Shown: piece by piece, positions 1-64,000 of the stretch
Layout of the letters: each line of letters begins with the position of its first letter
Numbering within the stretch: the first letter of the stretch is position 1
Source of the DNA: Streptacidiphilus jiangxiensis
GTDB lineage: Bacteria > Actinomycetota > Actinomycetes > Streptomycetales > Streptomycetaceae
NCBI RefSeq assembly: GCF_900109465.1
Contig: NZ_FOAZ01000011.1
Span: forward strand, 1-64,000
Length of the DNA: 64,000 nucleotides
Reading direction: 5' to 3'
Made by a program: the position numbers and the translations under genes
The notes under the pieces: model-generated
Database searches by the model: none
What the model was told of the DNA's origin: nothing
What the model saw: the letters and a program-made list of their open reading frames with translations, nothing else

Positions 1-587
1 ACCCGGCTCTCGCCCACGACCCGGGCGGACTCGACGTAGTCCTGGTTGCGCAGGGCCAGCGTCTGCGCCCGCAGGACCCGGGCCCCCCACGCCCAGGCGC
101 TGAGGGCGATGACGGCGCCGATGAGCAGCGGGTTGCCGGTGTCGCCGTCCGGCATCATCTTCATGACGACCATGAGGATGAGCAGGCCGGGCAGCGCCAG
201 GAAGATGTTGGTCAGGATCGACAGCACCTCGTCGGCCTTGCCGCCGAGGTAGCCGGCACTGACTCCCACGATCACCGAGAGCACGGTGGCGATCCCACCC
301 GCGACGAAGGCGATCAGCAGGGTGTCCCGGCCGCCAGCCAGCAGCTGCGAGAACAGGTCGTGCTGCTGCACGTCCGTGCCGAGCCAGAACTGGCCCGACG
401 GCGGGTGCGGGACGTTGTCGAGGCGGGAGGCGCGCCAGTCCGGCGAGTGCGGGGCGGCCATGGGGCCGAAGGCGGCGAGCAGCACGAAGAAGAGCAGGAT
501 CAGCGATCCGGTGGCCACCTTGGGCGAGCGCAGCAGACGGGCGCGGCCGCCGGAGCGGCTTCGGCGTGGGCTTGTTGCAGGAGCCAC
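1..587 (-). CDS. Dpp/Opp-type ABC transporter permease DppC-like (3' end cut by window)
   Basis: Second inner-membrane permease of a peptide/nickel-type (Dpp/Opp) ABC importer; related systems carry peptides or oligosaccharides. I place the start at a GTG (585-587), three bases after the dppB-like stop, and read on to the window edge without a stop. An arginine-rich cytoplasmic N-terminus is followed by a hydrophobic segment (GSLILLFFVLLAAF), the periplasmic motif HPPSGQFWLGTD that is characteristic of DppC, and a membrane domain whose EAA-type loop (NQDYVESARVVGES) falls at the edge. Last gene seen of the operon lacI-dppB-dppC. The ATPase and solute-binding genes are presumably outside the window, so the substrate cannot be read. 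The permease call is firm; the name dppC reflects family only. Confidence 0.85.
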   Translation of the reverse strand, partial: MAPATSPRRSRSGGRARLLRSPKVATGSLILLFFVLLAAFGPMAAPHSPDWRASRLDNVPHPPSGQFWLGTDVQQHDLFSQLLAGGRDTLLIAFVAGGIATVLSVIVGVSAGYLGGKADEVLSILTNIFLALPGLLILMVVMKMMPDGDTGNPLLIGAVIALSAWAWGARVLRAQTLALRNQDYVESARVVGESR

Positions 588-590
588 GGC

Positions 591-1577
591 TCAGGCCCCC
601 TTTCTCGCGCGGGGGTCGAGCGCGACGTAGACGATGTCCGCGAGCAGGTTGGCGCCGAGCACGGTGAACGTGACGACGAGCAGGATGCCCTGCATCACGG
701 GGTAGTCGGCGGCCTGGGCGGCGTTGAAGATCTCACGCCCCACACCCGCGTAGTTGAAGACGATCTCGGTGACGATCGACCCGGTCACGACGAGGCTGAT
801 GGAGAGCGCGAAGTTGGAGATGCTCGGCAGCAGCGCGTTGCGGGCCGCCACGGCCACCACCTGCCGACGTGGCAGGCCCTTGGCCGCGGCCACCAGGACG
901 TAGTCCTCGTCCATGGTGGTGATCATCATGTTGCGCATCCCGATGATCCACCCGGCGATCGAGGCCAGCGCGACGGTCGCGGCCGGCAGGGCGCCGTGGT
1001 CGATCACGTTGGCGATGAACGGCCCGTTCCACCCGGGCGTGACCGTCGCGTAGCGGCCGGTGTCGTAGGCACCTCCGGTCGGGAAGAACCCGCCGTAGAA
1101 GCCGAGGCTGAGCATCAGCAGCGACGCGAGGATGAAGTAGGGGACGGCCTGGAAGAAGGTGGCCGCGGGGAGCAGGGCGTCCAGCGCACCGGAGCGTCGC
1201 CAGCCGGCCAGTACGCCGATCAGGGTGCCGAGCAGGAAGGCGATCACCGTGGCCGAGCCGACCAGGCCGATCGTCCACGGCAGGTCGTTGGCCAGCACCG
1301 TGGAGACGGGGGTGGACAGCGAGGTCGAGATGCCCAGGTCACCGTGGAGCAGGTTGCCGAGGTAGGTCAGGTACTGCCCGGCGAGCCCCTGGTGCCCCCC
1401 GCCGTACTGGGCCTGGAGGGCCCTGAGTTGGTCGGGCGTCAGCGAGGCGGTGTTCATCTTGGCGAGGAAGTTCTGCAGGGCGCTGCCCGGCACCATCCGC
1501 GGGATGAAGAAGTTGAGAGTGATCGCCGCATAGGCGGCGAGCAGATAGAACCAGAGCCTGCGCAGGAGCGCTCTCAT
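591..1577 (-). CDS. Dpp/Opp-type ABC transporter permease DppB-like
   Basis: First permease of a peptide/nickel/oligosaccharide ABC importer, 328 aa and full length for DppB. The N-terminal anchor (WFYLLAAYAAITLNFFIPRMVPG) has the DppB hallmark of a membrane helix followed by PG. A large external loop and five more membrane segments follow. The EAA loop that docks on the ATPase is seen around residue 225 (AAAKGLPRRQVVAVAARNALLP). The ATG (1575-1577) lies 12 bases after the lacI-type gene, and dppC starts 3 bases after its stop, so the three genes form a tight operon. Neighbouring beta-glucosidase and LacI genes make a glucoside or cello-oligosaccharide substrate plausible, but this is inference; peptide uptake is the default alternative. 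Confidence 0.9.
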   Translation of the reverse strand: MRALLRRLWFYLLAAYAAITLNFFIPRMVPGSALQNFLAKMNTASLTPDQLRALQAQYGGGHQGLAGQYLTYLGNLLHGDLGISTSLSTPVSTVLANDLPWTIGLVGSATVIAFLLGTLIGVLAGWRRSGALDALLPAATFFQAVPYFILASLLMLSLGFYGGFFPTGGAYDTGRYATVTPGWNGPFIANVIDHGALPAATVALASIAGWIIGMRNMMITTMDEDYVLVAAAKGLPRRQVVAVAARNALLPSISNFALSISLVVTGSIVTEIVFNYAGVGREIFNAAQAADYPVMQGILLVVTFTVLGANLLADIVYVALDPRARKGA

Positions 1578-1589
1578 GGCGACCTCCGC

Positions 1590-2708
1590 TCAGACGAGGC
1601 GACGCCAGGAGGGCGTCGCGGGGTCGGGTGGGCAGCCGCAGCTCTCGCGGCGTATCAACCGGGTGGGCAGGACGATGTCGGCGGCGGCCTCGGTGGTGGT
1701 CGAGGCAGGCTGGCCAGTAGTGATCATGGAATGGAGGACCTCGAAGGCTTGTGCGCCGATCTCCTGGATGGGCTGGCGCACCGTGGTGAGTTGCGGACGC
1801 AGATGGCGGGCGAAGGGCAGGTCGTCGAAGCCGGTGACGGCGATGTCGCCGGGGACGTCCAGCCCGTGCTCGGCCAGTGCATAGAGCACACCGAGCGCCG
1901 TCTGGTCGTTGGCGCAGGCGATCGCCCGGGGCAGGGTCGCTCCCAGGGAGATCAGGCCGCGCACGATCTCGACTCCGCCGGCCGCGGAGTAGTCGCCCTG
2001 CCAGGCCGGGCCGGTCAGGCACTCGGCCCCGAGCGCGCGCGCCTCATCGGCGAAGGACCGGCCGCGGACGACGTTGTCCGGGCTGTCGGCGTGACCGGCG
2101 ATGTAGGCGAGGCGGCGATAGCCGTGGTCCTGCACCAGGTGCCGGGCCAACTCGCGCATGCTGTCAGCGCTTTCACTGCGCACGACGGCGACGTCGCCGC
2201 CGCCCGCGCCGGCCAGCGAGACGACCGGGGCCACCCGGGCGACCGCGGCCAGCCCGGCCGGGGAGAGCACCTGGTCGTGCAGGATCAGGCCGTCGCACTT
2301 GCCCGCGATGGTCATGATCCGGTTGGGCAGTGTCCGTTCGTCGATGTTGACCGAGCAGACCAGGAGGTCGTAGCCGTAGCGCTGGGCGACGATCTCGATG
2401 CCGCGGTTGATCTGGTCGCCGAAGAGCAGGCTCTCGGCCTCGTCGGCGAACGTGCCGCCGTCGTCCGTCCCGTAGACCCGGCGGAAGACGACGCCCACCA
2501 CGTGCTTGAGCCGGCTGCTCAGGGCCCGGGCCGCGCCGTCCGGGACGAAGCCCAGCTCGGCGCTGGCCTTGAGCACCCGGTCCCGGGTGGCCGGGCGCGG
2601 GTTGTCCCGGCCGTTGAGCACCCGCGAGACGGAGGCGATGGAGACGCCGGCTCGCCGCGCGACGTCGTAGATCGTCGGCGGGGTGTCGGCTTTGGGGTGT
2701 GAATCCAT
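1590..2708 (-). CDS. LacI-family transcriptional regulator of the dpp-like operon
   Basis: 372-aa LacI/GalR repressor. The N-terminal helix-turn-helix with hinge (TIYDVARRAGVSIASVSRV, residues about 13-31) is followed by a periplasmic-binding-protein-like sensor domain that ends in the usual FDDLPFARHLRPQLTTVRQP segment. It is the promoter-proximal gene of the operon with the dppBC permeases. A perfect 12-bp palindrome sits 13 bases upstream of the ATG, in the transcript leader, so autoregulation is likely. Its operator (GTAAGCGCTTAC) differs from the CebR-type operators 2 kb away, so the two LacI proteins probably read different sites. LacI family membership usually means a sugar effector, which supports a sugar substrate for the transporter. 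The effector is not identifiable. Confidence 0.93.
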   Translation of the reverse strand: MDSHPKADTPPTIYDVARRAGVSIASVSRVLNGRDNPRPATRDRVLKASAELGFVPDGAARALSSRLKHVVGVVFRRVYGTDDGGTFADEAESLLFGDQINRGIEIVAQRYGYDLLVCSVNIDERTLPNRIMTIAGKCDGLILHDQVLSPAGLAAVARVAPVVSLAGAGGGDVAVVRSESADSMRELARHLVQDHGYRRLAYIAGHADSPDNVVRGRSFADEARALGAECLTGPAWQGDYSAAGGVEIVRGLISLGATLPRAIACANDQTALGVLYALAEHGLDVPGDIAVTGFDDLPFARHLRPQLTTVRQPIQEIGAQAFEVLHSMITTGQPASTTTEAAADIVLPTRLIRRESCGCPPDPATPSWRRLV

Positions 2709-2721
2709 CGGAACCTCAGCT

Positions 2722-2733
2722 GTAAGCGCTTAC
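2722..2733. promoter_or_regulatory. LacI-type operator O1 (GTAAGCGCTTAC)
   Basis: A perfect 12-bp palindrome with the central CG step typical of LacI/GalR operators. It lies between the predicted transcription start (about 2745) and the ATG of the lacI-type gene, where a bound repressor would block transcription. A near-copy lies 192 bases away. Confidence 0.75.
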
Positions 2734-2751
2734 TCGTCGAAGGTCTGGACG

Positions 2752-2780
2752 ACCGTAAGTCCGCTTTCGAGGCCTGACAA
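2752..2780 (-). promoter_or_regulatory. Predicted promoter of the lacI-dppBC operon
   Basis: On the minus strand, TTGTCA (2780-2775) and TACGGT (2757-2752) are separated by 17 bases, a good match to the housekeeping sigma (HrdB) pattern. Start of transcription is predicted near 2745, just upstream of operator O1. No experimental support. Confidence 0.5.
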
Positions 2781-2913
2781 GACTCTGCGTCAGCGGCGTT
2801 ACGTTGGTGCAATGTTTCGTTGGCGGAGCGGTCGTGCGGAGGTGATGGACCATCAAGAACTGAATGGCCAGTACATGTTGTCCTGCGTGCGGCGCTGAGC
2901 AGAAGAGCTGTCA

Positions 2914-2925
2914 GGAAGCGCTTAC
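2914..2925. promoter_or_regulatory. LacI-type operator O2 (GGAAGCGCTTAC)
   Basis: Matches operator O1 at 11 of 12 positions and keeps the AAGCGCTT core. It is centred 192 bases from O1, upstream of the predicted promoter, so the pair could support DNA looping. The rest of 2734-2964 shows no coding signal. Confidence 0.6.
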
Positions 2926-2964
2926 AGCGAGGCTGGCAGTCGACAGTGGATGGTGGCGCGCAGA

Positions 2965-3141
2965 TCAGTGCCCGCCGGGCAGCCCACGGTGCTTGTAGCA
3001 GGCGATGGCTGTCAGGAGCAGGCCCAGGAGGACGGGCAGCAGCCACGCAGTGGTGTCGACCTGTTCGACCGGAACCGGGCCCGGCCCGTGGGCGGGCGCG
3101 GGCGTGGGCGCTGGGGCGAACAGAACGGCGAACACATGCAC
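2965..3141 (-). CDS. Small single-pass membrane protein (58 aa)
   Basis: A short reading frame downstream of bglC on the same strand, 31 bases after its stop. A GTG start (3139-3141) is preceded by a weak GGA six bases away. The protein has a Pro/Ala-rich N-terminal half (APAPTPAPAHGPGPVPVEQ), then one hydrophobic helix (AWLLPVLLGLLLTAIACY) and a basic tail (KHRGLPGGH). Codon third positions are almost all G or C, as in real genes here, and the proline-rich stretch followed by a helix and positive tail is ordered in a way random shadows are not. It has no recognised family. It could be a short membrane-anchored protein expressed with bglC, or the remnant of a longer surface protein. Confidence 0.5.
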   Translation of the reverse strand: MHVFAVLFAPAPTPAPAHGPGPVPVEQVDTTAWLLPVLLGLLLTAIACYKHRGLPGGH

Positions 3142-3172
3142 GCTCTGTCCAACGATCAGGTGCTACGGAGCG

Positions 3173-4648
<1,476 letters not shown>

Positions 4649-4747
4649 CGCAGCAGGCTCCCGAGATTCCGAGACGGATGGCGGTGAGGGGCGAGGGGAG
4701 CGCCTGACGTTCCCGGGCGTATCCGGATGTTCCGGACCGCCTGGATC

Positions 4748-4761
4748 TGGGAGCGCTCCCA
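4748..4761. promoter_or_regulatory. CebR-type operator (downstream copy)
   Basis: TGGGAGCGCTCCCA, a perfect 14-bp palindrome identical to the published CebR operator of Streptomyces. It sits about 10 bases downstream of the predicted bglC transcription start, where it would act as a roadblock. Confidence 0.9.
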
Positions 4762-4776
4762 TGTCCTGGTGTCGGA

Positions 4777-4806
4777 AGCCTGAATCCTGTTACGGGGAGA
4801 TGTCAA
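4777..4806 (-). promoter_or_regulatory. Predicted bglC promoter
   Basis: A consensus -35 TTGACA (4806-4801, minus strand) is followed after 17-18 bases by a poor -10 (CAGGCT or TCAGGC, 4782-4777). It lies between the two CebR-type operators. The -35 match is strong and the -10 weak, which would suit a regulated promoter. Confidence 0.45.
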
Positions 4807-4835
4807 GCAGTCTCGCGCGTCTTTCATCGGAAAGT

Positions 4836-4849
4836 TGGGAGCGCTCCCA
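4836..4849. promoter_or_regulatory. CebR-type operator (upstream copy)
   Basis: Second perfect TGGGAGCGCTCCCA, centred 88 bases from the first and about 30 bases upstream of the bglC -35. With the first copy it brackets the promoter. The rest of the gap to the divergent regulator (4850-5139) shows no gene, only short GC-rich direct repeats (GAGAAGTCTSCGGCCGAG near 4995-5030). Confidence 0.9.
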
Positions 4850-5139
4850 AAATGACGGTCGGAGGCGCTAGGGTGATGGCACCGGCCCGCGGCAGGGCAG
4901 TCGGGCCTCGGTCGGGCCCGGACCACCCTGCACAGCTCTGGAGCGCGCCGGCCGACCACGGGACTGCCGGGGGCGGTTGCGGGTGGCCCGCGGGCGAGAA
5001 GTCTCCGGCCGAGAAGTCTGCGGCCGAGCCGCTTGCGGTCTAGAGGGCCTTGCGTTCTTCTCGCGCTGGCAGGATGTCACTCACAGCCCATGGACACGTA
5101 CGCTGCCGCGTCACGAGCGAGGGGAACGAAGGGAACGCC

Positions 5140-6174
5140 ATGAGCAGCAGGTCCGCCGCACGCGGCGAAGGCCGGCCCACGCTGGAGGCCGTGGCAGCCC
5201 TGGCCGGCGTCGGTCGGGGCACCGTGTCCCGGGTGGTCAACGGCGCGGTCGGGGTGAGCCCGCGGGCGCGCACGGCGGTGGAGCAGGCGATCGCCGAGCT
5301 CGGCTATGTGCCCAACCGCGCCGCCCGCTCACTGGCGACCAGCAGGGCCGACGCCATCGCCCTGATCGTGCCGGAGACGGAGACCCGGCTCGCCTCCGAG
5401 CCGTTCTTCGCCTCGATCATCCGCGGCGTGGCCAGCGAGATCTCGGACACCGAGCTGCAGCTGCTGCTGATCCTCGTCAGCACCGAGCGGGAGCGTCGTC
5501 GCCTCGCCGGCTTCCTGGACGGGCGCCGGGTCGACGGGGTGCTCATGGTCTCGGTTCATGCGGACGACCCGGTCGTCGAGCTGCTGGAGCGCACGGGTCT
5601 GCCCACCGTGCTCGGCGGCCGCCGCTCCGAGCTGGAGCCGATCAGCTACGTCAATCCGGACAACCTCGGCGGCGCCTGGTCGGCGGTGCGTCATCTGCTG
5701 GGCCTCGGGCGGCAGCGGGTCGCGACGATCACCGGTCCGCTCGACATGGAGGCGTCCTGCGTCCGCCTGGAGGGCTACCGTCGGGCCCTGGAGGAGGCCG
5801 GGGTCCCGATCGAGGCCGCGCTCATCGCCCACGGAGATTTCTCCGAGGTGTCCGGCGAGCAGGCCATGGCCGAGTTGCTGGAGCGGGAGCCGGCCGTCGA
5901 CGCCGTCTTCGTCGCGTCCGACCTGATGGCGGCGGGGGCGATGCGCGCCCTGCGTCGGGCCGGCCGCCGGATACCGACGGACGTGGCGCTGGTCGGGTTC
6001 GACGACGCGCCACTGGCCCGGCACACCGAGCCGCCGCTGACCACGGTGCGCCAGCCGAGCGAGGAGATGGGCCGAGCCATGGCCCGGCTGCTCCTGGAGG
6101 AAATTGCCGCACCGGCGCGCAGCCACCGGCAGATCATCCTCTCCACCGAGCTCGTCGTCCGCGAGTCGGCGTAG
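5140..6174 (+). CDS. cebR: LacI-family repressor, CebR-like
   Basis: 344-aa LacI/GalR regulator, divergent from bglC. The N-terminal helix-turn-helix (TLEAVAALAGVGRGTVSRV, residues about 14-32) and hinge (YVPNRAARSLATSRADA) match CebR-type proteins; the C-terminal sensor domain ends FDDAPLARHTEPPLTTVRQP. CebR represses cellobiose uptake and bglC until cellobiose binds. The ATG at 5140 follows a GGGGAACGAAGGGAACGCC stretch and is preferred to an in-frame upstream ATG at 5050. Next to it lie two perfect CebR operators and, further on, orn and adpA, the same neighbours as cebR in S. coelicolor. The assignment rests on synteny, operators and family. The cebEFG transporter genes normally beside it are missing here. 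Confidence 0.85.
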   Translation: MSSRSAARGEGRPTLEAVAALAGVGRGTVSRVVNGAVGVSPRARTAVEQAIAELGYVPNRAARSLATSRADAIALIVPETETRLASEPFFASIIRGVASEISDTELQLLLILVSTERERRRLAGFLDGRRVDGVLMVSVHADDPVVELLERTGLPTVLGGRRSELEPISYVNPDNLGGAWSAVRHLLGLGRQRVATITGPLDMEASCVRLEGYRRALEEAGVPIEAALIAHGDFSEVSGEQAMAELLEREPAVDAVFVASDLMAAGAMRALRRAGRRIPTDVALVGFDDAPLARHTEPPLTTVRQPSEEMGRAMARLLLEEIAAPARSHRQIILSTELVVRESA

Positions 6175-6178
6175 ATCG

Positions 6179-6208
6179 GCTCATGCCGGGCAGAACCCCG
6201 GCATGAGC
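6179..6208 (+). terminator. Hairpin terminator after cebR
   Basis: Perfect 12-bp stem (GCTCATGCCGGG with CCCGGCATGAGC) and a 6-base loop, starting 4 bases after the cebR stop. There is no T run, as is usual for actinomycete terminators. Confidence 0.8.
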
Positions 6209-6357
6209 GGCGCCGCCACCGCTCGCTCCCCGGAGCCGGCCGACGCCGTGCGGGTCGCTGATCACGGCGCCCGCACGACGGTTCCTCCGGGCCGGGGCCG
6301 CGAGTAGCGTGGAAGGCGACGGGGCGGGATCCGTGTGTCCGCGGACGAGAACGGGTG

Positions 6358-7302
6358 ATGGCAATGGTGGCTGTGGATGTCATCCTTGGGGTGCTCGGCG
6401 TGGGCGCCATATGGGTGGCCACCGGAGTCCGGGTGGTCCAGCAGTTCGAGCGCGGCGTGGTGTTCCGTTTCGGTCGGGTCCGCAGTGGGGTCAAGCAGCC
6501 CGGGCTGACGCTGCTGCTGCCCGTCGCCGACCGGCTGCGCAAGGTGAACGTCCAGATCGTGACCATGCCGGTGCCCGCGCAGGAGGGCATCACGCGCGAC
6601 AACGTCACCGTCCGGGTTGACGCCGTCGTCTACTTCCGTGTCGAGGACCCGGTGCTCGCCACGGTCCAGGTGCAGAACTACACCTTCGCCATGTCGCAGG
6701 TCGCACAGACCTCGTTGCGCTCGATCATCGGCAAGAGCGAGCTCGACGACCTGCTCACCAACCGCGAGCCGTTGAACCAGGGCTTGGAGCTCATGCTCGA
6801 CAGCCCCTCCGTCGGCTGGGGCATCCACATCGATCGCGTCGAGATCAAGGACGTGGCCCTCCCGGAGTCGATGAAGCGGTCGATGTCCCGGCAGGCCGAG
6901 GCGGAGCGTGAGCGCCGCGCGCGCATCATCACCGCCGACGGCGAGTTCCAGGCGTCCCGCAAGCTCTCCGAGGCGGCGACGATCATGTCGGACGCTCCGG
7001 CAGCATTGCAGCTGCGCCTGCTGCAGACGGTCGTCGAGGTCGCCGCGGAGAAGAACTCCACGCTGGTGCTGCCGTTCCCGGTGGAGCTGCTGCGCTTCCT
7101 GGACGGCATGACGCCCAAGCCCGACGGAAACGGCGGCGCGCCGGCACCCGTCGCGCAGCCTGCCCCCGTCCCCGCTGCCGCCGAGGTGCCCGGCGTGGCC
7201 CCGGTGCCGAGCGTGCCGGAGCTGGAGGCCGAGGCCGACGCCGAGCTGGAGGCCGGGGGGCTGCTCTTCCCCGATCCCGAAGAGACGCTCCCGGAGGACT
7301 GA
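6358..7302 (+). CDS. SPFH/band 7 domain protein (slipin/stomatin-like)
   Basis: Membrane-anchored SPFH protein of 314 aa. An N-terminal hydrophobic segment (VAVDVILGVLGVGAIWVATG) is followed by the band 7 domain: RGVVFRFGRV, PGLTLLLPVADRLRKV, the VDAVVYFRVEDP strand, and the SIIGKSELDDLLTNRE and DVALPESMKRSMSRQAEAER segments that lead into the coiled-coil region typical of slipins. The C-terminus (from about residue 255) is a Pro/Ala/Glu-rich tail. Such proteins form oligomers at the membrane and organise lipid microdomains; a client is not evident. A GTG three bases earlier is an alternative start. It is convergent with the tRNA-His gene and has no partner NfeD or protease gene beside it. 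Confidence 0.88.
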   Translation: MAMVAVDVILGVLGVGAIWVATGVRVVQQFERGVVFRFGRVRSGVKQPGLTLLLPVADRLRKVNVQIVTMPVPAQEGITRDNVTVRVDAVVYFRVEDPVLATVQVQNYTFAMSQVAQTSLRSIIGKSELDDLLTNREPLNQGLELMLDSPSVGWGIHIDRVEIKDVALPESMKRSMSRQAEAERERRARIITADGEFQASRKLSEAATIMSDAPAALQLRLLQTVVEVAAEKNSTLVLPFPVELLRFLDGMTPKPDGNGGAPAPVAQPAPVPAAAEVPGVAPVPSVPELEAEADAELEAGGLLFPDPEETLPED

Positions 7303-7389
7303 GCGCTTCGGAGGCCTCAGCGGCTCGGAGGATTGCCCGGTGCCGGGCGACCGGCTGAGTGGGCCTCAAAGGGCAAAGCCGGAAAACGA

Positions 7390-7424
7390 CTTCGGGCCCG
7401 ATCGTTGAACGATCGGGCCCGAAG
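7390..7424 (-). terminator. Terminator of tRNA-His
   Basis: A near-perfect inverted repeat (15-bp stem, CTTCGGGCCCGATCG and complement, around TTGAA). Read on the minus strand it lies just after the tRNA 3' end and is followed by TTTT, an intrinsic terminator. It may also stop transcripts from the SPFH gene. Confidence 0.85.
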
Positions 7425-7431
7425 CCTCTGG

Positions 7432-7508
7432 TGGGGTGAGCGACGGGGCTCGAACCCGCGACACCTGCGACCACAACGCAGTGCTCTACCAGCTGAGCTA
7501 CGCCCACC
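7432..7508 (-). tRNA. tRNA-His (anticodon GTG)
   Basis: The minus strand folds into a full cloverleaf: acceptor GTGGGCG pairs with CGCTCAC (one G-T), D arm AGCTCAGCTGGTAGAGC, anticodon stem CTGCG/CGCAG with loop TTGTGGT (anticodon GTG), and T arm GCGGG-TTCGAAC-CCCGT. The extra G(-1) opposite discriminator C73, the identity mark of tRNA-His, is encoded at 7508, and the 3' CCA is encoded at 7434-7432. A likely -10 (TAGAGT, 7550-7545) lies about 40 bases upstream. Confidence 0.97.
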
Positions 7509-7592
7509 ATCTGTCCGCTTCGCTCTCGCGTGCTGACGGAGATAACTCTACAGGATCCGCAGGGGTGCTCACGACCAGCTTTTCGGCGGCTT

Positions 7593-7631
7593 CCGCAGCT
7601 CCCGCCAGGTGTGACCTGGAGGGAGCTGCGG
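7593..7631 (-). terminator. Hairpin terminator after orn
   Basis: Long imperfect stem (CCGCAGCTCCC with GGGAGCTGCGG, then CCAGGT with ACCTGG, a few mismatched bases, loop GTG) six bases after the orn stop. No T run follows. Confidence 0.75.
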
Positions 7632-7636
7632 TCGGC

Positions 7637-8239
7637 TCACGCCGGCGGCTGCTCGAAGCGCGCGGCGATCGCGCGGGCGGCCTCGGTGTCGGGTCCCGGC
7701 TGCGGCACGAAGACGGCCTCGCGGTAGTACTTCAACTCCGCGATGCTCTCGCGGATGTCCGCGAGGGCACGGTGGTTGCCCTGCTTCTTGGGGCTGTTGT
7801 AGTAGGCGCGCGGGTACCAGCGGCGCGCGAGCTCCTTGATCGACGACACGTCGACGATCCGGTAGTGCAGGTGGCTCTCCAGTGCGGGCATGTCCCGGGA
7901 GAGGAAGCCGCGGTCGGTCGCGACCGAGTTGCCGCACAGGGGAGCCTTGCCGGCCTCCGGCACGTGGGCCCGGACGTAGGCCAGCACCTGTGCCTCGGCC
8001 TCGGCGAGGGTGACCCCGTCGGCCAGCTCGTCGAGCAGCCCGGAGGAGGTGTGCATCTCCCGGACCACGTCGGGCATCTGCGCGAGCGCCGCGTCCGGCG
8101 GGCGGACCACGATGTCGACGCCCTCTCCGAGAATGTTCAGCTCTGAGTCGGTCACCAGCGCGGCGACCTCCACCAGGGCGTCTCGTTCGAGATCGAGTCC
8201 CGTCATCTCGCAGTCGATCCACACCATGCGGTCGTTCAT
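7637..8239 (-). CDS. orn: Oligoribonuclease (DEDDh 3'-5' exonuclease)
   Basis: Degrades 2-5 nt RNA fragments (nanoRNA, and pGpG from cyclic-di-GMP turnover) to mononucleotides in the cytoplasm. At 200 aa it is full length, and the DEDDh motifs are visible: [11 protein letters not shown] (ExoI), [11 protein letters not shown] (ExoII) and [11 protein letters not shown] (ExoIII). The ATG at 8239 follows GGTGAG; an in-frame ATG four codons later is possible. It lies downstream of adpA on the same strand, as in other Streptomyces, but the 464-bp gap with a hairpin between them suggests its own promoter. In Streptomyces, loss of ornA slows growth and aerial development. Confidence 0.96.
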
Positions 8240-8703
8240 CCGGCTCACCGTCCCGGGGCTATTGCGCGTCCTGCTGTCGACGTCAACCAGGAGCCTCGCC
8301 ACAGACTCGTGAGGGCGATCGGCTGACCCGTCATGGTCGATCATCACGCTTCCCGCGTGCAAGTCGACACGTCGGCGCCGGGTGGCGCGCACCCCGCAGG
8401 GGGCTCTTCGGAGGGGAGGAGCGGGCGAACGGCCGGTCAGGTTGGTCCTGAGCGCGGCCGCTGTCCACGGCGGAGTCCGGACCCCTCCGGAGTTGCCCGG
8501 GCCGCCTCCCGATGCTGCCCTTCGTACCCGGAGACACCCAAGGACGTCCAAGGACCTCGGGACCCGCCGAGAGACGCCGAGGGGCGCTCGGGGTCGCCGG
8601 GCCGATCCGGGGTTCGCCCTGGGAGGCCGTTCAGGGCCCGGCGCGGTCGCGGCACCCTGCGAGGTGCCGCGACCGGGGACGTCCAAAGGCGGGCGGGACG
8701 GAC
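8240..8703. other. orn-adpA intergenic region with adpA terminator
   Basis: 464 bases without a convincing gene on either strand. A strong hairpin at 8644-8675 (13-bp stem CGGTCGCGGCACC with GGTGCCGCGACCG, loop CTGCGA) lies 28 bases past the adpA stop and is the likely adpA terminator. The orn promoter must lie between about 8240 and 8450; I see no consensus -35/-10 pair there. Confidence 0.6.
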
Positions 8704-10257
8704 TCAGCGCCTTTCCGCGCCGCGGCGGCGGAGCGGGGTGGGGGCGCTTTCCGGGTGACTGAGCGCCTGAGCGGGTCCGGGGCGGCCGTCCTCCGTCGGG
8801 GAGGAGTGGTCGGCCGAGGCCGGTCGGCTCGGACCGGGCTGCCGTGAACGGCTGCCGACCCGGGGCGTGGGGCGACCGCGTCCGGGGCTGCCCTGGGGCG
8901 GCACCGTCGGCAGCGAGGAGCCGAACGCCTCACCGCCACCGGAGCCGGTCGTGCCCTGCGTGGGTACGGCCGATCCGGTGCCGACCGCGCTGCCGAGGCC
9001 GCTGCCGGTGTTGCCGCCGACGGCTCCGCCACCGGGCCCGCCGGGCTCCGGGCGCTTGGCCCGGAACGTGCTCCGGTAGACCGCCGGGGACACGCCCAAC
9101 TGCCGCCGGAAGTGGCCGCGGAGCGCCACCGGCGAGCGGAAGCCGCAGCGGCGTGCGACCTCGTCGACGGAGAGCTCGGTGGTCTCCAGCAGCCGCTGTG
9201 CCTGCAGCACCCGCTGTGAGATCAGCCATTGCAGCGGGGCACTGCCGGTCAGCGACCGGAAGCGCCGGTCGAAGGTGCGTCGGCTCATGTAGGCGCGGGC
9301 GGCCAACACCTCGACGTCGAACTGCTTGGAGAGGTTGTCGAGCGCCCAGGTCACGACCTCGGCGAGCGGGTCGTTGCCGATTTCCTCGGGTAAAGACCGA
9401 TCGACGTAGGGAGCCTGTCCGCCGGAGCGGCGCACCGGGACGACCAGGCGGCGGGCGAGCGTGGCGGCTGCCTCCGCGCCGTGGTCGGTCCGGACGACGT
9501 GGAGGCACAGGTCGATGCCGGCGGCGGTGCCGGCGCTGGTCAGCACGTCGCCCTCGTCGATGAAGAGTTCGCGCGGGTCGACCTGGATCTGGGGGTAGCG
9601 CTTGGCCAGGGTGGGCGCGTACATCCAGTGCGTGGTCGCGGGGCGGCCGTCCAGCAGGCCGGCGGCGGCGAGGACGAAGGCGCCCGTGCAGAGGCCGATG
9701 ATGCGGGCGCCCTCGGCGTGGGCCTTGCGGAGCGCGGCGAGCGCCTCGGCGGGAGGCGTCTGTCCGGCCGAGCGCCAGGCGGGGACGACGACGGTGCCGG
9801 CGCGGGCGAGGCCGTCGAGTCCGTAGGGCGCGGTCATGGTCAGGCCGCCGGTCGTGGCCAGCGGGCCGTTCTCCCCGGCGCAGACGAGCAGCCGGTAGTG
9901 GGGGAGTCCGGTGTCCTGGCGGTCGATGCCGAAGACGGAGAGCGGGATCGAGCTCTCGAAGATGGGCCCACCGCTGAAGAGCAGGACGGCCACGATCTCC
10001 GGGCGGCGACGGCCTGAGAGCTTCCGTGAGGCGGTGGCGAGGCCGGTTGATCCGCTGGCGAGGCTGCCGGAACCGGTGGCGCCGATGGGGACGCCGGCGG
10101 CCGCCTCGTCCCCGGTGGCGGTATTCCTGCTGACCCTGCTCAAGGCGCTCCGGCCCCCCTCGCTGTCATGGTCGTCCCGGTCCTGTGGTTCCTCGGTGCC
10201 GTGCGCACCCGTCCTTGATGGTTGCTGGTCGAGCCCCCGCTCTCGCTCCGTTTCCAT
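8704..10257 (-). CDS. adpA: AdpA, AraC/GlxA-family global developmental regulator
   Basis: Master activator of morphological development and secondary metabolism in Streptomyces. It has an N-terminal DJ-1/PfpI (GATase1-like) dimerisation domain ([21 protein letters not shown] ... [19 protein letters not shown]) and a C-terminal AraC DNA-binding domain with two helix-turn-helices ([37 protein letters not shown]). Both are almost identical to known AdpA. The inter-domain segment DRSLPEE carries a TTA leucine codon, so translation should depend on bldA tRNA. At 517 aa it is longer than the roughly 400-aa family norm, with a Gly/Ser/Pro-rich C-terminal tail of about 120 residues and an N-terminal extension. 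The ATG at 10257 lacks a clear ribosome site. No in-frame ATG or GTG follows it before the conserved RKLSGRRR, so the true start is uncertain. Confidence 0.95.
9391..9393 (-). promoter_or_regulatory. TTA (bldA-dependent) codon in adpA
   Basis: In-frame TTA at about residue 289, within DRSLPEE between the two AdpA domains, the same place as in S. coelicolor and S. griseus adpA. TTA codons are read only by the developmentally controlled bldA tRNA. It is the only in-frame TTA I noticed in the window; I did not check every codon by computation. Confidence 0.93.
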
Positions 10258-10708
10258 CAAGATCGAATCTACTGGCTCGGATGATGCTGTTGCGACTAGT
10301 TCACCATCAGACGCTATGTCGACATGGCAATTTGGCGTGAAGCATTCGATCTCGAAGCGTGGCACCCATCACTCCGTCAGGGAAGGGGGCGTGTCACGGC
10401 GTGGCCAGTTGTCGCACGGTTCCAACACAGTTGACACCGCCGCCGTGGCCCGGCCGGGCCGCCTGGGCTGCGCGTATGGCCAACCACGGGCATGTGTCAT
10501 CAAGTTGACCGAAAAGAGGCGTCCTGGAGCGCGGGGGGCGCACGCCCCGCGCACATTTCCCCCTGCGCTCCACCTCAAGCGGGCCCTGACGGCGCCCGCG
10601 CCGGGCGCGGGTCGCGACCGGGCATCGCGCCCCGTGAGGCGGTTTTCCGCCGGGTCGAGTGTGGTCCTGACCACAGGGGTGCGTTGACTCAGTCTTTAGG
10701 GTGAGCGG
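10258..10708. other. adpA upstream regulatory region
   Basis: 451 bases between divergent adpA and a GNAT gene. The 10258-10370 part is clearly less GC-rich (runs such as GTGAACTAGTCGCAACAGCATC), as expected for a regulated promoter, and an open frame through it is probably untranslated leader. A hairpin GCGCGGGG/CCCCGCGC sits at 10529-10552, and TTGACT (10684-10689) followed by TTTAGG may be the GNAT promoter. Long, controlled upstream regions are known for adpA. I could not pick out specific AdpA or ArpA-type sites with confidence. Confidence 0.5.
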
Positions 10709-11485
10709 ATGGGAGTCGAACTCGCCGTCGCCAACGCCGCAAGCCACTGGACGGCCATGGCGAAGGTCCGTGGCTGGCAGTCGATCGAGGGCGCGGGGTT
10801 CACCGCGGTCCGGGCGGACACGGTGCACCGCGTCCTGCTGGCGGCCGGTCCCCCCTCGGACACGGAGGCGCTGCGGGCCGAGCTGCGGGCGCTTTTCCGC
10901 CGATGGGAGTCGAGCCACGCCTGCGTGGAGGACCCGACGAGGACTCTCGATCTGTCCGACCTCGGCTTCGAAGCCGCCTTGGCCATGCCGGTGATGATCC
11001 GTCCGCCCGGTCCGGTGGTGGACGGGGACGGTTTGCGCCATCGGGGCGACCCGGAGCGGGTCCAGGCCGGGGAGGCCCGGGACGAGCGCGACCTGGCCGA
11101 GGTCGAGCGCGTCGTCGTGGAGGGCTTCCCGATCGCCCGACACCAACCGTGGCGACGCGGCGGACACTTCCCGGCCTGCGACGGCGACATAGCGGGACGT
11201 CGCAGCTGGCTGGCCCACGTCGACGGCCGCCCGGCCGCCGCGTGCATCACCCACGACGACGGAGCGGCGGTTGGCCTCTACTGGGTGGCCACCCTTCCCG
11301 ACCATCGCTCGCGCGGGGCAGCCCGCGCCCTGCTGCGCGCCGCCCTCGCCGCCCACCCGGACCGTCCGGCCACCTTGACGGCCACCCTTCTGGGTGAACC
11401 CCTCTATCGCCGCCTGGGCTTCGTCGAGGGCGGCCTCGCCCGCTGGTGGCAGTTTCCGGCGACGACCGCCGCGCCCCGTCGGTGA
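10709..11485 (+). CDS. GNAT-family N-acetyltransferase
   Basis: 258-aa protein with a C-terminal GNAT fold. The acetyl-CoA-binding segment is VATLPDHRSRGAARALLRAALAA (R-x-x-G-x-A, about residues 188-208), and the final strand LYRRLGFVEGG is typical of the family. The N-terminal half (ELAVANAASHWTAMAKVRGWQSIEGAGFTAVR) resembles the non-catalytic half of two-domain GNATs. The ATG at 10709 follows a GGGTGAGC. The substrate is unknown. It is divergent from adpA with a long regulatory gap. Confidence 0.8.
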   Translation: MGVELAVANAASHWTAMAKVRGWQSIEGAGFTAVRADTVHRVLLAAGPPSDTEALRAELRALFRRWESSHACVEDPTRTLDLSDLGFEAALAMPVMIRPPGPVVDGDGLRHRGDPERVQAGEARDERDLAEVERVVVEGFPIARHQPWRRGGHFPACDGDIAGRRSWLAHVDGRPAAACITHDDGAAVGLYWVATLPDHRSRGAARALLRAALAAHPDRPATLTATLLGEPLYRRLGFVEGGLARWWQFPATTAAPRR

Positions 11486-11543
11486 TCTCCCCCGGCAGCC
11501 CTCTCCCGCCGTCTGGTGGCGCGGCCTCGCCGCAGTCCGCGAC

Positions 11544-11853
11544 GTTCCGGAGCCCGGGCCGCCGCGAGCGGTCGCGCTGATCCGTCCTATAGCTGTCGCC
11601 GCGCCCGGTTTCGGAGCCCGGGCCGCCGCGAGCGGTCGCGCCGGTCCGTCCTACGGTCGCCGCGCCCGGTTTCGGAGCCCGGGCCGCCGCGAGCGGTCGC
11701 GCCGGTCCGTCCTACGGTCGCCGCGCCCGGTTTCGGAGCCCGGGCCGCCGCGAGCGGTCGCGCCGATCCGTCCTACGGTCGCCGCGCCCGGTTTCGGAGC
11801 CCGGGCCGCCGCGAGCGGTCGCGCCGATCCGTCCTACGGTCGCCGCGCCCCGG
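11544..11853. repeat. Tandem repeat, five copies of a ~61-bp unit
   Basis: Units begin at GAGCCCGGGCC at 11550, 11614, 11675, 11736 and 11797, giving periods of 64, 61, 61 and 61 bases. Copies differ by only one or two bases except the first, which carries CTATAGCTG in place of CTACGG. Each unit contains GCCGCGAGCGGTCGCG and CGCCGCGCCCGGTTTCGG. The unit is not a multiple of three and the array lies between stop codons, so it is non-coding despite open frames through it. Flanking 11486-11543 and 11854-12070 show no gene. Confidence 0.92.
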
Positions 11854-12070
11854 TGGGTGAGTCCCGGCTGTCGACCTGGGGCTCGGTGTGCCGGAGCCCT
11901 CCCGGCTCCGTGGAGACCGCCGCCTCGCCCGTCGGTCGAACGTTGCCGGTGGCGGCCACCTGCGGCGATGCCGCCTCGGTCCCGGGCGTCCCATGGTCGC
12001 AGCGCCCCGGCGGACGAGCCCCGCCGGACGCGCCCCGGCCGGGGGTGGGTGGCGCAGCCGGGAGGGGGTG

Positions 12071-12769
12071 TCAGGGGACGAGCGGAGCTGCCAGGACCTC
12101 GTCCACGGCCTCCGGCAGCCCCGCGGCGGTGAGGGTCGGGTGGTAGCCCAGCTCGGGCCAGGGGCGGCCATGGTCGAGCCAGACGCTGCGCAGGCCTGCC
12201 ACGGCCGCGCCGGCGATGTCGGCGGGGGCGTGGTCGCCGACCATCCAGGTGCTGCGTGTCCACTCCTCCTCCGCCCAGGTGTTCGCGGTGCCCTGGCCGG
12301 CGAGGCCGCAGCGGTCCGCGGCCAGGCGGAAGATCTGCGGGTCGGGCTTCTCGTAGTTCGCCTCCTCCGAGATCACCCAGGCGTCGACCAGGCCGTCCAG
12401 GCCGGTGCGCTCGATCTTGGCCTGCTGCTGTCTGGTCGATCCGTTGCTCACGATCCCGAGGGTCCAGCCGGCGGCCCGGGCTTTCCGGAGCGCGGCGCAG
12501 TGGGCCTCGGGGCAGTCGATGAGCTCGATCATCGTCTCCGCGTAGTCGTCGAGCAGGGATTCGAGCGATACCCGCAGGCCGTAGCGGGCGACCGCGGCAC
12601 GCATCAGGGCCTCCCGGGGGAAGTACCCGCCGCAGTCCAGGGTGGACAGCCAGCCGAGGTCTTCCTGGGGCAGGGCCCGGGTTCGGAGGAAGTGCCGTGC
12701 CCAGCCACGGAAGGCCTGGTTCCGATCGATGAGGGTGTTGTCAAGATCGAAGAGGAGCAGAGGCGGCAT
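12071..12769 (-). CDS. HAD-superfamily hydrolase (phosphatase, subfamily IA)
   Basis: 232-aa cytoplasmic phosphatase of the haloacid dehalogenase superfamily. Motif I is FDLDNTLID at residues about 7-15 (nucleophile Asp and acid Asp), motif II SNGSTRQQQ near residue 120, motif III the Lys of YEKPDPQIFRLA, and motif IV MVGDHAPADIAGA. The alpha-helical cap between motifs I and II is of the C1 type. Similar proteins dephosphorylate nucleotides or sugar phosphates, but the substrate cannot be assigned. It is a lone gene, convergent with the repeat tract and divergent from the universal stress protein. Confidence 0.88.
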   Translation of the reverse strand: MPPLLLFDLDNTLIDRNQAFRGWARHFLRTRALPQEDLGWLSTLDCGGYFPREALMRAAVARYGLRVSLESLLDDYAETMIELIDCPEAHCAALRKARAAGWTLGIVSNGSTRQQQAKIERTGLDGLVDAWVISEEANYEKPDPQIFRLAADRCGLAGQGTANTWAEEEWTRSTWMVGDHAPADIAGAAVAGLRSVWLDHGRPWPELGYHPTLTAAGLPEAVDEVLAAPLVP

Positions 12770-13113
12770 GGCCGCATGGTTTCAGTCTGATGGCATATGC
12801 GGCAGTCGTCTCGACAGCTTTTGTCCGAAAGTGAATCGAAGCTCAGGGCGCGCTGTCTGCGCCTGCACCGTTGCACATGGCCCGGAGCTCAGGCATGCTC
12901 CATGCACGCCCCGGGCGTGCGCATCCTCCGTTCGCGGGAACTGTGCAGCCTGTGCGCTCCGCATCTGGGCGCGGACAGAATGTCGCCGTACCCTGGAGGG
13001 AAGGGGAAAACCGGCCGCTCACAGGCCCCACTCCGCCAAGATCGCCGTCGGCTTCCCCGTGCTCCGCCAGCGCACCACTCCTCGCATCCCACCTCGCGAA
13101 ACGTCCTCAAGTT
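12770..13113. other. Intergenic region upstream of the stress-protein gene
   Basis: 344 bases between divergent HAD and universal stress genes. Open frames run through part of it but show no domain or codon pattern. The inverted pair GCATGCTCCATGC (12894-12906) is the only palindrome noted. No clear promoter. Confidence 0.4.
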
Positions 13114-13644
13114 ATGGCCGGTTACGAGCACCGAGAGCCCCGCGACCCCGAACAGACGACGGGACCCCACCTGCCGATGCCCAGTTTTGAAGTCAAGCCA
13201 CAGCGGACACGCCCGTGTGACCCGGCGTTCCTCCACGGTGTCGTAGTCGGCTTCGACGGGTCCGTCTCCAGCGAGCGGGCGCTCGCCTACGCGGTGGGCA
13301 TGGCACGGCGGTCCGGATCAGGTCTTGTGCTGGTGCATGTCGCCAACCGGCTGCCGGCGACGGTCTGGGCCGGCTGCGAGCCGCCCGTCTTCGTGGACGT
13401 ACCGGACCACCGGACCGAGGTGCTCGGCCTGGAGCTGGCTTGTGCGGACTATCTGGCCGACGTCCCGTGGGTGTTGGTGGAGCGTGGCGGGGACATCTGC
13501 CACGAGCTGGAGGAGGTCGCGCGGGAGTACGCCGCGGACGCCATCGTCGTCGGCGGCTCCCACGGCCTGCTGGGCCGCCTCTTCGGCTCCGTCGCGGGTC
13601 GGCTGGCCAAGCGGGCCAACCGCCCCGTCGTCGTCATTCCCTGA
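13114..13644 (+). CDS. Universal stress protein (UspA family)
   Basis: 176-aa protein with one USP domain. VVVGFDGSVSSERALAYAVGMARRSGSGLVLVHV (residues about 45-78) is the first strand-helix unit, and the C-terminus DAIVVGGSHGLLGRLFGSVAGRLAKRANRPVVVIP carries the ATP-binding G-2x-G-9x-G-S/T-like loop in modified form (GGSHGLLGRLFGSVAGRLAK). The N-terminal 40 residues are polar and unordered. The ATG at 13114 is the first start close to the domain; an earlier in-frame ATG at 12871 would add a proline-rich leader I do not believe. Such proteins respond to hypoxia, stress or starvation, but a direct function is not visible. Confidence 0.82.
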   Translation: MAGYEHREPRDPEQTTGPHLPMPSFEVKPQRTRPCDPAFLHGVVVGFDGSVSSERALAYAVGMARRSGSGLVLVHVANRLPATVWAGCEPPVFVDVPDHRTEVLGLELACADYLADVPWVLVERGGDICHELEEVAREYAADAIVVGGSHGLLGRLFGSVAGRLAKRANRPVVVIP

Positions 13645-13752
13645 GCACGCCTTCCGGAGCGCGTCCGAGCATCCCCGGAGCTCCCGGAGCCCCTGGGCCC
13701 GCGCTTGACCGCCGGGCCGGTACCGGGGCCGCTGAAGGCCACCGAGCGGCAG

Positions 13753-13776
13753 GTGGGGCGCCCTGGGGCGCCCCAC
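13753..13776. terminator. Bidirectional hairpin terminator between the stress-protein gene and acdH
   Basis: Perfect 10-bp stem GTGGGGCGCC/GGCGCCCCAC with loop CTGG, between two convergent genes (stops at 13644 and 13790). Confidence 0.75.
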
Positions 13777-13789
13777 GGGAGTCATCCGG

Positions 13790-14968
13790 TCAGGACGGCA
13801 TGCCGAGCTCGCGCGAGATGAGCATCCGCTGCACCTCCGAGGTGCCCTCGCCGATCTCCAGGATCTTGCAGTCCCGCCAGAACCGGGCCACCGGGAACTC
13901 GTTCATGAAGCCGTAGCCGCCGTGGATCTGCGTGGCCTCACGCGCGTTGTCCACGGCCGCCTCGGAGGAGTACAGCTTGGCGATGGCCGCCTCCTTCTTG
14001 AACGGCTCACCGGCCACCATCTTGCTGGCCGCGTGGTACCAGGCCAGACGGGCCAGGTGGGCCCGCATCTCCATGTCGGCGACCTTGAACTGGATCGCCT
14101 GGTTGGCGCCGATCGGGCGGCCGAAGGCGTGCCGCTCGGCCGAGTAGCGGACCGACTCGTCGACGCAGCCCTGGGCCAGACCGGTGGCCAGCGCGGCGAT
14201 CGCGATGCGTCCCTCGTCCAGGATCCGCAGGAACTGGGCGTACCCGCGGCCCGGCGCACCGAGCAGGTTGGCCGCTGGCACGCGGCAGTCGGTGAAGGAG
14301 AGCTCCCGGGTGTCCGAGGCGTTCCAGCCGACCTTCGAGTACTTCTTGGACACCGTGAAGCCCGGCGTCCCGGTGGGCACGATGATGCTGGAGATCGAGC
14401 GCGTGGGCGAGGTCTTCCCGGAATCCTCATCCGAAGGGGTGAGGGCAGTGACGGTGACCAGACCGGTGATGTCCGTGCCGGAGTTGGTGATGAAGCACTT
14501 GGTGCCGTTGATCACCCACTCGTCGGTCTCCCGGTCGTACCGGGCGGTGGTCCGCGTGGCGCCCGCGTCCGACCCGCCCTCGGGCTCGGTCAGGCCGAAG
14601 GCGCCGAGCATCTCGCCGGAGCAGAGCTTCGGCAGCCAGGTGCGCTTCTGCTCCTCGGTGCCGAAGAGGTGGATCGGCATGGCGCCGAGCGAGACCGCGG
14701 CCTCCAGGGTGATCGCCACGGAGGAGTCGACCCGGGCCAGCTCCTCCAGGACGAGGCCGAGCGTGAAGTAGTCACCGCCCATGCCCCCGTACTCCTCCGG
14801 GAAGGGCAGGCCGAACAGGCCCATCCGCCCCATCTCGCGGACGATCTCGTAGGGGAACTCCTCCTGCTCGTAGAACTCGCCGATCTTCGGGGCGATCACG
14901 TCGCGGGCGAACTCCCGGACCGTGCGGCGCAGTTCCTCGTGCTCGGGTTCGAGGCGGTGGTCCAGCAT
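13790..14968 (-). CDS. acdH: Branched/short-chain acyl-CoA dehydrogenase
   Basis: FAD-dependent alpha,beta-dehydrogenation of acyl-CoA esters; 392 aa, full length. The ACAD signatures GAFGLTEPEGGSDA (about residues 124-137) and QIHGGYGFMNEFPVARFWRDCKI are present. The catalytic base appears as Glu in EIGEGTSEVQR near residue 375, the usual SCAD-like place, rather than at the position used by isovaleryl-CoA dehydrogenase. As last gene of the operon accD1-accA1-hmgL-acdH it should feed 3-methylcrotonyl-CoA to the carboxylase. AcdH of S. coelicolor, the apparent orthologue, is needed for leucine, isoleucine and valine use. CAGGAG lies 6 bases before the ATG. A 199-bp gap after hmgL may hold its own promoter. 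Confidence 0.92.
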   Translation of the reverse strand: MLDHRLEPEHEELRRTVREFARDVIAPKIGEFYEQEEFPYEIVREMGRMGLFGLPFPEEYGGMGGDYFTLGLVLEELARVDSSVAITLEAAVSLGAMPIHLFGTEEQKRTWLPKLCSGEMLGAFGLTEPEGGSDAGATRTTARYDRETDEWVINGTKCFITNSGTDITGLVTVTALTPSDEDSGKTSPTRSISSIIVPTGTPGFTVSKKYSKVGWNASDTRELSFTDCRVPAANLLGAPGRGYAQFLRILDEGRIAIAALATGLAQGCVDESVRYSAERHAFGRPIGANQAIQFKVADMEMRAHLARLAWYHAASKMVAGEPFKKEAAIAKLYSSEAAVDNAREATQIHGGYGFMNEFPVARFWRDCKILEIGEGTSEVQRMLISRELGMPS

Positions 14969-15080
14969 GGTGGTCTCCTGAGGGTGGGGAGGCGGAAGAA
15001 GGGAAACGGGTGGCTGCCGAGCGGCCTCGTGGGCGAATCGCGGCGGCCGTCCGGTGGTCGTATGCGGTTGTTCCGGCGTC

Positions 15081-15137
15081 GGTGCCGGTGCGGGTGCGGG
15101 TGCCGGTGCGGGTGCGGGTGCGGGTGCGGGTGCCGGT
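15081..15137. repeat. Hexanucleotide microsatellite (GGTGCG/GGTGCC)n
   Basis: About nine and a half tandem hexamers of GGTGCS between the hmgL stop and the acdH start. Such perfect short repeats are slippage-prone. It is non-coding here. Confidence 0.85.
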
Positions 15138-15168
15138 CACGGCTCGCCGGGCCGGGACCGGCGCTCGT

Positions 15169-16146
15169 TCAGCTCGGTCCGACCAGGGCCCGAACGGCCC
15201 GGGAGGGGCTCGGTCGGCCCAGGTGGCCGGCGAGCCACTGGCTCGTGGCGGCCAGCGAGGGGAGGTCGACGCCGGTCTCGATGCCGAGGCCGTGCAGCAT
15301 CCACACCAGGTCCTCGGTGGCGAGGTTGCCGGTGGCGCTCTTGGCGTAGGGGCAGCCGCCGAGGCCGCCGGCCGAGGCGTCCACCACCGAGACGCCGCAG
15401 CGCAGTGCGGCCAGGGTGTTGGCGAGGGCCTGGCCGTAGGTGTCGTGGAAGTGCACGGCGAGCCGCTCCGGGCCGACACCGGCGGCGGCGAACGCGCCGA
15501 GCAGCGCCTCCACCTGGCCCGGCGTACCGGTGCCGATGGTGTCACCGAGGCTGAGTTCGGCGCAGCCGAGGTCGAGCAGGGCCTTGCCGACGGCCACGAC
15601 CTGCTCGGCCGCCACCGGGCCCTCCCACGGGTCGCCGAAGCACATCGAGAGGTAGCCGCGGACGGTGAGCCCGGACTCGGTGGCGCGGTGGACGACGGGG
15701 GCGAACATCTCCAGCGATTCGGCGACCGTCCGGTTCAGATTCCTGGACGCGAAGGTCTCCGTGGCGCTGCCGAAGACCGCGATGTCCGTGGCGCCGAGGG
15801 CGAGCGCCCGGTCCAGCCCGCGCTCGTTGGGCACCAGGACCGGCAGCCGCAGCCCCGGGTACTGCCGCGGCAACTCGGCGACGCGCGGGAAGAGTTCCTC
15901 GGCGTCGGCCAACTGGGGGACCCACTTGGGGTGGACGAAGCTGGTCGCCTCGACGGTCCGCAGCCCCGCCTGCGCGAGGCGGCCGATGAACTCGGCCTTG
16001 ACCTCGATCGGCAGGGCGACGGACTCGTTCTGCAGGCCGTCGCGCGGGCCTACCTCGTGGATCCGGACGCGGGCCGGCAGGCCGTCCGAACGGACGGGCA
16101 TGGGCAGGCCGAGCTCCAGCACGGTCGGCTCGGTGTGATCGGTCAT
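15169..16146 (-). CDS. hmgL: Hydroxymethylglutaryl-CoA lyase
   Basis: Cleaves HMG-CoA to acetoacetate and acetyl-CoA, the last step of leucine degradation. At 325 aa it has the DRE-TIM barrel start VRIHEVGPRDGLQNE (residues about 27-41), the HMGL signature SAGGLGGCPYAKSATGNLATED with the catalytic Cys, and metal ligands in FHDTYGQALAN. The ATG at 16146 has GAGGAG five bases upstream; a GTG two codons earlier is less well placed. It starts 9 bases after the accA1 stop, so the pair is translationally close. Its presence is what points the operon to leucine rather than propionate metabolism. Confidence 0.93.
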   Translation of the reverse strand: MTDHTEPTVLELGLPMPVRSDGLPARVRIHEVGPRDGLQNESVALPIEVKAEFIGRLAQAGLRTVEATSFVHPKWVPQLADAEELFPRVAELPRQYPGLRLPVLVPNERGLDRALALGATDIAVFGSATETFASRNLNRTVAESLEMFAPVVHRATESGLTVRGYLSMCFGDPWEGPVAAEQVVAVGKALLDLGCAELSLGDTIGTGTPGQVEALLGAFAAAGVGPERLAVHFHDTYGQALANTLAALRCGVSVVDASAGGLGGCPYAKSATGNLATEDLVWMLHGLGIETGVDLPSLAATSQWLAGHLGRPSPSRAVRALVGPS

Positions 16147-16155
16147 CGCCACTCC

Positions 16156-18267
16156 TCAGGATTCCGTGGACGGGCCGGTCGGCTCGGTCCCGTCGGCCGA
16201 CGCGGACTCGGCCGGAGCGATCACGGCGAGCAGGTCGTCCATGGAGACGGTGCCGCCGGGGACGACCTTGAGCTGGGCCACCGTGCCGTCGTGGGGGGCG
16301 GTGATGACGTGCTCCATCTTCATCGCCTCCAGGACCAGCACGGCCTGACCGCGCTTCACCTGGTCGCCGACGGATGCCTTGACCAGGGTCACCGTGCCGG
16401 GCATCGGCGCGGTCAGGCTGCCGCCGTGGGCACCGGCGCCGCCGAGGGCGAGCTCAGCGATCGGGTCGTGGACGTGGCAGGCCCAGCTGTCGCCGTCACG
16501 GGAGAGCCAGACGGTGCCGTCGCCGTGGGCGGCCCCGTCCACGCCGCAGGCGAAGCCGCGGGTCAACCCGTCGACGGTGACGGCCAGTCGGCCCGCTCCG
16601 TCGACGAGATCGGTACGGGCCTCGGCGCGGACGAGCTCGCCGTCGCCGACGCGGACCTCGAAGGCGTGGTCGCCGCCGCCACGCAGCGGGCGGACCTGGA
16701 CGAGCACCGGCTCGGCGCCGGGCACGCGCAGGTGGTGTCGGGTCCACGCGGGCGTCCCGCCGATCCGCCAGCCGGTGGGCTGCGCGAACGGGTCGGTCCA
16801 GCCGGTGCCCCGGTCGGCCGGCGCCGGGGCGAGGGCCAGCTGGCGCAGCAGTGCGGCGGCCAGCAGCGGGAAGGAGTTATCCACAGGCTGGGCGGTGCCG
16901 GCTTGGCCGGTGTCGCCGGACGGGACTAGCGTCAGCTCCGGGTGGCGCTCGACCAGACCGGTGTCGAGACGCCCCGCGACGACGTCGGGATGAGAGATGA
17001 GCCGGCGCAGGTAGCCGGCGTTGGTGACGACCCCGAGAACCACCGTCTCGGCAAGGGCGGCGCGCAGCCTGCGCAGGGCGGTGTCCCGGTCGGGGCCGTA
17101 GGAGATGACCTTGGACACCATCGGGTCGTAGCTGGTGCCGACGACAAGCCCGGAGGCCAGTCCGGAATCCACCCGGACCCCCTCCCCTTCGGGCTCCTTC
17201 AGCAGCAGGACCCGCCCTCCCGAGGGCAGGAACCCACGGCTGGGATCCTCGGCGCAGATGCGCGCCTCGACGGCGTGCCCCGTGAGAGTGACGTCGGCTT
17301 GGGCGAAGGGGAGCGATTCGCCCGCGGCCACGCGGAGCTGCCACTCCACCAGGTCCAGGCCGGTGACCAGTTCGGTCACCGGGTGCTCCACCTGGAGCCT
17401 GGTGTTCATCTCCATGAAGAAATGAGAGGAGGGATCGGCCCCTGGGACGATGAACTCGACGGTGCCTGCGCCCGTGTAGCCGCAGGACTTCGCCGCACGC
17501 ACGGCGGCCGCACCCATCTCGGCGCGCGTGGCCTCGTCGAGGAGCACGGAGGGGGCTTCCTCGATCAGCTTCTGGTGGCGCCGCTGGAGGCTGCACTCAC
17601 GCTCGCCCAGGTGGACGACGTTGCCGTGCGCGTCGGCAAGGATCTGGATCTCGATGTGACGGGGGCGGTCGATCCACCGCTCCAGCAGGAGGGTGTCGTC
17701 GCCGAACGAGGTGCGGGCCTCGCGCCTCGCGGCGGCGATCTCCTCCGCCAGCCGGTCCGCCTCGCGGACCAGGCGCATGCCCTTGCCGCCGCCACCGGCG
17801 GACGGCTTGAGCAGCACCGGGAAGCCGATCTCGGCGGCGGCCGCGATCAGGGCGTCGTCGTCCAGGTCGTCGCCGCTGCTGCCGGGGACGACCGGGACGC
17901 CGGCGGCCTTGACGGCCTCCTTGGCGTTGATCTTGTCGCCCATCAGCTCGATCGCCTCGGCGGGCGGACCGATGAAGACCAGACCGGCCTCGGCGCAGGC
18001 GCGGGCGAAGCCCGTGTTCTCCGCGAGGAAGCCGTAGCCGGGGTGGACGGCCTGGGCACCGGCCCGCTTGGCGGCGGCGACCAGCTCGGCGCCGTCCAGG
18101 TAACTGTCGATCAGGACCGCCGTGTCGGCGGCGAGGACGTGCGGCGCGGAGGCGTCGGCGGCGCTGTGCACGGCGACGGAGCGGACGCCGAGCCGCTTCA
18201 GCGTGCGGATGACCCGGACCGCGATCTCGCCGCGGTTGGCCACCAGAACACTTTCGAACATAGGCAC
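16156..18267 (-). CDS. accA1: Acyl-CoA carboxylase alpha chain (biotin carboxylase + biotin carrier), likely methylcrotonyl-CoA
   Basis: 703-aa fused subunit. The biotin carboxylase domain (residues 1-450) shows ESVLVANRGEIAVRVIRT, the ATP-grasp glycine loop KPSAGGGGKGMRLV, HIEIQILAD, MNTRLQVEHPVTE and the AEDPSRGFLPSGG segment. A middle linker follows, then a biotinyl domain near the C-terminus with the biotin Lys in EAMKMEHV. It carboxylates biotin, which the AccD1 subunit uses on the acyl-CoA. Gene order with hmgL and acyl-CoA dehydrogenase identifies it as methylcrotonyl-CoA carboxylase in the leucine path. The start is a GTG (18267) with AGAGG nine bases upstream; an ATG two codons later is possible. 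Confidence 0.94.
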   Translation of the reverse strand: MPMFESVLVANRGEIAVRVIRTLKRLGVRSVAVHSAADASAPHVLAADTAVLIDSYLDGAELVAAAKRAGAQAVHPGYGFLAENTGFARACAEAGLVFIGPPAEAIELMGDKINAKEAVKAAGVPVVPGSSGDDLDDDALIAAAAEIGFPVLLKPSAGGGGKGMRLVREADRLAEEIAAARREARTSFGDDTLLLERWIDRPRHIEIQILADAHGNVVHLGERECSLQRRHQKLIEEAPSVLLDEATRAEMGAAAVRAAKSCGYTGAGTVEFIVPGADPSSHFFMEMNTRLQVEHPVTELVTGLDLVEWQLRVAAGESLPFAQADVTLTGHAVEARICAEDPSRGFLPSGGRVLLLKEPEGEGVRVDSGLASGLVVGTSYDPMVSKVISYGPDRDTALRRLRAALAETVVLGVVTNAGYLRRLISHPDVVAGRLDTGLVERHPELTLVPSGDTGQAGTAQPVDNSFPLLAAALLRQLALAPAPADRGTGWTDPFAQPTGWRIGGTPAWTRHHLRVPGAEPVLVQVRPLRGGGDHAFEVRVGDGELVRAEARTDLVDGAGRLAVTVDGLTRGFACGVDGAAHGDGTVWLSRDGDSWACHVHDPIAELALGGAGAHGGSLTAPMPGTVTLVKASVGDQVKRGQAVLVLEAMKMEHVITAPHDGTVAQLKVVPGGTVSMDDLLAVIAPAESASADGTEPTGPSTES

Positions 18268-18288
18268 TGGAGGTGACCTCTCGTCATG

Positions 18289-19956
18289 TCACATGCGGAA
18301 GACGCCGTACGGGCGCGGCTCGGGCAGGGGGGCGTTGGCACAGGCGCTCAGCGCCAGGCCGAGGACGGTCCGGGTGTCCATCGGGTCGATCACGCCGTCG
18401 TCCCAGAGCCGGGCCGTCGCGTAGTAGGCGTTGCCCTGGCGCTCGTACTGCTCGCGCACCGGGCGGCGGAAGTCCTCCTCCGCCTCGGTCGGCCACTCCT
18501 CGCCGCGCGCCTCCATCTGGTCGCGGCGCACCGTCGCCAGCACGGAGGCGGCCTGCTCACCGCCCATGACGGAGATCTTGGCGTTCGGCCACATCCACAG
18601 GAACCGGGGGGAGTAGGCCCGCCCGCACATCGAGTAGTTGCCCGCTCCGTAGGAGCCGCCGACGACCACGGTCAGCTTCGGCACCCGGGTGGTGGCCACG
18701 GCGGTCACCATCTTGGCGCCGTGCTTGGCGATGCCGCCCGCCTCGTACTTCTGGCCGACCATGAAGCCGGAGATGTTCTGCAGGAAGAGCAGCGGGATGC
18801 CGCGTTGGTCGCAGAGCTCGATGAAGTGCGCGCCCTTGAGTGCCGACTCGGCGAAGAGGATGCCGTTGTTGGCGACGATGCCGACGGGGTGGCCGTGGAT
18901 CCGGGCGAAGCCGGTGACCAGCGTGGTGCCGTACTCCGCCTTGAACTCGGCGAAGCGACTGCCGTCGACGATCCGTGCGATGACCTCGCGCACGTCGTAG
19001 GGGGTGCGCGAGTCGACGGGCACGGCGCCGTAGAGGCCGGCCGGGTCGACGGCGGGCTCCTCGGAGGGCTCGACGGTCCACGGGCGCGGCGCGCGCGGGC
19101 CGAGCTCGCCGACGATGGTGCGCAGGATGGAGAGCGCGTGACCGTCGTTCTCGGCCAGGTGGTCGGTGACGCCGGAGGTCTTGGAGTGCAGCTCGCCGCC
19201 GCCCAGCTCCTCGGCCGTGACGACCTCGCCGGTCGCGGCCTTCACCAGCGGCGGACCGCCGAGGAAGATCGTGCCCTGGTTGCGCACGATGACGGCCTGG
19301 TCGCTCATGGCCGGGACGTAGGCACCACCTGCGGTGCAGGAGCCGAGCACAGCGGCCAGCTGCGGGATGCCGGCAGCCGAGAGGCGGGCCTGGTTGTAGA
19401 AGATCCGGCCGAAGTGGTCCCGGTCCGGGAAGACCTCGTCCTGCATCGGCAGGAAGGCGCCGCCCGAGTCGACGAGATAGACGCAGGGCAGGCGGTTGTC
19501 GAGGGCGACCTCCTGGGCACGGAGGTGCTTCTTGACCGTCATCGGGTAGTAGGTGCCGCCCTTGACGGTGGCGTCGTTGGCGACGACCACCACCTCCCGG
19601 CCCGCGACCCGGCCGATGCCGGCGATCACGCCCGCCGCGGGCGCGTCCCCGTTGTAGAGGCCGTCGGCCGCGAGGGGGGCGAGCTCCAGGAAGGGGGAGC
19701 CGGCGTCGAGCAGCGTGTCCACGCGGTCGCGCGGCAGCAACTTGCCGCGCGAGGTGTGGCGCTCGCGGGCGCGGGCCCCGCCGCCGGCGGCGGCCGCGGC
19801 CAGCTTGGCGCGCAGTTCGTCGGCCAGCGCCTGGTGGGCCTCGGTGTTGCTCCGGTAGGAGTCCGAGGTCGGGTTCGCGGAGCTCTCCAGCCGCGGAGCG
19901 GCGGCCCGAGCCTGTGGGCTCGGGGGAAAGCCGGTGGGGAGTGGAGCGGGTGCCAT
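18289..19956 (-). CDS. accD1: Acyl-CoA carboxylase carboxyltransferase beta chain, likely methylcrotonyl-CoA
   Basis: 555-aa carboxyltransferase that moves CO2 from biotin to 3-methylcrotonyl-CoA. Crotonase-like halves are visible: N-terminal [59 protein letters not shown], the acyl-CoA-site [18 protein letters not shown], and in the C-terminal half [40 protein letters not shown], diagnostic of MCC-beta. The ATG at 19956 has AAAGGAG nine bases upstream; a TTG two codons earlier is too close to it. First gene of the operon, 21 bases before accA1. Probably repressed by the divergent TetR gene. Confidence 0.95.
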
Positions 19957-19980
19957 CGCCAAGAGCTCCTTTGAGCCTGT

Positions 19981-20026
19981 GAACGATCGTTAACTTATAC
20001 GGGCCAGGTTAACGCTGCCTAACAGC
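19981..20026. promoter_or_regulatory. Candidate TetR operators between accD1 and the TetR gene
   Basis: The 88-bp divergent gap holds the perfect palindrome AACGATCGTT (19982-19991) followed by AAC, and GGTTAACGCTGCCTAAC (20008-20024). Both share the AAC/GTT arms expected of a TetR site. This is the only low-GC stretch between the genes. Operator assignment is inference. Confidence 0.5.
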
Positions 20027-20044
20027 TCTGTCTACGATGGCCCA

Positions 20045-20722
20045 ATGGCGAAGCCCTCGATTCCCTCTGATGCCTCGGCCGCGCCGTCGTCGGTCGCTGT
20101 CGCGGGCGGCGCCGGCATGGTGGCGGAGAACCCGCGCAGGGCGCAGATCCGTCGTGAGGCCGCCCGGCTCTTTGCCGAGCGCGGCTTCCTCGGCGTGGGC
20201 GTCGACGAGATCGGCCGGGCCGTCGGGATCAGCGGCCCCGGCCTCTACCGGCACTTCGCCGGCAAGGACGCCATGCTGGCCGATCTGCTGATCGGCATCA
20301 GCGAGCGGCTGCTCGACCAGGGCCGCCGCCGCGTCGACGGGGCCGACGACCCGAGGGCCGCGCTCGAATCCTTGCTCCAGGGCCATATCGACTTCGCCCT
20401 CGACGAGAGCGCGCTGATCACCCTGCACGACCGGGAGCTGCTGAACCTCCCGGACAAGGAGCGCCGCCAGGTGCGCAGCCTGCAGCGGCAGTATGTGGAG
20501 CTGTGGGTCGGCGTGGCCCGTGACGTCTTCCCCGGTCTCGGCGAGGAGGCGCGCCCGGCGGTCCACGCCGTCTTCGGGCTGCTGAACTCCACCCCGCACA
20601 GTGCCGCCGTCGGCCCCTCGGGCGCGGACCACCCGGCCGGTCGCGCGGCGATGGCCGAGCTCCTGCACCGGCTGGCCCTGGGCGCGCTGGGCGCCGCCGC
20701 CGAAACCGGTCCGACGGCGTAG
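20045..20722 (+). CDS. TetR-family regulator, probable repressor of the leucine-catabolism operon
   Basis: 225-aa one-component regulator. The N-terminal helix-turn-helix is AARLFAERGFLGVGVDEIGRAVGISGPGLYRHFAGKDAML (residues about 38-77). The C-terminal ligand domain begins FLXDLLIGISERLLDQGRRR-like with helices through LHRLALGALGAAA; its form (SACE_7040-like, ISGPGLYRHF) is that of TetR regulators found with acyl-CoA genes. Divergent from accD1 with only 88 bases between, so it likely senses an acyl-CoA intermediate. The ligand is not known. A small hairpin follows its stop. Confidence 0.87.
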   Translation: MAKPSIPSDASAAPSSVAVAGGAGMVAENPRRAQIRREAARLFAERGFLGVGVDEIGRAVGISGPGLYRHFAGKDAMLADLLIGISERLLDQGRRRVDGADDPRAALESLLQGHIDFALDESALITLHDRELLNLPDKERRQVRSLQRQYVELWVGVARDVFPGLGEEARPAVHAVFGLLNSTPHSAAVGPSGADHPAGRAAMAELLHRLALGALGAAAETGPTA

Positions 20723-20724
20723 GG

Positions 20725-20746
20725 CCTGTCCCGAGGATCGGACAGG
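20725..20746 (+). terminator. Short hairpin after the TetR gene
   Basis: 7-bp stem CCTGTCC/GGACAGG with an 8-base loop, three bases past the stop. A weak terminator, or a structure in the leader of the next gene. Confidence 0.45.
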
Positions 20747-20784
20747 AGGAAAGCAATCCGGCCCCTGCGGCCGTTGTCCTGCCC

Positions 20785-22383
20785 ATGCGGCAGATCGGTA
20801 GTCAGACTCCCAGCCCCGACGAGGAATTCGGCCCACCTTCAGGCGACCTTGTCCGGACCGCCCCTGTCCCGAGCGGGCCTGCCTCGGCCGACCCTGCCCC
20901 GACCGGGCCGGATGCGGCCGACCCAGCCCCGACCGGGCCTGATGCGGCCGGGTCCGTCCCGACCGGCGGCCTCGCTCCGCCCGAGCCCCAGCCGGAGCTC
21001 GGGCGGAGGCCGGATCTGGGTCACTGGTCGGCCGTGCCCCCACGCCGGACGGGGCTGCTCCTGGTGGCGCTCGCGGCGGGGTACGTGATGGCGGCGGTCG
21101 ACGCCACGGTCGTCAACGTCGCCGGTCCCGTGCTCCAGCACGGGCTGCGCTTGACGCTCTCCCAGCTCACCTGGGTGGTCGATGGCTACACCCTCGCGTT
21201 CGCCTCGTTGATGCTGCTCGCCGGCTCGCTCGCCACCCGCTTCGGGGCCCGCCGGACCTACCTGATCGGCATGGGGGTCTTCCTGCTGGCCTCGCTGGCG
21301 TGCGCGGTCGCCCCCGGCGGTGGAGTCCTGGTGGCGGCCCGGTTCGCGCAGGGAGTGGGGGCGGCGCTCTCCATGCCGAGCTCGCTCACCCTGCTGACCG
21401 CCTCGTTCGCGGACCCGGTCCGCCGGGCCCGGATGGTGGCGTTCTGGGCGGCGCTGGCGGCGAGCGCCATGGCGCTCGGGCCGATCGTCGGTGGTGTGCT
21501 CGTCGCCACCTGGGGGTGGCGCAGCATGTTCCTGCTGAACCTGCCCGTCGGCGTCGTCGGCCTGGTGCTGGCCGTCCGGTTGCTGCCGCGGCCGCCGGGG
21601 CGCGCTGTGCGGCCGGCCTGGGGTGGGCACCTGGCCGGGGCGGCGGCGTTGGCACTGCTCTGCTTCACGCTGATCCAGGGGCCGGTTCTCGGCTGGGGGT
21701 CGCCGCGGATCGCGGCGTCCGTGCTGGGCCTCGGGCTTGCGGTGCCTGCCTTCGTGCGGCATCTGCGACGCTCGGCCGCGCCCGTGCTGCCCGCCTCGCT
21801 CTTCCGCGACGCGACGTTCACGAGTGCCAACGTGCTGGGCTTCCTCTTCAATGCAGGCGCCTACGGCGGGCTGTACCTGCTGGGCCTCTTCCTGCAGGCC
21901 GCCGGGGGCGCAGGGGCGCTGCGTGCTGGGATGGAGCTGCTGCCCGCCACGGGCGTCTTCGTGATCGGCAACCTGCTCTGTGCCCGGCTGCTGCTCCGGG
22001 TCGGCGCGCGTCGCCTGGTACTGCTGGGGCTCGCGACCGCTGCGGCGGCGTCGCTGCTGTCGAGCCTCGTCTCGCCCGCCATGCCCTACGCCCTGCTCGC
22101 GGGGCTGGTGTCGGTGGGCAATCTCGGCATCGGCCTGGCGGTGCCCGCGGCGATGGCGGCCCTGGTCAATTCCGCCGGTGCGGAGCGGGCCAATCCCGCT
22201 TCGGCGGCCATGAACACCACCCGTCAGGTGGGGACGCTGGTCGGTGTCGCCCTGACGGCGATCGTGCTGGCGGCGACAGGGGAGCGCTGGTACGAGGCGG
22301 CATCCTGGTACTTCGCGATCATCGGCACCGCGTTCCTCGCGGGCCTGGCCCTCGCCGCGCGCTACCTGCGCCCCTCCTCCTAA
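20785..22383 (+). CDS. MFS efflux transporter, DHA2 (14-TMS) family
   Basis: 532-aa drug:proton antiporter type. Motif D1 (GYVMAAVDATVVNVAGP) and the loop WVVDGYTLAFASLMLLAGSLATRFGARRTYLIGM (motif A region) are clear; motif C appears as ALGPIVGGVLVATWGWRSMFLLNLPVG. About 14 membrane segments end in LAALALAARY. An unusual cytoplasmic N-terminus of about 85 residues carries Pro/Ala/Asp repeats (PTGPDAADPAPTGPDAAG) from a DNA tandem repeat (about 20860-20960); an internal start nearer the first helix (around 21034) would remove it. Substrate unknown. It follows the TetR gene on the same strand after a hairpin, so TetR control is possible but not required. Confidence 0.85.
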   Translation: MRQIGSQTPSPDEEFGPPSGDLVRTAPVPSGPASADPAPTGPDAADPAPTGPDAAGSVPTGGLAPPEPQPELGRRPDLGHWSAVPPRRTGLLLVALAAGYVMAAVDATVVNVAGPVLQHGLRLTLSQLTWVVDGYTLAFASLMLLAGSLATRFGARRTYLIGMGVFLLASLACAVAPGGGVLVAARFAQGVGAALSMPSSLTLLTASFADPVRRARMVAFWAALAASAMALGPIVGGVLVATWGWRSMFLLNLPVGVVGLVLAVRLLPRPPGRAVRPAWGGHLAGAAALALLCFTLIQGPVLGWGSPRIAASVLGLGLAVPAFVRHLRRSAAPVLPASLFRDATFTSANVLGFLFNAGAYGGLYLLGLFLQAAGGAGALRAGMELLPATGVFVIGNLLCARLLLRVGARRLVLLGLATAAAASLLSSLVSPAMPYALLAGLVSVGNLGIGLAVPAAMAALVNSAGAERANPASAAMNTTRQVGTLVGVALTAIVLAATGERWYEAASWYFAIIGTAFLAGLALAARYLRPSS

Positions 22384-22466
22384 CCGCCCCTCCGCCTGGC
22401 CGCCCCTCCGTCTGGCCGCCCCTCCCCTGACCGCCCCTCCGTCTGGCCGCTCCTCCGTCTGGCCGC
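22384..22466. repeat. Tandem ~16-bp repeats (CCGCCCCTCCGTCTGG)
   Basis: Five to six degenerate copies of CCGCCCCTCCGTCTGG directly after the MFS stop. Non-coding. Confidence 0.75.
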
Positions 22467-22467
22467 C

Positions 22468-22530
22468 CCTCCTCCTTTAGGTCCCTCCTCCTCGCGGGGT
22501 CGGTCCGGGGACCTACGACCAAGGAGGAGG
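22468..22530 (+). terminator. Large hairpin after the MFS gene
   Basis: CCTCCTCCTT plus TAGGTCCC pairs with GGGACCTA plus AAGGAGGAGG, an 18-bp stem with a 5-base bulge (CGACC) and a 22-base loop. Position after the MFS stop suggests a terminator or an insulating structure before the next gene. Confidence 0.6.
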
Positions 22531-22620
22531 CCCCGCCGGGACCGCCGCCCGGTGCGGACGGGAACACCGGGCGGCACTCTGGTGCTGACCCAGAGGTCGG
22601 CGGACGCGGGAGGATGCACG

Positions 22621-23088
22621 ATGGCTAAGCAGGAACTACTGGATCTGGTCGCGCAGGCGAAGAGCGGTGCCGTGGTCACCCTCAAGCGGGACGGCAGGCC
22701 CCAGCTCTCCAACGTGAGCATCATCTTCGAGTCGGACGCACGGGGCGGTCCGGACGCCGAGGGCGGTCCGGACGGCGTCGGTGGGCTGATCCGGTTCTCG
22801 ACCACGGCGGACCGGGCCAAGGTGGCCAACCTGCGCCGTGATGCCCGGGTCAGCCTCTACGTGACCCGGCCGGACTTCGGTGGCTACGCGGTCGTCGAGG
22901 GAACGGCCGAGCTCACCCCGGTCTCCGCGGCGCCGGACGACGCGACGGTCGACGAGCTGGTCGAGGTCTACCGGCGCATCGCCGGGGAGCACCCGAACTG
23001 GGACGAGTACCGCGCGGCCATGGTCGCCGACCGTCGGCTCGTGGTGCGCATTCCGGTGGAGCGGGTCTACGGCTGGGGTGGATGGTGA
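22621..23088 (+). CDS. PPOX-class (pyridoxamine 5'-phosphate oxidase-fold) F420/flavin-dependent protein
   Basis: 155-aa split-barrel protein of the FDOR/PPOX class. Visible parts are the N-terminal helix and strand LLDLVAQAKSGAVVTLKRDGRPQLSNVSIIFE, RFSTTADRAKVANLRRDARVSLYVTRPDFGGYAVVEGTAELTPV and a C-terminal RLVVRIPVERVYGWGGW. This layout is typical of the F420-dependent family TIGR03618. An acidic insertion (DARGGPDAEGGPDGVGG) interrupts the second and third strands. It probably binds F420 or flavin and reduces a small molecule; the substrate is unknown. It lies between hairpins and the ABC exporter, and seems to be a single gene. Confidence 0.8.
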   Translation: MAKQELLDLVAQAKSGAVVTLKRDGRPQLSNVSIIFESDARGGPDAEGGPDGVGGLIRFSTTADRAKVANLRRDARVSLYVTRPDFGGYAVVEGTAELTPVSAAPDDATVDELVEVYRRIAGEHPNWDEYRAAMVADRRLVVRIPVERVYGWGGW

Positions 23089-23128
23089 CCGCGAGCAGCA
23101 GGGGCCGATGTAAGCCCCCAATGTGGCA

Positions 23129-23158
23129 TGGACAGCTGACCATCGAGAAGATTAGTAT
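23129..23158 (+). promoter_or_regulatory. Promoter of the fused ABC exporter, probable leaderless start
   Basis: TGGACA (23129-23134) and TAGTAT (23153-23158) with 18 bases between. The predicted start of transcription falls at about 23165-23167, on the ATG itself, and no ribosome-binding site is visible upstream, so the mRNA is likely leaderless. The -10 overlaps an inverted repeat TTAG-TATCG-CTAA (23152-23164), a possible repressor site. Confidence 0.6.
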
Positions 23159-23166
23159 CGCTAAAT

Positions 23167-26100
23167 ATGTCTCAGGCTCATAAGTCTCAGGGGGAAGTCG
23201 CAGCCCCCTCCACCAGTACAGGCGCCGGGCGCCAGGCCGGGTGGGTGCGTCGGCTGAGCGGCTATGCCTGGCGCTACCGCACCAACGTGCTGCTGTCCTT
23301 CGGTGCCTCGCTCCTCGGCATGGCGATCAGCGCCCTGGTGCCGCTGATCCCGCGCCACATCATCGACGACGTCATCACCACCCACAGCAGCTCGCTCGCC
23401 CCGTGGGCGATCGCCCTGATCGGGGCCGCGGTGCTGGTCTTCCTGCTGACGCTGGTCCGCCGCTACTGGGGCGGACGCCTGGCCATGGACGTCCAGCACG
23501 ACATGCGGCAGGACCTGTTCGACTCGCTGACCCGGCTGGACGGGGTCAAGCAGGACGGCCTCGACACCGGTCAGGTCGTCGGCCGGGCCACCTCCGACCT
23601 GCAGATGATCGTCGGCCTGCTCTCGATGCTGCCGATGATGACCGGCAACATCCTGATGTTCCTGCTGTCCATCGTGGTGATGCTCTTCCTGTCACCGCTG
23701 CTGACGCTGATCGCCCTGGCGATGGCGCCCGCGCTGTGGTGGTTCGCCTCGCTCAGCCGCAAGCGGCTCTTCCCGGCGACCTGGTCGGCGCAGCAGGAGT
23801 CCGGCCGGGTGGCCGGCGTCGTTGACGGCGCCGTCTCCGGCGTCCGGGTCGTCAAGGGGTTCGGGCAGGAGGAGCAGGAGCTGGCCCGCCTCGAATCGGC
23901 AAGCCGCCGCCTCTACGCCAGGCGACTGCGCGGCATCCGCCTGAGCGCCCGCTACAGCCCGGCCATGCAGGCGATCCCGGCCCTCGCCCAGGTGGCCGTG
24001 CTGGCACTCGGCGGCTGGCTCGCCGTGCGCGGTCAGGTGACCCTCGGCACCTTCGTCGCCTTCTCCACCTACGTCGCCCAGATGACCGCCCCGGTGCGCA
24101 TGCTCACCATGCTGCTCACCGTGGGCCAGCAGGCGCGCGCCAGTGTCGAGCGGGTACTCCAGTTGATCGACGAGCGCCCGGTGATCAAGGAACGCGCCGC
24201 CGCGATCGACCTTGAGCTCGACGAACTCGACAGCCTCGACCGCCTCGGCGGCATCGGTGACCTCGACAGCCTGGACGGGCTGGACGGCCTGGACGAGATC
24301 GAAGGCCTCGGCCGGCCCGCCGCCGTCGCCTTCGAGAACGTCGACTTCTCCTACCCCACCTCCGCCGAGCCGGTGCTGCGGGGCCTCGATCTCAGCCTCA
24401 GCGCCGGGGAGACCGTGGCGCTGGTGGGCGCCTCCGGCTCGGGCAAGTCGACCGTCGGCATGCTCGTGCCGCGGTTCTACGACGCGACCAGCGGCACCGT
24501 GCGCGTGCACGGGCACGACGTCCGCGATCTCACGCTGCGCTCGCTGCGCGCCGCGATCGGCATCGTGCCGGAGGACAGCTTCCTGTTCTCCGAGTCGGTG
24601 CGCACCAACATCGCCTACGGTCGCCCCGACGCGACCGAGGAGGAGGTGCTCGCCGCAGCCCGCGCCGCGCAGGCGGACGGCTTCATCCAGGAGCTGCCCG
24701 AGGGCTACGACACCGTCGTCGGCGAGCAGGGCCTGACTCTCTCCGGCGGGCAGCGGCAGCGCGTCGCCCTGGCTCGGGCGATCCTGGCCGACCCGCACAT
24801 CCTGCTGCTGGACGACGCCACCTCGGCGGTCGACGCCCAGGTGGAGGCGGAGATCCACGAGGCCCTGCGCGCGGTCATGGCCGGACGAACCACTCTGCTG
24901 GTCGCGCACCGTCGCTCCACGCTCCAGTTGGCCGACCGCATCGGCGTTCTCGACCGCGGGCGCCTCGTCGACCTCGGTACCCACGAGGAGCTGGACGAGC
25001 GCTGTCCGCTCTACCGGTCCCTGCTGACCGACCCGGACGCGATGGCCGGGGACATTCGTGCCGCCGATCCGGCCGCACAGATCCTCACCGACTCGCTTCT
25101 CGCCGCCGAGCTGGCGGACGCCGTCCGGGGCCCGGCGGCCCAGGCCGCCGCCGACGCCACTCCGGCTCCGCCGGCCGACGCCACTGTCAACGGCACCGCC
25201 GTCAGCCGCACCGTCGTCAACGGCGCCACTGTCGACGGCACCGCCCTCGACCGGGTCCCCGTCGACCGGGTCCCCGTCGGGGTCGGTGTGACGCCGGAAC
25301 TGTGGGACCGCGAGCGCTACCCGGAGCCCGACCCGGACGCCCCGCCCGCCGCCAACCGCTCCGCCGCGGCCGGCGGACACCCGGGCGGCCCCGGCGGCAT
25401 GCACTCGGCGATGGGCGCCATGGCCGCCACGCCCGAGTTGCTGGCCAAGGTCGCCGCGCTGCCTCCGGCGAACGAGACCCCGCAGATCCCGCTGGAGGAG
25501 GCCCGCCGCCCGGATCCGCAGTTCAACGTTCGCCGGATGCTGGCGCCGTTCAAGGGTCCGCTGCTGCTGGCCCTGCTCCTGGTGGCGCTGGACGCGCTCG
25601 CCTCCCTCGTGCTGCCGATCCTGATCAGGCACGGCATCGACGACGGCGTGAGCAAGGCGGCGGGTGGCGCGGTCGCGCTCGTCTCGCTGATCGCCCTGGG
25701 CGTCGTCATCGTCGACTGGGCTGTGCAGACGGCCGAGACACAGGTCAGCGGCCGCACCGGTGAGCGCGTCCTGTACGGGCTGCGGGTGAAGATCTTCGCG
25801 CACCTGCAACGGCTCGGCCTCGACTACTACGAGCGCGAGCTCGGCGGCCGGATCATGACGCGCATGACGACGGACGTCGACGCCCTGACGTCGTTCCTGC
25901 AGACCGGGGTCGTCACCGCCGTGGTCAGCCTGCTCACCTTCTTCGGCATCTTCGTGGTGCTGCTGGTCCTGGACGCCGGTCTGGCGCTGTACGTCTTCGC
26001 GGTGCTGCCGGTGCTGATCGTGGCGACGCTGGTCTTCCGGGCCAAGTCGTCGAAGGTCTACCAGCTGGGCCGGGAGAAGGTCAGCACGGTCAACGCCGAC

Positions 26101-27303
26101 CTGCAGGAGAACGTCGCGGGCATGCGGATCGTGCAGGCGTTCCTGCGTGAGGACCACAATCGCAGCCGGTTCGCCGAGCGCAGCGACGACTACCGTCGCA
26201 CCCGGGTCCGGGCCCAGCTGTACATATCGATCTACTTCCCGTTCGTGCAGTTCCTCTCCAGCGTCGCCGCGGCGCTGGTGCTGATCGTGGGCGCGAACCG
26301 CGTCAACGCCGGGACGCTGACGACGGGCGCGCTGGTCGCCTACCTGCTCTACATCGACCTGTTCTTCTCGCCGGTGCAGCAGCTCTCGCAGGTCTTCGAC
26401 GGATACCAGCAGGCGGCCGTCGGCCTCTCCCGGATCCGCGAACTGCTGCGCACCCCGACCTCGACGCCGGAGGCGGCGCAGCCGGAGGCGGTCGGCCGTC
26501 TCGGCGGCGAGATCCACTTCGACGACGTGCACTTCGCCTACAACGCGGCGGACGCGGCAACCGCAGGCGCCGCCCCCGGAGCGCGGAAGCCGGAGGTGAT
26601 CGGCGGCGTCGATCTGCGCATACCCGCCGGTCAGACGGTCGCCCTGGTGGGCGAGACGGGCGCGGGCAAGTCCACGCTCGTCAAGTTGCTGGCCCGGTTC
26701 TACGACGTGACCGGCGGCGCGGTCCGGGTGGACGGCAGGGACGTGCGCGAGCTGGATCTGGCCGGGTTCCGGCACCGCCTGGGTGTCGTGCCTCAGGAGG
26801 CCTACCTCTTCGCGGGCACGATCCGGGACGCCATCGCCTATGGTCGGCCGGAGGCGAGCGACGCCGAGGTCGAGGCGGCGGCGCGGGCCGTCGGCGCGCA
26901 CGAGATGATCGCGCGCCTGGACGGCGGCTACCTCTACCGCGTCAGCGAGCGCGGCCGGAACCTGTCCGCCGGGCAGCGTCAGCTCATCGCGCTGGCCCGG
27001 GCCGAGCTGGTGGACCCGGATCTGCTGCTGCTCGACGAGGCCACCGCCGCGCTGGACCTGGCGACGGAGGCCGCGGTGAACCGCGCCGCCGACCGCCTGG
27101 CCCGCCACGGCGGCAAGCGCCGCACCACGCTCGTCATCGCGCACCGCCTCAGCACGGCGGCCCGCGCGGACCGGGTCGTGGTCATGGACCACGGCCGGGT
27201 CGTCGAGGACGGCACCCACGCGGAGCTCCTGGCGGCGGACGGTGCATACGCCCGCCTGTGGCGCGCGTTCGCGGGGGAGGAGCAGACGGCCACCGTCGGC
27301 TGA
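23167..27303 (+). CDS. Fused heterodimer-type ABC exporter (TMD-NBD-TMD-NBD in one chain)
   Basis: 1378-aa single polypeptide with two complete ABC-exporter halves, normally separate genes. Half 1: TMD about residues 20-345, Walker A GASGSGKST (about 422), signature LSGGQ (about 525), Walker B LLLDD in which the catalytic Glu is Asp (about 550). Half 2: TMD about 790-1075, Walker A GETGAGKST (about 1162), signature LSAGQ (about 1266), Walker B LLLDE with catalytic Glu (about 1291), H-loop VIAHRLST. The degenerate site formed by Walker A/B of NBD1 and the altered signature of NBD2 matches asymmetric exporters such as TM287/288. A linker of about 140 residues (Ala/Pro/Asp/Thr-rich, with VNGTAVSRTVVNGATVDGT repeats) joins the halves, and an Asp/Leu repeat (about 350-380) precedes NBD1. 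Substrate, lipid or drug, unknown. Confidence 0.93.
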   Translation: MSQAHKSQGEVAAPSTSTGAGRQAGWVRRLSGYAWRYRTNVLLSFGASLLGMAISALVPLIPRHIIDDVITTHSSSLAPWAIALIGAAVLVFLLTLVRRYWGGRLAMDVQHDMRQDLFDSLTRLDGVKQDGLDTGQVVGRATSDLQMIVGLLSMLPMMTGNILMFLLSIVVMLFLSPLLTLIALAMAPALWWFASLSRKRLFPATWSAQQESGRVAGVVDGAVSGVRVVKGFGQEEQELARLESASRRLYARRLRGIRLSARYSPAMQAIPALAQVAVLALGGWLAVRGQVTLGTFVAFSTYVAQMTAPVRMLTMLLTVGQQARASVERVLQLIDERPVIKERAAAIDLELDELDSLDRLGGIGDLDSLDGLDGLDEIEGLGRPAAVAFENVDFSYPTSAEPVLRGLDLSLSAGETVALVGASGSGKSTVGMLVPRFYDATSGTVRVHGHDVRDLTLRSLRAAIGIVPEDSFLFSESVRTNIAYGRPDATEEEVLAAARAAQADGFIQELPEGYDTVVGEQGLTLSGGQRQRVALARAILADPHILLLDDATSAVDAQVEAEIHEALRAVMAGRTTLLVAHRRSTLQLADRIGVLDRGRLVDLGTHEELDERCPLYRSLLTDPDAMAGDIRAADPAAQILTDSLLAAELADAVRGPAAQAAADATPAPPADATVNGTAVSRTVVNGATVDGTALDRVPVDRVPVGVGVTPELWDRERYPEPDPDAPPAANRSAAAGGHPGGPGGMHSAMGAMAATPELLAKVAALPPANETPQIPLEEARRPDPQFNVRRMLAPFKGPLLLALLLVALDALASLVLPILIRHGIDDGVSKAAGGAVALVSLIALGVVIVDWAVQTAETQVSGRTGERVLYGLRVKIFAHLQRLGLDYYERELGGRIMTRMTTDVDALTSFLQTGVVTAVVSLLTFFGIFVVLLVLDAGLALYVFAVLPVLIVATLVFRAKSSKVYQLGREKVSTVNADLQENVAGMRIVQAFLREDHNRSRFAERSDDYRRTRVRAQLYISIYFPFVQFLSSVAAALVLIVGANRVNAGTLTTGALVAYLLYIDLFFSPVQQLSQVFDGYQQAAVGLSRIRELLRTPTSTPEAAQPEAVGRLGGEIHFDDVHFAYNAADAATAGAAPGARKPEVIGGVDLRIPAGQTVALVGETGAGKSTLVKLLARFYDVTGGAVRVDGRDVRELDLAGFRHRLGVVPQEAYLFAGTIRDAIAYGRPEASDAEVEAAARAVGAHEMIARLDGGYLYRVSERGRNLSAGQRQLIALARAELVDPDLLLLDEATAALDLATEAAVNRAADRLARHGGKRRTTLVIAHRLSTAARADRVVVMDHGRVVEDGTHAELLAADGAYARLWRAFAGEEQTATVG

Positions 27304-27541
27304 CGCCCGCACCCCGCTCGCCCGCGTCCGCACGCGGCACTCGGCACTCGGCGCCGGTCTGCACTGCCTGAGACGGCAGCGCGGATCGGCGCCGCTGCTT
27401 CGCCACCGACTCGCCGCCGCTAGGAACGTGCATCGTGCGCGAGAGGCGTCCGAGCACGCGGTCAGCCGCCTGGCCGGTCCACGGGCTCAGCCCCTCGTGA
27501 TCCGCCCGGGCGCCGGGCTACGGGGGTGATCCGGCCCCACG

Positions 27542-28147
27542 TCAGCCCTCGCGGTGGCGCTGGTAGTGCCGCGCCGCGCGGGCGCGGTTGCCGCAGGGCG
27601 CGCCGCACCACTCGCGGCGCGGGTGGTCCTTGACGAAGAACAGCACGCAGCCCGGTCCGTGGCAGGCCCGCAGGTCCGTGCGCGTCGGACCGGTCAGCAG
27701 GCCGACGGCGCTGCGGGCGAGTGCGGCGAGCGCCGCGGGCAGGCGCGGGTGGTCCGTCGCCTCGACGGAGCTGAAGCCGTCCTCGCCGTGGCGGAGCACC
27801 GGCCAGACGGGGGCGATGGCGGCGGCCGCGTTGACGCCGGTCACGTCCGCCTCCCGCACCTCGTCCTCCCCGGCGGCGGCCCGGATCAGTCCGCGGACCG
27901 CGTCCCGCAGCGCCACGAAGTCCGCGACCTCGGCGGTGGTGGGCTGAGCCACCGTCAGTGGCTCGTCCTCGCCGGCTCCCAGGGCTGCGGCGTGCTCGCT
28001 CAGCCAGGCGGCCAGCTGGTCCGGCGTCGCGATGCCGTCGCGCTGTCGGCCGCGCACGGCGTAGAGCGTGTTGGCGAACTCCACGGCCAGCGGCTCCCGT
28101 GACCCCGTGAGCACGCCGGTCGTTGCCCGCTTCCCTGTCGTCGTCAT
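27542..28147 (-). CDS. CGNR zinc-finger regulator (ABATE domain)
   Basis: 201-aa protein with an N-terminal ABATE domain (LAVEFANTLYAVRGRQRDGIATPDQLAAWLSEH) and a C-terminal CGNR zinc finger (CHGPGCVLFFVKDHPRREWCGAPCGNRARAARHYQRHR; four Cys, with the CGNR motif). These are small transcription regulators that often sit divergent to transporters. It is divergent from an MFS pump with inverted repeats between, so it probably represses that gene. The minus-strand ATG at 28147 lacks a clear ribosome site. The 238 bases from 27304 to 27541 show nothing recognisable. Confidence 0.87.
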   Translation of the reverse strand: MTTTGKRATTGVLTGSREPLAVEFANTLYAVRGRQRDGIATPDQLAAWLSEHAAALGAGEDEPLTVAQPTTAEVADFVALRDAVRGLIRAAAGEDEVREADVTGVNAAAAIAPVWPVLRHGEDGFSSVEATDHPRLPAALAALARSAVGLLTGPTRTDLRACHGPGCVLFFVKDHPRREWCGAPCGNRARAARHYQRHREG

Positions 28148-28166
28148 GGGCTAATGGTATCCCGTG

Positions 28167-28219
28167 GTTGCATCCGTTAGAAGTCGCTGCCATGATCGGG
28201 TCGTTCTCATGGATGCAAC
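28167..28219. promoter_or_regulatory. Inverted-repeat operator between the CGNR and MFS genes
   Basis: GTTGCATCC (28167-28175) and GGATGCAAC (28211-28219) form a 9-bp inverted repeat whose arms are centred 44 bases apart, about four helical turns. A possible MFS promoter (TTGCAT, 17-base spacer, CATGAT) starts within the left arm, so a bound regulator would cover it. Function inferred. Confidence 0.55.
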
Positions 28220-28256
28220 GGCATTTTGCCGTTGGAATTGCCTCGGGGGTACCGGC

Positions 28257-29609
28257 ATGTCCGCCACACACGTCGAGTCCGGACAGAGCACCGAGACGGC
28301 CGTGACCGGCCGGCAGACGCTCTGGCGGAACGCCGACTTTCTGACGTTCTGGTCGGGCGAGACGCTCTCGCTCCTCGGCAGCCAGGTGACCAGCCTGGCC
28401 CTGCCGCTCACCGCGGTCCTCGTTTTCCACGCCACCTCCACGCAGGTCGGCCTGCTGCGCTTCCTGCAGCTCGTGCCGTACCTGGGGCTCGCCATGGTGT
28501 TCGGCGCCTGGGTCGACCGGGCGCGCCGCAAGCGGGTGATGCTGCTGGCCAACGGCGCACGGATGGTGCTGGTCGGGCTGGTCCCGCTGCTGTCCGCGAC
28601 CCACCTGCTGACCCTCCCGCTCCTGCTCGCGCTGGCCTGCGCGATCGGCGTCTTCTCCGTGCTCTTCGACGTCAGCTGGATGTCGTTCGTGCCGACGCTC
28701 GTCCGCGATCCGGCCCGCTACCCGGAGGCGAACCAGAAGCTGGGCACCACCTCGTCCGCAGCCGACGTCGCCGGACCGGGGCTCGCCGGGGCCCTGATCG
28801 GTGCGCTGTCGGCGCCGATCGCCCTGGCCGCCGACGCCGCCTCCTACCTCGTCTCGCTGGCGACGCTGCTGTGGATCCGCACGCCGGAGGCCCGACCGGA
28901 GCCGGCTGCCCGAGCGGGGGCGCAGGCGCCCGCGAAGCGTCGTCTGGTCCGCGAGATCCGCGAGGGGCTCCACTGGGTCTTCGCGGACCGCGTGCTGCGG
29001 CCGCTCGCGCTGATCGCCCCGTTCTGCAACTTCTCGATGGTCTCCGTCTGGACGCTCTTCCTGCTCTACGCGGTGCGGGTGCAGGGTTTGACGGCGGCGC
29101 AGGTCGGCGTGGTCTTCTCCGCCTCCTCGGTCGGCGGGCTGCTGGGGGCGGCGGTCTCGCGCCGGGTGATCGACCGGTTCCGGATCGGGCGGGTCTACGC
29201 CGTCGCCATGTCGGCGATCTTCGCCGGGCCGGTGCTGATCCCCCTCGCGTCCGGATCCAGGACGGCGGTGACGGCGTTCTTCGTCCTCTCCTTCTTCGTC
29301 GGCTACCTGGGCCTCGGGGTGGCCAACGTGGTCATGGTGAGCCTGCGCCAGACGCTGACCCCGCCCGCGCTGATGGGTCGGATGAACGCCGCCTTCCGCA
29401 CGGTCCTGTTCGGCGGCGGCTCCCTCGGCGGGCTCGGGGCGGGCCTGATCGCCGACGCGCTGGGTCTGCGCGCGGGGGTGGCCTTGCTCGCCGTGGCCTC
29501 GGCCGTGATGGTGCTCCCGGTGCTGCTCTCGCCGGTCAGTCGGCTACGGGAGCTGCCGCGGCCTGCGGGATCTGCAGGGCCTCCGGGGTCTGCGGCAGTG
29601 GCAGGCTGA
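28257..29609 (+). CDS. MFS efflux transporter (EntS/DHA3-like, 12 TMS)
   Basis: 450-aa major facilitator. The N-terminal ADFLTFWSGETLSLLGSQVTSLALPLTAV is typical of the DHA3/EntS group; FGAWVDRARRKRVMLLANGARM carries motif A (DR-RRKR). Twelve membrane segments end in LLAVASAVMVLPVLLSPV. The ATG at 28257 follows GGGGGTACC; the AT-richer upstream start (28208) would add CRWNCL-type residues from the operator. Divergent from the CGNR regulator. It likely exports a drug or siderophore-like compound; substrate not predictable. Confidence 0.87.
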   Translation: MSATHVESGQSTETAVTGRQTLWRNADFLTFWSGETLSLLGSQVTSLALPLTAVLVFHATSTQVGLLRFLQLVPYLGLAMVFGAWVDRARRKRVMLLANGARMVLVGLVPLLSATHLLTLPLLLALACAIGVFSVLFDVSWMSFVPTLVRDPARYPEANQKLGTTSSAADVAGPGLAGALIGALSAPIALAADAASYLVSLATLLWIRTPEARPEPAARAGAQAPAKRRLVREIREGLHWVFADRVLRPLALIAPFCNFSMVSVWTLFLLYAVRVQGLTAAQVGVVFSASSVGGLLGAAVSRRVIDRFRIGRVYAVAMSAIFAGPVLIPLASGSRTAVTAFFVLSFFVGYLGLGVANVVMVSLRQTLTPPALMGRMNAAFRTVLFGGGSLGGLGAGLIADALGLRAGVALLAVASAVMVLPVLLSPVSRLRELPRPAGSAGPPGSAAVAG

Positions 29610-29803
29610 TATGGAATGTCTGGCTTCGTCGACATAACGACCAGACGACAACCGGACATCCGTTCGTCGCGTGGCTCAACCGCATCTGTCGCATCACCCT
29701 CCGCTTTGATAGACAGTCTTTGCGCACCGCTCGACGGCACCGCGGCACGGGGGTAGGGCGCGACCGCACCACCGTCCTGTCCCCAGCTTCTGTCGAGGCA
29801 GCC

Positions 29804-31036
29804 GTGCTCGCTCTGGTCGCCCTGTTCTGTGCCGGCTACCTGGCCCCTTACCTCCTGCCCAGCCTCGTCGGCCGTCTCGGCACCGACTTCGGACTGACCC
29901 CGACCCAGGCCGGTGGCGTGGGCAGCGCCCTGCTGCTGGCCTCGGCCCTCGCCGGGATCGGACTGACCGGCCGGATCTCCCGGCTCGGCCCGGACCGGAT
30001 CGCCCGCTGCGCCCTCGTCGTCGTGGGACTGGGTTACGGGCTGGCCGCGGTGACGCACTCGTTGCCCCTGCTGCTGACCGGCTGTGTGCTGGGCGGGGCG
30101 GGTTCGGGCGCGTCGACGGCGGTGGCCGCGTCCGTGCTGGCCAAACGACCTGATCCGCACCGGGTGTTCGTCATCGGGCTGCTGGTCACCTCGGCGCTGG
30201 CTGCAGGGATCTTCCTGGTCCTGCCGCATCTCGGCACCGGTCACGGCCTGGCCTTCGCGTCCATCGCGGTGACGGGTGCGCTCGCGTTGCCGACGACCTC
30301 GGGCCTCCCCGGGCGCGGGGGTCACCGGCTCCCGGTGGGCGGCGGGGAGGCCGCCGCCCGGGCGGTGCGCCTGCCGTTGCCCCGTCGTGGGGCCGGGATC
30401 ACCCTGGCCCTCTGCCTGATGCTCTGGTCGCTGACGCAGAACGCCCTGTGGGGTGTGAGCGGGCGGATCGGCCTGGACCGGGCGGGGCTGACGGAGGCGG
30501 TGCTCGGGGTGGTGCTGGCCGCCGCGCTCGGCGCCGGGCTGGTCGGCACCGTGGGAGCCGGCCTGGTGGGCTCGCGCTTCGGCACCGCGCTCCCGATCGG
30601 GGCCGGCACACTGGCGATCGCCGCCTGCGTCGCGCTGACCGGCGCGGCCCATCACGAGGCGCCGTTCGCGTTCGGCGAGATCGCGTGGAACGCGGTCTAC
30701 CCCTTCGTGCTCAGCTACCTTCTCGGCCTGGCCGCGACTCTCGACCGCGAGGGCCGCTGGGGCGTGTTGGCAGGCGCCGCCTCCTCCATCGGCGTGGCCT
30801 GCGGCCCGCTGGCCGGAACGCTGCTGGTCAGCGCCGCCGGATATCCGGCGATGGGCGTGACGCTCGCCGCAGTCCTGCTCGCCGTGGCGGGACCGCTCGT
30901 GACCGTCGCCCGTAACAGCGCGAAGGAGAGCCGCGCCGAGGCCGCCCGGACCACGACCGAACCCGTCCCGGTCCCGGCGCCCCGCGGGTCCGGCACCCCC
31001 ACGCCCGACCCGGACGCCTCCAGCGCGGCGGCCTAG
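29804..31036 (+). CDS. MFS-type transporter, second in the cluster
   Basis: 410-aa polytopic protein with a major-facilitator pattern of 12 membrane segments in two bundles: LVALFCAGYLAPYLLPSLVGRLGTDFGLTPTQAG in the first helix and loop, ISRLGPDRIARCALVVVGLGYG as motif A region, and a second bundle from ITLALCLMLWSLTQNALWG. The start is a GTG at 29804 with GAGG five bases upstream; the frame extends further back without a better start. A Thr/Pro-rich C-terminal tail follows the last helix. Weakly similar to the YbfB/arabinose-efflux type, but a substrate is not evident. The 195-bp gap after the first MFS gene is low-GC (TGATATGGAATGTCTGG), so it likely has its own promoter. Confidence 0.75.
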   Translation: MLALVALFCAGYLAPYLLPSLVGRLGTDFGLTPTQAGGVGSALLLASALAGIGLTGRISRLGPDRIARCALVVVGLGYGLAAVTHSLPLLLTGCVLGGAGSGASTAVAASVLAKRPDPHRVFVIGLLVTSALAAGIFLVLPHLGTGHGLAFASIAVTGALALPTTSGLPGRGGHRLPVGGGEAAARAVRLPLPRRGAGITLALCLMLWSLTQNALWGVSGRIGLDRAGLTEAVLGVVLAAALGAGLVGTVGAGLVGSRFGTALPIGAGTLAIAACVALTGAAHHEAPFAFGEIAWNAVYPFVLSYLLGLAATLDREGRWGVLAGAASSIGVACGPLAGTLLVSAAGYPAMGVTLAAVLLAVAGPLVTVARNSAKESRAEAARTTTEPVPVPAPRGSGTPTPDPDASSAAA

Positions 31037-31500
31037 CCACCGCCCTGGCCCCCGTCCCGGCCTAGCCACCGCCCTGGCCCCCGTCCCGGCCGACCCCCCT
31101 GGGCCCTGTCCCCGGCCGAGCCTCTTGGGCCCTGTCCGACGTCGGCCCTCGACCCTGCCCCGGCCAGCGCTGGGCCCTCGCCCCTGCCCCGGCTGGCCCC
31201 CCTCGGTCCTGCCCTGGCCAGTCCTGGGCCCTCGACCCTGTCCCCGGCCGGCCTCCCAGGGCCCCGTCCCGGTCGGCCCCCTGGGCCCTGTCCCCGGTCG
31301 GTCCCCCGGGCTCTGCCCGAGGTCTCGGCCCTCGGCCTTGCCTCGGCCGGCCCCCTCGGTCCTGCCCTGGCCAGTCCTGGGCCCTCGACCCTGCCCCGGC
31401 TGGCCCCCTGGGCCCCGTCCCGGTTGGCCCTCGGCCCTCGGCCCTCGGCCCTGACCCGGGTCGGCCGCCTGGGCCCTCCCACGAGGCCTGTCCGAGGCCC
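31036..31500. repeat. Degenerate GC-rich tandem repeat tract
   Basis: About 460 bases of repeated CTGGGCCCTGTCCCCGGCC-like units after the MFS stop. At its left end a 29-bp unit is duplicated exactly (31036-31064 and 31065-31093, containing CCACCGCCCTGGCCCCCGTC). Further right, units of about 25-50 bases vary as GTCCTGCCCTGGCCAGTCCTGGGCCCTCGACCC-type phrases. Open frames run through it in both directions, with only Gly/Arg/Pro/Ala composition, so I treat it as non-coding. No function is visible. Confidence 0.75.
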
Positions 31501-31521
31501 GGGCCCGAGGCCCGGGCGCCC

Positions 31522-32373
31522 TCACTCAGGGAGTTGGAGCACCTCGATGCGACGGCGGCCGGACTGCGCCGGTGGGCCGGCGAAGGCGCTGCCGGGCGAG
31601 CGTGGCGGGACGACCTTCTCCGCCGCGTCGACGCGGGCCGTCACCGCGCGCCACCACAGGGCGAAGGGGACGCCGCCGTTCTCGTCCTCGACGCGCAGGC
31701 GGGCCGCCTCGTCCCAGACGATGCGTCGGACCGTCCATTCCGCGCGCAGACGCAGCAGTTCGCGGTCGAGCTCGGGGGCTCCGAAGCGCTCGGGGGAGAC
31801 GAAGTCGGCCGCTCGGGCGGGCGGGTCGCCGTCCCATCGGAAGACGGTCAGCTCGACCAGGCCGGGCGTCTGCTCCGGCTCCAGCTCGCGCAGGGACCAG
31901 CCCCAGACGGGCTCGGTGCCCCGCCCCGCGAAGCGGGCGCGGATGTCGACCCAACGGCGGCTCGCGATCTGGGAGTCGAGGCGGCGCCGGATCTCGCAGT
32001 GAATCGGCCAGTACCCGGTGGTCGCCGCCCGGACCGCGACGGCGTAGTCCGCCGCGGCGGACCGGAAGGCACTCTCCGCCTCGCGCGTGGCGCGGCGCCG
32101 GACGCCCGGCAGGACCCGTGCTGCGGCCCGTTGGGCGCGCCGCTCCGCGGACGCGAGCGTGCGGGCCGCGTCCGTGACGGCGGCCAGGTAGGCGTCGGCG
32201 GCGGTGCGCCATGCCTCCCATTCGACCTGGTCGACCGGGATCAGACCGTTCACCCGTTCCGCGTCGGTCGTGTCCGCGTCGGTGAGTGCGAGCAGGCACG
32301 GTTCGTCGACCTCGGCCCCGTTCCGGGCCGGGTCCGCCAGCAGTGTCACGAGCACCCATAGATCGCCGATCAT
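31522..32373 (-). CDS. Hypothetical protein (283 aa), helical Ala/Arg-rich middle
   Basis: A gene-like frame with normal third-position GC and an ATG (32373) close to the upstream gap, between two MFS regions. The N-terminus (MIGDLWVLVTLLADPARNGAEVDEPCLLALTDADTTDAERVN) suggests a soluble protein. Residues about 50-140 are Ala/Arg/Glu-rich helices (AAARVLPGVRRRATREAESAFRSAAADYAVAVRAAT), then comes a mixed region (WDGDPPARAADFVSPERFGAPELDRELLRLRAEWTVRRIVWDEAARLR). I recognise no domain. It reads like a DUF found in Streptomyces. The neighbours give no hint of function. The 32374-32581 gap holds a GATCGATAGGCCGATC partial palindrome. Confidence 0.65.
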   Translation of the reverse strand: MIGDLWVLVTLLADPARNGAEVDEPCLLALTDADTTDAERVNGLIPVDQVEWEAWRTAADAYLAAVTDAARTLASAERRAQRAAARVLPGVRRRATREAESAFRSAAADYAVAVRAATTGYWPIHCEIRRRLDSQIASRRWVDIRARFAGRGTEPVWGWSLRELEPEQTPGLVELTVFRWDGDPPARAADFVSPERFGAPELDRELLRLRAEWTVRRIVWDEAARLRVEDENGGVPFALWWRAVTARVDAAEKVVPPRSPGSAFAGPPAQSGRRRIEVLQLPE

Positions 32374-32581
32374 CCCGCCACCCGTCCGGTCGCCGTCGTC
32401 AGCAGGTGAACTACCCGCGGACCTCGATCGATAGGCCGATCGACGGCCAATCGCAGGGCCGAACGCGGGTCCTGACGACAGGACGAGGGCCGGCCCGCTG
32501 GGTGCTGCCGCTCCCGGCAGCCGACCCGCGGACCGGCCCTCGGCGTCCCGAAGGGTCCGGCGTCCCCCCGGCTTCCGCCGG

Positions 32582-33838
32582 TCATTCGCCCGTCGAGGGC
32601 CAGGTCGCGCCGCGCAGGGCGGGGCCGACCGCGGCGCGGAGGGCGGCCAGGGCGATGCCGCCGGCGAGCACCAGCAAGGTGCCGGTGCCGCCGAGCGTCT
32701 GCAGCAGCAGACCCGTGACGCCGGTGCCGAGCGGGATGCCGAGCCCGATCACCGTCATCGTCGCGGAGATGGTCCGGCCCCGCTGAGCGTCCGGGACCTG
32801 GCGGAAGATCAGCACGTCGAGCAGGACGCTCAGGGCCGGGATGCCGAGCATGCCCGCGAGCAGCAGGGCACCCGTCGCCCAGGGGCCGCGGGCGACCGCG
32901 AGGCCGGCGATCACCGGGGCCTCGAGGGCGATGATGCCGATCAGCAGCGTGCCAGGGCGGAAGCGGCGGTGCAGGAAGCCGACCAGCGCGGCGCCGACGA
33001 GGCCGCCGACGGCCGAACCGGCGAGCGCGGCACCGATGGCCCAGGCGGGGGTGGACTGCTCGCGCAGGCGGTAGATGACGCACAGGCTCAGCGGCGCGCC
33101 ACAGGCGTTCAGCGCGGTGACCAGCAGCAGGGCCATGCGCAGGGTCGGGGCCTGCCACAGGGTGCGGACACCGTCGAAGACGGTGCGCAGCGAGGCGGCG
33201 GGGTCGGTGGCGGTGGGTTGCTGCGGACGCACGATCAGGGCGCAGACCAGGGAGATCGCGAAGCCGACGGTGCTGAACAGGAACGGCACCGCGCGCCCGA
33301 GGCCGTACAGGAAGCCGCCCAGCGGCGGGCCGGCCAGTTCGGCGATGCCGACGCGCAGCTCGTCCTGGGTGAGCGCCGCGGTCAGCTGCTCGGCGGGGAC
33401 CACTGCCCGCACCAGCAGCATGCGGGCCGCGCCGCCCAGGGGCTGCGCGGCGCCGAGGGCGACGGCGACCACGAGCAGGTGCGCGAGCATCAGCGAGCCG
33501 AGCGCGCCCGCGAGGACGACCGAGCCGGTGGCGGTGACGCGCAGGGTCTCGGCGGCGATCAGCACCTTGCGGCGGTCGTACCGGTCGAGCAGGACGCCGG
33601 CGGGCAGGCCGAAGAGCACCGTCGCGGCGGCCTGGAAGACGCCGAAGAGACCGGCCCAGGCGGGGGAGCCGGTGAGCGCCAGGATGACGAGGGGGTAGGC
33701 GACGTCCGCCGCGGTGACCCCGGTCAGGGCCGAGGCGGAGCCGATCCACAGCAGCTGGAAGCGCCAGTTGCGGCGCAGCGGCGGCAGCGCCGTCGCCGCG
33801 GTGCCCTCGTGGGCACCGGTGATGGTGCTTGCGGTCAT
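32582..33838 (-). CDS. MFS efflux transporter (DHA3-like)
   Basis: 418-aa major facilitator of the drug-export DHA3/EntS group. NWRFQLLWIGSASALTGVTAADVAYPLVILALTGSPAWAGLFGVFQ forms the first two helices, and GVLLDRYDRRKVLIAAETLR is motif A. Two sixfold bundles are separated by a loop around VRPQQPTATDPAAS. The start ATG is at 33838 (in-frame extension to 35221 is antisense to the next genes and rejected). It is divergent from an ArsR-like regulator with an inverted repeat between them, a usual efflux/repressor pair. Substrate unknown. Confidence 0.87.
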   Translation of the reverse strand: MTASTITGAHEGTAATALPPLRRNWRFQLLWIGSASALTGVTAADVAYPLVILALTGSPAWAGLFGVFQAAATVLFGLPAGVLLDRYDRRKVLIAAETLRVTATGSVVLAGALGSLMLAHLLVVAVALGAAQPLGGAARMLLVRAVVPAEQLTAALTQDELRVGIAELAGPPLGGFLYGLGRAVPFLFSTVGFAISLVCALIVRPQQPTATDPAASLRTVFDGVRTLWQAPTLRMALLLVTALNACGAPLSLCVIYRLREQSTPAWAIGAALAGSAVGGLVGAALVGFLHRRFRPGTLLIGIIALEAPVIAGLAVARGPWATGALLLAGMLGIPALSVLLDVLIFRQVPDAQRGRTISATMTVIGLGIPLGTGVTGLLLQTLGGTGTLLVLAGGIALAALRAAVGPALRGATWPSTGE

Positions 33839-33910
33839 GGTGGGCCTCCCCGAATCCTTCGGCGCCCGCGGGCACCGATCGACGGCGTGAACATTCTCGC
33901 TCTCGCTGAC

Positions 33911-33928
33911 GTTCACTATGACGTGAAT
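33911..33928. promoter_or_regulatory. Candidate operator TTCAC-N6-GTGAA
   Basis: Inverted repeat TTCACTATGACGTGAA (33912-33927), with a third half-like GTGAACATTC at 33887-33896, in the 126-bp divergent gap between the MFS gene and the ArsR-like regulator. The region is notably AT-richer than its surroundings. Operator role inferred. Confidence 0.6.
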
Positions 33929-33964
33929 GATTGCGCATGGGTGAGCGCCTGGCAAGATGGGGGC

Positions 33965-34561
33965 ATGGACGAAGTTCAGGACGTGCGCATCGTGGAGGAC
34001 GTGGAGACGCTCAAGGCGCTCTCGGACCCCCTCCGGCTCGGCATCCTCCAGGCGATGAGCGGCCCGGGCGGCCGCACCTGGACGGCCAAGGAGCTCGCGC
34101 GCGAGCTGGGGGAGCCGCAGACCAAGCTCTACCGGCACCTCAAGCACCTGGAGGAGGCCGGCCTGATCCTCGTCGCCGAGACCCGCGTGGTCTCCGGGAT
34201 CGTCGAGCAGCGCTACACCCCCGCGCAGCGCAGCATCCAGCTGAGCCGGGGCTTTCTGGCCGCCACCGCGGCGGGTGAGGACGAGGCGCGCGACGTGGCG
34301 TTCGGCATCGTCCAGTCGGCGCTGACCTCGTTCGAGCGCGAGCTCGGTGAGGCCCTGCGCGCGGGCCGGGTCCGACTCGACGACGAGGACCAGGGCCGAC
34401 GGCCGGTCGTGATGATTGCCGACTTCCGGATCGGCGCCGACCGTGTGGCCCACTACCTGGACCGGGTGCGGCGGCTCGTCGACGACCTCAATGCCGAGCC
34501 CGCCGATCCGGACGGGGTGCCGCTCCACGCCATACTCGCGATGTACCGCCCGGACGAGTGA
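33965..34561 (+). CDS. ArsR-type winged-helix regulator (helix-turn-helix_20-like)
   Basis: 198-aa regulator. The N-terminal winged helix VETLKALSDPLRLGILQAMSG ... TAKELARELGEPQTKLYRHLKHLEEAGLILVAETRVVSGIVEQRYTPAQ (residues about 11-90) is of the type that pairs with efflux pumps. The remaining helical part (ALTSFERELGEALRAGRV) may be a sensor or dimerisation domain; no metal-binding Cys pair is present, so a metal effector is unlikely. The ATG at 33965 is favoured over earlier starts. Divergent from the MFS gene, with an inverted repeat in between. Its stop overlaps the next gene's possible GTG start (GTGA), suggesting coupling. Confidence 0.85.
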   Translation: MDEVQDVRIVEDVETLKALSDPLRLGILQAMSGPGGRTWTAKELARELGEPQTKLYRHLKHLEEAGLILVAETRVVSGIVEQRYTPAQRSIQLSRGFLAATAAGEDEARDVAFGIVQSALTSFERELGEALRAGRVRLDDEDQGRRPVVMIADFRIGADRVAHYLDRVRRLVDDLNAEPADPDGVPLHAILAMYRPDE

Positions 34562-36060
34562 CGGTGGGAGGATCAGCCGCTGACGGCCCGTTGGCTCGTG
34601 CAGTGTGGCTGATCGGGGAGATGGACAGACTTGCCGATGAGATGCTTGGCCCCAGGTGGCGTGAGCGGGACGGCGGAGGGGAAGGCCAAGTGACGGGGCG
34701 TCGGCGGGCGGTTCTGGCGCAGCAGTACACCGAGGTGGCCGAGGCGGCGGAGCAGCGCCTGGACGAACTGCTCGACCTGGCGGCCGAGCCCTCGCCCGCG
34801 GTCGACTTCGACGCGCTGCGCCGGGAGTACACCCCGCGCCCGCTGCCGTCGGCGGCCGTCTCCGAGCCGCCGCGCTGGGCCGACTACGAACCGGACATGG
34901 CCGGGCTGCCGGTCGGCCACTCCGGACAGCCCCTGCTCGACGCCTCCTATCAGCAGCGGCTCGCCTCCGCCCGGCTGACCCACCAGCGCGCCCTGCGCGA
35001 GTACCGCGACCAGGAGCGGACGCTGCGGGACCGCGCCGAGGAGGTCCGGCTCGCCTACGAGCGCGAGGAGCGTGACCGTGCCGACGCGGTCCGCTCCTAC
35101 AACGAGCGCCTCGTGGAGTACCGGCACGCCTACGAGGACGGCGAGCCGGCCGCCGTCGAGTCGGTCCTCGAACGCGCGCTGGCCGCGGCCGGCCGGCTGC
35201 CCGGCCTGGAGGTGCCCGCACGCGTCGGCTACCGGCCGCTGACCCGTACCGCCGTCATCGATCTGGTGCTGCCCGGCGTCGGCGTGGTCCCGCCCGCGCT
35301 CGCCTTCCGGGTCTCGCCGGACGAGTCCGAGGGCGGCGTCGAGCCGATCCCGCGCCCACGCGCGCAGTGCGTCGAGCGCTACCTGCTCCTGGTCGCCCGC
35401 GTCGCGCTCCGCGCGCTGGACGCCGTCGTCGCCGCGGACACCGAGTCGCATCTCGACGGCGTCGTCCTGAACGGACGCATCGTCACCGCGGAGGCGGGCG
35501 AGACGACTCTGCTCAGCGTCGACGCGCGACGCGGCGACCTGTACGCGCGCACGCTGCTGCCCGCGGCGCACGCGGACGCGGTGGCCCGGCTGCGCGAGCT
35601 GCCCTGCCGGATCAGCGACGACCCCTACGGCCCCGGACCGGTGGCCCCCTACGGCGTGAGCAGCCCGACCGCGCCGCTGCCGGAGGAGCTGTCGCCGGGC
35701 GAGTTCTCCGGCCTCGCGGCCGAGCTCTTCGCGGCGATGGGCCTGCCGGACTGGGACGCCCGCCTGGTCGGCCGTGACGGCCTGCTCGCCATCGCCCACG
35801 GAGACGGCGCCACCTTCGTCGAGCAGGCGCACGTCGTCTGCGTGGCCCGCCGTCCGGCGGTGGTCGGTGCGGAGGCGGTGCGCAACGTCGCCGAGGTGAT
35901 GGACGAGGAGGCGGCCCACGCGGGCATCTGGGCCACGACCGGCAGCTTCCACCCGCAGGCGGTGCTGGCCGCCGCGGACTGCGCGGGGCTCCGCCTGATC
36001 GACGGAGGCGAACTGCGCGCCCTGATCCGCGAACACCTGGGCGCGGAGCTCGGCGGCTGA
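34558..36060 (+). CDS. Coiled-coil protein with a C-terminal Mrr-like restriction-endonuclease-fold domain, probably inactive
   Basis: 500-aa protein. The N-terminal third has a long charged coiled coil (LASARLTHQRALREYRDQERTLRDRAEEVRLAYEREERDRADAVRSYNERLVEYRHAYE, about residues 135-195), then an unassigned beta-rich middle. From about residue 380 the pattern FSGLAAELFAAMGLPDWDARLV ... VCVARRPAVVGAEAVRNVAEVMDEEAAHAGIWATTGSFHPQAVLAAADCAGLRLIDGGELRALI matches Mrr-type restriction endonucleases (fold order, the TTGSF motif, the LIDG end). The catalytic D-E/Q-x-K is not seen: the expected Gln-x-Lys reads CVARR. It likely binds rather than cuts DNA. The frame begins with a GTG overlapping the ArsR stop; a GTG at 34603 or ATG at 34621 are alternatives. 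Confidence 0.6.
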   Translation: MTVGGSAADGPLARAVWLIGEMDRLADEMLGPRWRERDGGGEGQVTGRRRAVLAQQYTEVAEAAEQRLDELLDLAAEPSPAVDFDALRREYTPRPLPSAAVSEPPRWADYEPDMAGLPVGHSGQPLLDASYQQRLASARLTHQRALREYRDQERTLRDRAEEVRLAYEREERDRADAVRSYNERLVEYRHAYEDGEPAAVESVLERALAAAGRLPGLEVPARVGYRPLTRTAVIDLVLPGVGVVPPALAFRVSPDESEGGVEPIPRPRAQCVERYLLLVARVALRALDAVVAADTESHLDGVVLNGRIVTAEAGETTLLSVDARRGDLYARTLLPAAHADAVARLRELPCRISDDPYGPGPVAPYGVSSPTAPLPEELSPGEFSGLAAELFAAMGLPDWDARLVGRDGLLAIAHGDGATFVEQAHVVCVARRPAVVGAEAVRNVAEVMDEEAAHAGIWATTGSFHPQAVLAAADCAGLRLIDGGELRALIREHLGAELGG

Positions 36061-36083
36061 GCCGCCTCCTGGCGGCGTGGCCG

Positions 36084-36210
36084 CCAGGGGCGCGGGGAAC
36101 CGCGCGAGAGGCCACCCTGTGCGGTGGCCCTGTTCAGCGAGGAACATCCGCATGCCGGAGGGGCGCCTCCCGGCCGAAGGTCGGGGGATTCCCGCGCAGT
36201 TCCCCGCACC
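36084..36210. repeat. Dispersed palindromic intergenic element, copy A
   Basis: Begins CCAGGGGCGCGGGGAACCGCGCGA and ends CCCGCGCAGTTCCCCGC, with an inner GTGGCCCTGTTCAGCGAGGAACATCCGCATGC. Shares ends and inner motif with copies at 48.7, 55.4 and 60.3 kb. It lies between two tandem + strand genes; the rest of 36061-36302 shows no gene. Confidence 0.8.
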
Positions 36211-36302
36211 ACTGAGGTGGCTGCCACACCTGAGGCGGGAGCAAGGCGTACTTCCTCGCGCCCCTGCGGGTGCAACCGGCGGTCCGGTGTCACGCTTGAG
36301 CC

Positions 36303-36758
36303 ATGGGTTTCGCTTTCTTGGACCGGTGGCGCACGCGCCGGGATGACGCCGAGGCACGGGCCGGGCTCTACCCCGGGGGTGTGGACGACCCCGGGACGCT
36401 GGCCGAGATGCTCGGTGAGTGCGCGCTGCTGCGCGGCCGGGTCGCCGACGCGGGTCTGGAGCTGGACGACAGCCCGCAGTCGCTGTCCGCTCTCGACCAA
36501 CTGCCGCCGTCGTGGCGGGACGACCCGCGGGCGGACCCGCAGGACGCCACCGAGCTCGGGCACGACGCCGGGCTCTACCTCGGAACGGTGATCGTCGCCT
36601 CCGTCGCCGGGGCCGGCTGGGAGCTGCTGCGGGACGGGCGCCCGTTCGTCCGGCTGGCGAGCGGCCGTGAGCTCGACGTGACGGCGATCGGCCGGGACTG
36701 GGCCGCGCAGGGTGCGCCCTCGCTGTGGCAGGTGTACTCGGAGGCCGACGAGGGCTGA
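36303..36758 (+). CDS. Actinomycete protein, DUF6278-like (151 aa)
   Basis: Small soluble protein with the features I associate with the DUF6278 family of Streptomyces: FLDRWRTRRDDAEARAG near the N-terminus, LLRGRVADAGLELDDSPQSLSALDQLPPSWRDD, then GLYLGTVIVASVAGAGWELLRDGRPFVRLASGRELDVTAIGRDW. The function is unknown; it has been annotated as a conserved protein only. It stands between the Mrr-like gene and the ZIP transporter with no clear operon partner. The family call is from memory of its pattern, so moderate. Confidence 0.75.
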   Translation: MGFAFLDRWRTRRDDAEARAGLYPGGVDDPGTLAEMLGECALLRGRVADAGLELDDSPQSLSALDQLPPSWRDDPRADPQDATELGHDAGLYLGTVIVASVAGAGWELLRDGRPFVRLASGRELDVTAIGRDWAAQGAPSLWQVYSEADEG

Positions 36759-36980
36759 ACCCCGCGAGGAGCCCTGGGTCGAGGAGCCCTGGGTCGAGGA
36801 GCCCGCGGCGGAGGGCCCGCGGCCGGGGAACGCGTCGCCCGTGCGGAGCAGTCGGCGCGCGGGGTGGCGGGGTGTCCTCGAGGATGGTGTCCAGGGCGCC
36901 GAGGGTGGGCCCGCAAGGAGGGTGGCGGCGACTGGGCAGGGCGCCGCCACCCTCGCGCGTCCCGACAGCGAAGCGGTTAT

Positions 36981-36995
36981 CGGTAAGCATTATCA
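36981..36995. promoter_or_regulatory. Zur-like box upstream of the ZIP gene
   Basis: The minus strand reads TGATAATGCTTACCG, matching 10 of 15 positions of the Streptomyces Zur consensus TGAAAATGATTTTCA as I remember it, including TGA and ATG. It is in a short AT-rich island 40-55 bases before the ZIP start and may overlap the promoter. Zinc repression would fit. A chance match is possible. Confidence 0.4.
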
Positions 36996-37035
36996 TTGCC
37001 GACTTGTGGGTCGTGACGAGAATGCGAGTGCGCTG

Positions 37036-37839
37036 ATGCCGGTACTGGTGGCTGCTGGGGCCTTCGTGATGACGCTCCTCGGCGGGTTCGTGGCCGGAAG
37101 GTTCGGCGACCGCCGACATCTGCTGCTGGGTCTCGCGGCCGGACTGATGCTGGGCGTCGTCGCTTTCGACCTGCTGCCGGAGGCGCTGGACGCCGCCGGA
37201 ACGCACCTGTGGGGTGTGCCGGAAGCACTGCTGATGTTCGTGGTGGGCTTTCTCGTGCTGCACATAGCCGAGCGGTCCGTGGCGATCCACCGGGCCCACG
37301 AGAGTGAGTACGCGGCTCACGAGCACGGCGGGCTGCCGCACGCCCACGGACACGGCCACGCCCACGGGGTCGCGGGTGCCGTCGGCCCGGACGGCAGGTC
37401 GCAGAAGCTTGGCATCGCCGCCGCGGCAGGACTGTGCGTGCACAGCCTCATGGACGGATTCGCGATCGGTGCCGCGTTCCAGGTCGGCAACACGTTCGGT
37501 GCAGTCGTCGCCGTCGCGGTGCTGGCCCACGACTTCGCGGACGGCTACAACACCTACACGATCACGCGTCTCTACGGGAACGACCGGCGCCGGGCGCTGA
37601 CGCTGCTGGCCCTGGACGCGATCGCGCCCGTCATCGGTGCGGCGATCACGCTGGCGTTCACCATCCCGGAGCACGTCGTCGGGCTCTACCTCGGGTTCTT
37701 CGGCGGCTTCCTGATGTACCTGGCGACCTCGGACATCCTGCCCGAGGCGCACAGCCCCCACCCCTCGCGCTCCACGCTGCTGTGCACGGTGGCCGGCTCC
37801 GGCTTCATGTGGCTCGTCATCGGACTGGCCAACAGCTGA
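37036..37839 (+). CDS. ZIP-family metal transporter
   Basis: 267-aa ZIP (zinc/iron permease) protein, likely importing Zn2+ or another divalent metal. Membrane segments 1-3 come first (VLVAAGAFVMTLLGGF, LLLGLAAGLMLGVVAFDLLPE, LLMFVVGFLVLHIAERS); the cytosolic loop is His-rich (HEHGGLPHAHGHGHAHG, about residues 96-112). Helix IV carries LCVHSLMDGFAIGAAFQVG, the metal-binding HS-x2-DG motif, and helix V has LAHDFADGYNTYTI. The ATG at 37036 matches the usual family start; a GTG at 37006 ten codons earlier is possible. A Zur-like box lies just upstream. Confidence 0.9.
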   Translation: MPVLVAAGAFVMTLLGGFVAGRFGDRRHLLLGLAAGLMLGVVAFDLLPEALDAAGTHLWGVPEALLMFVVGFLVLHIAERSVAIHRAHESEYAAHEHGGLPHAHGHGHAHGVAGAVGPDGRSQKLGIAAAAGLCVHSLMDGFAIGAAFQVGNTFGAVVAVAVLAHDFADGYNTYTITRLYGNDRRRALTLLALDAIAPVIGAAITLAFTIPEHVVGLYLGFFGGFLMYLATSDILPEAHSPHPSRSTLLCTVAGSGFMWLVIGLANS

Positions 37840-37854
37840 CCTCCCGTCGGCTCC

Positions 37855-37887
37855 CGGTGCCGGTGCCCGTGCCGGTGCCGGTGTCGG
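37855..37887. repeat. Short GGTGCC hexamer tandem repeat
   Basis: About five copies of GGTGCC/GTGCCG between the convergent ZIP and LysR genes; same hexamer type as the tract at 15.1 kb. Confidence 0.7.
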
Positions 37888-37909
37888 GACGGGACAGCGG
37901 CCGGGACCG

Positions 37910-38857
37910 TCAGCCGCGCTGCGCGCCCACGGCCGCGACGACCGGCTCCGGCGCCGCCGCGCGTTCCGGCCAGTGGCGTCGCAGCGCTTCCAGGGCGGCG
38001 ATGATCGCGGGGCGTCGCGAGGCGTGCTCCCGCCACAGCACGGAGACGCGGCGGGTCGGTTCCGGCGTTATCGGCCGGGCCACCACGCCGGGCGGCAGCG
38101 GGGCGCGACCGAGCCGCGGCACCAGCCCGAGGCAGAGGCCCGCGCCGATCAGCGCGATCTGGGTGTCGAACTCGGTGGCCTGGAAGCGGATGTCCGGCTC
38201 CTCGCCGGCCTCGCGCAGGGTGCGGATCAGCCAGTCGTGGCAGATGGTCCCGGCGGGGGTGTTCACCCAGCGCTGCCCGAGCAGATCGGTGACGCTCAGC
38301 AGGTCCCGTGCGGCGAGGGGGTGGTCGGCGGGCAGCACCGCGTCGACCACGTCCAGGCCCAGATGGCGCCGGGCGACGCCCTCCGGGGTGGCGAGCGGGG
38401 TGTTCGGCCAGTCCTGGACGACCGCGAGGTCGATCTCGCCCCGGCTGACCAGGTCCGCCATCAGGTACGGGTCGCTCTCCAGCACCCGCAGTTCCAGCTC
38501 CGGGTAGCAGTCGGTCAGGTCCGCGAGCACGGGGGGCAGCAGGCCACGGGCGGCCGTGGCGAACGCCGCCAGGGAGAGCCGCCCGAGCACCTGCCCACGC
38601 CGGGCCTCCAGCCCGACCTCGGCCTGTTCCACCATGGCCAGCACGGCCTGGGCAGTCCGGGCCAGCTCCTGCGCGGCGTCGGTCAGGACGACGCCCCGGC
38701 CGCGCTTCTCCAGCAGGGGGGTCCGGGTCTCCCGTTCGAGCTTGCTGATCTGCTGGGAGACGGCCGAGGGCGTGTAGCCGAGTGCCGCGGCCGCCCGCCC
38801 GACGGAGCCGTGCACGGCCACGGCGTGCAGCGCGCGGAGTCGTCCCAGATCCATCAT
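37910..38857 (-). CDS. LysR-family transcriptional regulator
   Basis: 315-aa LysR regulator. The N-terminal winged helix-turn-helix DLGRLRALHAVAVHGSVGRAAAALGYTPSAVSQQISKLERETRTPLLEKRGRGVVLTDA (residues about 3-62) is intact, followed by the two-lobed effector domain (GRLSLAAFATAARGLLPPVLADLTDCYPELELRVLESDPYLMADLVSRGEIDLAVVQDW). The minus-strand ATG at 38857 has a second ATG right after it. No obvious target is divergent: the serine protease upstream is on the same strand. The effector is unknown. Confidence 0.9.
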   Translation of the reverse strand: MMDLGRLRALHAVAVHGSVGRAAAALGYTPSAVSQQISKLERETRTPLLEKRGRGVVLTDAAQELARTAQAVLAMVEQAEVGLEARRGQVLGRLSLAAFATAARGLLPPVLADLTDCYPELELRVLESDPYLMADLVSRGEIDLAVVQDWPNTPLATPEGVARRHLGLDVVDAVLPADHPLAARDLLSVTDLLGQRWVNTPAGTICHDWLIRTLREAGEEPDIRFQATEFDTQIALIGAGLCLGLVPRLGRAPLPPGVVARPITPEPTRRVSVLWREHASRRPAIIAALEALRRHWPERAAAPEPVVAAVGAQRG

Positions 38858-38934
38858 GCACGCAGCCTACGGCCGTCGGGAGCCGACGGCCGCTCACCCT
38901 TGGCCTCCACTCCCGGCCCCTCGCCCTCGGCTGC

Positions 38935-39696
38935 TCATCCCCAGGAGACCGCCGCGCGGTAGACGGCCGCGACGGACGGGCCGAAGTACGTCGCGTAGGA
39001 GACATCGTTCGAATCCCCGCCCTCCTCGTAGCCGCCGATGACGCCGGCGACCGTGCCGTGGCCGCGGTCGCCGGGGGCGGTGTCGAGCAGGAGCGGGGCG
39101 CCGCTGGTTCCGCCGGGGAGGCCGGGGCAGTCGAACTCGAACTGGTGGGAGGTGAAGCGCTGCAGCCGGGAGGAGCAGAAGACGGGCTGGTCGGTGCGGC
39201 TGGGGTAGCCCACGGCGACCGCCGCCGAGCCCCCGGCGGGATTGAAGGCGAGGGCCTCCGCGCCGGCCACGTCCTGGATCCTGCGTCCGGAGGCGTCCGG
39301 GCGCAGGATCAGGAAGGCGACGTCGGAGTCCTGGCTGCCCTGGACGGTCCACTCGCTGTCGGCGACGACCGTGGCGACCGACCAGGTGCCGAACGGGCGG
39401 GCGCCCTCGTGGTAGCCGGGCACGAAGGTGAGACCGCCGCGGGCGCGACCGGACCCGGGGGCCATGACGCAGTGAGCCGCGGTCACCACGATGTTGCGGG
39501 TCGGGCTGTCCACGACGGCGCCGCTGCAGAAGTGGTGGTCGGGGCGGTCGGGGGAGGCGCCGAAGATCGCGCCGACCCGGGACGCCCCGCCGAACGCCGT
39601 CGAGTCGGGCGCTCCCGCGGCGGCGACCTGGCTCTCGGGTGTGGTGAGCAGCAGGGCGAGCAGCGCGCCGGCGGCCGCCAACGAACGAAACGTCAT
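38935..39696 (-). CDS. Secreted trypsin/V8-like serine protease
   Basis: 253-aa secreted endopeptidase. The N-terminal signal peptide FRSLAAAGALLALLLTTPESQVAAAGAPD (residues 3-31) ends in an AxA-type site. The catalytic triad is visible: His in VVTAAHCVM, Asp in GSQDSDVAFLILRPD and Ser in CPGLPGGTSGAPLLLD. This is the glutamyl-endopeptidase/V8-like arrangement; four cysteines could form two disulfides. The ATG at 39696 gives a clean signal peptide. It is upstream of the LysR gene on the same strand. Substrate specificity is not predictable. Confidence 0.88.
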   Translation of the reverse strand: MTFRSLAAAGALLALLLTTPESQVAAAGAPDSTAFGGASRVGAIFGASPDRPDHHFCSGAVVDSPTRNIVVTAAHCVMAPGSGRARGGLTFVPGYHEGARPFGTWSVATVVADSEWTVQGSQDSDVAFLILRPDASGRRIQDVAGAEALAFNPAGGSAAVAVGYPSRTDQPVFCSSRLQRFTSHQFEFDCPGLPGGTSGAPLLLDTAPGDRGHGTVAGVIGGYEEGGDSNDVSYATYFGPSVAAVYRAAVSWG

Positions 39697-39858
39697 AAAC
39701 GGTATCTTTTGGGACGAGCAGCGCATCTGTCAGCTTTATCGGAGCATGTGGGTGACGGTCCGTCGGATGGGCCTCGCCGCTCTGTTCAGCATCTGTGAAC
39801 GGATTGCTGAACGACTAGTTGCTGGTGCTGAAGAGATGCCCGGCGTGATGCTCGGTGC

Positions 39859-40863
39859 ATGAACGGGCGCCATGTCGGACTCGCCGTGATCGTCGCCGCC
39901 GTCTGGGGCGTGAACTTCGTCGCCATCGACGGCGGCCTGAGCCACTATCCACCGCTGCTCTTCACCGCTCTGCGGTTCCTGGTCGCGGCGGTACCGGCCG
40001 TCTTCCTGGTCGGGCGGCCGGGGGTGCCCTGGCGCTACGTCCTGGCCGGTGGGCTGGTGCTGGGCGCGCTGCAGTTCGGGCTGCTCTTCGAGGGGATGAA
40101 GGCCGGCATGCCGCCGGGTCTGAGCTCGCTCGTGCAGCAGGGCCAGGCCGTGTTCACCGCCGTCTTTGCGGCGGCGCTGCTGCGAGAACGAATCGGCCGT
40201 CGACGGCTCGCGGGGCTGGCCGTCGCCGTCGCCGGGATGGCTGTCGCGGCGCTGGACCAGGCGTCCCGTGGAGGATCCGCGCCACTGGGGGCGTTCGCCC
40301 TGGTGGTCGGTGCGGCCGCGGCCTTCGGATTCTCCAACATCATCACCCGTCGGGCCGCTCCGCCGGACGCGCTGCGCTGGATGGTCTGGGTGAGCGCGGT
40401 GCCGCCACTGCCGCTGGCCCTGCTCTCCGTGCTGACGGAGGGCCCCCGGGCCGACCTCGAGGCGCTCACCACCTTCAGTCCCGGCGCCGTCGGCTCACTG
40501 CTCTATGTCGCCTGGGGTGCGACGCTGCTGGGCTTCGGCCTGTGGGGACGGCTGCTGCGCAGTCACGACGCGTCCGTGGTGGCGCCGTTCTCGCTGCTGG
40601 TGCCGGTCTTCGGGATGTCCTCGGCGTGGCTGCTCCGCGGTGAGGCGCTCACCTGGCTCTCCGGCGCCGCGGCGGTGCTGGTGATCTCCGGGATCGCCAT
40701 CGCCTCGCTCCGCCGCGCCCCGGCGGCTACGGCTGCTGCACCGGGGTGGCGTGCGGATGCGGATGCTGATGGCCGTGCGGGCCGTGATGGGGGTGGGCCT
40801 GCTCGTAGGCCTCTTCCGCCGTACGCAGCAGGTGCAGCAGGGTCACCCGTTCGGCCGAGCTGA
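39859..40863 (+). CDS. EamA/DMT-superfamily transporter
   Basis: 334-aa drug/metabolite transporter with ten membrane segments in two EamA repeats: LAVIVAAVWGVNFVAIDGGLSHYPPLLFTALRFLVAAVPAVFLV and GAFALVVGAAAAFGFSNIITRRAAP begin the halves. The last helix ends at SGIAIASLRR, residue about 287. The remaining 47 residues (Ala/Gly/Pro/Arg-rich) are read antisense through the MarR gene and look like accidental read-on to the first stop, not a conserved domain. Export of amino acids or other metabolites is usual for the family; substrate unknown. The MarR gene is convergent and overlaps it by 137 bases. Confidence 0.88.
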   Translation: MNGRHVGLAVIVAAVWGVNFVAIDGGLSHYPPLLFTALRFLVAAVPAVFLVGRPGVPWRYVLAGGLVLGALQFGLLFEGMKAGMPPGLSSLVQQGQAVFTAVFAAALLRERIGRRRLAGLAVAVAGMAVAALDQASRGGSAPLGAFALVVGAAAAFGFSNIITRRAAPPDALRWMVWVSAVPPLPLALLSVLTEGPRADLEALTTFSPGAVGSLLYVAWGATLLGFGLWGRLLRSHDASVVAPFSLLVPVFGMSSAWLLRGEALTWLSGAAAVLVISGIAIASLRRAPAATAAAPGWRADADADGRAGRDGGGPARRPLPPYAAGAAGSPVRPS

Positions 40864-41260
40864 CCGGGCCGAAGTACTCCGCCGCCACCTCCTGGCGCAC
40901 CGCCGCGATCTGGGCGACCGCCGCCTCGCCCCGCTCGGTCAGCTGGAGCAGGGTGGCCCGGCGGTCGTCCGGGTCGGGGGAGCGGGTGACCAGGCCGGCC
41001 GCCTCCAGGGCGTCGACCACGGTGGTGGCCGAGCGGGGGGCGATCCGCAGCCGCTCGGCGAGCTGGTTGAGGCGGATGCCGCGGCCGCCGCTCCAGGAGA
41101 GGGTGTCCAACGCGCGGCCCTGTGAGGGGGTCAGTCCGTGCGGGGCCAGCCGATGGAAAGTGGCCTTCCGCATGCGCTTGCTCGCGCGCATGATCGCGTC
41201 GGCGAGCTCGACCTCGGTGGGGATCGGCTCGGGCGCGGTCGCGGAGGGGGCGGCGGTCAC
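40727..41260 (-). CDS. MarR-family transcriptional regulator with His-rich tail
   Basis: 177-aa MarR protein. The winged helix core is LTPSQGRALDTLSWSGGRGIRLNQLAERLRIAPRSATTVVDALEAAGLVTRSPDPDDRRATLLQLT (residues about 43-108), preceded and followed by dimer helices. The C-terminal tail HPHHGPHGHQHPHPHATP has nine histidines, which could bind metal. The start is GTG (41260) with GGAG nine bases upstream. Its 3' end overlaps the convergent EamA gene by 137 bases. Its target may be the divergent iron-box/DUF2218 gene or itself. Confidence 0.88.
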   Translation of the reverse strand: MTAAPSATAPEPIPTEVELADAIMRASKRMRKATFHRLAPHGLTPSQGRALDTLSWSGGRGIRLNQLAERLRIAPRSATTVVDALEAAGLVTRSPDPDDRRATLLQLTERGEAAVAQIAAVRQEVAAEYFGPVSSAERVTLLHLLRTAEEAYEQAHPHHGPHGHQHPHPHATPVQQP

Positions 41261-41347
41261 GGATGGGCTCCTGCGTCGGGGGAAGCCAGGATATCGACAG
41301 AGTCGGTCAGAACCGGCGAGAGAAATAATTAGAGAGCCAGACTCATT

Positions 41348-41366
41348 ATGCCTTAGGCTCGCCTAA
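41348..41366. promoter_or_regulatory. DmdR/IdeR-type iron box
   Basis: ATGCCTTAGGCTCGCCTAA matches 14 of 19 positions of the streptomycete iron box (TTAGGTTAGGCTCACCTAA), with a perfect TTAGGCTCGCCTAA core (41353-41366). It is 52 bases upstream of the DUF2218 gene and near its likely promoter, so iron repression is likely. Confidence 0.75.
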
Positions 41367-41418
41367 GCGGCCAGGGATTCGCCTTGGCTGAATGCCGTTC
41401 GATCCTTCTGGAGTCCCC

Positions 41419-41757
41419 ATGGCCCGCTCACACGCACGCGTTGCCACCGCCCGCCCCAACCGATACGCCAAGCAGCTCGCCTCTCACTTCAGCCGCAAGC
41501 TGGAGACCCACTGGGACGAGGAGACCGGGCAGGGCTCGCTGACGTTCGGCGCCGGCACCGCCACGATGACCGCCGCCCCGGACGCGCTGCTGCTCGTCGT
41601 CGAGGGCGACGAGGCCGACCTCGACCGCCTGGAGGACGTCGTCGGCCGACACCTGGTCCGCTTCGGCACCAAGGACGAGCTGGTCGCCGAGTGGTTCCGC
41701 GCCGACGGCACCCCCGGCACCGTCCAGCGCAAGGAGCAGGACGAGGAAGAGGCCTGA
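41419..41757 (+). CDS. DUF2218 domain protein, probably iron-regulated
   Basis: 112-aa protein covering the DUF2218 domain: ARVATARPNRYAKQLASHFSRKLETHWDEETGQGSLTFGAGTATMTAAPDALLLVVEGDEADLDRLEDVVGRHLVRFGTKDELVAEWFRAD. Members are often next to siderophore or iron-uptake genes, and an iron box precedes this one. No enzymatic motif is visible. GGAG lies 7 bases before the ATG. Ends in an acidic tail (KEQDEEEA). It is convergent with a GNAT gene 10 bases away, so there is no room for a terminator between them. Confidence 0.85.
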   Translation: MARSHARVATARPNRYAKQLASHFSRKLETHWDEETGQGSLTFGAGTATMTAAPDALLLVVEGDEADLDRLEDVVGRHLVRFGTKDELVAEWFRADGTPGTVQRKEQDEEEA

Positions 41758-41767
41758 ACGGCCCGGA

Positions 41768-42223
41768 TCAGCTCAGCGGCAGTTTGAAGCCGGTGTGCGA
41801 GCCGGTGAACCCCAGCCGCTCGTAGAAGCGGTGCGCATCAGCGCGCGTGTGGTCGCTGGTCAGCTGCACCAGCGAGGCGCCGAGGCGGCGAGACTCGGCG
41901 ATGGCGTGTTCCATCAGTGCCGTGCCGAGGCCGTTGCCGCGCTGGTCACCACGGACCCGGACCGCCTCGATGATGGTGCGGGTGGCTCCCCGGCGTGAGA
42001 GTCCCGGGATCACGGTGAGCTGCAGCGTGCCGACCACCTCGCCTGCCCGCTCGGCCACGATCGGGTGCTGGTTCGGATCGGCCGAGACCCGGACGAAGGC
42101 CTCCTCGTACGGAGCGAGATCGTCCGGGGTCTCCCGGCCGCTGCCGAGCGAGTCCGCGGCGAGCAGCGCCACGATGGCGGGCAGATCTGCGGCGGTCGCC
42201 CGCCGGAAGGTGATGTCGGTCAT
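41768..42223 (-). CDS. GNAT-family N-acetyltransferase
   Basis: 151-aa single-domain GNAT. The acetyl-CoA loop is VRGDQRGNGLGTALMEHAIAESRRLGASLVQLTSDHTRADAHRFYERLGFTGSHTGFKLPL (R/Q-x-x-G-x-G/A at about residues 96-101). The substrate is not predictable. The ATG at 42223 follows AGGG eight bases away; an ATG two codons earlier is an alternative. It is followed without a gap by the convergent DUF2218 gene and preceded by glutathione peroxidase on the same strand, 40 bases away, so they may share a transcript. Confidence 0.87.
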   Translation of the reverse strand: MTDITFRRATAADLPAIVALLAADSLGSGRETPDDLAPYEEAFVRVSADPNQHPIVAERAGEVVGTLQLTVIPGLSRRGATRTIIEAVRVRGDQRGNGLGTALMEHAIAESRRLGASLVQLTSDHTRADAHRFYERLGFTGSHTGFKLPLS

Positions 42224-42263
42224 GATCATCACCCTACGCGGCGGGCCCGCCCCCGACCGGCGT

Positions 42264-42752
42264 TCAGCCCTGCAGCTGCGCCTCGATGGCCGTGACCAGC
42301 TCCGTCGCCTCCGGCTCGGTGCGCGGGCGGAACCGGCCCACGACCTCACCCTTGGCGGAGATCAGGAACTTCTCGAAGTTCCAGGTGATGTCCCCCGCCT
42401 CGCCGGCCGCATCCGCCGTCGTGGTCAGCGCCTCGTAGAGCGGGTGGCGCTCCGGTCCGTTCACGTCCGTCTTCTCGAGCAGCGGGAAGGAGACGCCGTA
42501 GGTGGTGGAGCAGAAGGTCTGGATCTCCTCCGCCGAACCGGGCTCCTGGCCGCCGAACTGGTTGCACGGCACGCCGAGCACCGTGAAGCCGCGCTCGCCG
42601 TAGGCCGCCTGGAGCCGCTCCAGACCCGCGTACTGCGGCGTCAGGCCGCACTTGGATGCGACGTTGACCAGCAACACCGCCTTGCCCGTGTAGTCGGCGA
42701 GGCTGGTGGACTCGCCACCCAGGGTCTTCAGCGGAATGTCGGTCAGGCTCAT
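42264..42752 (-). CDS. Glutathione peroxidase family (thioredoxin-type) peroxidase
   Basis: 162-aa peroxidase that reduces H2O2 or lipid hydroperoxides. The catalytic tetrad residues are visible: peroxidatic Cys35 in VASKCGLTPQY, Gln in NQFGGQEPG, Trp in ITWNFEKFLIS and Asn in the same motif. In actinomycetes these enzymes use thioredoxin rather than glutathione (mycothiol organisms), so the substrate reductant is an inference. The ATG at 42752 follows GGAGG seven bases upstream. Part of a minus-strand group with the VOC protein upstream and the GNAT downstream. Confidence 0.93.
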   Translation of the reverse strand: MSLTDIPLKTLGGESTSLADYTGKAVLLVNVASKCGLTPQYAGLERLQAAYGERGFTVLGVPCNQFGGQEPGSAEEIQTFCSTTYGVSFPLLEKTDVNGPERHPLYEALTTTADAAGEAGDITWNFEKFLISAKGEVVGRFRPRTEPEATELVTAIEAQLQG

Positions 42753-42871
42753 GTGATCCTCCGAGGAACGTGGCAGGGCTGACGCAGAGGGTAGTCGGCA
42801 GCGTTCAGCCACAACCGCGTCCTGTGGCGGCTTCTTCCCAGCTTGCGATGGCAGCTTCCCGGTCCGGGGTG

Positions 42872-43642
42872 TCAGCTGGGCTGCTCGCTGGTGATGATCG
42901 AGAACAGGGAGCCGTGGGGGTCGCGGACGGAGGCCATGCGGCCGACGCCGTCGAGGCTGGCCGGACCCATCAGCAGGGTGCCGCCGAGCTCGGTGACCTT
43001 GGCAGCCGTCGCGTCGCAGTCGGCGACCTCGAAGTAGGGCAGCCAGTACGTCTCCGTCTCGCCGGGGAAGTGGCCCATCAGACCGCCGAACGAGCTCTCG
43101 TCGCCGCCCATCGAGGCGACGGTGTAGACGAACTCGCCCATGTCGTTGTCGGTGACCGTCCAGCCGAAGACGGAGGTGTAGAAGGCGCGGGCGCCCTCGG
43201 CGTCAGCCGTGTGCAGCTCCGTCCAGGAGAGGGAGACCGGGACGTTGACGATGTCGAAGCCCTTGGTCTGCTGCGGCTGCCAGACGGCGAACTCGCCGCC
43301 CTGCGGGTCGGTGAGCTGGGCCATGCGCCCGAAGCCCATCACGTCCATGGCCGGCATGCGGACCGTGCCGCCGGCCTGCTCGACCGCCTTGACCGCGGCC
43401 TCGGCGTCGTCGCTGCCGAAGTAGACCGTCCAGGCCGGAGTGGCGCCCGGGTCCATCATCGGGCCGACGCCGCCGATGCGCTTGCCGGCGCTCGTGTAGA
43501 AGCCGTAGCCGCCGGCGTCGGGGCCGGCGTCCTCCTTCGCCCAGCCGAAGAGGGAGGTGTAGAACGCGTCGGTGGCCGCCACGTCCGGGGTGCCGAGGTC
43601 GATCCAGCGCGGGGTGCCCGGGGTGTAGTCGGTGCTCAGCAT
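42872..43642 (-). CDS. VOC-superfamily protein, two-domain (glyoxalase-like)
   Basis: 256-aa protein of two vicinal-oxygen-chelate units: residues about 10-125 (GTPRWIDLGTPDVAATDAFYTSLFGWAKED ... MAQLTDPQGGEFAVWQP) and 135-250 (LSWTELHTADAEGARAFYTSVFGWTVTDND ... MASVRDPHGSLFSII). This layout is like the actinobacterial CFP30B-type antigen family. Each unit has the sequence D-P-x-G-x-F near its end. Metal ligands are not clear, so an enzyme activity is not assigned. GGAG lies upstream of the ATG at 43642. Same strand as, and upstream of, the peroxidase gene. Confidence 0.87.
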   Translation of the reverse strand: MLSTDYTPGTPRWIDLGTPDVAATDAFYTSLFGWAKEDAGPDAGGYGFYTSAGKRIGGVGPMMDPGATPAWTVYFGSDDAEAAVKAVEQAGGTVRMPAMDVMGFGRMAQLTDPQGGEFAVWQPQQTKGFDIVNVPVSLSWTELHTADAEGARAFYTSVFGWTVTDNDMGEFVYTVASMGGDESSFGGLMGHFPGETETYWLPYFEVADCDATAAKVTELGGTLLMGPASLDGVGRMASVRDPHGSLFSIITSEQPS

Positions 43643-43820
43643 GGTGCGCTCCATTGGGTCGTGTCCGGTGAGCCGGTTCACAGTCTTCCGCGCCCCACTG
43701 ACAATTCACCCGCTCCGGGGCGGCCTGGTCGGGAAGAATTTTTATTGGTCATTTTCGAGCTGATTCGAACGCTTTCGAGCGGCTCGTCCGCTGTCGGTGA
43801 CACCGGCTACGGTGCTGCCC

Positions 43821-46040
43821 ATGAACCAACTGGCGGTGGTCGAGGGGGTGCTGGAGCGCATCACCTTCGCCAGCGAGGAGACCGGCTGGACGGTCGCCCG
43901 CGTCGACACCGGCCGTGGCGGGGGCGAGCTGCTCACCGTCGTCGGCGCGCTGCTCGGTGCCCAGCCGGGGGAGAGTCTGCGCATGCACGGCCGCTGGGGC
44001 AGCCACCCCCAGTACGGCAAGCAGTTCACCGTCGAGAACTACACCACCGTGCTGCCCGCCACGGTCCAGGGCATCCGCCGCTACCTCGGCTCCGGGCTGA
44101 TCAAGGGCATCGGGCCGCGGCTGGCCGAGCGGATCGTCGACCACTTCGGCGAGCGGACCCTCGACGTCATCGAGGCCGAGCCCGCCCGGCTGATCGAGGT
44201 GCCCAAGCTCGGGCCCAAGCGCACCAAGCTGATCGCCGCCGCCTGGGAGGAGCAGAAGGCGATCAAGGAGGTGATGGTCTTCCTCCAGGGCGTCGGGGTC
44301 TCCACCTCGCTCGCCGTCCGGATCTACAAGAACTACGGGGACGCCTCGATCTCCGTGGTCAGGAACGAGCCCTACCGCCTCGCCGCCGACGTCTGGGGCA
44401 TCGGTTTCCTGACCGCCGACCGGATCGCCCAGGCCGTCGGCATCCCGCAGGACAGCCCGCAACGGGTCAAGGCGGGCCTGCAGTACGCCCTGTCCCAGTC
44501 CTCCGACCAGGGCCACTGCTTCCTGCCCGAGGAGCAGCTGATCTCCGACGCGGTCAAGCTGCTCGCCGTCGACACCGGCCTGGTGATCGAGTGCCTGGCG
44601 GAGCTCGTCACCGAGGAGGGCGTGGTCCGCGAGCAGGTCCCGGGGGAGGAGCACGACGAGGGCGGGCATGCCGTCCCGGTCAGCGCGATCTACCTGGTGC
44701 CGTTCCATCGTGCCGAGGTCTCCCTCGCCGCCCAGCTGGGTCGCCTGCTGCGCGCACCGGAGGACCGCCTGGGCGCCTTCGCCGACGTCGACTGGGCCAA
44801 GGCGCTGACGTGGCTGCGCGGGCAGACGGGGGCGGAGCTGGCCCCCGAGCAGGAGGCGGCCGTCAAGCTCGCGCTGACCAGCAAGGTCGCCGTGCTCACG
44901 GGCGGCCCGGGCTGCGGCAAGTCGTTCACGGTCCGCTCGATCGTCACCCTGGCGCTGGCCCGCAAGGCCAAGGTGGTGCTGGCCGCGCCCACCGGGCGGG
45001 CCGCCAAGCGCCTCGCCGAGCTCACCGGCGGCGAGGCGGCCACCGTCCACCGGCTGCTGGAGCTCAAGCCCGGCGGGGACGCCGCCTACGACCGGGACCG
45101 CCCGCTCGACGCCGACCTGGTCGTCGTCGACGAGGCCTCCATGCTGGACCTGCTGCTCGCCAACAAGCTGGCCAAGGCCGTCGCCCTCGGGGCGCACCTG
45201 CTGCTGGTGGGCGACGTCGACCAGCTGCCCTCCGTCGGCGCGGGCGAGGTGCTGCGGGATCTGCTGGCGCCCGGCAGCCCGGTCCCGGCCGTCCGGCTCA
45301 CCCGGATCTTCCGTCAGGCCCAGCAGTCCGGCGTGGTCACCAACGCGCACCGGATCAACGAGGGCGTCCCGCCGATCACGGACGGCCTCGCCGACTTCTT
45401 CCTCTTCGCCGAGGAGGACACCGAGCGCACAGCCGACCTGACCGTCGACGTCGTCGCCCGCCGCATCCCGCGGCGGTTCGGCCTCGACCCGAGCCGCGAC
45501 ATCCAGGTACTGGCCCCGATGCACCGCGGCCCGGCCGGCGCGGGCAACCTGAACACCCTGCTCCAGGCCGCGATCACGCCGTCGCGTCCGGACCGGCCCG
45601 AGCGCCGCTTCGGCGGCCGCACCTTCCGGGTCGGCGACAAGGTCACCCAGATCCGCAACAACTACGACAAGGGGCGGAACGGGGTCTTCAACGGCACCGT
45701 CGGGGTGGTCTGCGCGCTCAACCCGGAGGAGCAGAGGCTCACGGTCCGCACCGACGAGGACGAGGACGTCGACTACGACTTCGACGAGCTGGACGAGCTG
45801 GCCCACGCCTACGCGGTGACCATCCACCGCTCGCAGGGCAGCGAGTACCCCTGCGTTGTGATCCCGCTCACGACGAGCGCGTGGATGATGTTGCAGCGAA
45901 ACTTGCTGTACACCGCTGTCACCCGCGCCAAGAAGCTGGTGGTGCTGGTCGGCTCACGCCGTGCCCTGGGCCAGGCCGTACGTGCCGTCTCCGCAGGTCG
46001 CCGACACACGGCTTTGGACCATAGGCTGACTCGGGGGTAG
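43821..46040 (+). CDS. recD2: RecD2-like ATP-dependent DNA helicase (SF1B)
   Basis: 739-aa 5'-3' superfamily 1B helicase, the RecD2 form found without RecBC. The N-terminal OB-like part (VVEGVLERITFASEETGWTVARV) and HhH/helical region (IKGIGPRLAERIVDHFGERTLDVIEAEPARL) are diagnostic of RecD2. Helicase motifs: I, GGPGCGKSFT near residue 361; Ia, LAAPTGRAAKRLAELTGGEAATVHRLLE; II, LVVVDEASMLDLLLANKL; III, LLLVGDVDQLPSVGAG; V/VI, AYAVTIHRSQGSEYPCVVIPL and NLLYTAVTRAKKLVVLVG. It works in DNA repair and replication stress. The ATG at 43821 fits the usual family start; an in-frame GTG (43797) is alternative. Confidence 0.94.
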   Translation: MNQLAVVEGVLERITFASEETGWTVARVDTGRGGGELLTVVGALLGAQPGESLRMHGRWGSHPQYGKQFTVENYTTVLPATVQGIRRYLGSGLIKGIGPRLAERIVDHFGERTLDVIEAEPARLIEVPKLGPKRTKLIAAAWEEQKAIKEVMVFLQGVGVSTSLAVRIYKNYGDASISVVRNEPYRLAADVWGIGFLTADRIAQAVGIPQDSPQRVKAGLQYALSQSSDQGHCFLPEEQLISDAVKLLAVDTGLVIECLAELVTEEGVVREQVPGEEHDEGGHAVPVSAIYLVPFHRAEVSLAAQLGRLLRAPEDRLGAFADVDWAKALTWLRGQTGAELAPEQEAAVKLALTSKVAVLTGGPGCGKSFTVRSIVTLALARKAKVVLAAPTGRAAKRLAELTGGEAATVHRLLELKPGGDAAYDRDRPLDADLVVVDEASMLDLLLANKLAKAVALGAHLLLVGDVDQLPSVGAGEVLRDLLAPGSPVPAVRLTRIFRQAQQSGVVTNAHRINEGVPPITDGLADFFLFAEEDTERTADLTVDVVARRIPRRFGLDPSRDIQVLAPMHRGPAGAGNLNTLLQAAITPSRPDRPERRFGGRTFRVGDKVTQIRNNYDKGRNGVFNGTVGVVCALNPEEQRLTVRTDEDEDVDYDFDELDELAHAYAVTIHRSQGSEYPCVVIPLTTSAWMMLQRNLLYTAVTRAKKLVVLVGSRRALGQAVRAVSAGRRHTALDHRLTRG

Positions 46041-46207
46041 GTTCCGCTGTCAGAACTTGAAAGCGAATGACCCGATTCTTTGTGACCTTCGGCTCTTTTG
46101 GGCCACCCCGCCTGCACAGGTGTAACCCGCCTGGGGGAAGGTAGGAGGGAGTCAGGGCACCCCTTGAACCCTTGAACAGGGTCATTCCGCTGGTGATGAG
46201 GGAAGAC

Positions 46208-47497
46208 GTGAGCGACAACTCTGTAGTACTCCGCTACCAGGGCGCCGAGTACGAGTACCCGGTGACCGAGGCCACCGTCGGGAACGACGGCTTCGACATC
46301 TCGAAGCTTCTTGGCCAGACCGGCCTGACCACCCTGGACAACGGCTTCGGCAACACCGCCGCCTGCAAGTCCGCGATCACCTACATCGACGGTGACGAAG
46401 GCATCCTCCGCTACCGCGGCTACCCGATCGAGCAGCTGGCCGAGCAGGGCTCCTTCCTGGAGACCGCGTACCTGCTGATCAACGGTGAGCTGCCCAACGC
46501 GGAGCAGCTGCGCATCTTCCAGCACGACATCAATCAGCACACGCTGCTGCACGAGGACATCAAGCGCTTCTTCCAGGGCTTCCCGCGCGACGCCCACCCG
46601 ATGGCCATGCTGTCCTCCGTGGTCAGCGCGCTGTCGACGTTCTACCAGGACAGCCACAACCCGTTCGACGCCGAGCAGCGCTACCTCTCGGGCGTCCGTC
46701 TGCTGGCCAAGCTGCCGACGATCGCGGCCTACGCGTTCAAGAAGGCCCAGGGCCACCCCTTCGTCTACCCGAAGAACGACCTCGGGTACGTGGAGAACTT
46801 CCTGCGGATGACCTTCGCCGTCCCGGCCGAGGAGTACGAGCTCAACCCGGTCGTGGTCAACGCGCTGGAGAAGCTGCTGATCCTGCACGCGGACCACGAG
46901 CAGAACTGCTCGACCTCCACGGTCCGTCTGGTCGGCTCCTCCCACGCCAACCTGTTCGCCTCGATATCGGCCGGCATCAACGCCCTCTGGGGCCCCCTGC
47001 ACGGCGGCGCCAACCAGGCCGTGCTGGAGATGCTCCAGGGCATCAAGGCCGACGGCGGCGACGTGGACGCCTTCATCCGCAAGGTGAAGAACAAGGAGGA
47101 CGGCGTCCGCCTGATGGGCTTCGGCCACCGCGTCTACAAGAGCTTCGACCCGCGCGCCCAGATCATCAAGGTCGCCGCGCACGACGTGCTCTCGCAGCTG
47201 GGCAAGGCCGACGAGCTGCTCGACATCGCGCTCAAGCTGGAGCAGCACGCGCTGACGGACGACTACTTCGTCTCGCGCAAGCTCTACCCCAACGTGGACT
47301 TCTACACCGGCCTGATCTACCGGGCCATGGGCTTCCCGACCAGCATGTTCACCGTGCTGTTCGCGCTGGGCCGGCTGCCCGGCTGGATCGCCCACTGGCA
47401 GGAGATGATCGTCGACCCGACCAACAAGATCGGCCGTCCGCGCCAGATCTACACCGGCGAGGTCATCCGGGACTACGTCCCGATCGAGGCGCGCTGA
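46208..47497 (+). CDS. gltA: Citrate synthase (type II, hexameric)
   Basis: Condenses acetyl-CoA and oxaloacetate to citrate, first step of the TCA cycle. At 429 aa, family landmarks are ACKSAITYIDGDEGILRYRGYPIEQLAEQ, SSHANLFASISAGINALWGPLHGGANQAVLEML (active-site His region), VRLMGFGHRVYKSFDPRAQIIK (active-site His) and a C-terminal RPRQIYTGEVIRDYVPIEAR with conserved Arg. The start is GTG at 46208 with GAGGGAA six bases upstream; the extra in-frame frame before it (from 46172) has no support. It is followed by a perfect terminator. In Streptomyces the same gene is called citA; loss blocks aerial growth. Confidence 0.95.
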   Translation: MSDNSVVLRYQGAEYEYPVTEATVGNDGFDISKLLGQTGLTTLDNGFGNTAACKSAITYIDGDEGILRYRGYPIEQLAEQGSFLETAYLLINGELPNAEQLRIFQHDINQHTLLHEDIKRFFQGFPRDAHPMAMLSSVVSALSTFYQDSHNPFDAEQRYLSGVRLLAKLPTIAAYAFKKAQGHPFVYPKNDLGYVENFLRMTFAVPAEEYELNPVVVNALEKLLILHADHEQNCSTSTVRLVGSSHANLFASISAGINALWGPLHGGANQAVLEMLQGIKADGGDVDAFIRKVKNKEDGVRLMGFGHRVYKSFDPRAQIIKVAAHDVLSQLGKADELLDIALKLEQHALTDDYFVSRKLYPNVDFYTGLIYRAMGFPTSMFTVLFALGRLPGWIAHWQEMIVDPTNKIGRPRQIYTGEVIRDYVPIEAR

Positions 47498-47525
47498 CGC
47501 CTCCGGGGGCATCCCCGCAATGCAG

Positions 47526-47567
47526 AACGGGCCCCTACGGCCGCCACGGCGGCCGTAGGGGCCCGTT
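47526..47567 (+). terminator. Terminator after citrate synthase
   Basis: Perfect 19-20 bp inverted repeat (AACGGGCCCCTACGGCCGCC and its complement) around the 4-base loop CACG or less, starting 28 bases after the stop. It is one of the strongest stems in the window. Confidence 0.9.
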
Positions 47568-47940
47568 CACGTCTGCGGTGGCCCGCGGGGGCGCTGCGCG
47601 CACGGCGGGGCGCGGGGGAGGCCGCTCAACCACCCTGATCACGCCCGCGCCGTGCGCTGTCGGCCGCCCAGCGACGGCGGCCGTGCACCGGGATCCGCCG
47701 GAACCCCGGCTCTGGAGTTCTAACACAAAGTTGGGCGGACGAAGTTACGGTCGGCCTATGTGATGCCACTCTCACCACCTCCGCATATGCCGGTCGGGAG
47801 CGGTCCCATCGCCGTTCGTGGTCATGCGTGCGCCCGCAGTCCCGGGCAGCGCCCGGGCGGGTCGGGGCGACCCGGCACGAAGGGGACGAAAGCACGCGTG
47901 GTAGGAATCACGTGGCTCGAACTGCGAAGTGGGGGCGGAG
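47568..47940. other. Intergenic region upstream of the SDR gene
   Basis: 373 bases without a convincing gene. Part (47710-47780) is AT-richer (TTCTAACACAAAGTTGGGCGGACGAAGTTACGG) and may hold the SDR promoter; no clean -35/-10 pair was found. Open frames here have no domain. Confidence 0.4.
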
Positions 47941-48660
47941 ATGGCCAGATCTGTCGTGGTCACCGGCGGGGGCACCGGCATCGGACTCGCGGTGGCGCGG
48001 CGTTTCGCGGAGGCGGGTGACGAGGTCACCATCGTCGGCAGGCGCCGGGAGGTGCTGGAGCGGGCCGCGACGTCGCTCGGCGCCATGGTCCGACCGCTCG
48101 TCTGCGACCTCGCGGACGCGGACGCGGTCGCGTCGCTGCTGAAGGAACTGCCGGACCGGATCGACGTGTTGGTCAACAACGCGGGCAGCAGGGAGATCGC
48201 GCCCGGCACCGGCCCGCACGGTGTCCTGGCCCGCTGGCGCGGCGACTTCGAGCGCAACGTGCTGACGGCGGTGCTGCTCACCGAGTCCGTCCGGGACCGG
48301 CTGACGCAGGGTCAGGGCCGGGTGGTGACGATCAGTTCGATCGCGGCGGTGCGGGGCGCCGACTCGTACGGCGCGTCCAAGGCCGCGCTGCACGCCTGGA
48401 ACCACTTCATGGCCGCACAGTTGGGCCCGCACGGGATCACCGCGAACGTGGTGGCGCCCGGCACGGTGGCCGGCACGGAGTTCTTCGGCGACCGCCTGGA
48501 CGAGGCGGAGCTGGTCCGCCGCGCGGGCAGGACCCTCGTCGGCCGCGTCGGCGAACCCGAGGACGTCGCAGCGGCGGTGCACTTCCTCGCCTCCCCGGAG
48601 GCGGGCTACATCACCGGCGAGATCCTCCACTGCAACGGCGGCGAACTGCTGGGCAGGTGA
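47941..48660 (+). CDS. Short-chain dehydrogenase/reductase (SDR)
   Basis: 239-aa classical SDR. The cofactor motif TGGGTGIGLAVARRFAEAG (residues about 9-27) has the TGxxxGxG core with Arg in GRRRE after strand 2, suggesting NADP(H). The NNAG motif (VLVNNAGSR) and catalytic Ser-Tyr-Lys (TISSIAAVRGADSYGASKAALHAWN) are present. The C-terminus ITGEILHCNGGELLG is of the FabG/3-oxoacyl reductase type. Substrate unassigned. The ATG at 47941 has GGGGGCGG six bases upstream; GTG at 47929 is alternative. Monocistronic, ended by repeat copy B. Confidence 0.88.
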   Translation: MARSVVVTGGGTGIGLAVARRFAEAGDEVTIVGRRREVLERAATSLGAMVRPLVCDLADADAVASLLKELPDRIDVLVNNAGSREIAPGTGPHGVLARWRGDFERNVLTAVLLTESVRDRLTQGQGRVVTISSIAAVRGADSYGASKAALHAWNHFMAAQLGPHGITANVVAPGTVAGTEFFGDRLDEAELVRRAGRTLVGRVGEPEDVAAAVHFLASPEAGYITGEILHCNGGELLGR

Positions 48661-48667
48661 GTGCCCT

Positions 48668-48772
48668 CAGGGGCGCGGGGAACTGCGCGAGAAGCCAACG
48701 ACGCGCGGATGGCCCTGTTCTGAGGACCATCCGCACGTGGGTGGCTGGTCGCGCAGTTCCCCGCGCCCCTGG
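48668..48772. repeat. Dispersed palindromic intergenic element, copy B
   Basis: Cleanest copy. Ends CAGGGGCGCGGGGAACTGCGCGA and TCGCGCAGTTCCCCGCGCCCCTGG are inverted repeats of each other, enclosing a second hairpin GGATGGCCCT/AGGACCATCC. It lies between the stop codons of the convergent SDR and copA genes, so it could end transcription from both sides. Confidence 0.88.
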
Positions 48773-48801
48773 ATCGTGCAACTTCCTGCGGGAGTTCGAC
48801 C

Positions 48802-51075
48802 TCAGGTCTGAGCCTGGAACCGCCGGAGGCGGAGGCTGTTGGTGACGACGAAGACCGAGGAGAAGGCCATCGCCGCGCCCGCGATCATCGGGTTCAGCAG
48901 CCCCAGTGCGGCCAGCGGCAGCGCCGCGACGTTGTAGCCGAAGGCCCAGAAGAGGTTGCCCTTGATGGTGCCGAGCGTCCGTCGCGACAGCCGGATCGCG
49001 TCCGCCGCCGACCGCAGGTCACCGCGGACGAGGGTGAGGTCCGCCGCCTCGATCGCCGCGTCCGTGCCGGTGCCCATCGCGAGGCCGAGGTCGGCCTGGG
49101 CGAGCGCGGCGGCGTCGTTGACGCCGTCGCCGACCATGGCGACCACGCGGCCCTCGGCCTGGAGCTTCGCGACGACGCCGGCCTTGTCCTCGGGGAGGAC
49201 CTCCGCGATGACCTGCTCGGCGTCGATCCCGACCTCGGCGGCGACCGAGTGGGCCACGGCCGCGTTGTCGCCGGTCAGCAGGACGGGGGTGAGGCCCAGC
49301 TCGCGCAGGCGACGGATCGCCTCGGCGCTGGTGGGCTTGGGGCGGTCGGCGACCTCCAGGACGGCGCGGGCGGCGCCGTCCCAACCGACGAGGACGGCCG
49401 TCCGCCCGGCCGCCTCCGCCGCTGCCTTCGCCTCGGCGAGGGAAGCGGGCAGGTGCATCGCCCAGTCGGCCAGCAGGCGCTCCCGCCCGGCGACCACGGC
49501 GTGGCCGTCGACGACGCCCTGGACGCCGAGGCCGGGGACGTTGCGGAAGTCCGCCACCGGGGCGGGCGCCTCGACCGCGGCCGCGATCGCCGCGGCGATG
49601 GGGTGCTCGGAGGCGTGCTCGACGGCCGCGGCGAGCCGCAGCGCCTCGGTTCCGTCCTCGCCGTCGGCGACGTGGACGGAGACCAGTGCCATCTTGCCGG
49701 TGGTGACCGTGCCGGTCTTGTCCAGGACGACGGTGTCGACGCGCCGGGTGGACTCCAGCACCTCGGGGCCGCGGATCAGGATGCCCAGCTGGGCGCCGCG
49801 TCCGGTGCCGACCATGAGGGCGGTCGGGGTGGCCAGGCCGAGCGCGCAGGGGCAGGCGATGATCAGGACGGCCACGGCGGCGGTGAACGCCTCCGTCGCG
49901 CCGTGTCCGGTGGCGAGCCAGGTGACGAGCGTGCCGACGGCGAGGAGCAGTACCACCGGGACGAAGACCGCCGAGATCCGGTCGGCCAGCCGCTGGGCGG
50001 CGGCCTTGCCCGTCTGGGCCTGTTCGACCAGCGCGGCCATGCGGGCGAGCTGGGTGTCCGCGCCGACCCGGGTGGCCTCGACGACGAGGCGGCCACCTGA
50101 GTTGACGGTGGCCCCGGTGACGGCGTCTCCGGGGCCGACCTCGGCGGGGACGGACTCACCGGTCAGCATCGACGCGTCGACCGCCGAGCTGCCCTCGACG
50201 ACCTGCCCGTCCGTGGCGATCTTCTCGCCGGGCCGGACGACGAACCGGTCGCCGATGGTCAGCTGCGTGACCGGGATGCGCTCCTCGCGGCCTGCGCGCA
50301 GCACGGCGACGTCCTTCGCGCCGAGCTCCAGCAGGGCGCGCAGCGCCGAGCCGGCCCGGCGCTTGGCGCGGGCCTCCAGGTAGCGGCCGAGCAGGATGAA
50401 GGCGGTGACTCCGGCCGCCGTCTCCAGGTAGAGCGTGGAGGAGGCGTCCTGCGGGGACAGGCTGAAGTCGAAGCCGTGGCGCATACCGGGCATGCCCGCG
50501 TTGCCGAAGAAGAGCGCCCAGACGGACCAGCCGAAGGCGGCGAGGGTGCCCACCGAGACGAGGGTGTCCATGGTGGCCGCGCCGTGCCGGGCGTTGGTCC
50601 AGGCGGCGCGGTGGAACGGCCAGCCGCCCCAGACCACGACCGGCGCGGCCAGGGTCAGCGAGAGCCACTGCCAGTTGCGGAACTGCCAGGCCGGGACCAT
50701 GGCGAGCAGCACGACCGGGAGGCTCAGCGCCACGGTGATCAGCAGCCGCCGGCGCAGCCGCGCCGTCTCCTCGGCCTGGGCGGAAGGCGCCTCGGCACCG
50801 TCCGCCTCGGGCGAGGAGGTGGCAGCGGCCGGCGGCGGGGGCGGCTCGGCGGTGTAACCGGCCTTCTCCACCGTGGCGATGAGGTCGGCGACGTCCACGT
50901 CCGGCACGAAGTCGACGCTGGCCTTCTCGGTGGCGAAGTTGACCGTGGCGGAGACGCCCTCCATCCGGTTCAGCTTCTTCTCGATCCTGGCCGCGCACGA
51001 GGCGCAGGTCATCCCGCCGATGGCGAGCTCGATCCGCTGGGCGGCCGGGTCTATGCCCGGGGTGGCCGTGGTCAT
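48802..51075 (-). CDS. copA: Copper-exporting P1B-type ATPase
   Basis: 757-aa heavy-metal ATPase exporting Cu(I). One N-terminal metal-binding domain with GMTCASC (residues about 22-28), eight membrane helices, the TGE(SV) actuator loop ([15 protein letters not shown]), the ion-binding CPC in [23 protein letters not shown], the phosphorylation motif DKTGTVTTG, the HP dipeptide EHPIAAAI and the hinge [21 protein letters not shown]. The C-terminal helix [47 protein letters not shown] with N and MxxSS is typical of Cu(I) ATPases. The ATG is at 51075; the longer frame upstream overlaps copZ. It forms an operon with copZ and a CsoR-type operator upstream. Confidence 0.95.
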
Positions 51076-51110
51076 GCCGTTCCCTCCTCGGTGGGCGTGC
51101 GGGGTGTGGC

Positions 51111-51326
51111 TCAGGCGCTGCGGCCGGTGAGCTCGTAGCCGGCCTCGTCGACGGCCGCGCGGACGGCGTCGTCGGCGAGCGGCTGCTCCGACTCGACGGT
51201 GACGAGGCCGGTCTTGGCGTCGGCGTCGACCTGGAGGACGCCGGGCAGGGCGCCGAGCTCCTCCGAGACCGACTTCTCGCAGTGGCCGCAGGTCATGCCG
51301 GTGACGGTGAAGACGGCGGTGGTCAT
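51111..51326 (-). CDS. copZ: Copper chaperone CopZ
   Basis: 71-aa heavy-metal-associated (HMA) domain protein with the metal motif GMTCGHC (residues about 10-16). [31 protein letters not shown] and [14 protein letters not shown] are the ferredoxin-like fold pieces. It delivers Cu(I) to the CopA domain. It is 35 bases upstream of copA and has CAGGAG upstream of its ATG (51326). A perfect CsoR-type operator lies about 60 bases upstream. Confidence 0.93.
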
Positions 51327-51383
51327 GGCTGCCTCCTGAAGGCTTGGGTCGTGCGTTCTGTCGTTCCTGATGATGCCAACACC

Positions 51384-51400
51384 ATACCCCCCTGGGGTAT
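51384..51400. promoter_or_regulatory. CsoR-type copper operator
   Basis: ATACCCCCCTGGGGTAT, a G/C-tract inverted repeat with AT ends, the usual form of the actinomycete CsoR site. It precedes copZ-copA by about 58 bases. A CsoR gene is not in the window. Confidence 0.75.
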
Positions 51401-51478
51401 TCCATCGCGCGGGGGGAGGGTGTGGAAAATCCTCGACAGTACCGAGAGTAACGACCCGTCGCTCCAGGTAGCAGAAAG

Positions 51479-51512
51479 CCCGCCGACCACACCCGAAGGT
51501 GTGGTCGGCGGG
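51479..51512 (-). terminator. Terminator of the GDSL hydrolase gene
   Basis: Perfect 15-bp stem CCCGCCGACCACACC/GGTGTGGTCGGCGGG with loop CGAA. On the minus strand it follows the GDSL stop (51550) and is followed by CTTTCTGC. Confidence 0.85.
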
Positions 51513-51549
51513 CATGCCGGACCAGGTCGTGCCAGGAGGAGGGGTGGGC

Positions 51550-52353
51550 CTACAGCAGCTCCAGCTCCGGGCGCTTCGCGGAGACGTGGTCGCCTGAGGA
51601 CTCGCCGCGCAGCCTGCGGCCGACCCAGGGCAGCAGGAACTCCCGCGCCCACTGGATGTTCTCCCGGCGCAGCTCGGCGGGCGTGTGCGGGGCGGTGGGC
51701 GGCCACGGCGCCTCCGGGTCGCCGGCGGGTACGCCGAGCGAGCGGGCGGCGAGCTGGGCGACCCGCTCGTGGCCCTCGGGGGAGAGGTGCAGCCGGTCCT
51801 CGCTCCAGGCGCGCCGGTCGCGCACCGAGCGCAGCGCCCACACGTCGGCGACGGCGAGGTCGTGACGGTCGGCGATCGCGCGCAGATGCGCGTTGTACGT
51901 GGCGATCTTGCCGCGCAGGTGCTTGAGCACCGGGGTTTCCCGGGTGTCGAACCCGGTGAAGATCAGCAGGCGGCCCGCGTGCGGGGTGATCCGGGTGACC
52001 GCCTGCTCGAAGCGCTCGGCCACGTCGTCCGGGTCGCTGCCCGGGCGCAGGATGTCGTTCCCGCCCGCGCAGATGCTGACCAGGTCGGGCTGCATCTGGG
52101 CGATCTGCGGTACCTGCTCCGCGGCGATCTGGTCGAGCAGGCGGCCGCGCACCGCGAGGTTGGCGTAGCGCAGGTCGTAGTGGCCGCTCCCGGTCATCGG
52201 GCGCTGCTCGGCCAGCAGGCGGGCCAGCCGGTCGGCCCAGCCCGCGAAGCCGCCGTCGGGGCCGGGGTCGTTCAGGCCCTCGGTGAAGCTGTCGCCGATG
52301 GCCACGTAGGACGTGATCTCTGGGGTCTCCTGGGATGATCGCGATGTCGGCAT
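51550..52353 (-). CDS. SGNH/GDSL hydrolase (lipase/esterase type)
   Basis: 267-aa SGNH hydrolase. The blocks are visible: I, SYVAIGDSFTEGLND (nucleophile Ser, residues about 17-31); II, YANLAVRGRLLDQI (Gly); III, CAGGNDILRPG (Asn); and V, DRLHLSPEGHERVA (catalytic Asp and His, about residues 206-219). There is no signal peptide, so it is probably intracellular or wall-associated. The substrate is unknown. The ATG at 52353 follows in a low-GC stretch; longer starts at 52425 are not supported. A strong terminator follows. Confidence 0.9.
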   Translation of the reverse strand: MPTSRSSQETPEITSYVAIGDSFTEGLNDPGPDGGFAGWADRLARLLAEQRPMTGSGHYDLRYANLAVRGRLLDQIAAEQVPQIAQMQPDLVSICAGGNDILRPGSDPDDVAERFEQAVTRITPHAGRLLIFTGFDTRETPVLKHLRGKIATYNAHLRAIADRHDLAVADVWALRSVRDRRAWSEDRLHLSPEGHERVAQLAARSLGVPAGDPEAPWPPTAPHTPAELRRENIQWAREFLLPWVGRRLRGESSGDHVSAKRPELELL

Positions 52354-52453
52354 GGGTCGATACTTCACTGCATGAAGTGACCTACGCCACCGTAGGTAGG
52401 CCTTGACGGAGGTGAGATGAGCCACGTCGGGTGCCGGGAATAGCGGACAGCAA

Positions 52454-52492
52454 ACGGCCGGGCCCGCCCCCCGAGGGAGCGGGCCCGGCCGT
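52454..52492 (-). terminator. Terminator of the secreted-protein gene
   Basis: 14-bp stem ACGGCCGGGCCCGC/GCGGGCCCGGCCGT with an 11-base loop, 31 bases after the minus-strand stop at 52523, followed by TTTGC. Confidence 0.85.
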
Positions 52493-52522
52493 CGTGCTCG
52501 TCGCCCAGCCGGGCGACCCGTG

Positions 52523-52939
52523 TCAGCGCACGGTCAGGATGTGCTGCGACGAGTAGTCGAGCGGCTTCCACACGCCCGCGCGCGGGTGCGACACGAGCAC
52601 CATGCGGAGGTCGTAGGTGCCGGCCGGCCAGCCGGTCCGGGCGACACCGTCGAACGCGAGCTTGTGGCCCGAGCGGTGGGCCTCGCACAGGACGGTCTGC
52701 CAGTTGCTCCAGTGGCCGCGGTAGTCGATGCGACCCTGGAGGCACAGCTCACCGGAGTTGGTGCGGGCGTCGTAGCCCGTGCCGTACAGGTGGAAGGGCG
52801 TGTTGGCCTTCTCGGTGTGCGCGACGCTGAGCGTGGCGTAGTGCGGCGTGGCCGGGGCGGCGGAGGCGGCGCCCGCGGTGCCGGCGATGGTGGCGACCGC
52901 GGCGGCGGCCACGGCGGCGGCGCGCATGACAGTGCGCAT
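52523..52939 (-). CDS. Secreted hypothetical protein (138 aa)
   Basis: Sec-type signal peptide MRTVMRAAAVAAAAVATIAGTAGAASA (residues 1-27, AxA cleavage) followed by an about 110-residue mature domain beginning PATPHYATLSVAHTEKANTPFHLYGTGYDARTNSGELCLQG. Two cysteines (ELCLQGR and VLCEAHR) may form one disulfide. It shows beta-strand-like alternation and no recognised family. The ATG at 52939 follows GGGGGG eight bases upstream; an ATG at 52954 is possible. A strong hairpin follows the stop. Such small secreted proteins are common in Streptomyces and mostly uncharacterised. Confidence 0.8.
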   Translation of the reverse strand: MRTVMRAAAVAAAAVATIAGTAGAASAAPATPHYATLSVAHTEKANTPFHLYGTGYDARTNSGELCLQGRIDYRGHWSNWQTVLCEAHRSGHKLAFDGVARTGWPAGTYDLRMVLVSHPRAGVWKPLDYSSQHILTVR

Positions 52940-53073
52940 GATGAATCCCCCCATAGATGTGGTTGTTCGTCATGACCCGTGCGACAACGAGCGCGCACGG
53001 ATCATCAGGGAAAAGCTAGCCCACAGGTGGGCGGGGCCGCACCTCGGTTCGGAGGTGTGTCACGTGTTCCACG

Positions 53074-54117
53074 TCACCGCTTCGGCGGCTCCGGCCGGTA
53101 CCACCGTTGGTGCGGCTCGAGGGGCGGCTGCGGAGGTCGCGGGCGGCGCCGTCGGCGCGGTGGCAGATCACCCTCGCGGCGGGCCCGGTGGACGATCAGC
53201 CCCAGCCAGCCGAGGCCGAGCGCCGCGACCAGGACCAGGCCGCTCGTGGAGAAGAACGCGAACAGCTCCACCTGGTGGTGCGTGGGGCTGGGCAGGTAGC
53301 CGAGCTCGAAGACGGCCCGCTGCCAGCGCGTCTCGGTGAGCCTGCCGACGATCCAGGTCGCGATGCCATGCGTGCTGTCCCACAGGGCGTGCAGGACCGA
53401 GACGCCCAGATAGGTGAGCAGCACCGGCGCGTTGAAGCGGAACCGGCCGTCTCCGCGACGCTCGTGGAAGAGGACGGCGCCCAGGATCGCCGTCCACAGC
53501 CCGTGGCCCACGGGCGCGAGGATGCCGCGCAGGATCTCCGTGGAGACCAGGTCCAGCAGCGAGTAGCCGTGCTCGGTGAGCACCGCGTTGAACGCGTAGC
53601 CGGCGCTCTCGAACGCCGCGAAGCCGAAGCCCACCGTCGCGCCCAGCACCAGGCCGTGCCGGACTCCGGCGGCGGGCGCGTTGCGGGTGAGCAGGATCAG
53701 CGCCCACGCCTTGACCGCCTCCTCGATCAGTCCTACGCCCAGGTAGAGCCAGATCGTGGATTCGAGCAGGTAGTACTCCAGGAGCGAGGCGCCGAGGACG
53801 CCGATGATCCCGCCGACCGCGAAACAGGCGACGATGCGGTCCGTGCCGAGGTCCTGGCCGTACCGCTCGTGCGCCCAGACCACGAAGGTGCCCGGGACCA
53901 GGAAGCTGCCCAGCAGCACGACGGTGGGCAGCAGGTTGTGGTTGTCGGTCCAGTAGGTCACGCCGACGCTCGCCAGCCACAGCGCGAGGCCGGAGAGGAA
54001 ACACGTCCGCCAGCGGTGCGTGCGCTGGGCCGGACCTCCGGGCGAGTGGACCACCTCCTCTTTCTGCCACATCCGCGGACGAGTCGCAGCTCCGGACGGC
54101 GGTGCCGGTGAGCTCAC
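53074..54117 (-). CDS. PrsW-family intramembrane metalloprotease
   Basis: 347-aa polytopic protease of the PrsW/CAAX-type superfamily. Membrane helices run through SGLALWLASVGVTYW, VVLLGSFLVPGTFVVW and ACFAVGGIIGVLGASLLEYYLL. Motif 1 is the EExxK of GLIEEAVKAWAL, and further metal-site residues are in FAAFESAGYAFNAV and SVLHALWDSTHG. PrsW cleaves anti-sigma factors in Bacillus; the substrate here is unknown. A basic, Pro/Arg-rich C-terminus ([20 protein letters not shown]) extends into the cytoplasm. The GTG at 54117 with GGATCGG upstream is my start; ATG at 54072 lacks a ribosome site. Divergent from the PP2C phosphatase gene, 51 bases apart. Confidence 0.87.
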   Translation of the reverse strand: MSSPAPPSGAATRPRMWQKEEVVHSPGGPAQRTHRWRTCFLSGLALWLASVGVTYWTDNHNLLPTVVLLGSFLVPGTFVVWAHERYGQDLGTDRIVACFAVGGIIGVLGASLLEYYLLESTIWLYLGVGLIEEAVKAWALILLTRNAPAAGVRHGLVLGATVGFGFAAFESAGYAFNAVLTEHGYSLLDLVSTEILRGILAPVGHGLWTAILGAVLFHERRGDGRFRFNAPVLLTYLGVSVLHALWDSTHGIATWIVGRLTETRWQRAVFELGYLPSPTHHQVELFAFFSTSGLVLVAALGLGWLGLIVHRARREGDLPPRRRRRPRPPQPPLEPHQRWYRPEPPKR

Positions 54118-54168
54118 CCGATCCGTTCCAAACGTGTCGCTTACAGGGCGTTCCGATAGATTCGCCTC

Positions 54169-55317
54169 GTGGCGCGCAATCGGGTCGGTCGGCAGGAGGG
54201 CAGCGCCCTGCCGTCGGTCCCGCAGCCGCTCGACGACGGATCCGCGCTGCTGGCCCTGCCGATGTGGCAGCGCCTGCTGCCCATCGGCGGCGCGATGGCC
54301 GCCGTCTGCGCCGCCGACCTGCTCGCCGGTCAGGACACCTATCTGGCCTCGCTGATGTCCGTCGTCCCGCCGCTGGCCGCGCTGCTGCTCTACCCGATGG
54401 AGGTGGTGGTCAGCAGCTGCCTGGGGCTGCTGCTGATGGTCGGGCTGACCCGCTACGACGGCCTGGGCGACGCCGACGCCCGCAAGCTCTTCGAAGGCAC
54501 CCTGGTGGCCTACGCCGCGCTCACCCTCGCGGCGGTGTTCATCTCGCACTTCCGGATCGTCAGGACCAGGCACCTGGTGGCCGTCCGCACCGTCGCCGAG
54601 GCCGCGCAGCTCGCCCTGCTCCCTCCGCCCGAGCCACGCGTCGGGCCCGTGCGGGTCGCCGCCCGTTACGTCTCGGCGGTGGACCTCGCCCAGATCGGCG
54701 GCGACCTCTACGCCGTCCTGGAGACCCCCTACGGCGTCCGCGCGCTGATCGGCGACGTCCGCGGCAAGGGCCTGCCGGCCGTGCGGATGGCCTCGCTGGT
54801 GCTGGGCGCGTTCCGTGAGTCCGTCTACGACGAGCCGGAGCTGACGGGCGTCGCGCGGCGTCTGGAGCGCAGTGTCGCGCGGCACGCGGTGGCCGGGGAG
54901 TTCACCACGGCGCTGCTGGTGCAGTTCGAGCCACCGGACACGATCGAGCTCGTCCACTGCGGTCATGTCCCGGCGCTGCGGGTCGCCGGGGACGGCACGG
55001 CGGCCACGCTGGAACCGCCGGATCCGTGGGTCCCGTTGGGCCTGGCCCAACTGGCCGGGGGCAAGCCCGAGCCCTGGCGGGAGCGTTTCGCGCCCGGTGA
55101 CCGGCTCCTGCTGTGCACCGACGGCGTCGTCGAGGCCCGCCGCCCCGACGGCTCCTTCTACCCCCTCGCCGCGCGCCTCCCCGAGCTGATCGCCGCGGCG
55201 GGCGAGGACCTCGACGCCGCGCTCGTGGGCGTCCACGCCGACGTCGTCCGCGCCACCGGAGGCCCCCTCCGCGACGACGCCGCGCTCATGCTGCTCTCCT
55301 GGGCGGAGCCCCGGTAG
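54169..55317 (+). CDS. Membrane-anchored PP2C/SpoIIE-type serine phosphatase
   Basis: 382-aa protein with an N-terminal membrane domain (helices at LLPIGGAMAAVCAADLLAG, SVVPPLAALLLYPMEVVVSSCLGLLLMVGL and TLVAYAALTLAAVFISHF, residues 30-135) and a C-terminal PP2C-like domain. Metal ligands: Asp in QIGGDLYAVL, GDVRGKGLPAVRMASLVLGAF, CTDGVVEARRPDGSFYPL and DDAALMLLSW. SpoIIE phosphatases of this form act on anti-anti-sigma factors of the SigB-like stress network. The GTG at 54169 has no clear ribosome site. Divergent from the PrsW-like gene, so the two may act together in a membrane stress pathway (inference). Confidence 0.87.
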   Translation: MARNRVGRQEGSALPSVPQPLDDGSALLALPMWQRLLPIGGAMAAVCAADLLAGQDTYLASLMSVVPPLAALLLYPMEVVVSSCLGLLLMVGLTRYDGLGDADARKLFEGTLVAYAALTLAAVFISHFRIVRTRHLVAVRTVAEAAQLALLPPPEPRVGPVRVAARYVSAVDLAQIGGDLYAVLETPYGVRALIGDVRGKGLPAVRMASLVLGAFRESVYDEPELTGVARRLERSVARHAVAGEFTTALLVQFEPPDTIELVHCGHVPALRVAGDGTAATLEPPDPWVPLGLAQLAGGKPEPWRERFAPGDRLLLCTDGVVEARRPDGSFYPLAARLPELIAAAGEDLDAALVGVHADVVRATGGPLRDDAALMLLSWAEPR

Positions 55318-55327
55318 GGGTGAAGCC

Positions 55328-55493
55328 CCAGGGGCGCGAGGCGCTGCCGGTATGCGGCTCCGCCGCGGGGCGCGACCAGCCCCCGGCCCCCGGCCTTCGG
55401 CCGGGAGGTGCCCCCTCCGGCATGCGGATGGTCCTCACTGTGCAGGGCCATCCGCCCAGGGCGGTTGTTCGCCCAGTCTCCTCGCGCCCGTGG
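55328..55493. repeat. Dispersed palindromic intergenic element, copy C (expanded)
   Basis: Ends CCAGGGGCGCGAGG and TCCTCGCGCCCGTGG, with an inner GGATGGTCCTCACTGTGCAGGGCCATCCGC. A 60-base insertion near the left end carries a further hairpin (GGCCCCCGGCCTTCGGCCGGGAGG). It lies between the convergent PP2C and phosphodiesterase genes and fills the 220-base gap. Confidence 0.75.
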
Positions 55494-55537
55494 GCCGGCC
55501 CGCACCGCCGTAGGTGACGGTGCGGGCCTCGACGGCA

Positions 55538-57190
55538 CTAGCGGACCGGCAGGACCTGGGTGTGCTCCTTGTGGACCGCGACCAGCGACGTCGGGTCCAG
55601 GCCCAGCAGGGCCAGGATGGTCGGGGCGATCTGCTTGGTCTGGACCGCCTGGTTGTCGATGACCTGCTGCGGCACGTACGCGCCGCTGATCACCAGCGGG
55701 ACGTTCAGGTCGTCCGCGTGGGCGCCACCGTGCTCGGCGACCTTCTTGGTGCCGCCGGTGTAGACGACGCCGTACTGCGCGATGCCGAAGATGTCCGGGA
55801 CGCGGGCGTCACCGGGCTTGACGCCGAAGTACTTCGCCGCGTCCGCGCCCGCGTACACCTTGGACAGGCCGCTGTGGGTGAACGCCTTCGGCGCCTTGTT
55901 GATGTCGGTGCCGTTGCCGCTCTGCGCGAGCAGGTACGCCTTGGCGAAGCCCGTCGCCGCCGCGGAGCGGTCGTTCAGCCAGATCAGCATGCCGTCGTCG
56001 TCCACCGCGTGGGCGACCAGGTCGCCGGCGGCCGGGTGGAGCTTCTTCCACGCCGCGTTCAGGCCGTCCAGCAGGGGGCCGTCGTCGATGCGGTTGAGCG
56101 CCTTCGGGTCGGTCGGCGACTGGCCGTGCTTCGCGGACAGGATGATCGTGGTGGTCTTGTCCAGGTGGCGCTTCTTGAGCTCGGCGACCATGCGGCCGAT
56201 CTCGTCGCTGACGAAGTCCAGGTTCTTGATCACGAGCGGGCCGGGCACGTTCTTGGCGACGTAGCCACCCTGCAGGCCCTCCGAGGTGGGCAGCTTCTCC
56301 GCGGTGGAGACGGCCTGGAAGTTCATGCCGAAGATCGACGGCGTACCGACGCGGTCGGTGCGCTGGTGGTTGAAGCCGTCGATCTCGTTGAGGACGGCCG
56401 CGACCTTGTAGTTGTCGTACTGCTCGGTGGCCTTGTTGTCCGTGGTCCAGTCGTTGCCGGCCGGGTAGCCGTTCGCGTCGGAGTTGATCTCCGGGGTGAA
56501 CAGGTCGTCGATGCCGGTGCCGGTCGGGCCGTTCAGGATGTCGTAGGCCGCGTGCTTGTCCGACCACGCGGTGCGCAGGCCCGCGTCCTGGGCCACCTCG
56601 AAGATGGTGTTGGCCTGCAGGTAGGAGTGCGGGTAGACCGGCTTGCAGGTCTTCGGGTCGACCGGCAGCTTGGCCGGGTCGATCAGGTTCTGCGGGGTGC
56701 CGGTCATCTGGAGGATCGAGCCCGGCAGGCCCTTGAGGCCCTGTCCGGCGTCGATGCTGGACTTGTCCTTGTCCAGGTCCTCGGTGAAGTCGATCTCGAC
56801 GCCGGGCTTGACGCCCTTGCAGTCGGTGGTGCCGGCCGGCAGCAGCTTCGCGTTCCAGGTGTCGTCGTAGTACACGCCCGTGGTGCCGGGGCCGCCACCG
56901 GTGACCTGGGCGACCATGCCCGGGAAGCTGTCCGACGGGTTGGTGGTGCTCGCGTGCGTGTACTGCGTGCCGCCGTTCACCAGACGGGCGAGCGCGGAGT
57001 CCGGGTGCGCGGCGATGTAGAACTCGAGGTCCGACTGGTGCATACCGTCGACCGAGAGCAGGAGGACGTGGCGCTGCTCCGATGTGGACGCGCTCTTCAG
57101 GGGGGAGGCAACGGCCTGGGCGAAGAACGCGCCACCGAGCATGCCGGCGGAACCGAGCATCGCAGCAAGGCGCAGGGAACGTCGGGTCAC
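55538..57190 (-). CDS. Secreted type I phosphodiesterase/nucleotide pyrophosphatase-like alkaline-phosphatase-fold enzyme
   Basis: 550-aa exported enzyme. The N-terminus RRSLRLAAMLGSAGMLGGAFFAQAVAS is a Tat- or Sec-type signal (RRSLRL, long). The alkaline-phosphatase-superfamily metal motifs are VLLLSVDGMHQSD at about residue 45, STTNPSDSFPGMVAQVTGGGPGTTGVYYDDTWN with a Thr/Ser nucleophile, ILSAKHGQSPTDP and EHGGAHADDLNVPLVISG. It probably hydrolyses phosphodiesters outside the cell for phosphate supply. The GTG at 57190 has GAGGAG eight bases upstream and gives a proper signal peptide. Confidence 0.87.
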   Translation of the reverse strand: MTRRSLRLAAMLGSAGMLGGAFFAQAVASPLKSASTSEQRHVLLLSVDGMHQSDLEFYIAAHPDSALARLVNGGTQYTHASTTNPSDSFPGMVAQVTGGGPGTTGVYYDDTWNAKLLPAGTTDCKGVKPGVEIDFTEDLDKDKSSIDAGQGLKGLPGSILQMTGTPQNLIDPAKLPVDPKTCKPVYPHSYLQANTIFEVAQDAGLRTAWSDKHAAYDILNGPTGTGIDDLFTPEINSDANGYPAGNDWTTDNKATEQYDNYKVAAVLNEIDGFNHQRTDRVGTPSIFGMNFQAVSTAEKLPTSEGLQGGYVAKNVPGPLVIKNLDFVSDEIGRMVAELKKRHLDKTTTIILSAKHGQSPTDPKALNRIDDGPLLDGLNAAWKKLHPAAGDLVAHAVDDDGMLIWLNDRSAAATGFAKAYLLAQSGNGTDINKAPKAFTHSGLSKVYAGADAAKYFGVKPGDARVPDIFGIAQYGVVYTGGTKKVAEHGGAHADDLNVPLVISGAYVPQQVIDNQAVQTKQIAPTILALLGLDPTSLVAVHKEHTQVLPVR

Positions 57191-57509
57191 TTCTGGGTCT
57201 CCTCGTCGCGCGCTGTTGCTCGAGTTGTCGTTCAAGTGGTCTGGGCCAGCGCAACGCCCGCGACATGAGTAGTGGCCCGCCATGGCCTGAGGGGGGACGG
57301 TTGTTGAACGGGGGACGACTAATCAGATCTCTTACCGGCTCCTTGTTCGGGACCGCCGGTCGACCGGCCGACCGTTCGGCGGTGTCGAGCACGTATCCGA
57401 TGGTATGAGGATCGGTATCCGGCGCGGGGGAACTCCGGGCGCGAGGCGGGGAGTTTTCCGGCCGATCGGGGGTGGTCGGGCTGTCGGTGGGCCGTCCTAT
57501 GCTGGCGCG
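57191..57509. other. Divergent intergenic region
   Basis: 319 bases between the divergent phosphodiesterase and membrane-protein genes. Contains AACGGGGGACGACTAATCAGATCTCTTACC at about 57308-57337, an AT-richer island likely to include a promoter, but no clear -35/-10 pair, Pho box array or gene. Confidence 0.4.
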
Positions 57510-58538
57510 ATGGCAGCCCTCGAACCCGCGCGCAGCGCGTCCCGTGCCCACGTCGCCGGCACCGTGCCGCGCGACGCCTGGCTCTGTGTCACGTTGCTGC
57601 TGACGCTGGGTTCGCTGTTCGGTGCCGCGCTGGCGGCGCCGCCGGCGGGGGAGGGCGCGGGTGCGGCCCTCGGCGGCTTGCTCTTCCTCGGCTCCTCCGT
57701 GCACGTGGCCAGCAGCGCCTGGTTCGGGACGGTGCCCGAGGTGCGCCGGTTCATGGCAGCCCACCGTGGCCGGTACGTGGCGGCGCCTCTCGCCCTGGTC
57801 GGCGTGATGGCGCTGCTGGGTGCCGTCGTCCCGGCGGGGCCGTTCGCGCTGCTGCTGCTCGCCTTCTTCGCCTGGCAGTTCTTCCACTTCCAGAAGCAGA
57901 ACCTCGGCCTGGCCGCGCTGGCCTGCGCCGCGTACGGGGCGGGGCCGCTGCGCCGCGGTGAGCGCCTGGCCCTGACGGCGTCCGGCGTGCTGGGCATCCT
58001 GGGTCTGCTGTGCCGTCCGGCCCTGCTGAGCCTGGGCGGCTCGGTGCCCCGGGCCGCGGCGGTGTTCCCCTTCGCCGCCGGGCTGTTCGCCGTCGCCGTC
58101 GGCTACGGGGCGGTGCAACTGCTGCGCCGCCGCCCGGAGGAACGGCCGTGGCAGGTGGGGGCGTTGTACGGCACCGCGCTCGGCTTCTTCCTGCCGGTCT
58201 TCCTCTTCGACTCCCCGTACGCCGCCGTCGCCGGCCTGACGATGGCGCACGGATTCCAGTACCTGGTGATGATGGGCCTGGTCGCCGGGGGTGGCTCCGC
58301 CGAGCGCATACCCAGGCTGATCTCGCTGGCCGTACTGGTCAATCTGGCGCTGATCCTGGGTCTGCTGCTGAACCTCGCCTCCCACCTGCACGGCGGAGGC
58401 CCCGCAGCGCGCGCGCTCTACGGGGCCTACCTGGGTGCGGTGATGGCGCACTTCGTCGGGGACGCGGGTCTGTGGCGGCTGCGCGACGCGTTCCCTCGTG
58501 CGTTCCTGCGCGAGCGGCTGCCCTACCTGCTGAGGTGA
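57510..58538 (+). CDS. Polytopic membrane protein with conserved histidines (function unknown)
   Basis: 342-aa membrane protein with about nine hydrophobic segments. Recurrent His-bearing helix ends stand out: LGSSVHVASSAWF, FFAWQFFHFQKQNLGLAAL, LTMAHGFQYLVMMGLV and GAVMAHFVGDAGLWRLRDAF. Such His-rich membrane patterns occur in the Brp/Blh beta-carotene dioxygenase and other metal or haem membrane oxygenase families, but I cannot assign it to one. The ATG at 57510 is preceded by GGTGGGCC at some distance. Divergent from the secreted phosphodiesterase. Good third-position GC and domain order support a real gene. Confidence 0.75.
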   Translation: MAALEPARSASRAHVAGTVPRDAWLCVTLLLTLGSLFGAALAAPPAGEGAGAALGGLLFLGSSVHVASSAWFGTVPEVRRFMAAHRGRYVAAPLALVGVMALLGAVVPAGPFALLLLAFFAWQFFHFQKQNLGLAALACAAYGAGPLRRGERLALTASGVLGILGLLCRPALLSLGGSVPRAAAVFPFAAGLFAVAVGYGAVQLLRRRPEERPWQVGALYGTALGFFLPVFLFDSPYAAVAGLTMAHGFQYLVMMGLVAGGGSAERIPRLISLAVLVNLALILGLLLNLASHLHGGGPAARALYGAYLGAVMAHFVGDAGLWRLRDAFPRAFLRERLPYLLR

Positions 58539-58554
58539 CCAGCCTGCCGCGGGC

Positions 58555-58749
58555 TCAGCCGCCGCCGCAGCCACCGACCGCGCTCGCGGTCGCGCCGAGG
58601 AAGAGCACCAGCCCCACCGCGAGCGTGCCGAGGGCGACCAGGGAGACGAGCACGGCGAGAGCCGCCTTGCGACTGCGCCGCCGCGCGGCGTCCTGTCGCG
58701 CGGGCTCGGGGGCGGGCAGGTGTTCCGTCCAGATCGTGTCGGTCGTCAT
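58555..58749 (-). CDS. Small single-pass membrane protein (64 aa)
   Basis: Short frame, convergent with the membrane protein gene (16 bases between stops). A polar N-terminus MTTDTIWTEHLPAPEPARQDAARRRSRK is followed by one helix AALAVLVSLVALGTLAVGLVLFLGA and a short tail ending GGCGGG. The ATG at 58749 is preceded by a low-GC gap. No known family. Gene-like by codon use and by the single helix after an Arg/Lys stop-transfer edge. Confidence 0.6.
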   Translation of the reverse strand: MTTDTIWTEHLPAPEPARQDAARRRSRKAALAVLVSLVALGTLAVGLVLFLGATASAVGGCGGG

Positions 58750-58812
58750 GTCCGTTTGGACGTGGGCGGATCCGAATCGGTTTCGCACCCGCCCACGGAT
58801 TTTGACGACAGA

Positions 58813-59802
58813 TCAGTAACGGTCGCCGGTCGGCGCCGGGAGCGCGTCGAGCTCGGCGAGGTCCGCCGCACCCAGCGTCAGCGCGGCCGCGCCCGCGTTG
58901 TCGGCCAGGTACTTGGGCGTCTTGGTCCCCGGGATCGGCACGACGTACCGGCCCTGGGCCAGCACCCACGCCAGTGCGACCTGGGCCGACGTCGCGCCGT
59001 GCCGCTCGGCGACGGCCTTGACCGTCTCGACGAGCGCCTGGTTGGCGGCCAGCGCGTCCGCCTGGAAGCGGGGCAGCGTGCTGCGCCAGTCGTCGGCCGG
59101 CAGGTCCTGCGCGCCCGAGAAGCGCCCGGCCAGGAAACCACGGCCCAGCGGGGAGAACGGCAGGAACGCGATGCCCTGGCTCTCGCAGTACGGCAGCACG
59201 TCGGCCAGGGGGTCGCGGGTCCACAGCGACAGCTCGGACTGGACCGAGGCCACCGGGTGCACGGACTGGGCCCGCTTGATCTCCTCCACGCCCACCTCGG
59301 AGAGCCCGATCGCGCGCGCCTTGCCCGCGGCGACGACCTCGGCCATGGCGCCCCAGGACTCCTCGAGCGGCACCTCCGGATCCACCCGGTGCAGCTGGTA
59401 CAGATCCACGTGGTCGGTGCCGAGACGCCGCAGGCTCGCGTCGATCGCGGCGCGGATGTGCTCGGGTCGCGCGTTGCGGTCCAGGGCGGCGGAGCTGCCG
59501 CGCAGCCCGCCCTCGGGCAGGACCAGCCCGACCTTGGTGGCCAGCACGGCCCGCTCGCGGTGCCCGTCGCCGAGCGCCCGACCGACCAGCTCCTCGTTGA
59601 CGAACGGCCCGTAGACGTCGGCGGTGTCGATCAGCGTCACACCGAGGTCCAGCGCCTGCCGGATCACGCCGACCGAGGCGTCGTCGTCCCGCCCGCTCGG
59701 GTCGTAGGCGTGCGACATGCCCATGCAGCCCAGGCCGACGACGCCCACGACGGGTCCGTCGGTGCCGAGCGTGGTGGTGCGGATGGTGGTGCTGCTGCTC
59801 AT
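58813..59802 (-). CDS. Aldo/keto reductase (AKR superfamily)
   Basis: 329-aa NADPH-dependent oxidoreductase of the YakC/aldo-keto class. The TIM-barrel start VVGLGCMGMSHAYDPSG, catalytic Asp and Tyr in TLIDTADVYGPFVNEELVGRAL (residues about 58-79), Lys in AVLATKVG and His in VDLYQLHRVDPEVPLEE are all present, and the cofactor-site PIPGTKTPKYLADNAGA closes the barrel. Substrate unassigned. The ATG at 59802 follows GGGGACCC. Divergent from a MarR gene with a perfect palindrome in the gap, so it is probably its target. Confidence 0.93.
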   Translation of the reverse strand: MSSSTTIRTTTLGTDGPVVGVVGLGCMGMSHAYDPSGRDDDASVGVIRQALDLGVTLIDTADVYGPFVNEELVGRALGDGHRERAVLATKVGLVLPEGGLRGSSAALDRNARPEHIRAAIDASLRRLGTDHVDLYQLHRVDPEVPLEESWGAMAEVVAAGKARAIGLSEVGVEEIKRAQSVHPVASVQSELSLWTRDPLADVLPYCESQGIAFLPFSPLGRGFLAGRFSGAQDLPADDWRSTLPRFQADALAANQALVETVKAVAERHGATSAQVALAWVLAQGRYVVPIPGTKTPKYLADNAGAAALTLGAADLAELDALPAPTGDRY

Positions 59803-59848
59803 CTGCGGGTCCCCTGTGCCTCTGCGGATGGTTCGTGATCAAGGATAG

Positions 59849-59861
59849 TTGAGGTCCTCAA
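59849..59861. promoter_or_regulatory. MarR-type operator TTGAGGTCCTCAA
   Basis: Perfect 13-base palindrome with a single central T, in the middle of the 82-bp gap between the divergent AKR and MarR genes. It probably overlaps both promoters, giving joint control. Confidence 0.75.
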
Positions 59862-59884
59862 TTTCACGGACGTAGACTCACTCC

Positions 59885-60322
59885 ATGAGCACCAGCAAGG
59901 CGGATCTGATGGACGTGATCGCGGCCGTCGGCGGGGCGTACTACCAGGACTTCGCCGCCGTCGCGGCACGGCACGGGCTGACCCCCGTCCAGGCCAAGGT
60001 GCTGGGCGCGGCGGTCCGCGCGCCGCTGCCGATGCGCGCCCTGGCCGAGGCGCTGGTCTGCGACGCCTCGAACGTCACGGGCATCGTCGACCGCCTCGAG
60101 GCCCGCGGCCTGGTCCGCCGTGAGGCCGGTCCCCAGGACCGCCGAGTCAAGATCGTCACCGCGACGGACGAGGGCCGCGAGGCGATCCTCGCCGTGCGCG
60201 AGGACATGAAGTCCGTCCACGACGCCCTCGACCGCCTCGACGCGTCCGAGCGCGACACCCTCCACGAGATCCTGCAGAAGCTCCTCCCGGAGCTCAGCCA
60301 GGCATCTGCCCAGGGGCACTAG
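59885..60322 (+). CDS. MarR-family transcriptional regulator
   Basis: 145-aa MarR protein: core LTPVQAKVLGAAVRAPLPMRALAEALVCDASNVTGIVDRLEARGLVRREAGPQDRRVKIVTATDEGREAI with the winged helix-turn-helix at residues about 47-105 and flanking dimer helices. No redox Cys pair is visible apart from one Cys (VCDASN). Divergent from the aldo/keto reductase with an operator between them. Its last codons (QGH, then TAG) lie in the left end of repeat copy D, so the repeat supplies its stop. Confidence 0.9.
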   Translation: MSTSKADLMDVIAAVGGAYYQDFAAVAARHGLTPVQAKVLGAAVRAPLPMRALAEALVCDASNVTGIVDRLEARGLVRREAGPQDRRVKIVTATDEGREAILAVREDMKSVHDALDRLDASERDTLHEILQKLLPELSQASAQGH

Positions 60323-60401
60323 CCACCGGAGTGCGGGTGGTCCTCAACGTTCAGGGCCATGCGCTCAGGGTGATTGTTCGCGCAGTTCCTCGCGCCCCTG
60401 G
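60310..60401. repeat. Dispersed palindromic intergenic element, copy D
   Basis: Left end CCAGGGGCACTAG is degenerate; right end TCGCGCAGTTCCTCGCGCCCCTGG is well conserved, with an inner GGTGGTCCTCAACGTTCAGGGCCATGCGC. Lies between the convergent MarR and M1 genes and overlaps the MarR stop. Confidence 0.8.
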
Positions 60402-60407
60402 TTCCGC

Positions 60408-61775
60408 CTACGCGGGAAAGGCGGGCAGGACGGTCTCGATGAGCCAGTCGTGGAGGAGTTCCTCCACCGGCGTGACGGCGTAGCGACGGACGTGGGCCAG
60501 GAAGAGTTCGGTGCTCACCACGGAGTGGCGGTGCAGGCGGGTCCAGTCGCGCAGCATGCGGAAGAACGCCTCGTCGCCGAGGGCCACGCGCAGCGCGTGG
60601 ACGGTGACGCCGCCGCGCTGGTAGAGGCGGTCGTCGAACATGAGGCGGCGGCCCGGGTCGGCGAGGCGGAGGTCCTGGGGGAGCGACGCGAGCAACTGGT
60701 ACGCCTTCGCCGCGCGCTCCGCCGCGCTCGCGCCGCCCGCGCGCTCGGACCAGAGCCACTCGGCGTACTTGGCGAAGCCCTCGTTGAGCCAGATGTTCCG
60801 CCAGTCCGCGACGGACAGGCTGTTGCCGAACCACTGGTGCGCCAGCTCGTGCGCGACCATCCGCTCCGAGGCCCAGCCGGGCTCCAGGTGGTTGGTGCCG
60901 AACGTGGCCATCGCCTGCGCCTCGACGGGGACGTCCAGCTCCTCGTCGACGACCACGGCGGTGTAGCGGTCGAAGGGGTAGGGGCCGAAGAGGTCCTGGA
61001 AGAGCCGCATCATCGCCGGCTGCCGGGAGAAGCCCGCGGCGAAGGCCGGGACCAGCGGGTGCGGCGCCCAGCCGAACTGGGGGACCTCCTCCGCGTCCGG
61101 GTCGTCGAGGCGGATCTGGTGCAGCTGGCCGATCGCGACGCCGACGAGGTAGCTGGAGGTCGGCGCGGGCTGGTCGTAGACCCACGTGGTGCTGGAGGAC
61201 TTCACCGTCCGGGTCAGCAGCCGTCCGCCCAGGACGACCGCGTACGGCGAGGGCGTCGTCAGGGAGATCTGGTACGAGGCCTTGTCGGCGGGACGGTCGT
61301 TGCAGGGGTACCACGAGGGGGCGCCGATCGGCTGGCTGGCGACGAGCGCGCCGTCGTCCAGCTCCTCCCAGCCGATGCCGCCCCAGGGGCTGCGGACCGG
61401 TCTCGGGTTGCCCGTCCAGTGCACCTCGACGGTGAACGCGGCGCCGGGCGGCAGGGGCTTGGCCGGGCGCAGACGCAGCTTGCCCGCGCGATGGGCGTAG
61501 TGCGGGGCCTTGCCGTTGACCAGGACTCGGCCGAGCCGGAAGCCCGCGGCCAGGTCCAGGGTGAACTCGGCGAGCGGGCCGACCGCAGGGGCCGCTATGG
61601 CGTTGAGCCGGGCCGTGCCGGCCAGCCGGTTCGGGTCCGGGCGGTAGTCGAGCGCGATCTCGTAGCGGTGCACGTGGTAGCGCGGATCACCGCTGGTCGG
61701 GAAGTACGGGTCGACCTCGGGCAGGCTCACGCCGCCCGCAGCGCTGTGCTGCTGCCGGGTCTCTCGGGGACTCAC
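60408..61775 (-). CDS. M1-family zinc metallopeptidase (aminopeptidase N-like), partner of the Pls-type synthetase
   Basis: 455-aa M1 peptidase. The zinc site HELAHQWFGN at about residue 308 and NEGFAKYAEW (third ligand Glu, 18 residues after the second His) are intact. The N-terminal beta domain (VHRYEIALDYRPDPNRLAGTARLNAIA) and YVGVAIGQLH-like segment are present. The exopeptidase GAMEN loop is altered to VEAQAMATFG. No signal peptide or clear membrane helix. The start is GTG (61775) with GGAAG five bases upstream. It lies 66 bases after the Pls-like gene on the same strand; an M1 peptidase next to pls is known in epsilon-poly-L-lysine producers, where it can degrade the polymer. That role here is inference. 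Confidence 0.88.
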   Translation of the reverse strand: MSPRETRQQHSAAGGVSLPEVDPYFPTSGDPRYHVHRYEIALDYRPDPNRLAGTARLNAIAAPAVGPLAEFTLDLAAGFRLGRVLVNGKAPHYAHRAGKLRLRPAKPLPPGAAFTVEVHWTGNPRPVRSPWGGIGWEELDDGALVASQPIGAPSWYPCNDRPADKASYQISLTTPSPYAVVLGGRLLTRTVKSSSTTWVYDQPAPTSSYLVGVAIGQLHQIRLDDPDAEEVPQFGWAPHPLVPAFAAGFSRQPAMMRLFQDLFGPYPFDRYTAVVVDEELDVPVEAQAMATFGTNHLEPGWASERMVAHELAHQWFGNSLSVADWRNIWLNEGFAKYAEWLWSERAGGASAAERAAKAYQLLASLPQDLRLADPGRRLMFDDRLYQRGGVTVHALRVALGDEAFFRMLRDWTRLHRHSVVSTELFLAHVRRYAVTPVEELLHDWLIETVLPAFPA

Positions 61776-61841
61776 CGGTCTTCCGCTCCCTGCCGCCGTG
61801 CCTTCGGTGCCGTGTGCCGTGTTCTGTGCCTCGGCAGGAGG

Positions 61842-64000
61842 TCAGTCCTGCCAGGCCTCGATCGGGTTGCCGAGCCAGCGGGTGTCCGCAGGCACCGACT
61901 CGCCGCCCATGACGAGCGAGGCGGGACCGAGGGTGGTCCGGGCGCCGACCCGGCTGCCGGGGAGCACGATGCCACCCGGACCCAGGGTGGCCCCTTGATC
62001 GAGGATCACAGTATCCATGCGCATGATCCGGTCGTGGAAGAGATGGGTCTGCAACACGCATCCGCGGTTGACGCTGACCCCGTCGCCGAGGGTGACCAGA
62101 TCCGACTCCGGCAGCCAGTAGCTCTCGCACCACACGCCCCGGCCCACGTGCACGCCGAGCGAGCGCAGCCAGGCGTTCATGAGGGGCGTGCCCGTCGTCC
62201 GGCCGACCAGCCACGGCACGGCCAGCACCTCGACGAAGGTGTCCGCCAGCTCGTTGCGCCACACGAAGCCGCTCCACAGCGGGTGGTCCACGGCCTTGAA
62301 GCGGCCGACCAGCAGCCACTTGGCCGCCACGGCCACCGCGCCGGCCAGCAGGCCCGCGCCGAGCAGGGCGACGCCCGCGAGCACGAGGGCGTCCGCCTGC
62401 CACAGCACGCACAGCACGGCGCCGGTCAGTACCGCGAGCGCGGCCGAGCAGAAGACCGGGACGAGCCGGCACAGCTCGACCAGGCCGCGCGCCCACAGCA
62501 GCCGGGCGGGCGGGTCGTAGGTGAGGCCCTCGTCGGACTTCGCCGCGGCACGCGGCAGGCGGACCGGGGGCAGGCCGAGGTAGGACGAGCCCTTCTTGGC
62601 CTTCTTCGGCGTCGCCGACAGCACGCCGACCAGGCCGCCGTCGGGGACGGAGCGGCCGGCGCCGGTCATGCCGGAGTTGCCGAGGAAGGCGCGGCGGCCG
62701 ATCTCGGCCTTGCCGATGCGCAGCCAGCCGCCGCCCAGCTCGTACGGGGCGGTCAGGGTGTCGTCGGCCAGGAAGGCGTCCTCGCCGACGGTGGTCAGGC
62801 TGGGCAGCGCGAGGACCGTGGAGATTTCAGCGCCGCGGCCGACCTTCATGCCGAGCAGCCGCAGCCAGACGGGGGTGACCAGGCCCGCGTAGAGCGGGAA
62901 GAGCACGTCGCGGGCGGCGTCCATGAGCTGGCTGACCGTCCACGCCTGCCAGCCGACGCGGCTGTGCACGGGGTGGTGGCCGGTGCGCAGGCCGATGCTG
63001 AGCAGCCGGACGCCGGCCAGCACCAGCAGCGCGTAGGCCGCGCCGTAGGCGAGCGCCGCCGGGACGACGGCGACCAGCGCACCGCGCAGCGCGGCGGCGC
63101 CGCCGTCCGTCGGGGCGACGAACTGCGCCGCGACCAGTGCCGCGGGCAGGGCTGCGAGGAAGGGCAGCAGGGTCAGGAAGGCGCCGCTGGCACCGTAGGC
63201 GGCGGACCAGCGCAGGTGACGGGCCGGGCGCCGCTTGGGCCAGGCGTGGTCGGCCTTGCCGAGCTTCTCCGCGGGCACACCGCCCCAGCGCTGACCGGTC
63301 GGGATCTGACCGGTGACGCCGGAGCCGGGCACGACCTCGGCCCGCTTGCCGACGCGGGCGCCGGGGAAGAGCACGGTGCGGGTGCCGACGACGGCCTGCG
63401 AGCCGACCTTGATCGCGCCGACCTCCAGCCGGTCCCCGTCCAGCCACCAGCCGGACAGGTCCACCTCGGACTCGACCGCGCAGCCACGGCCCAGCTTCAG
63501 CAGGCCGGTGACCGGCGGCAACGAGTGCAGGTCCACGTCCTCGGCGATGCGGGCGCCGAGCGCGCGGCCGTAGCGGATCAGCCAGGAGCCGGACAGCTCG
63601 GACGCACCGCTGAACTCCGCCAGGCGCTCCGCCGTCCACAGCCGCAGGTGGGCGGAGCCGCCGCGCGGGTAGGTGCCGGGGGCCAGACCGCGCAGCACCA
63701 GTCGGGCGCCACCCGCGGCGATCGCGATGCGTCCGGGCGGGGTGAACAGCAGCGCGGCGGCGGAGCCGACCAGCCACCACGAGGCTGTCGGTGCCCAGGT
63801 GTACGGTCCGAACCAGTGCAGGACGTTGCCGAGGGCGAGCAGAGCCGTCGCCCAACGCAGTCCGACAAGAGTGAGGAGCGGCACCAGCAGCGCCAGTTGG
63901 ATCGCCTGTGCGCGGCGCGGTGTCGGGGCGATGTCACGCTGCTCGCCGCCGCCGCGCGCCGAGCGGTCCAGCAGCTTGGCCTGCTTGCGCAGCGTGGGGT
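61842..64000 (-). CDS. Pls-type non-ribosomal peptide synthetase, C-terminal membrane half (5' end beyond window)
   Basis: The open frame continues past a GTG at 63884 to the window edge (reading PTLRKQAKLLDRSARGGGE and onward), so the N-terminal part is missing; the usual family gene has adenylation and thiolation domains there. The visible part is the NRPS terminal domain of the Pls/TIGR02353 family: six membrane segments (TM1-2 about 63910-63720, TM3-4 about 63190-62970, TM5-6 about 62470-62310) surround three soluble left-handed-helix-like domains with hexapeptide repeats (VGSQAVVGTRTVLFPGARVGKRAEVVPGSGV; VTLGDGVSVNRGCVLQTHLFHDRIMRMDTVILDQGATLGPGGIVLPGSRVG). This is the architecture of epsilon-poly-L-lysine synthetase, where these domains add amino acids iteratively. 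The actual amino acid is not readable without the adenylation domain. Confidence 0.87.
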   Translation of the reverse strand, partial: PTLRKQAKLLDRSARGGGEQRDIAPTPRRAQAIQLALLVPLLTLVGLRWATALLALGNVLHWFGPYTWAPTASWWLVGSAAALLFTPPGRIAIAAGGARLVLRGLAPGTYPRGGSAHLRLWTAERLAEFSGASELSGSWLIRYGRALGARIAEDVDLHSLPPVTGLLKLGRGCAVESEVDLSGWWLDGDRLEVGAIKVGSQAVVGTRTVLFPGARVGKRAEVVPGSGVTGQIPTGQRWGGVPAEKLGKADHAWPKRRPARHLRWSAAYGASGAFLTLLPFLAALPAALVAAQFVAPTDGGAAALRGALVAVVPAALAYGAAYALLVLAGVRLLSIGLRTGHHPVHSRVGWQAWTVSQLMDAARDVLFPLYAGLVTPVWLRLLGMKVGRGAEISTVLALPSLTTVGEDAFLADDTLTAPYELGGGWLRIGKAEIGRRAFLGNSGMTGAGRSVPDGGLVGVLSATPKKAKKGSSYLGLPPVRLPRAAAKSDEGLTYDPPARLLWARGLVELCRLVPVFCSAALAVLTGAVLCVLWQADALVLAGVALLGAGLLAGAVAVAAKWLLVGRFKAVDHPLWSGFVWRNELADTFVEVLAVPWLVGRTTGTPLMNAWLRSLGVHVGRGVWCESYWLPESDLVTLGDGVSVNRGCVLQTHLFHDRIMRMDTVILDQGATLGPGGIVLPGSRVGARTTLGPASLVMGGESVPADTRWLGNPIEAWQD

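Follow-up and report, generated by a model that had tools for sequence, protein, structure and literature searches.

A probable pls-pldII-type operon with a predicted cytosolic M1 peptidase in Streptacidiphilus jiangxiensis

A Pls-type synthetase gene and an M1 peptidase gene at the end of the analyzed window (64,000 nucleotides of contig NZ_FOAZ01000011.1 from the soil bacterium Streptacidiphilus jiangxiensis) very probably form a pls-pldII-type operon, in which the synthetase would make epsilon-poly-L-lysine and the adjacent peptidase would hydrolyze the polymer, most likely in the cytosol. The gene pair itself is already described, as pls-pldII of S. albulus. Two features go beyond the literature searched: the separate lineage of the window gene and a partner peptidase that lacks an export signal.

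Structure of the gene pair

The full synthetase gene spans C44:61842-65708 on the minus strand and encodes 1,288 amino acids (P0001). The window edge cuts through it, leaving the C-terminal part (residues 571–1288) at positions 61842..64000 and placing the adenylation (A) and T domains outside the window, up to C44:65708. The original prediction had recognized the C-terminal part of a Pls/TIGR02353-type NRPS at this edge, and the assignment was borne out: the gene has its stop at 61842 and P0001 scored 800.7 bits in a profile search with TIGR02353, an NRPS terminal domain that carries the family name Pls/PosA (cut-off 423.1). Missing A and T domains upstream had been named as grounds for dropping it; both are present, and the T-domain serine is kept in 102 of 102 rows. 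AMP-binding, AMP-binding_C, and PP-binding are the only Pfam domains in P0001, with no condensation or thioesterase domain found by Pfam. The top PDB match is 7wew ("Epsilon-poly-L-lysine synthase," E = 4e-195), the solved A domain of a Streptomyces epsilon-poly-L-lysine synthase, with 64% identity over 502 columns of the A domain. By profile score and by its A and T domains, P0001 belongs to the Pls/PosA family.

Modeled with AlphaFold, the C-terminal 718 residues (mean pLDDT 82.5, the first beta-helix weaker in parts) form six long helices in three pairs, plus beta-helix domains. The helices lie at about P0001 598–633, 657–671, 832–861, 881–904, 1082–1104, and 1108–1133, where the modeled fold has six putative membrane helices separating three tandem domains. 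The predicted count of six rests on this model, which contains all of them, but hydropathy (KD19 ≥ 1.5) backs only four. The same scan additionally flags residues 935–953, outside the six helices, and one stretch within the A domain. Three hexapeptide-repeat domains had also been predicted. Pfam gave no hexapeptide match at E ≤ 0.001, but the sequence has three readable hexapeptide-like stretches, and a PDB search with the modeled part retrieved hexapeptide acetyltransferases (best E = 3.3e-4). Their TM-scores relative to the query are low (0.09–0.14), as each match covers a single small domain.

The M1 zinc peptidase was correctly placed 66 bp after the synthetase on the same strand: pls finishes with its stop codon at 61842, the gap occupies 61776..61841, and the peptidase gene (60408..61775, minus strand, 455 amino acids) starts with GTG at 61775, preceded by a GGGAG ribosome-binding-like stretch. 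One terminator-like site in the gap lies on the opposite strand (L006:5806-5820), and shuffled sequences average 0.7 such sites; co-transcription of the two genes across the gap is likely. Pfam identifies Peptidase_M1 (1.2e-24) and its N-terminal domain (9.7e-8), and the AlphaFold model (pLDDT 91.5) has the fold of a two-domain, PldII-like metallopeptidase. HEXXH-X18-E occupies residues 309–332, and all 115 partners compared keep its zinc ligands and catalytic glutamate unchanged. Glu285 sits at the place of the GXMEN glutamate, 25 residues ahead of the HEXXH glutamate, the spacing of E271 and E296 in LTA4 hydrolase entry titles. Loss of aminopeptidase function through the altered GXMEN site was considered and rejected, since Glu285 is invariant in all 115 partners and its surroundings alone have changed.

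Predicted monomer

The pocket columns of the A domain were chosen by the GrsA positions. Their spacing matches the numbering of PosA (PMC10522769) to within one residue. Extending the sequence and reading the specificity residues, the check proposed originally, gave the lysine-type code DAESIGTVVK, identical to that of 7wew. This code is found in 134 of 136 rows, counting 7wew and the window synthetase; the exceptions are a paralogue on contig C75 of the same genome (DAESVGTVVK) and L100, which has a broken reading frame. Published codes are DMEHNGTVSK for the ornithine type, DGESISVVNK for a beta-lysine type, and DSECYGGVTK for an arginine user (PMC10522769). L-lysine is the predicted monomer because the pocket of the window gene agrees letter for letter with that of the proven synthase and is unlike the ornithine, beta-lysine, and arginine codes. 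A non-basic monomer was rejected on the basis of the pocket code. Use of another basic monomer (ornithine, beta-lysine, or diaminobutyrate) or assembly of a mixed polymer is highly improbable; pocket codes are degenerate and the family includes users of ornithine, arginine, or beta-lysine (PMC10522769), but the code found here is that of a proven lysine enzyme and differs from DMEHNGTVSK, DGESISVVNK, and DSECYGGVTK.

Conservation of the pairing

An M1 gene lies directly downstream of pls, on the same strand, in all 80 named loci, a set that leans to the window lineage because it consists of the best 80 of at least 593 relatives, picked by similarity. The arrangement recurs in all 14 genomes examined from the genus, with broken frames in pls in one (G012) and in both genes in another (G013). 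A sample of 296 genomes from the phylum, with up to three candidates scored per genome, yielded 14 with the family and 20 listed matches. Three were the window genome's own. Of the remaining 17, 14 were fetched, comprising 10 Pls-like loci, every one with M1 likewise downstream, and four distant loci without it; three further Pls-like rows were left out. Every window-type locus examined, across many families, has M1 following pls, and this conserved pairing rules out a chance neighborhood. It also weighs against the view that the M1 protein is an ordinary aminopeptidase, encoded next to pls purely because the two genes are regulated together, with the polymer not among its substrates. The M1 fold is used for general peptide trimming as well, and the nearest match among solved structures is a two-domain M1 from Deinococcus radiodurans, but given the pairing and the degradation of epsilon-polylysine by the S. 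albulus relative we regard that explanation as improbable.

Elsewhere around the genes, the upstream hrpA is present in 7 of 14 genus genomes and is a matter of shared location only. The palindrome CCCTTGTCAACAAGGG just before the pls start was considered as an operator and dropped after seven genus loci were lined up: it is perfect only at the S. jiangxiensis locus, nearly so in L096, and unmatched in the other five. Five more genus loci gave no anchor for this comparison.

Lineage and paralogues

The window synthetase shares 55%–59% identity with seven S. albulus-type genes, and its peptidase 43%–46% with theirs. The S. albulus-type genes and M1-less paralogues form one branch (support 100) with the window gene outside it, in a tree of 49 rows that used a hand-picked window-type subset and in which L173 has a long branch. 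By this tree the window gene is not a direct ortholog of the proven gene of S. albulus; it belongs to a broader, apparently ancestral lineage, with the order of events weakly fixed because the tree has a remote outgroup and is drawn with a midpoint root. Sampling of the S. albulus-type genes and of the M1-less paralogues was confined to one family, apart from two plasmid records, one S. albulus-type (L159) and one M1-less (L161). Another locus, L146, groups with the S. albulus-type genes yet has no M1, and L201 is intermediate (53% identity). An earlier tree, without L064 and L100, had seemed to separate clades by M1 linkage; this was rejected, as its only S. albulus-type entry was 7wew and S. 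albulus-type loci do have M1. L101, which has broken frames, was left out of the codes, trees, and N-terminus counts.

Two paralogous synthetases in the same genome carry the same or nearly the same pocket, so the code cannot tell which copy makes the polymer. No M1 neighbor was found for either, although the C75 paralogue ends 267 bp from the contig end and its neighbor could be cut off. A whole-genome search with two peptidase queries found no close M1 beyond those on contigs C44 and C64.

Export signals of the partner peptidases

Simple hydropathy and motif tests, rather than a trained predictor, were used to look for signals, and they recognized no export signal in the window M1. All 26 S. 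albulus-type partners have an RRx[LVFMI] motif with a hydrophobic stretch, and their KD15 values are at least 1.36 (two, at 1.36 and 1.37, fall below the 1.4 mark). Among 116 window-type partners, the RR motif occurs in one and a laxer signal test is passed by two; KD15 is at most 1.08 in the 96 long enough to score, the other 20 being too short. Three loci (L181, L185, and L189) were left out as they come from the same genomes as L141, L139, and L145, and one count, of 107 window-type partners, includes one genome twice (L011 and L163). Lacking an export signal, the window M1 is predicted to act in the cytosol, its most likely location. The literature searched, which comprised open-license PMC papers, did not mention a pls partner that stays unexported. 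The peptidase might instead be exported by a nonclassical route and degrade extracellular polymer late in growth, like S. albulus PldII, which PMC9223678 places outside the membrane and which has its fold family, motifs, and gene position in common with the window partner. The split in signals between the two partner types makes this unlikely.

Proposed function

Epsilon-polylysine is a commercial preservative and antimicrobial, and how producers protect themselves against it is disputed. In the preferred reading, a pls-pldII-type operon, the synthetase would adenylate L-lysine and load it onto the T domain, and the three membrane-embedded C-terminal domains would link successive lysines, alpha-carboxyl to epsilon-amine. 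The resulting epsilon-poly-L-lysine would leave the cell, and the adjacent two-domain M1 peptidase would most likely protect the cell by hydrolyzing nonexported polymer in the cytosol. Every scissile carbonyl of epsilon-polylysine has a free alpha-amine beside it, and Glu285 would anchor that amine; an aminopeptidase could therefore cut at any residue if the open two-domain cleft admits the chain. On cutting inside the chain, PMC9223678 gives two accounts of PldII, calling it endo-type in one place and a stepwise remover of N-terminal lysines in another.

A wider proposal is that the common, ancestral form of the operon in Actinomycetia encodes a hydrolase that degrades epsilon-polylysine inside the cell, either shielding the cytosol or editing chains ahead of export, that the exported S. 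albulus PldII branched off later and acquired a twin-arginine-type signal, that further offshoots, among them the two other synthetases of this genome, lost the peptidase, and that the aminopeptidase mechanism can cut inside the chain. Taken jointly, these points seem to us evenly balanced between right and wrong. If the widespread form of the operon does have an internal hydrolase, the partner's job would be cytosolic self-protection or chain editing, and this would be relevant to the debate over how Pld and PldII influence yield and chain length. The strain, with three predicted lysine-type synthetases, is a candidate producer.

Comparison with known systems

The synthesis and turnover of a cationic poly(amino acid), as originally proposed, agree with what is published for pls-pldII of S. 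albulus (PMC4361855, PMC9223678, PMC8117764). There, pls and pldII belong to a single operon with a 4-bp overlap, and the pldII product degrades the polymer (PMC4361855), as also reported in PMC9223678. The role of the peptidase is disputed: a review states that yield and chain length stayed the same when Pld and PldII were inactivated (PMC8506220), whereas repression of pldII shifted chain length (PMC9223678). The window pair has the same gene order, strand, domain make-up, and lysine pocket code, and an M1 family member with HEXXH-X18-E. It differs in its 66-bp gap in place of the overlap, in the lack of the export signal that S. albulus-type peptidases have, and at the GXMEN site (VEAQ in the window, VENQ in S. 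albulus).

Compared by description, Corynebacterium variabile likewise has a Pls-type synthetase in an operon with a peptidase. Expression of the Corynebacterium synthetase, which shares 51% identity with Pls, yielded epsilon-PL in S. coelicolor; no epsilon-PL was detectable in culture of C. variabile or of C. glutamicum carrying the C. variabile gene (PMC8117764). PosA, the delta-poly-L-ornithine synthetase of Acinetobacter baumannii, has the same family and architecture but differs in its ornithine pocket and product and in its single-gene operon, which has no obvious co-transcribed neighbor (PMC10522769). For the M1 partner, the closest solved fold is the D. radiodurans enzyme (PDB 6a8z and 6koz), matched by Foldseek with E = 1.8e-39, TM-scores of 0.86/0.90, and 29% identity.

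Organization of the synthetase–peptidase pair

The window takes in the first 64,000 bases of C44, a 310-kb contig of the 9.5-Mb genome, and its edge cuts an ORF that we traced into the rest of the contig. The nearest named relatives belong to Streptomyces and Kitasatospora, making Streptomycetaceae the probable family. The complete ORF codes for a Pls-type synthetase of 1,288 residues (C44:61842–65708, minus strand), and the next gene, 66 bp on and on the same strand, codes for an M1 metallopeptidase of 455 residues (60408–61775). A domain search identified an AMP-binding domain, its C-terminal subdomain, and a phosphopantetheine site in the synthetase, and a profile search assigned its terminal domain to the Pls/PosA type (800.7 bits). 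ORF, domain, and profile data thus bear out the original prediction of this gene order, and the adenylation (A) and thiolation domains that it called for are present once the sequence is extended rightward beyond the window. On the other side of pls, and sharing its strand, is a gene for an HrpA RNA helicase (L006:9820–13932, a fetched C44 locus outside the window; NCBIfam equivalog, 2042 bits). It ends 110 bp upstream of pls and is its neighbor in 7 of the 14 genomes of the genus. Beyond the peptidase, positions 58813–60322 contain genes for a MarR-type regulator on the plus strand and an aldo-keto reductase on the minus strand; Pfam analysis of the window genes found no tie between them and the operon.

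Conservation and phylogeny

A synthetase with an M1 gene directly downstream was found in all 80 named loci, the best 80 of 593 relatives in the genome collection, picked by similarity to the window gene. All 14 genomes of the genus have the pair, counting broken frames (pls in G012, both genes in G013). The synthetase family was present in 14 of 296 genomes sampled across the phylum; 14 of 17 stretches were fetched, comprising 10 Pls-like loci, each with an M1 gene, and four distant relatives without one. An M1 neighbor was not found for seven paralogs fetched from the genus, for 10 of 20 family loci fetched by similarity to PDB 7wew (the solved A domain of a Streptomyces epsilon-poly-L-lysine [epsilon-PL] synthase), or for the two other synthetases of the genome that contains the window (on C84, and on C75 at the contig end).

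In a tree built on the C-terminal part of the synthetases, genes of the S. albulus type (the branch of the proven S. albulus pls) share one branch of 27 rows with M1-less paralogs of Streptomycetaceae (support 100). The window gene is not part of it and sits among M1-linked genes from several other families. Because M1-linked genes cover most of the tree, it fits an ancestral synthetase–M1 pair with later loss of the peptidase in paralogs, although support for the sequence of events is weak, given a very distant outgroup and a sample of S. albulus-type and M1-less genes drawn mostly from a single family. M1-less L146 is placed among S. albulus-type genes, and M1-less L161 at another place in the tree. 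L161 (Mycobacterium intracellulare plasmid NZ_CP023152.1, 73376–77356) is one of the Pls/PosA synthetase genes on Mycobacterium avium complex plasmids (five records). The one record read shows a 4-bp overlap between it and a cysteine-synthase-like gene, PE/PPE and WXG100 genes nearby, and no M1 neighbor; the cysteine-synthase-like gene may mean that a different monomer is made on site.

Monomer prediction

Among solved structures, the A domain is best matched by PDB 7wew (4e-195, 64% identity). Ten pocket residues were located by motif, at the positions used for GrsA. The PosA numbering in PMC10522769 gives the same spacing to within one residue. The window gene has the code DAESIGTVVK, identical to 7wew in all ten places and shared by 134 of 136 rows (7wew included); the exceptions are a paralog from the same genome (DAESVGTVVK) and a row with a broken frame. 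According to the same paper, ornithine, beta-lysine, and arginine users have codes that differ from the lysine type, and alanine at the second place, which the window gene has, marks lysine enzymes. Given the identity to 7wew, this alanine, and the different codes of other users, L-lysine is the predicted monomer. Reading these residues had been proposed as a check, and the result is a lysine-type code predicting a basic monomer.

Two further Pls-type synthetases outside the window, C84:553173–557114 (L007:7045–11121) and C75:322–4197 (L008:268–4410), have lysine-type pockets, one with V for I at position 5, so the genome is predicted to code for three polylysine synthetases.

Peptidase active site and predicted location

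M1 aminopeptidases have a GXMEN motif, and VPVEAQ stands in its place in the window peptidase. The zinc motif HEXXH-X18-E spans residues 309–332, and all 115 partners compared keep Glu285, the glutamate of the GXMEN site. The top structural match of the AlphaFold model (pLDDT 91.5) is a two-domain M1 enzyme of Deinococcus radiodurans (E 1.8e-39, TM 0.86/0.90). Since the C-terminal domains of larger M1 enzymes are absent, the cleft should be open. The synthetase would activate lysine, load it, and join it through membrane-bound C-terminal domains into epsilon-PL, as established for S. albulus. The peptidase would hydrolyze the epsilon amide bonds. Since every epsilon-PL residue carries a free alpha-amine beside its carbonyl, any of them could be anchored by the amine-binding glutamate of an aminopeptidase, which would permit cutting within the chain.

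For each partner, the protein start was set at the first in-frame start codon close to the end of pls. The N-termini of all 26 S. albulus-type partners show RRx[LVFMI] and, after it, a hydrophobic stretch, with KD15 (N-terminal hydropathy over 15 residues) of at least 1.36, and at least 1.4 in 24. Partners of the window type (the broader lineage holding the window gene) have KD15 of at most 1.08 in 96 of 116, the other 20 having N-terminal tails shorter than 15 residues and hence no score; one of the 116 has the RR motif and two pass a lax signal test. Hydropathy and motif tests found no export signal at the window peptidase N-terminus (VSPRETRQQHSAAGG). Peptidase type follows synthetase type: all 20 signal-bearing peptidases at 59% identity or more lie beside an S. 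albulus-type synthetase, all 9 window-type peptidases lie beside a window-type synthetase, and one locus (L201) is intermediate in both. Because it has no signal, the window-type peptidase would work intracellularly, where its most likely role is to protect the cell from polymer that was not exported.

A second small M1 of the genome (C64:249223–250500, L177) is 39% identical to the window peptidase, has a hydrophobic N-terminus, and is a candidate exported Pld enzyme; of the 14 genomes of the genus, 11 contain a similar match (35–39% identity). Searching the genome with S. albulus-type PldII gave no match closer than the window's own M1.

Comparison with described systems

Pls–peptidase pairs are already published from S. 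albulus and Corynebacterium, and the window pair is therefore a member of a described system. PMC9223678 names PldII as the chief degrading enzyme, located outside the membrane and coupled to pls in translation, and describes a shift in chain length upon its repression; a review (PMC8506220) reports yield and chain length both unchanged after inactivation of Pld and PldII. The review calls PldII endo-type, and PMC9223678 describes it both as endo-type and as removing residues singly from the N-terminus. A pls gene of Corynebacterium with a peptidase gene next to it gave epsilon-PL in S. coelicolor, but neither its native host nor C. glutamicum made the polymer under the conditions used (PMC8117764). 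In S. albulus, pldII and pls form a single operon with a 4-bp overlap (PMC4361855), whereas the window genes are separated by 66 bp, and S. albulus-type partners carry an export signal, unlike the window peptidase as far as could be found. The window pair is ordinary in kind, and the predicted location of its peptidase is its one testable surprise.
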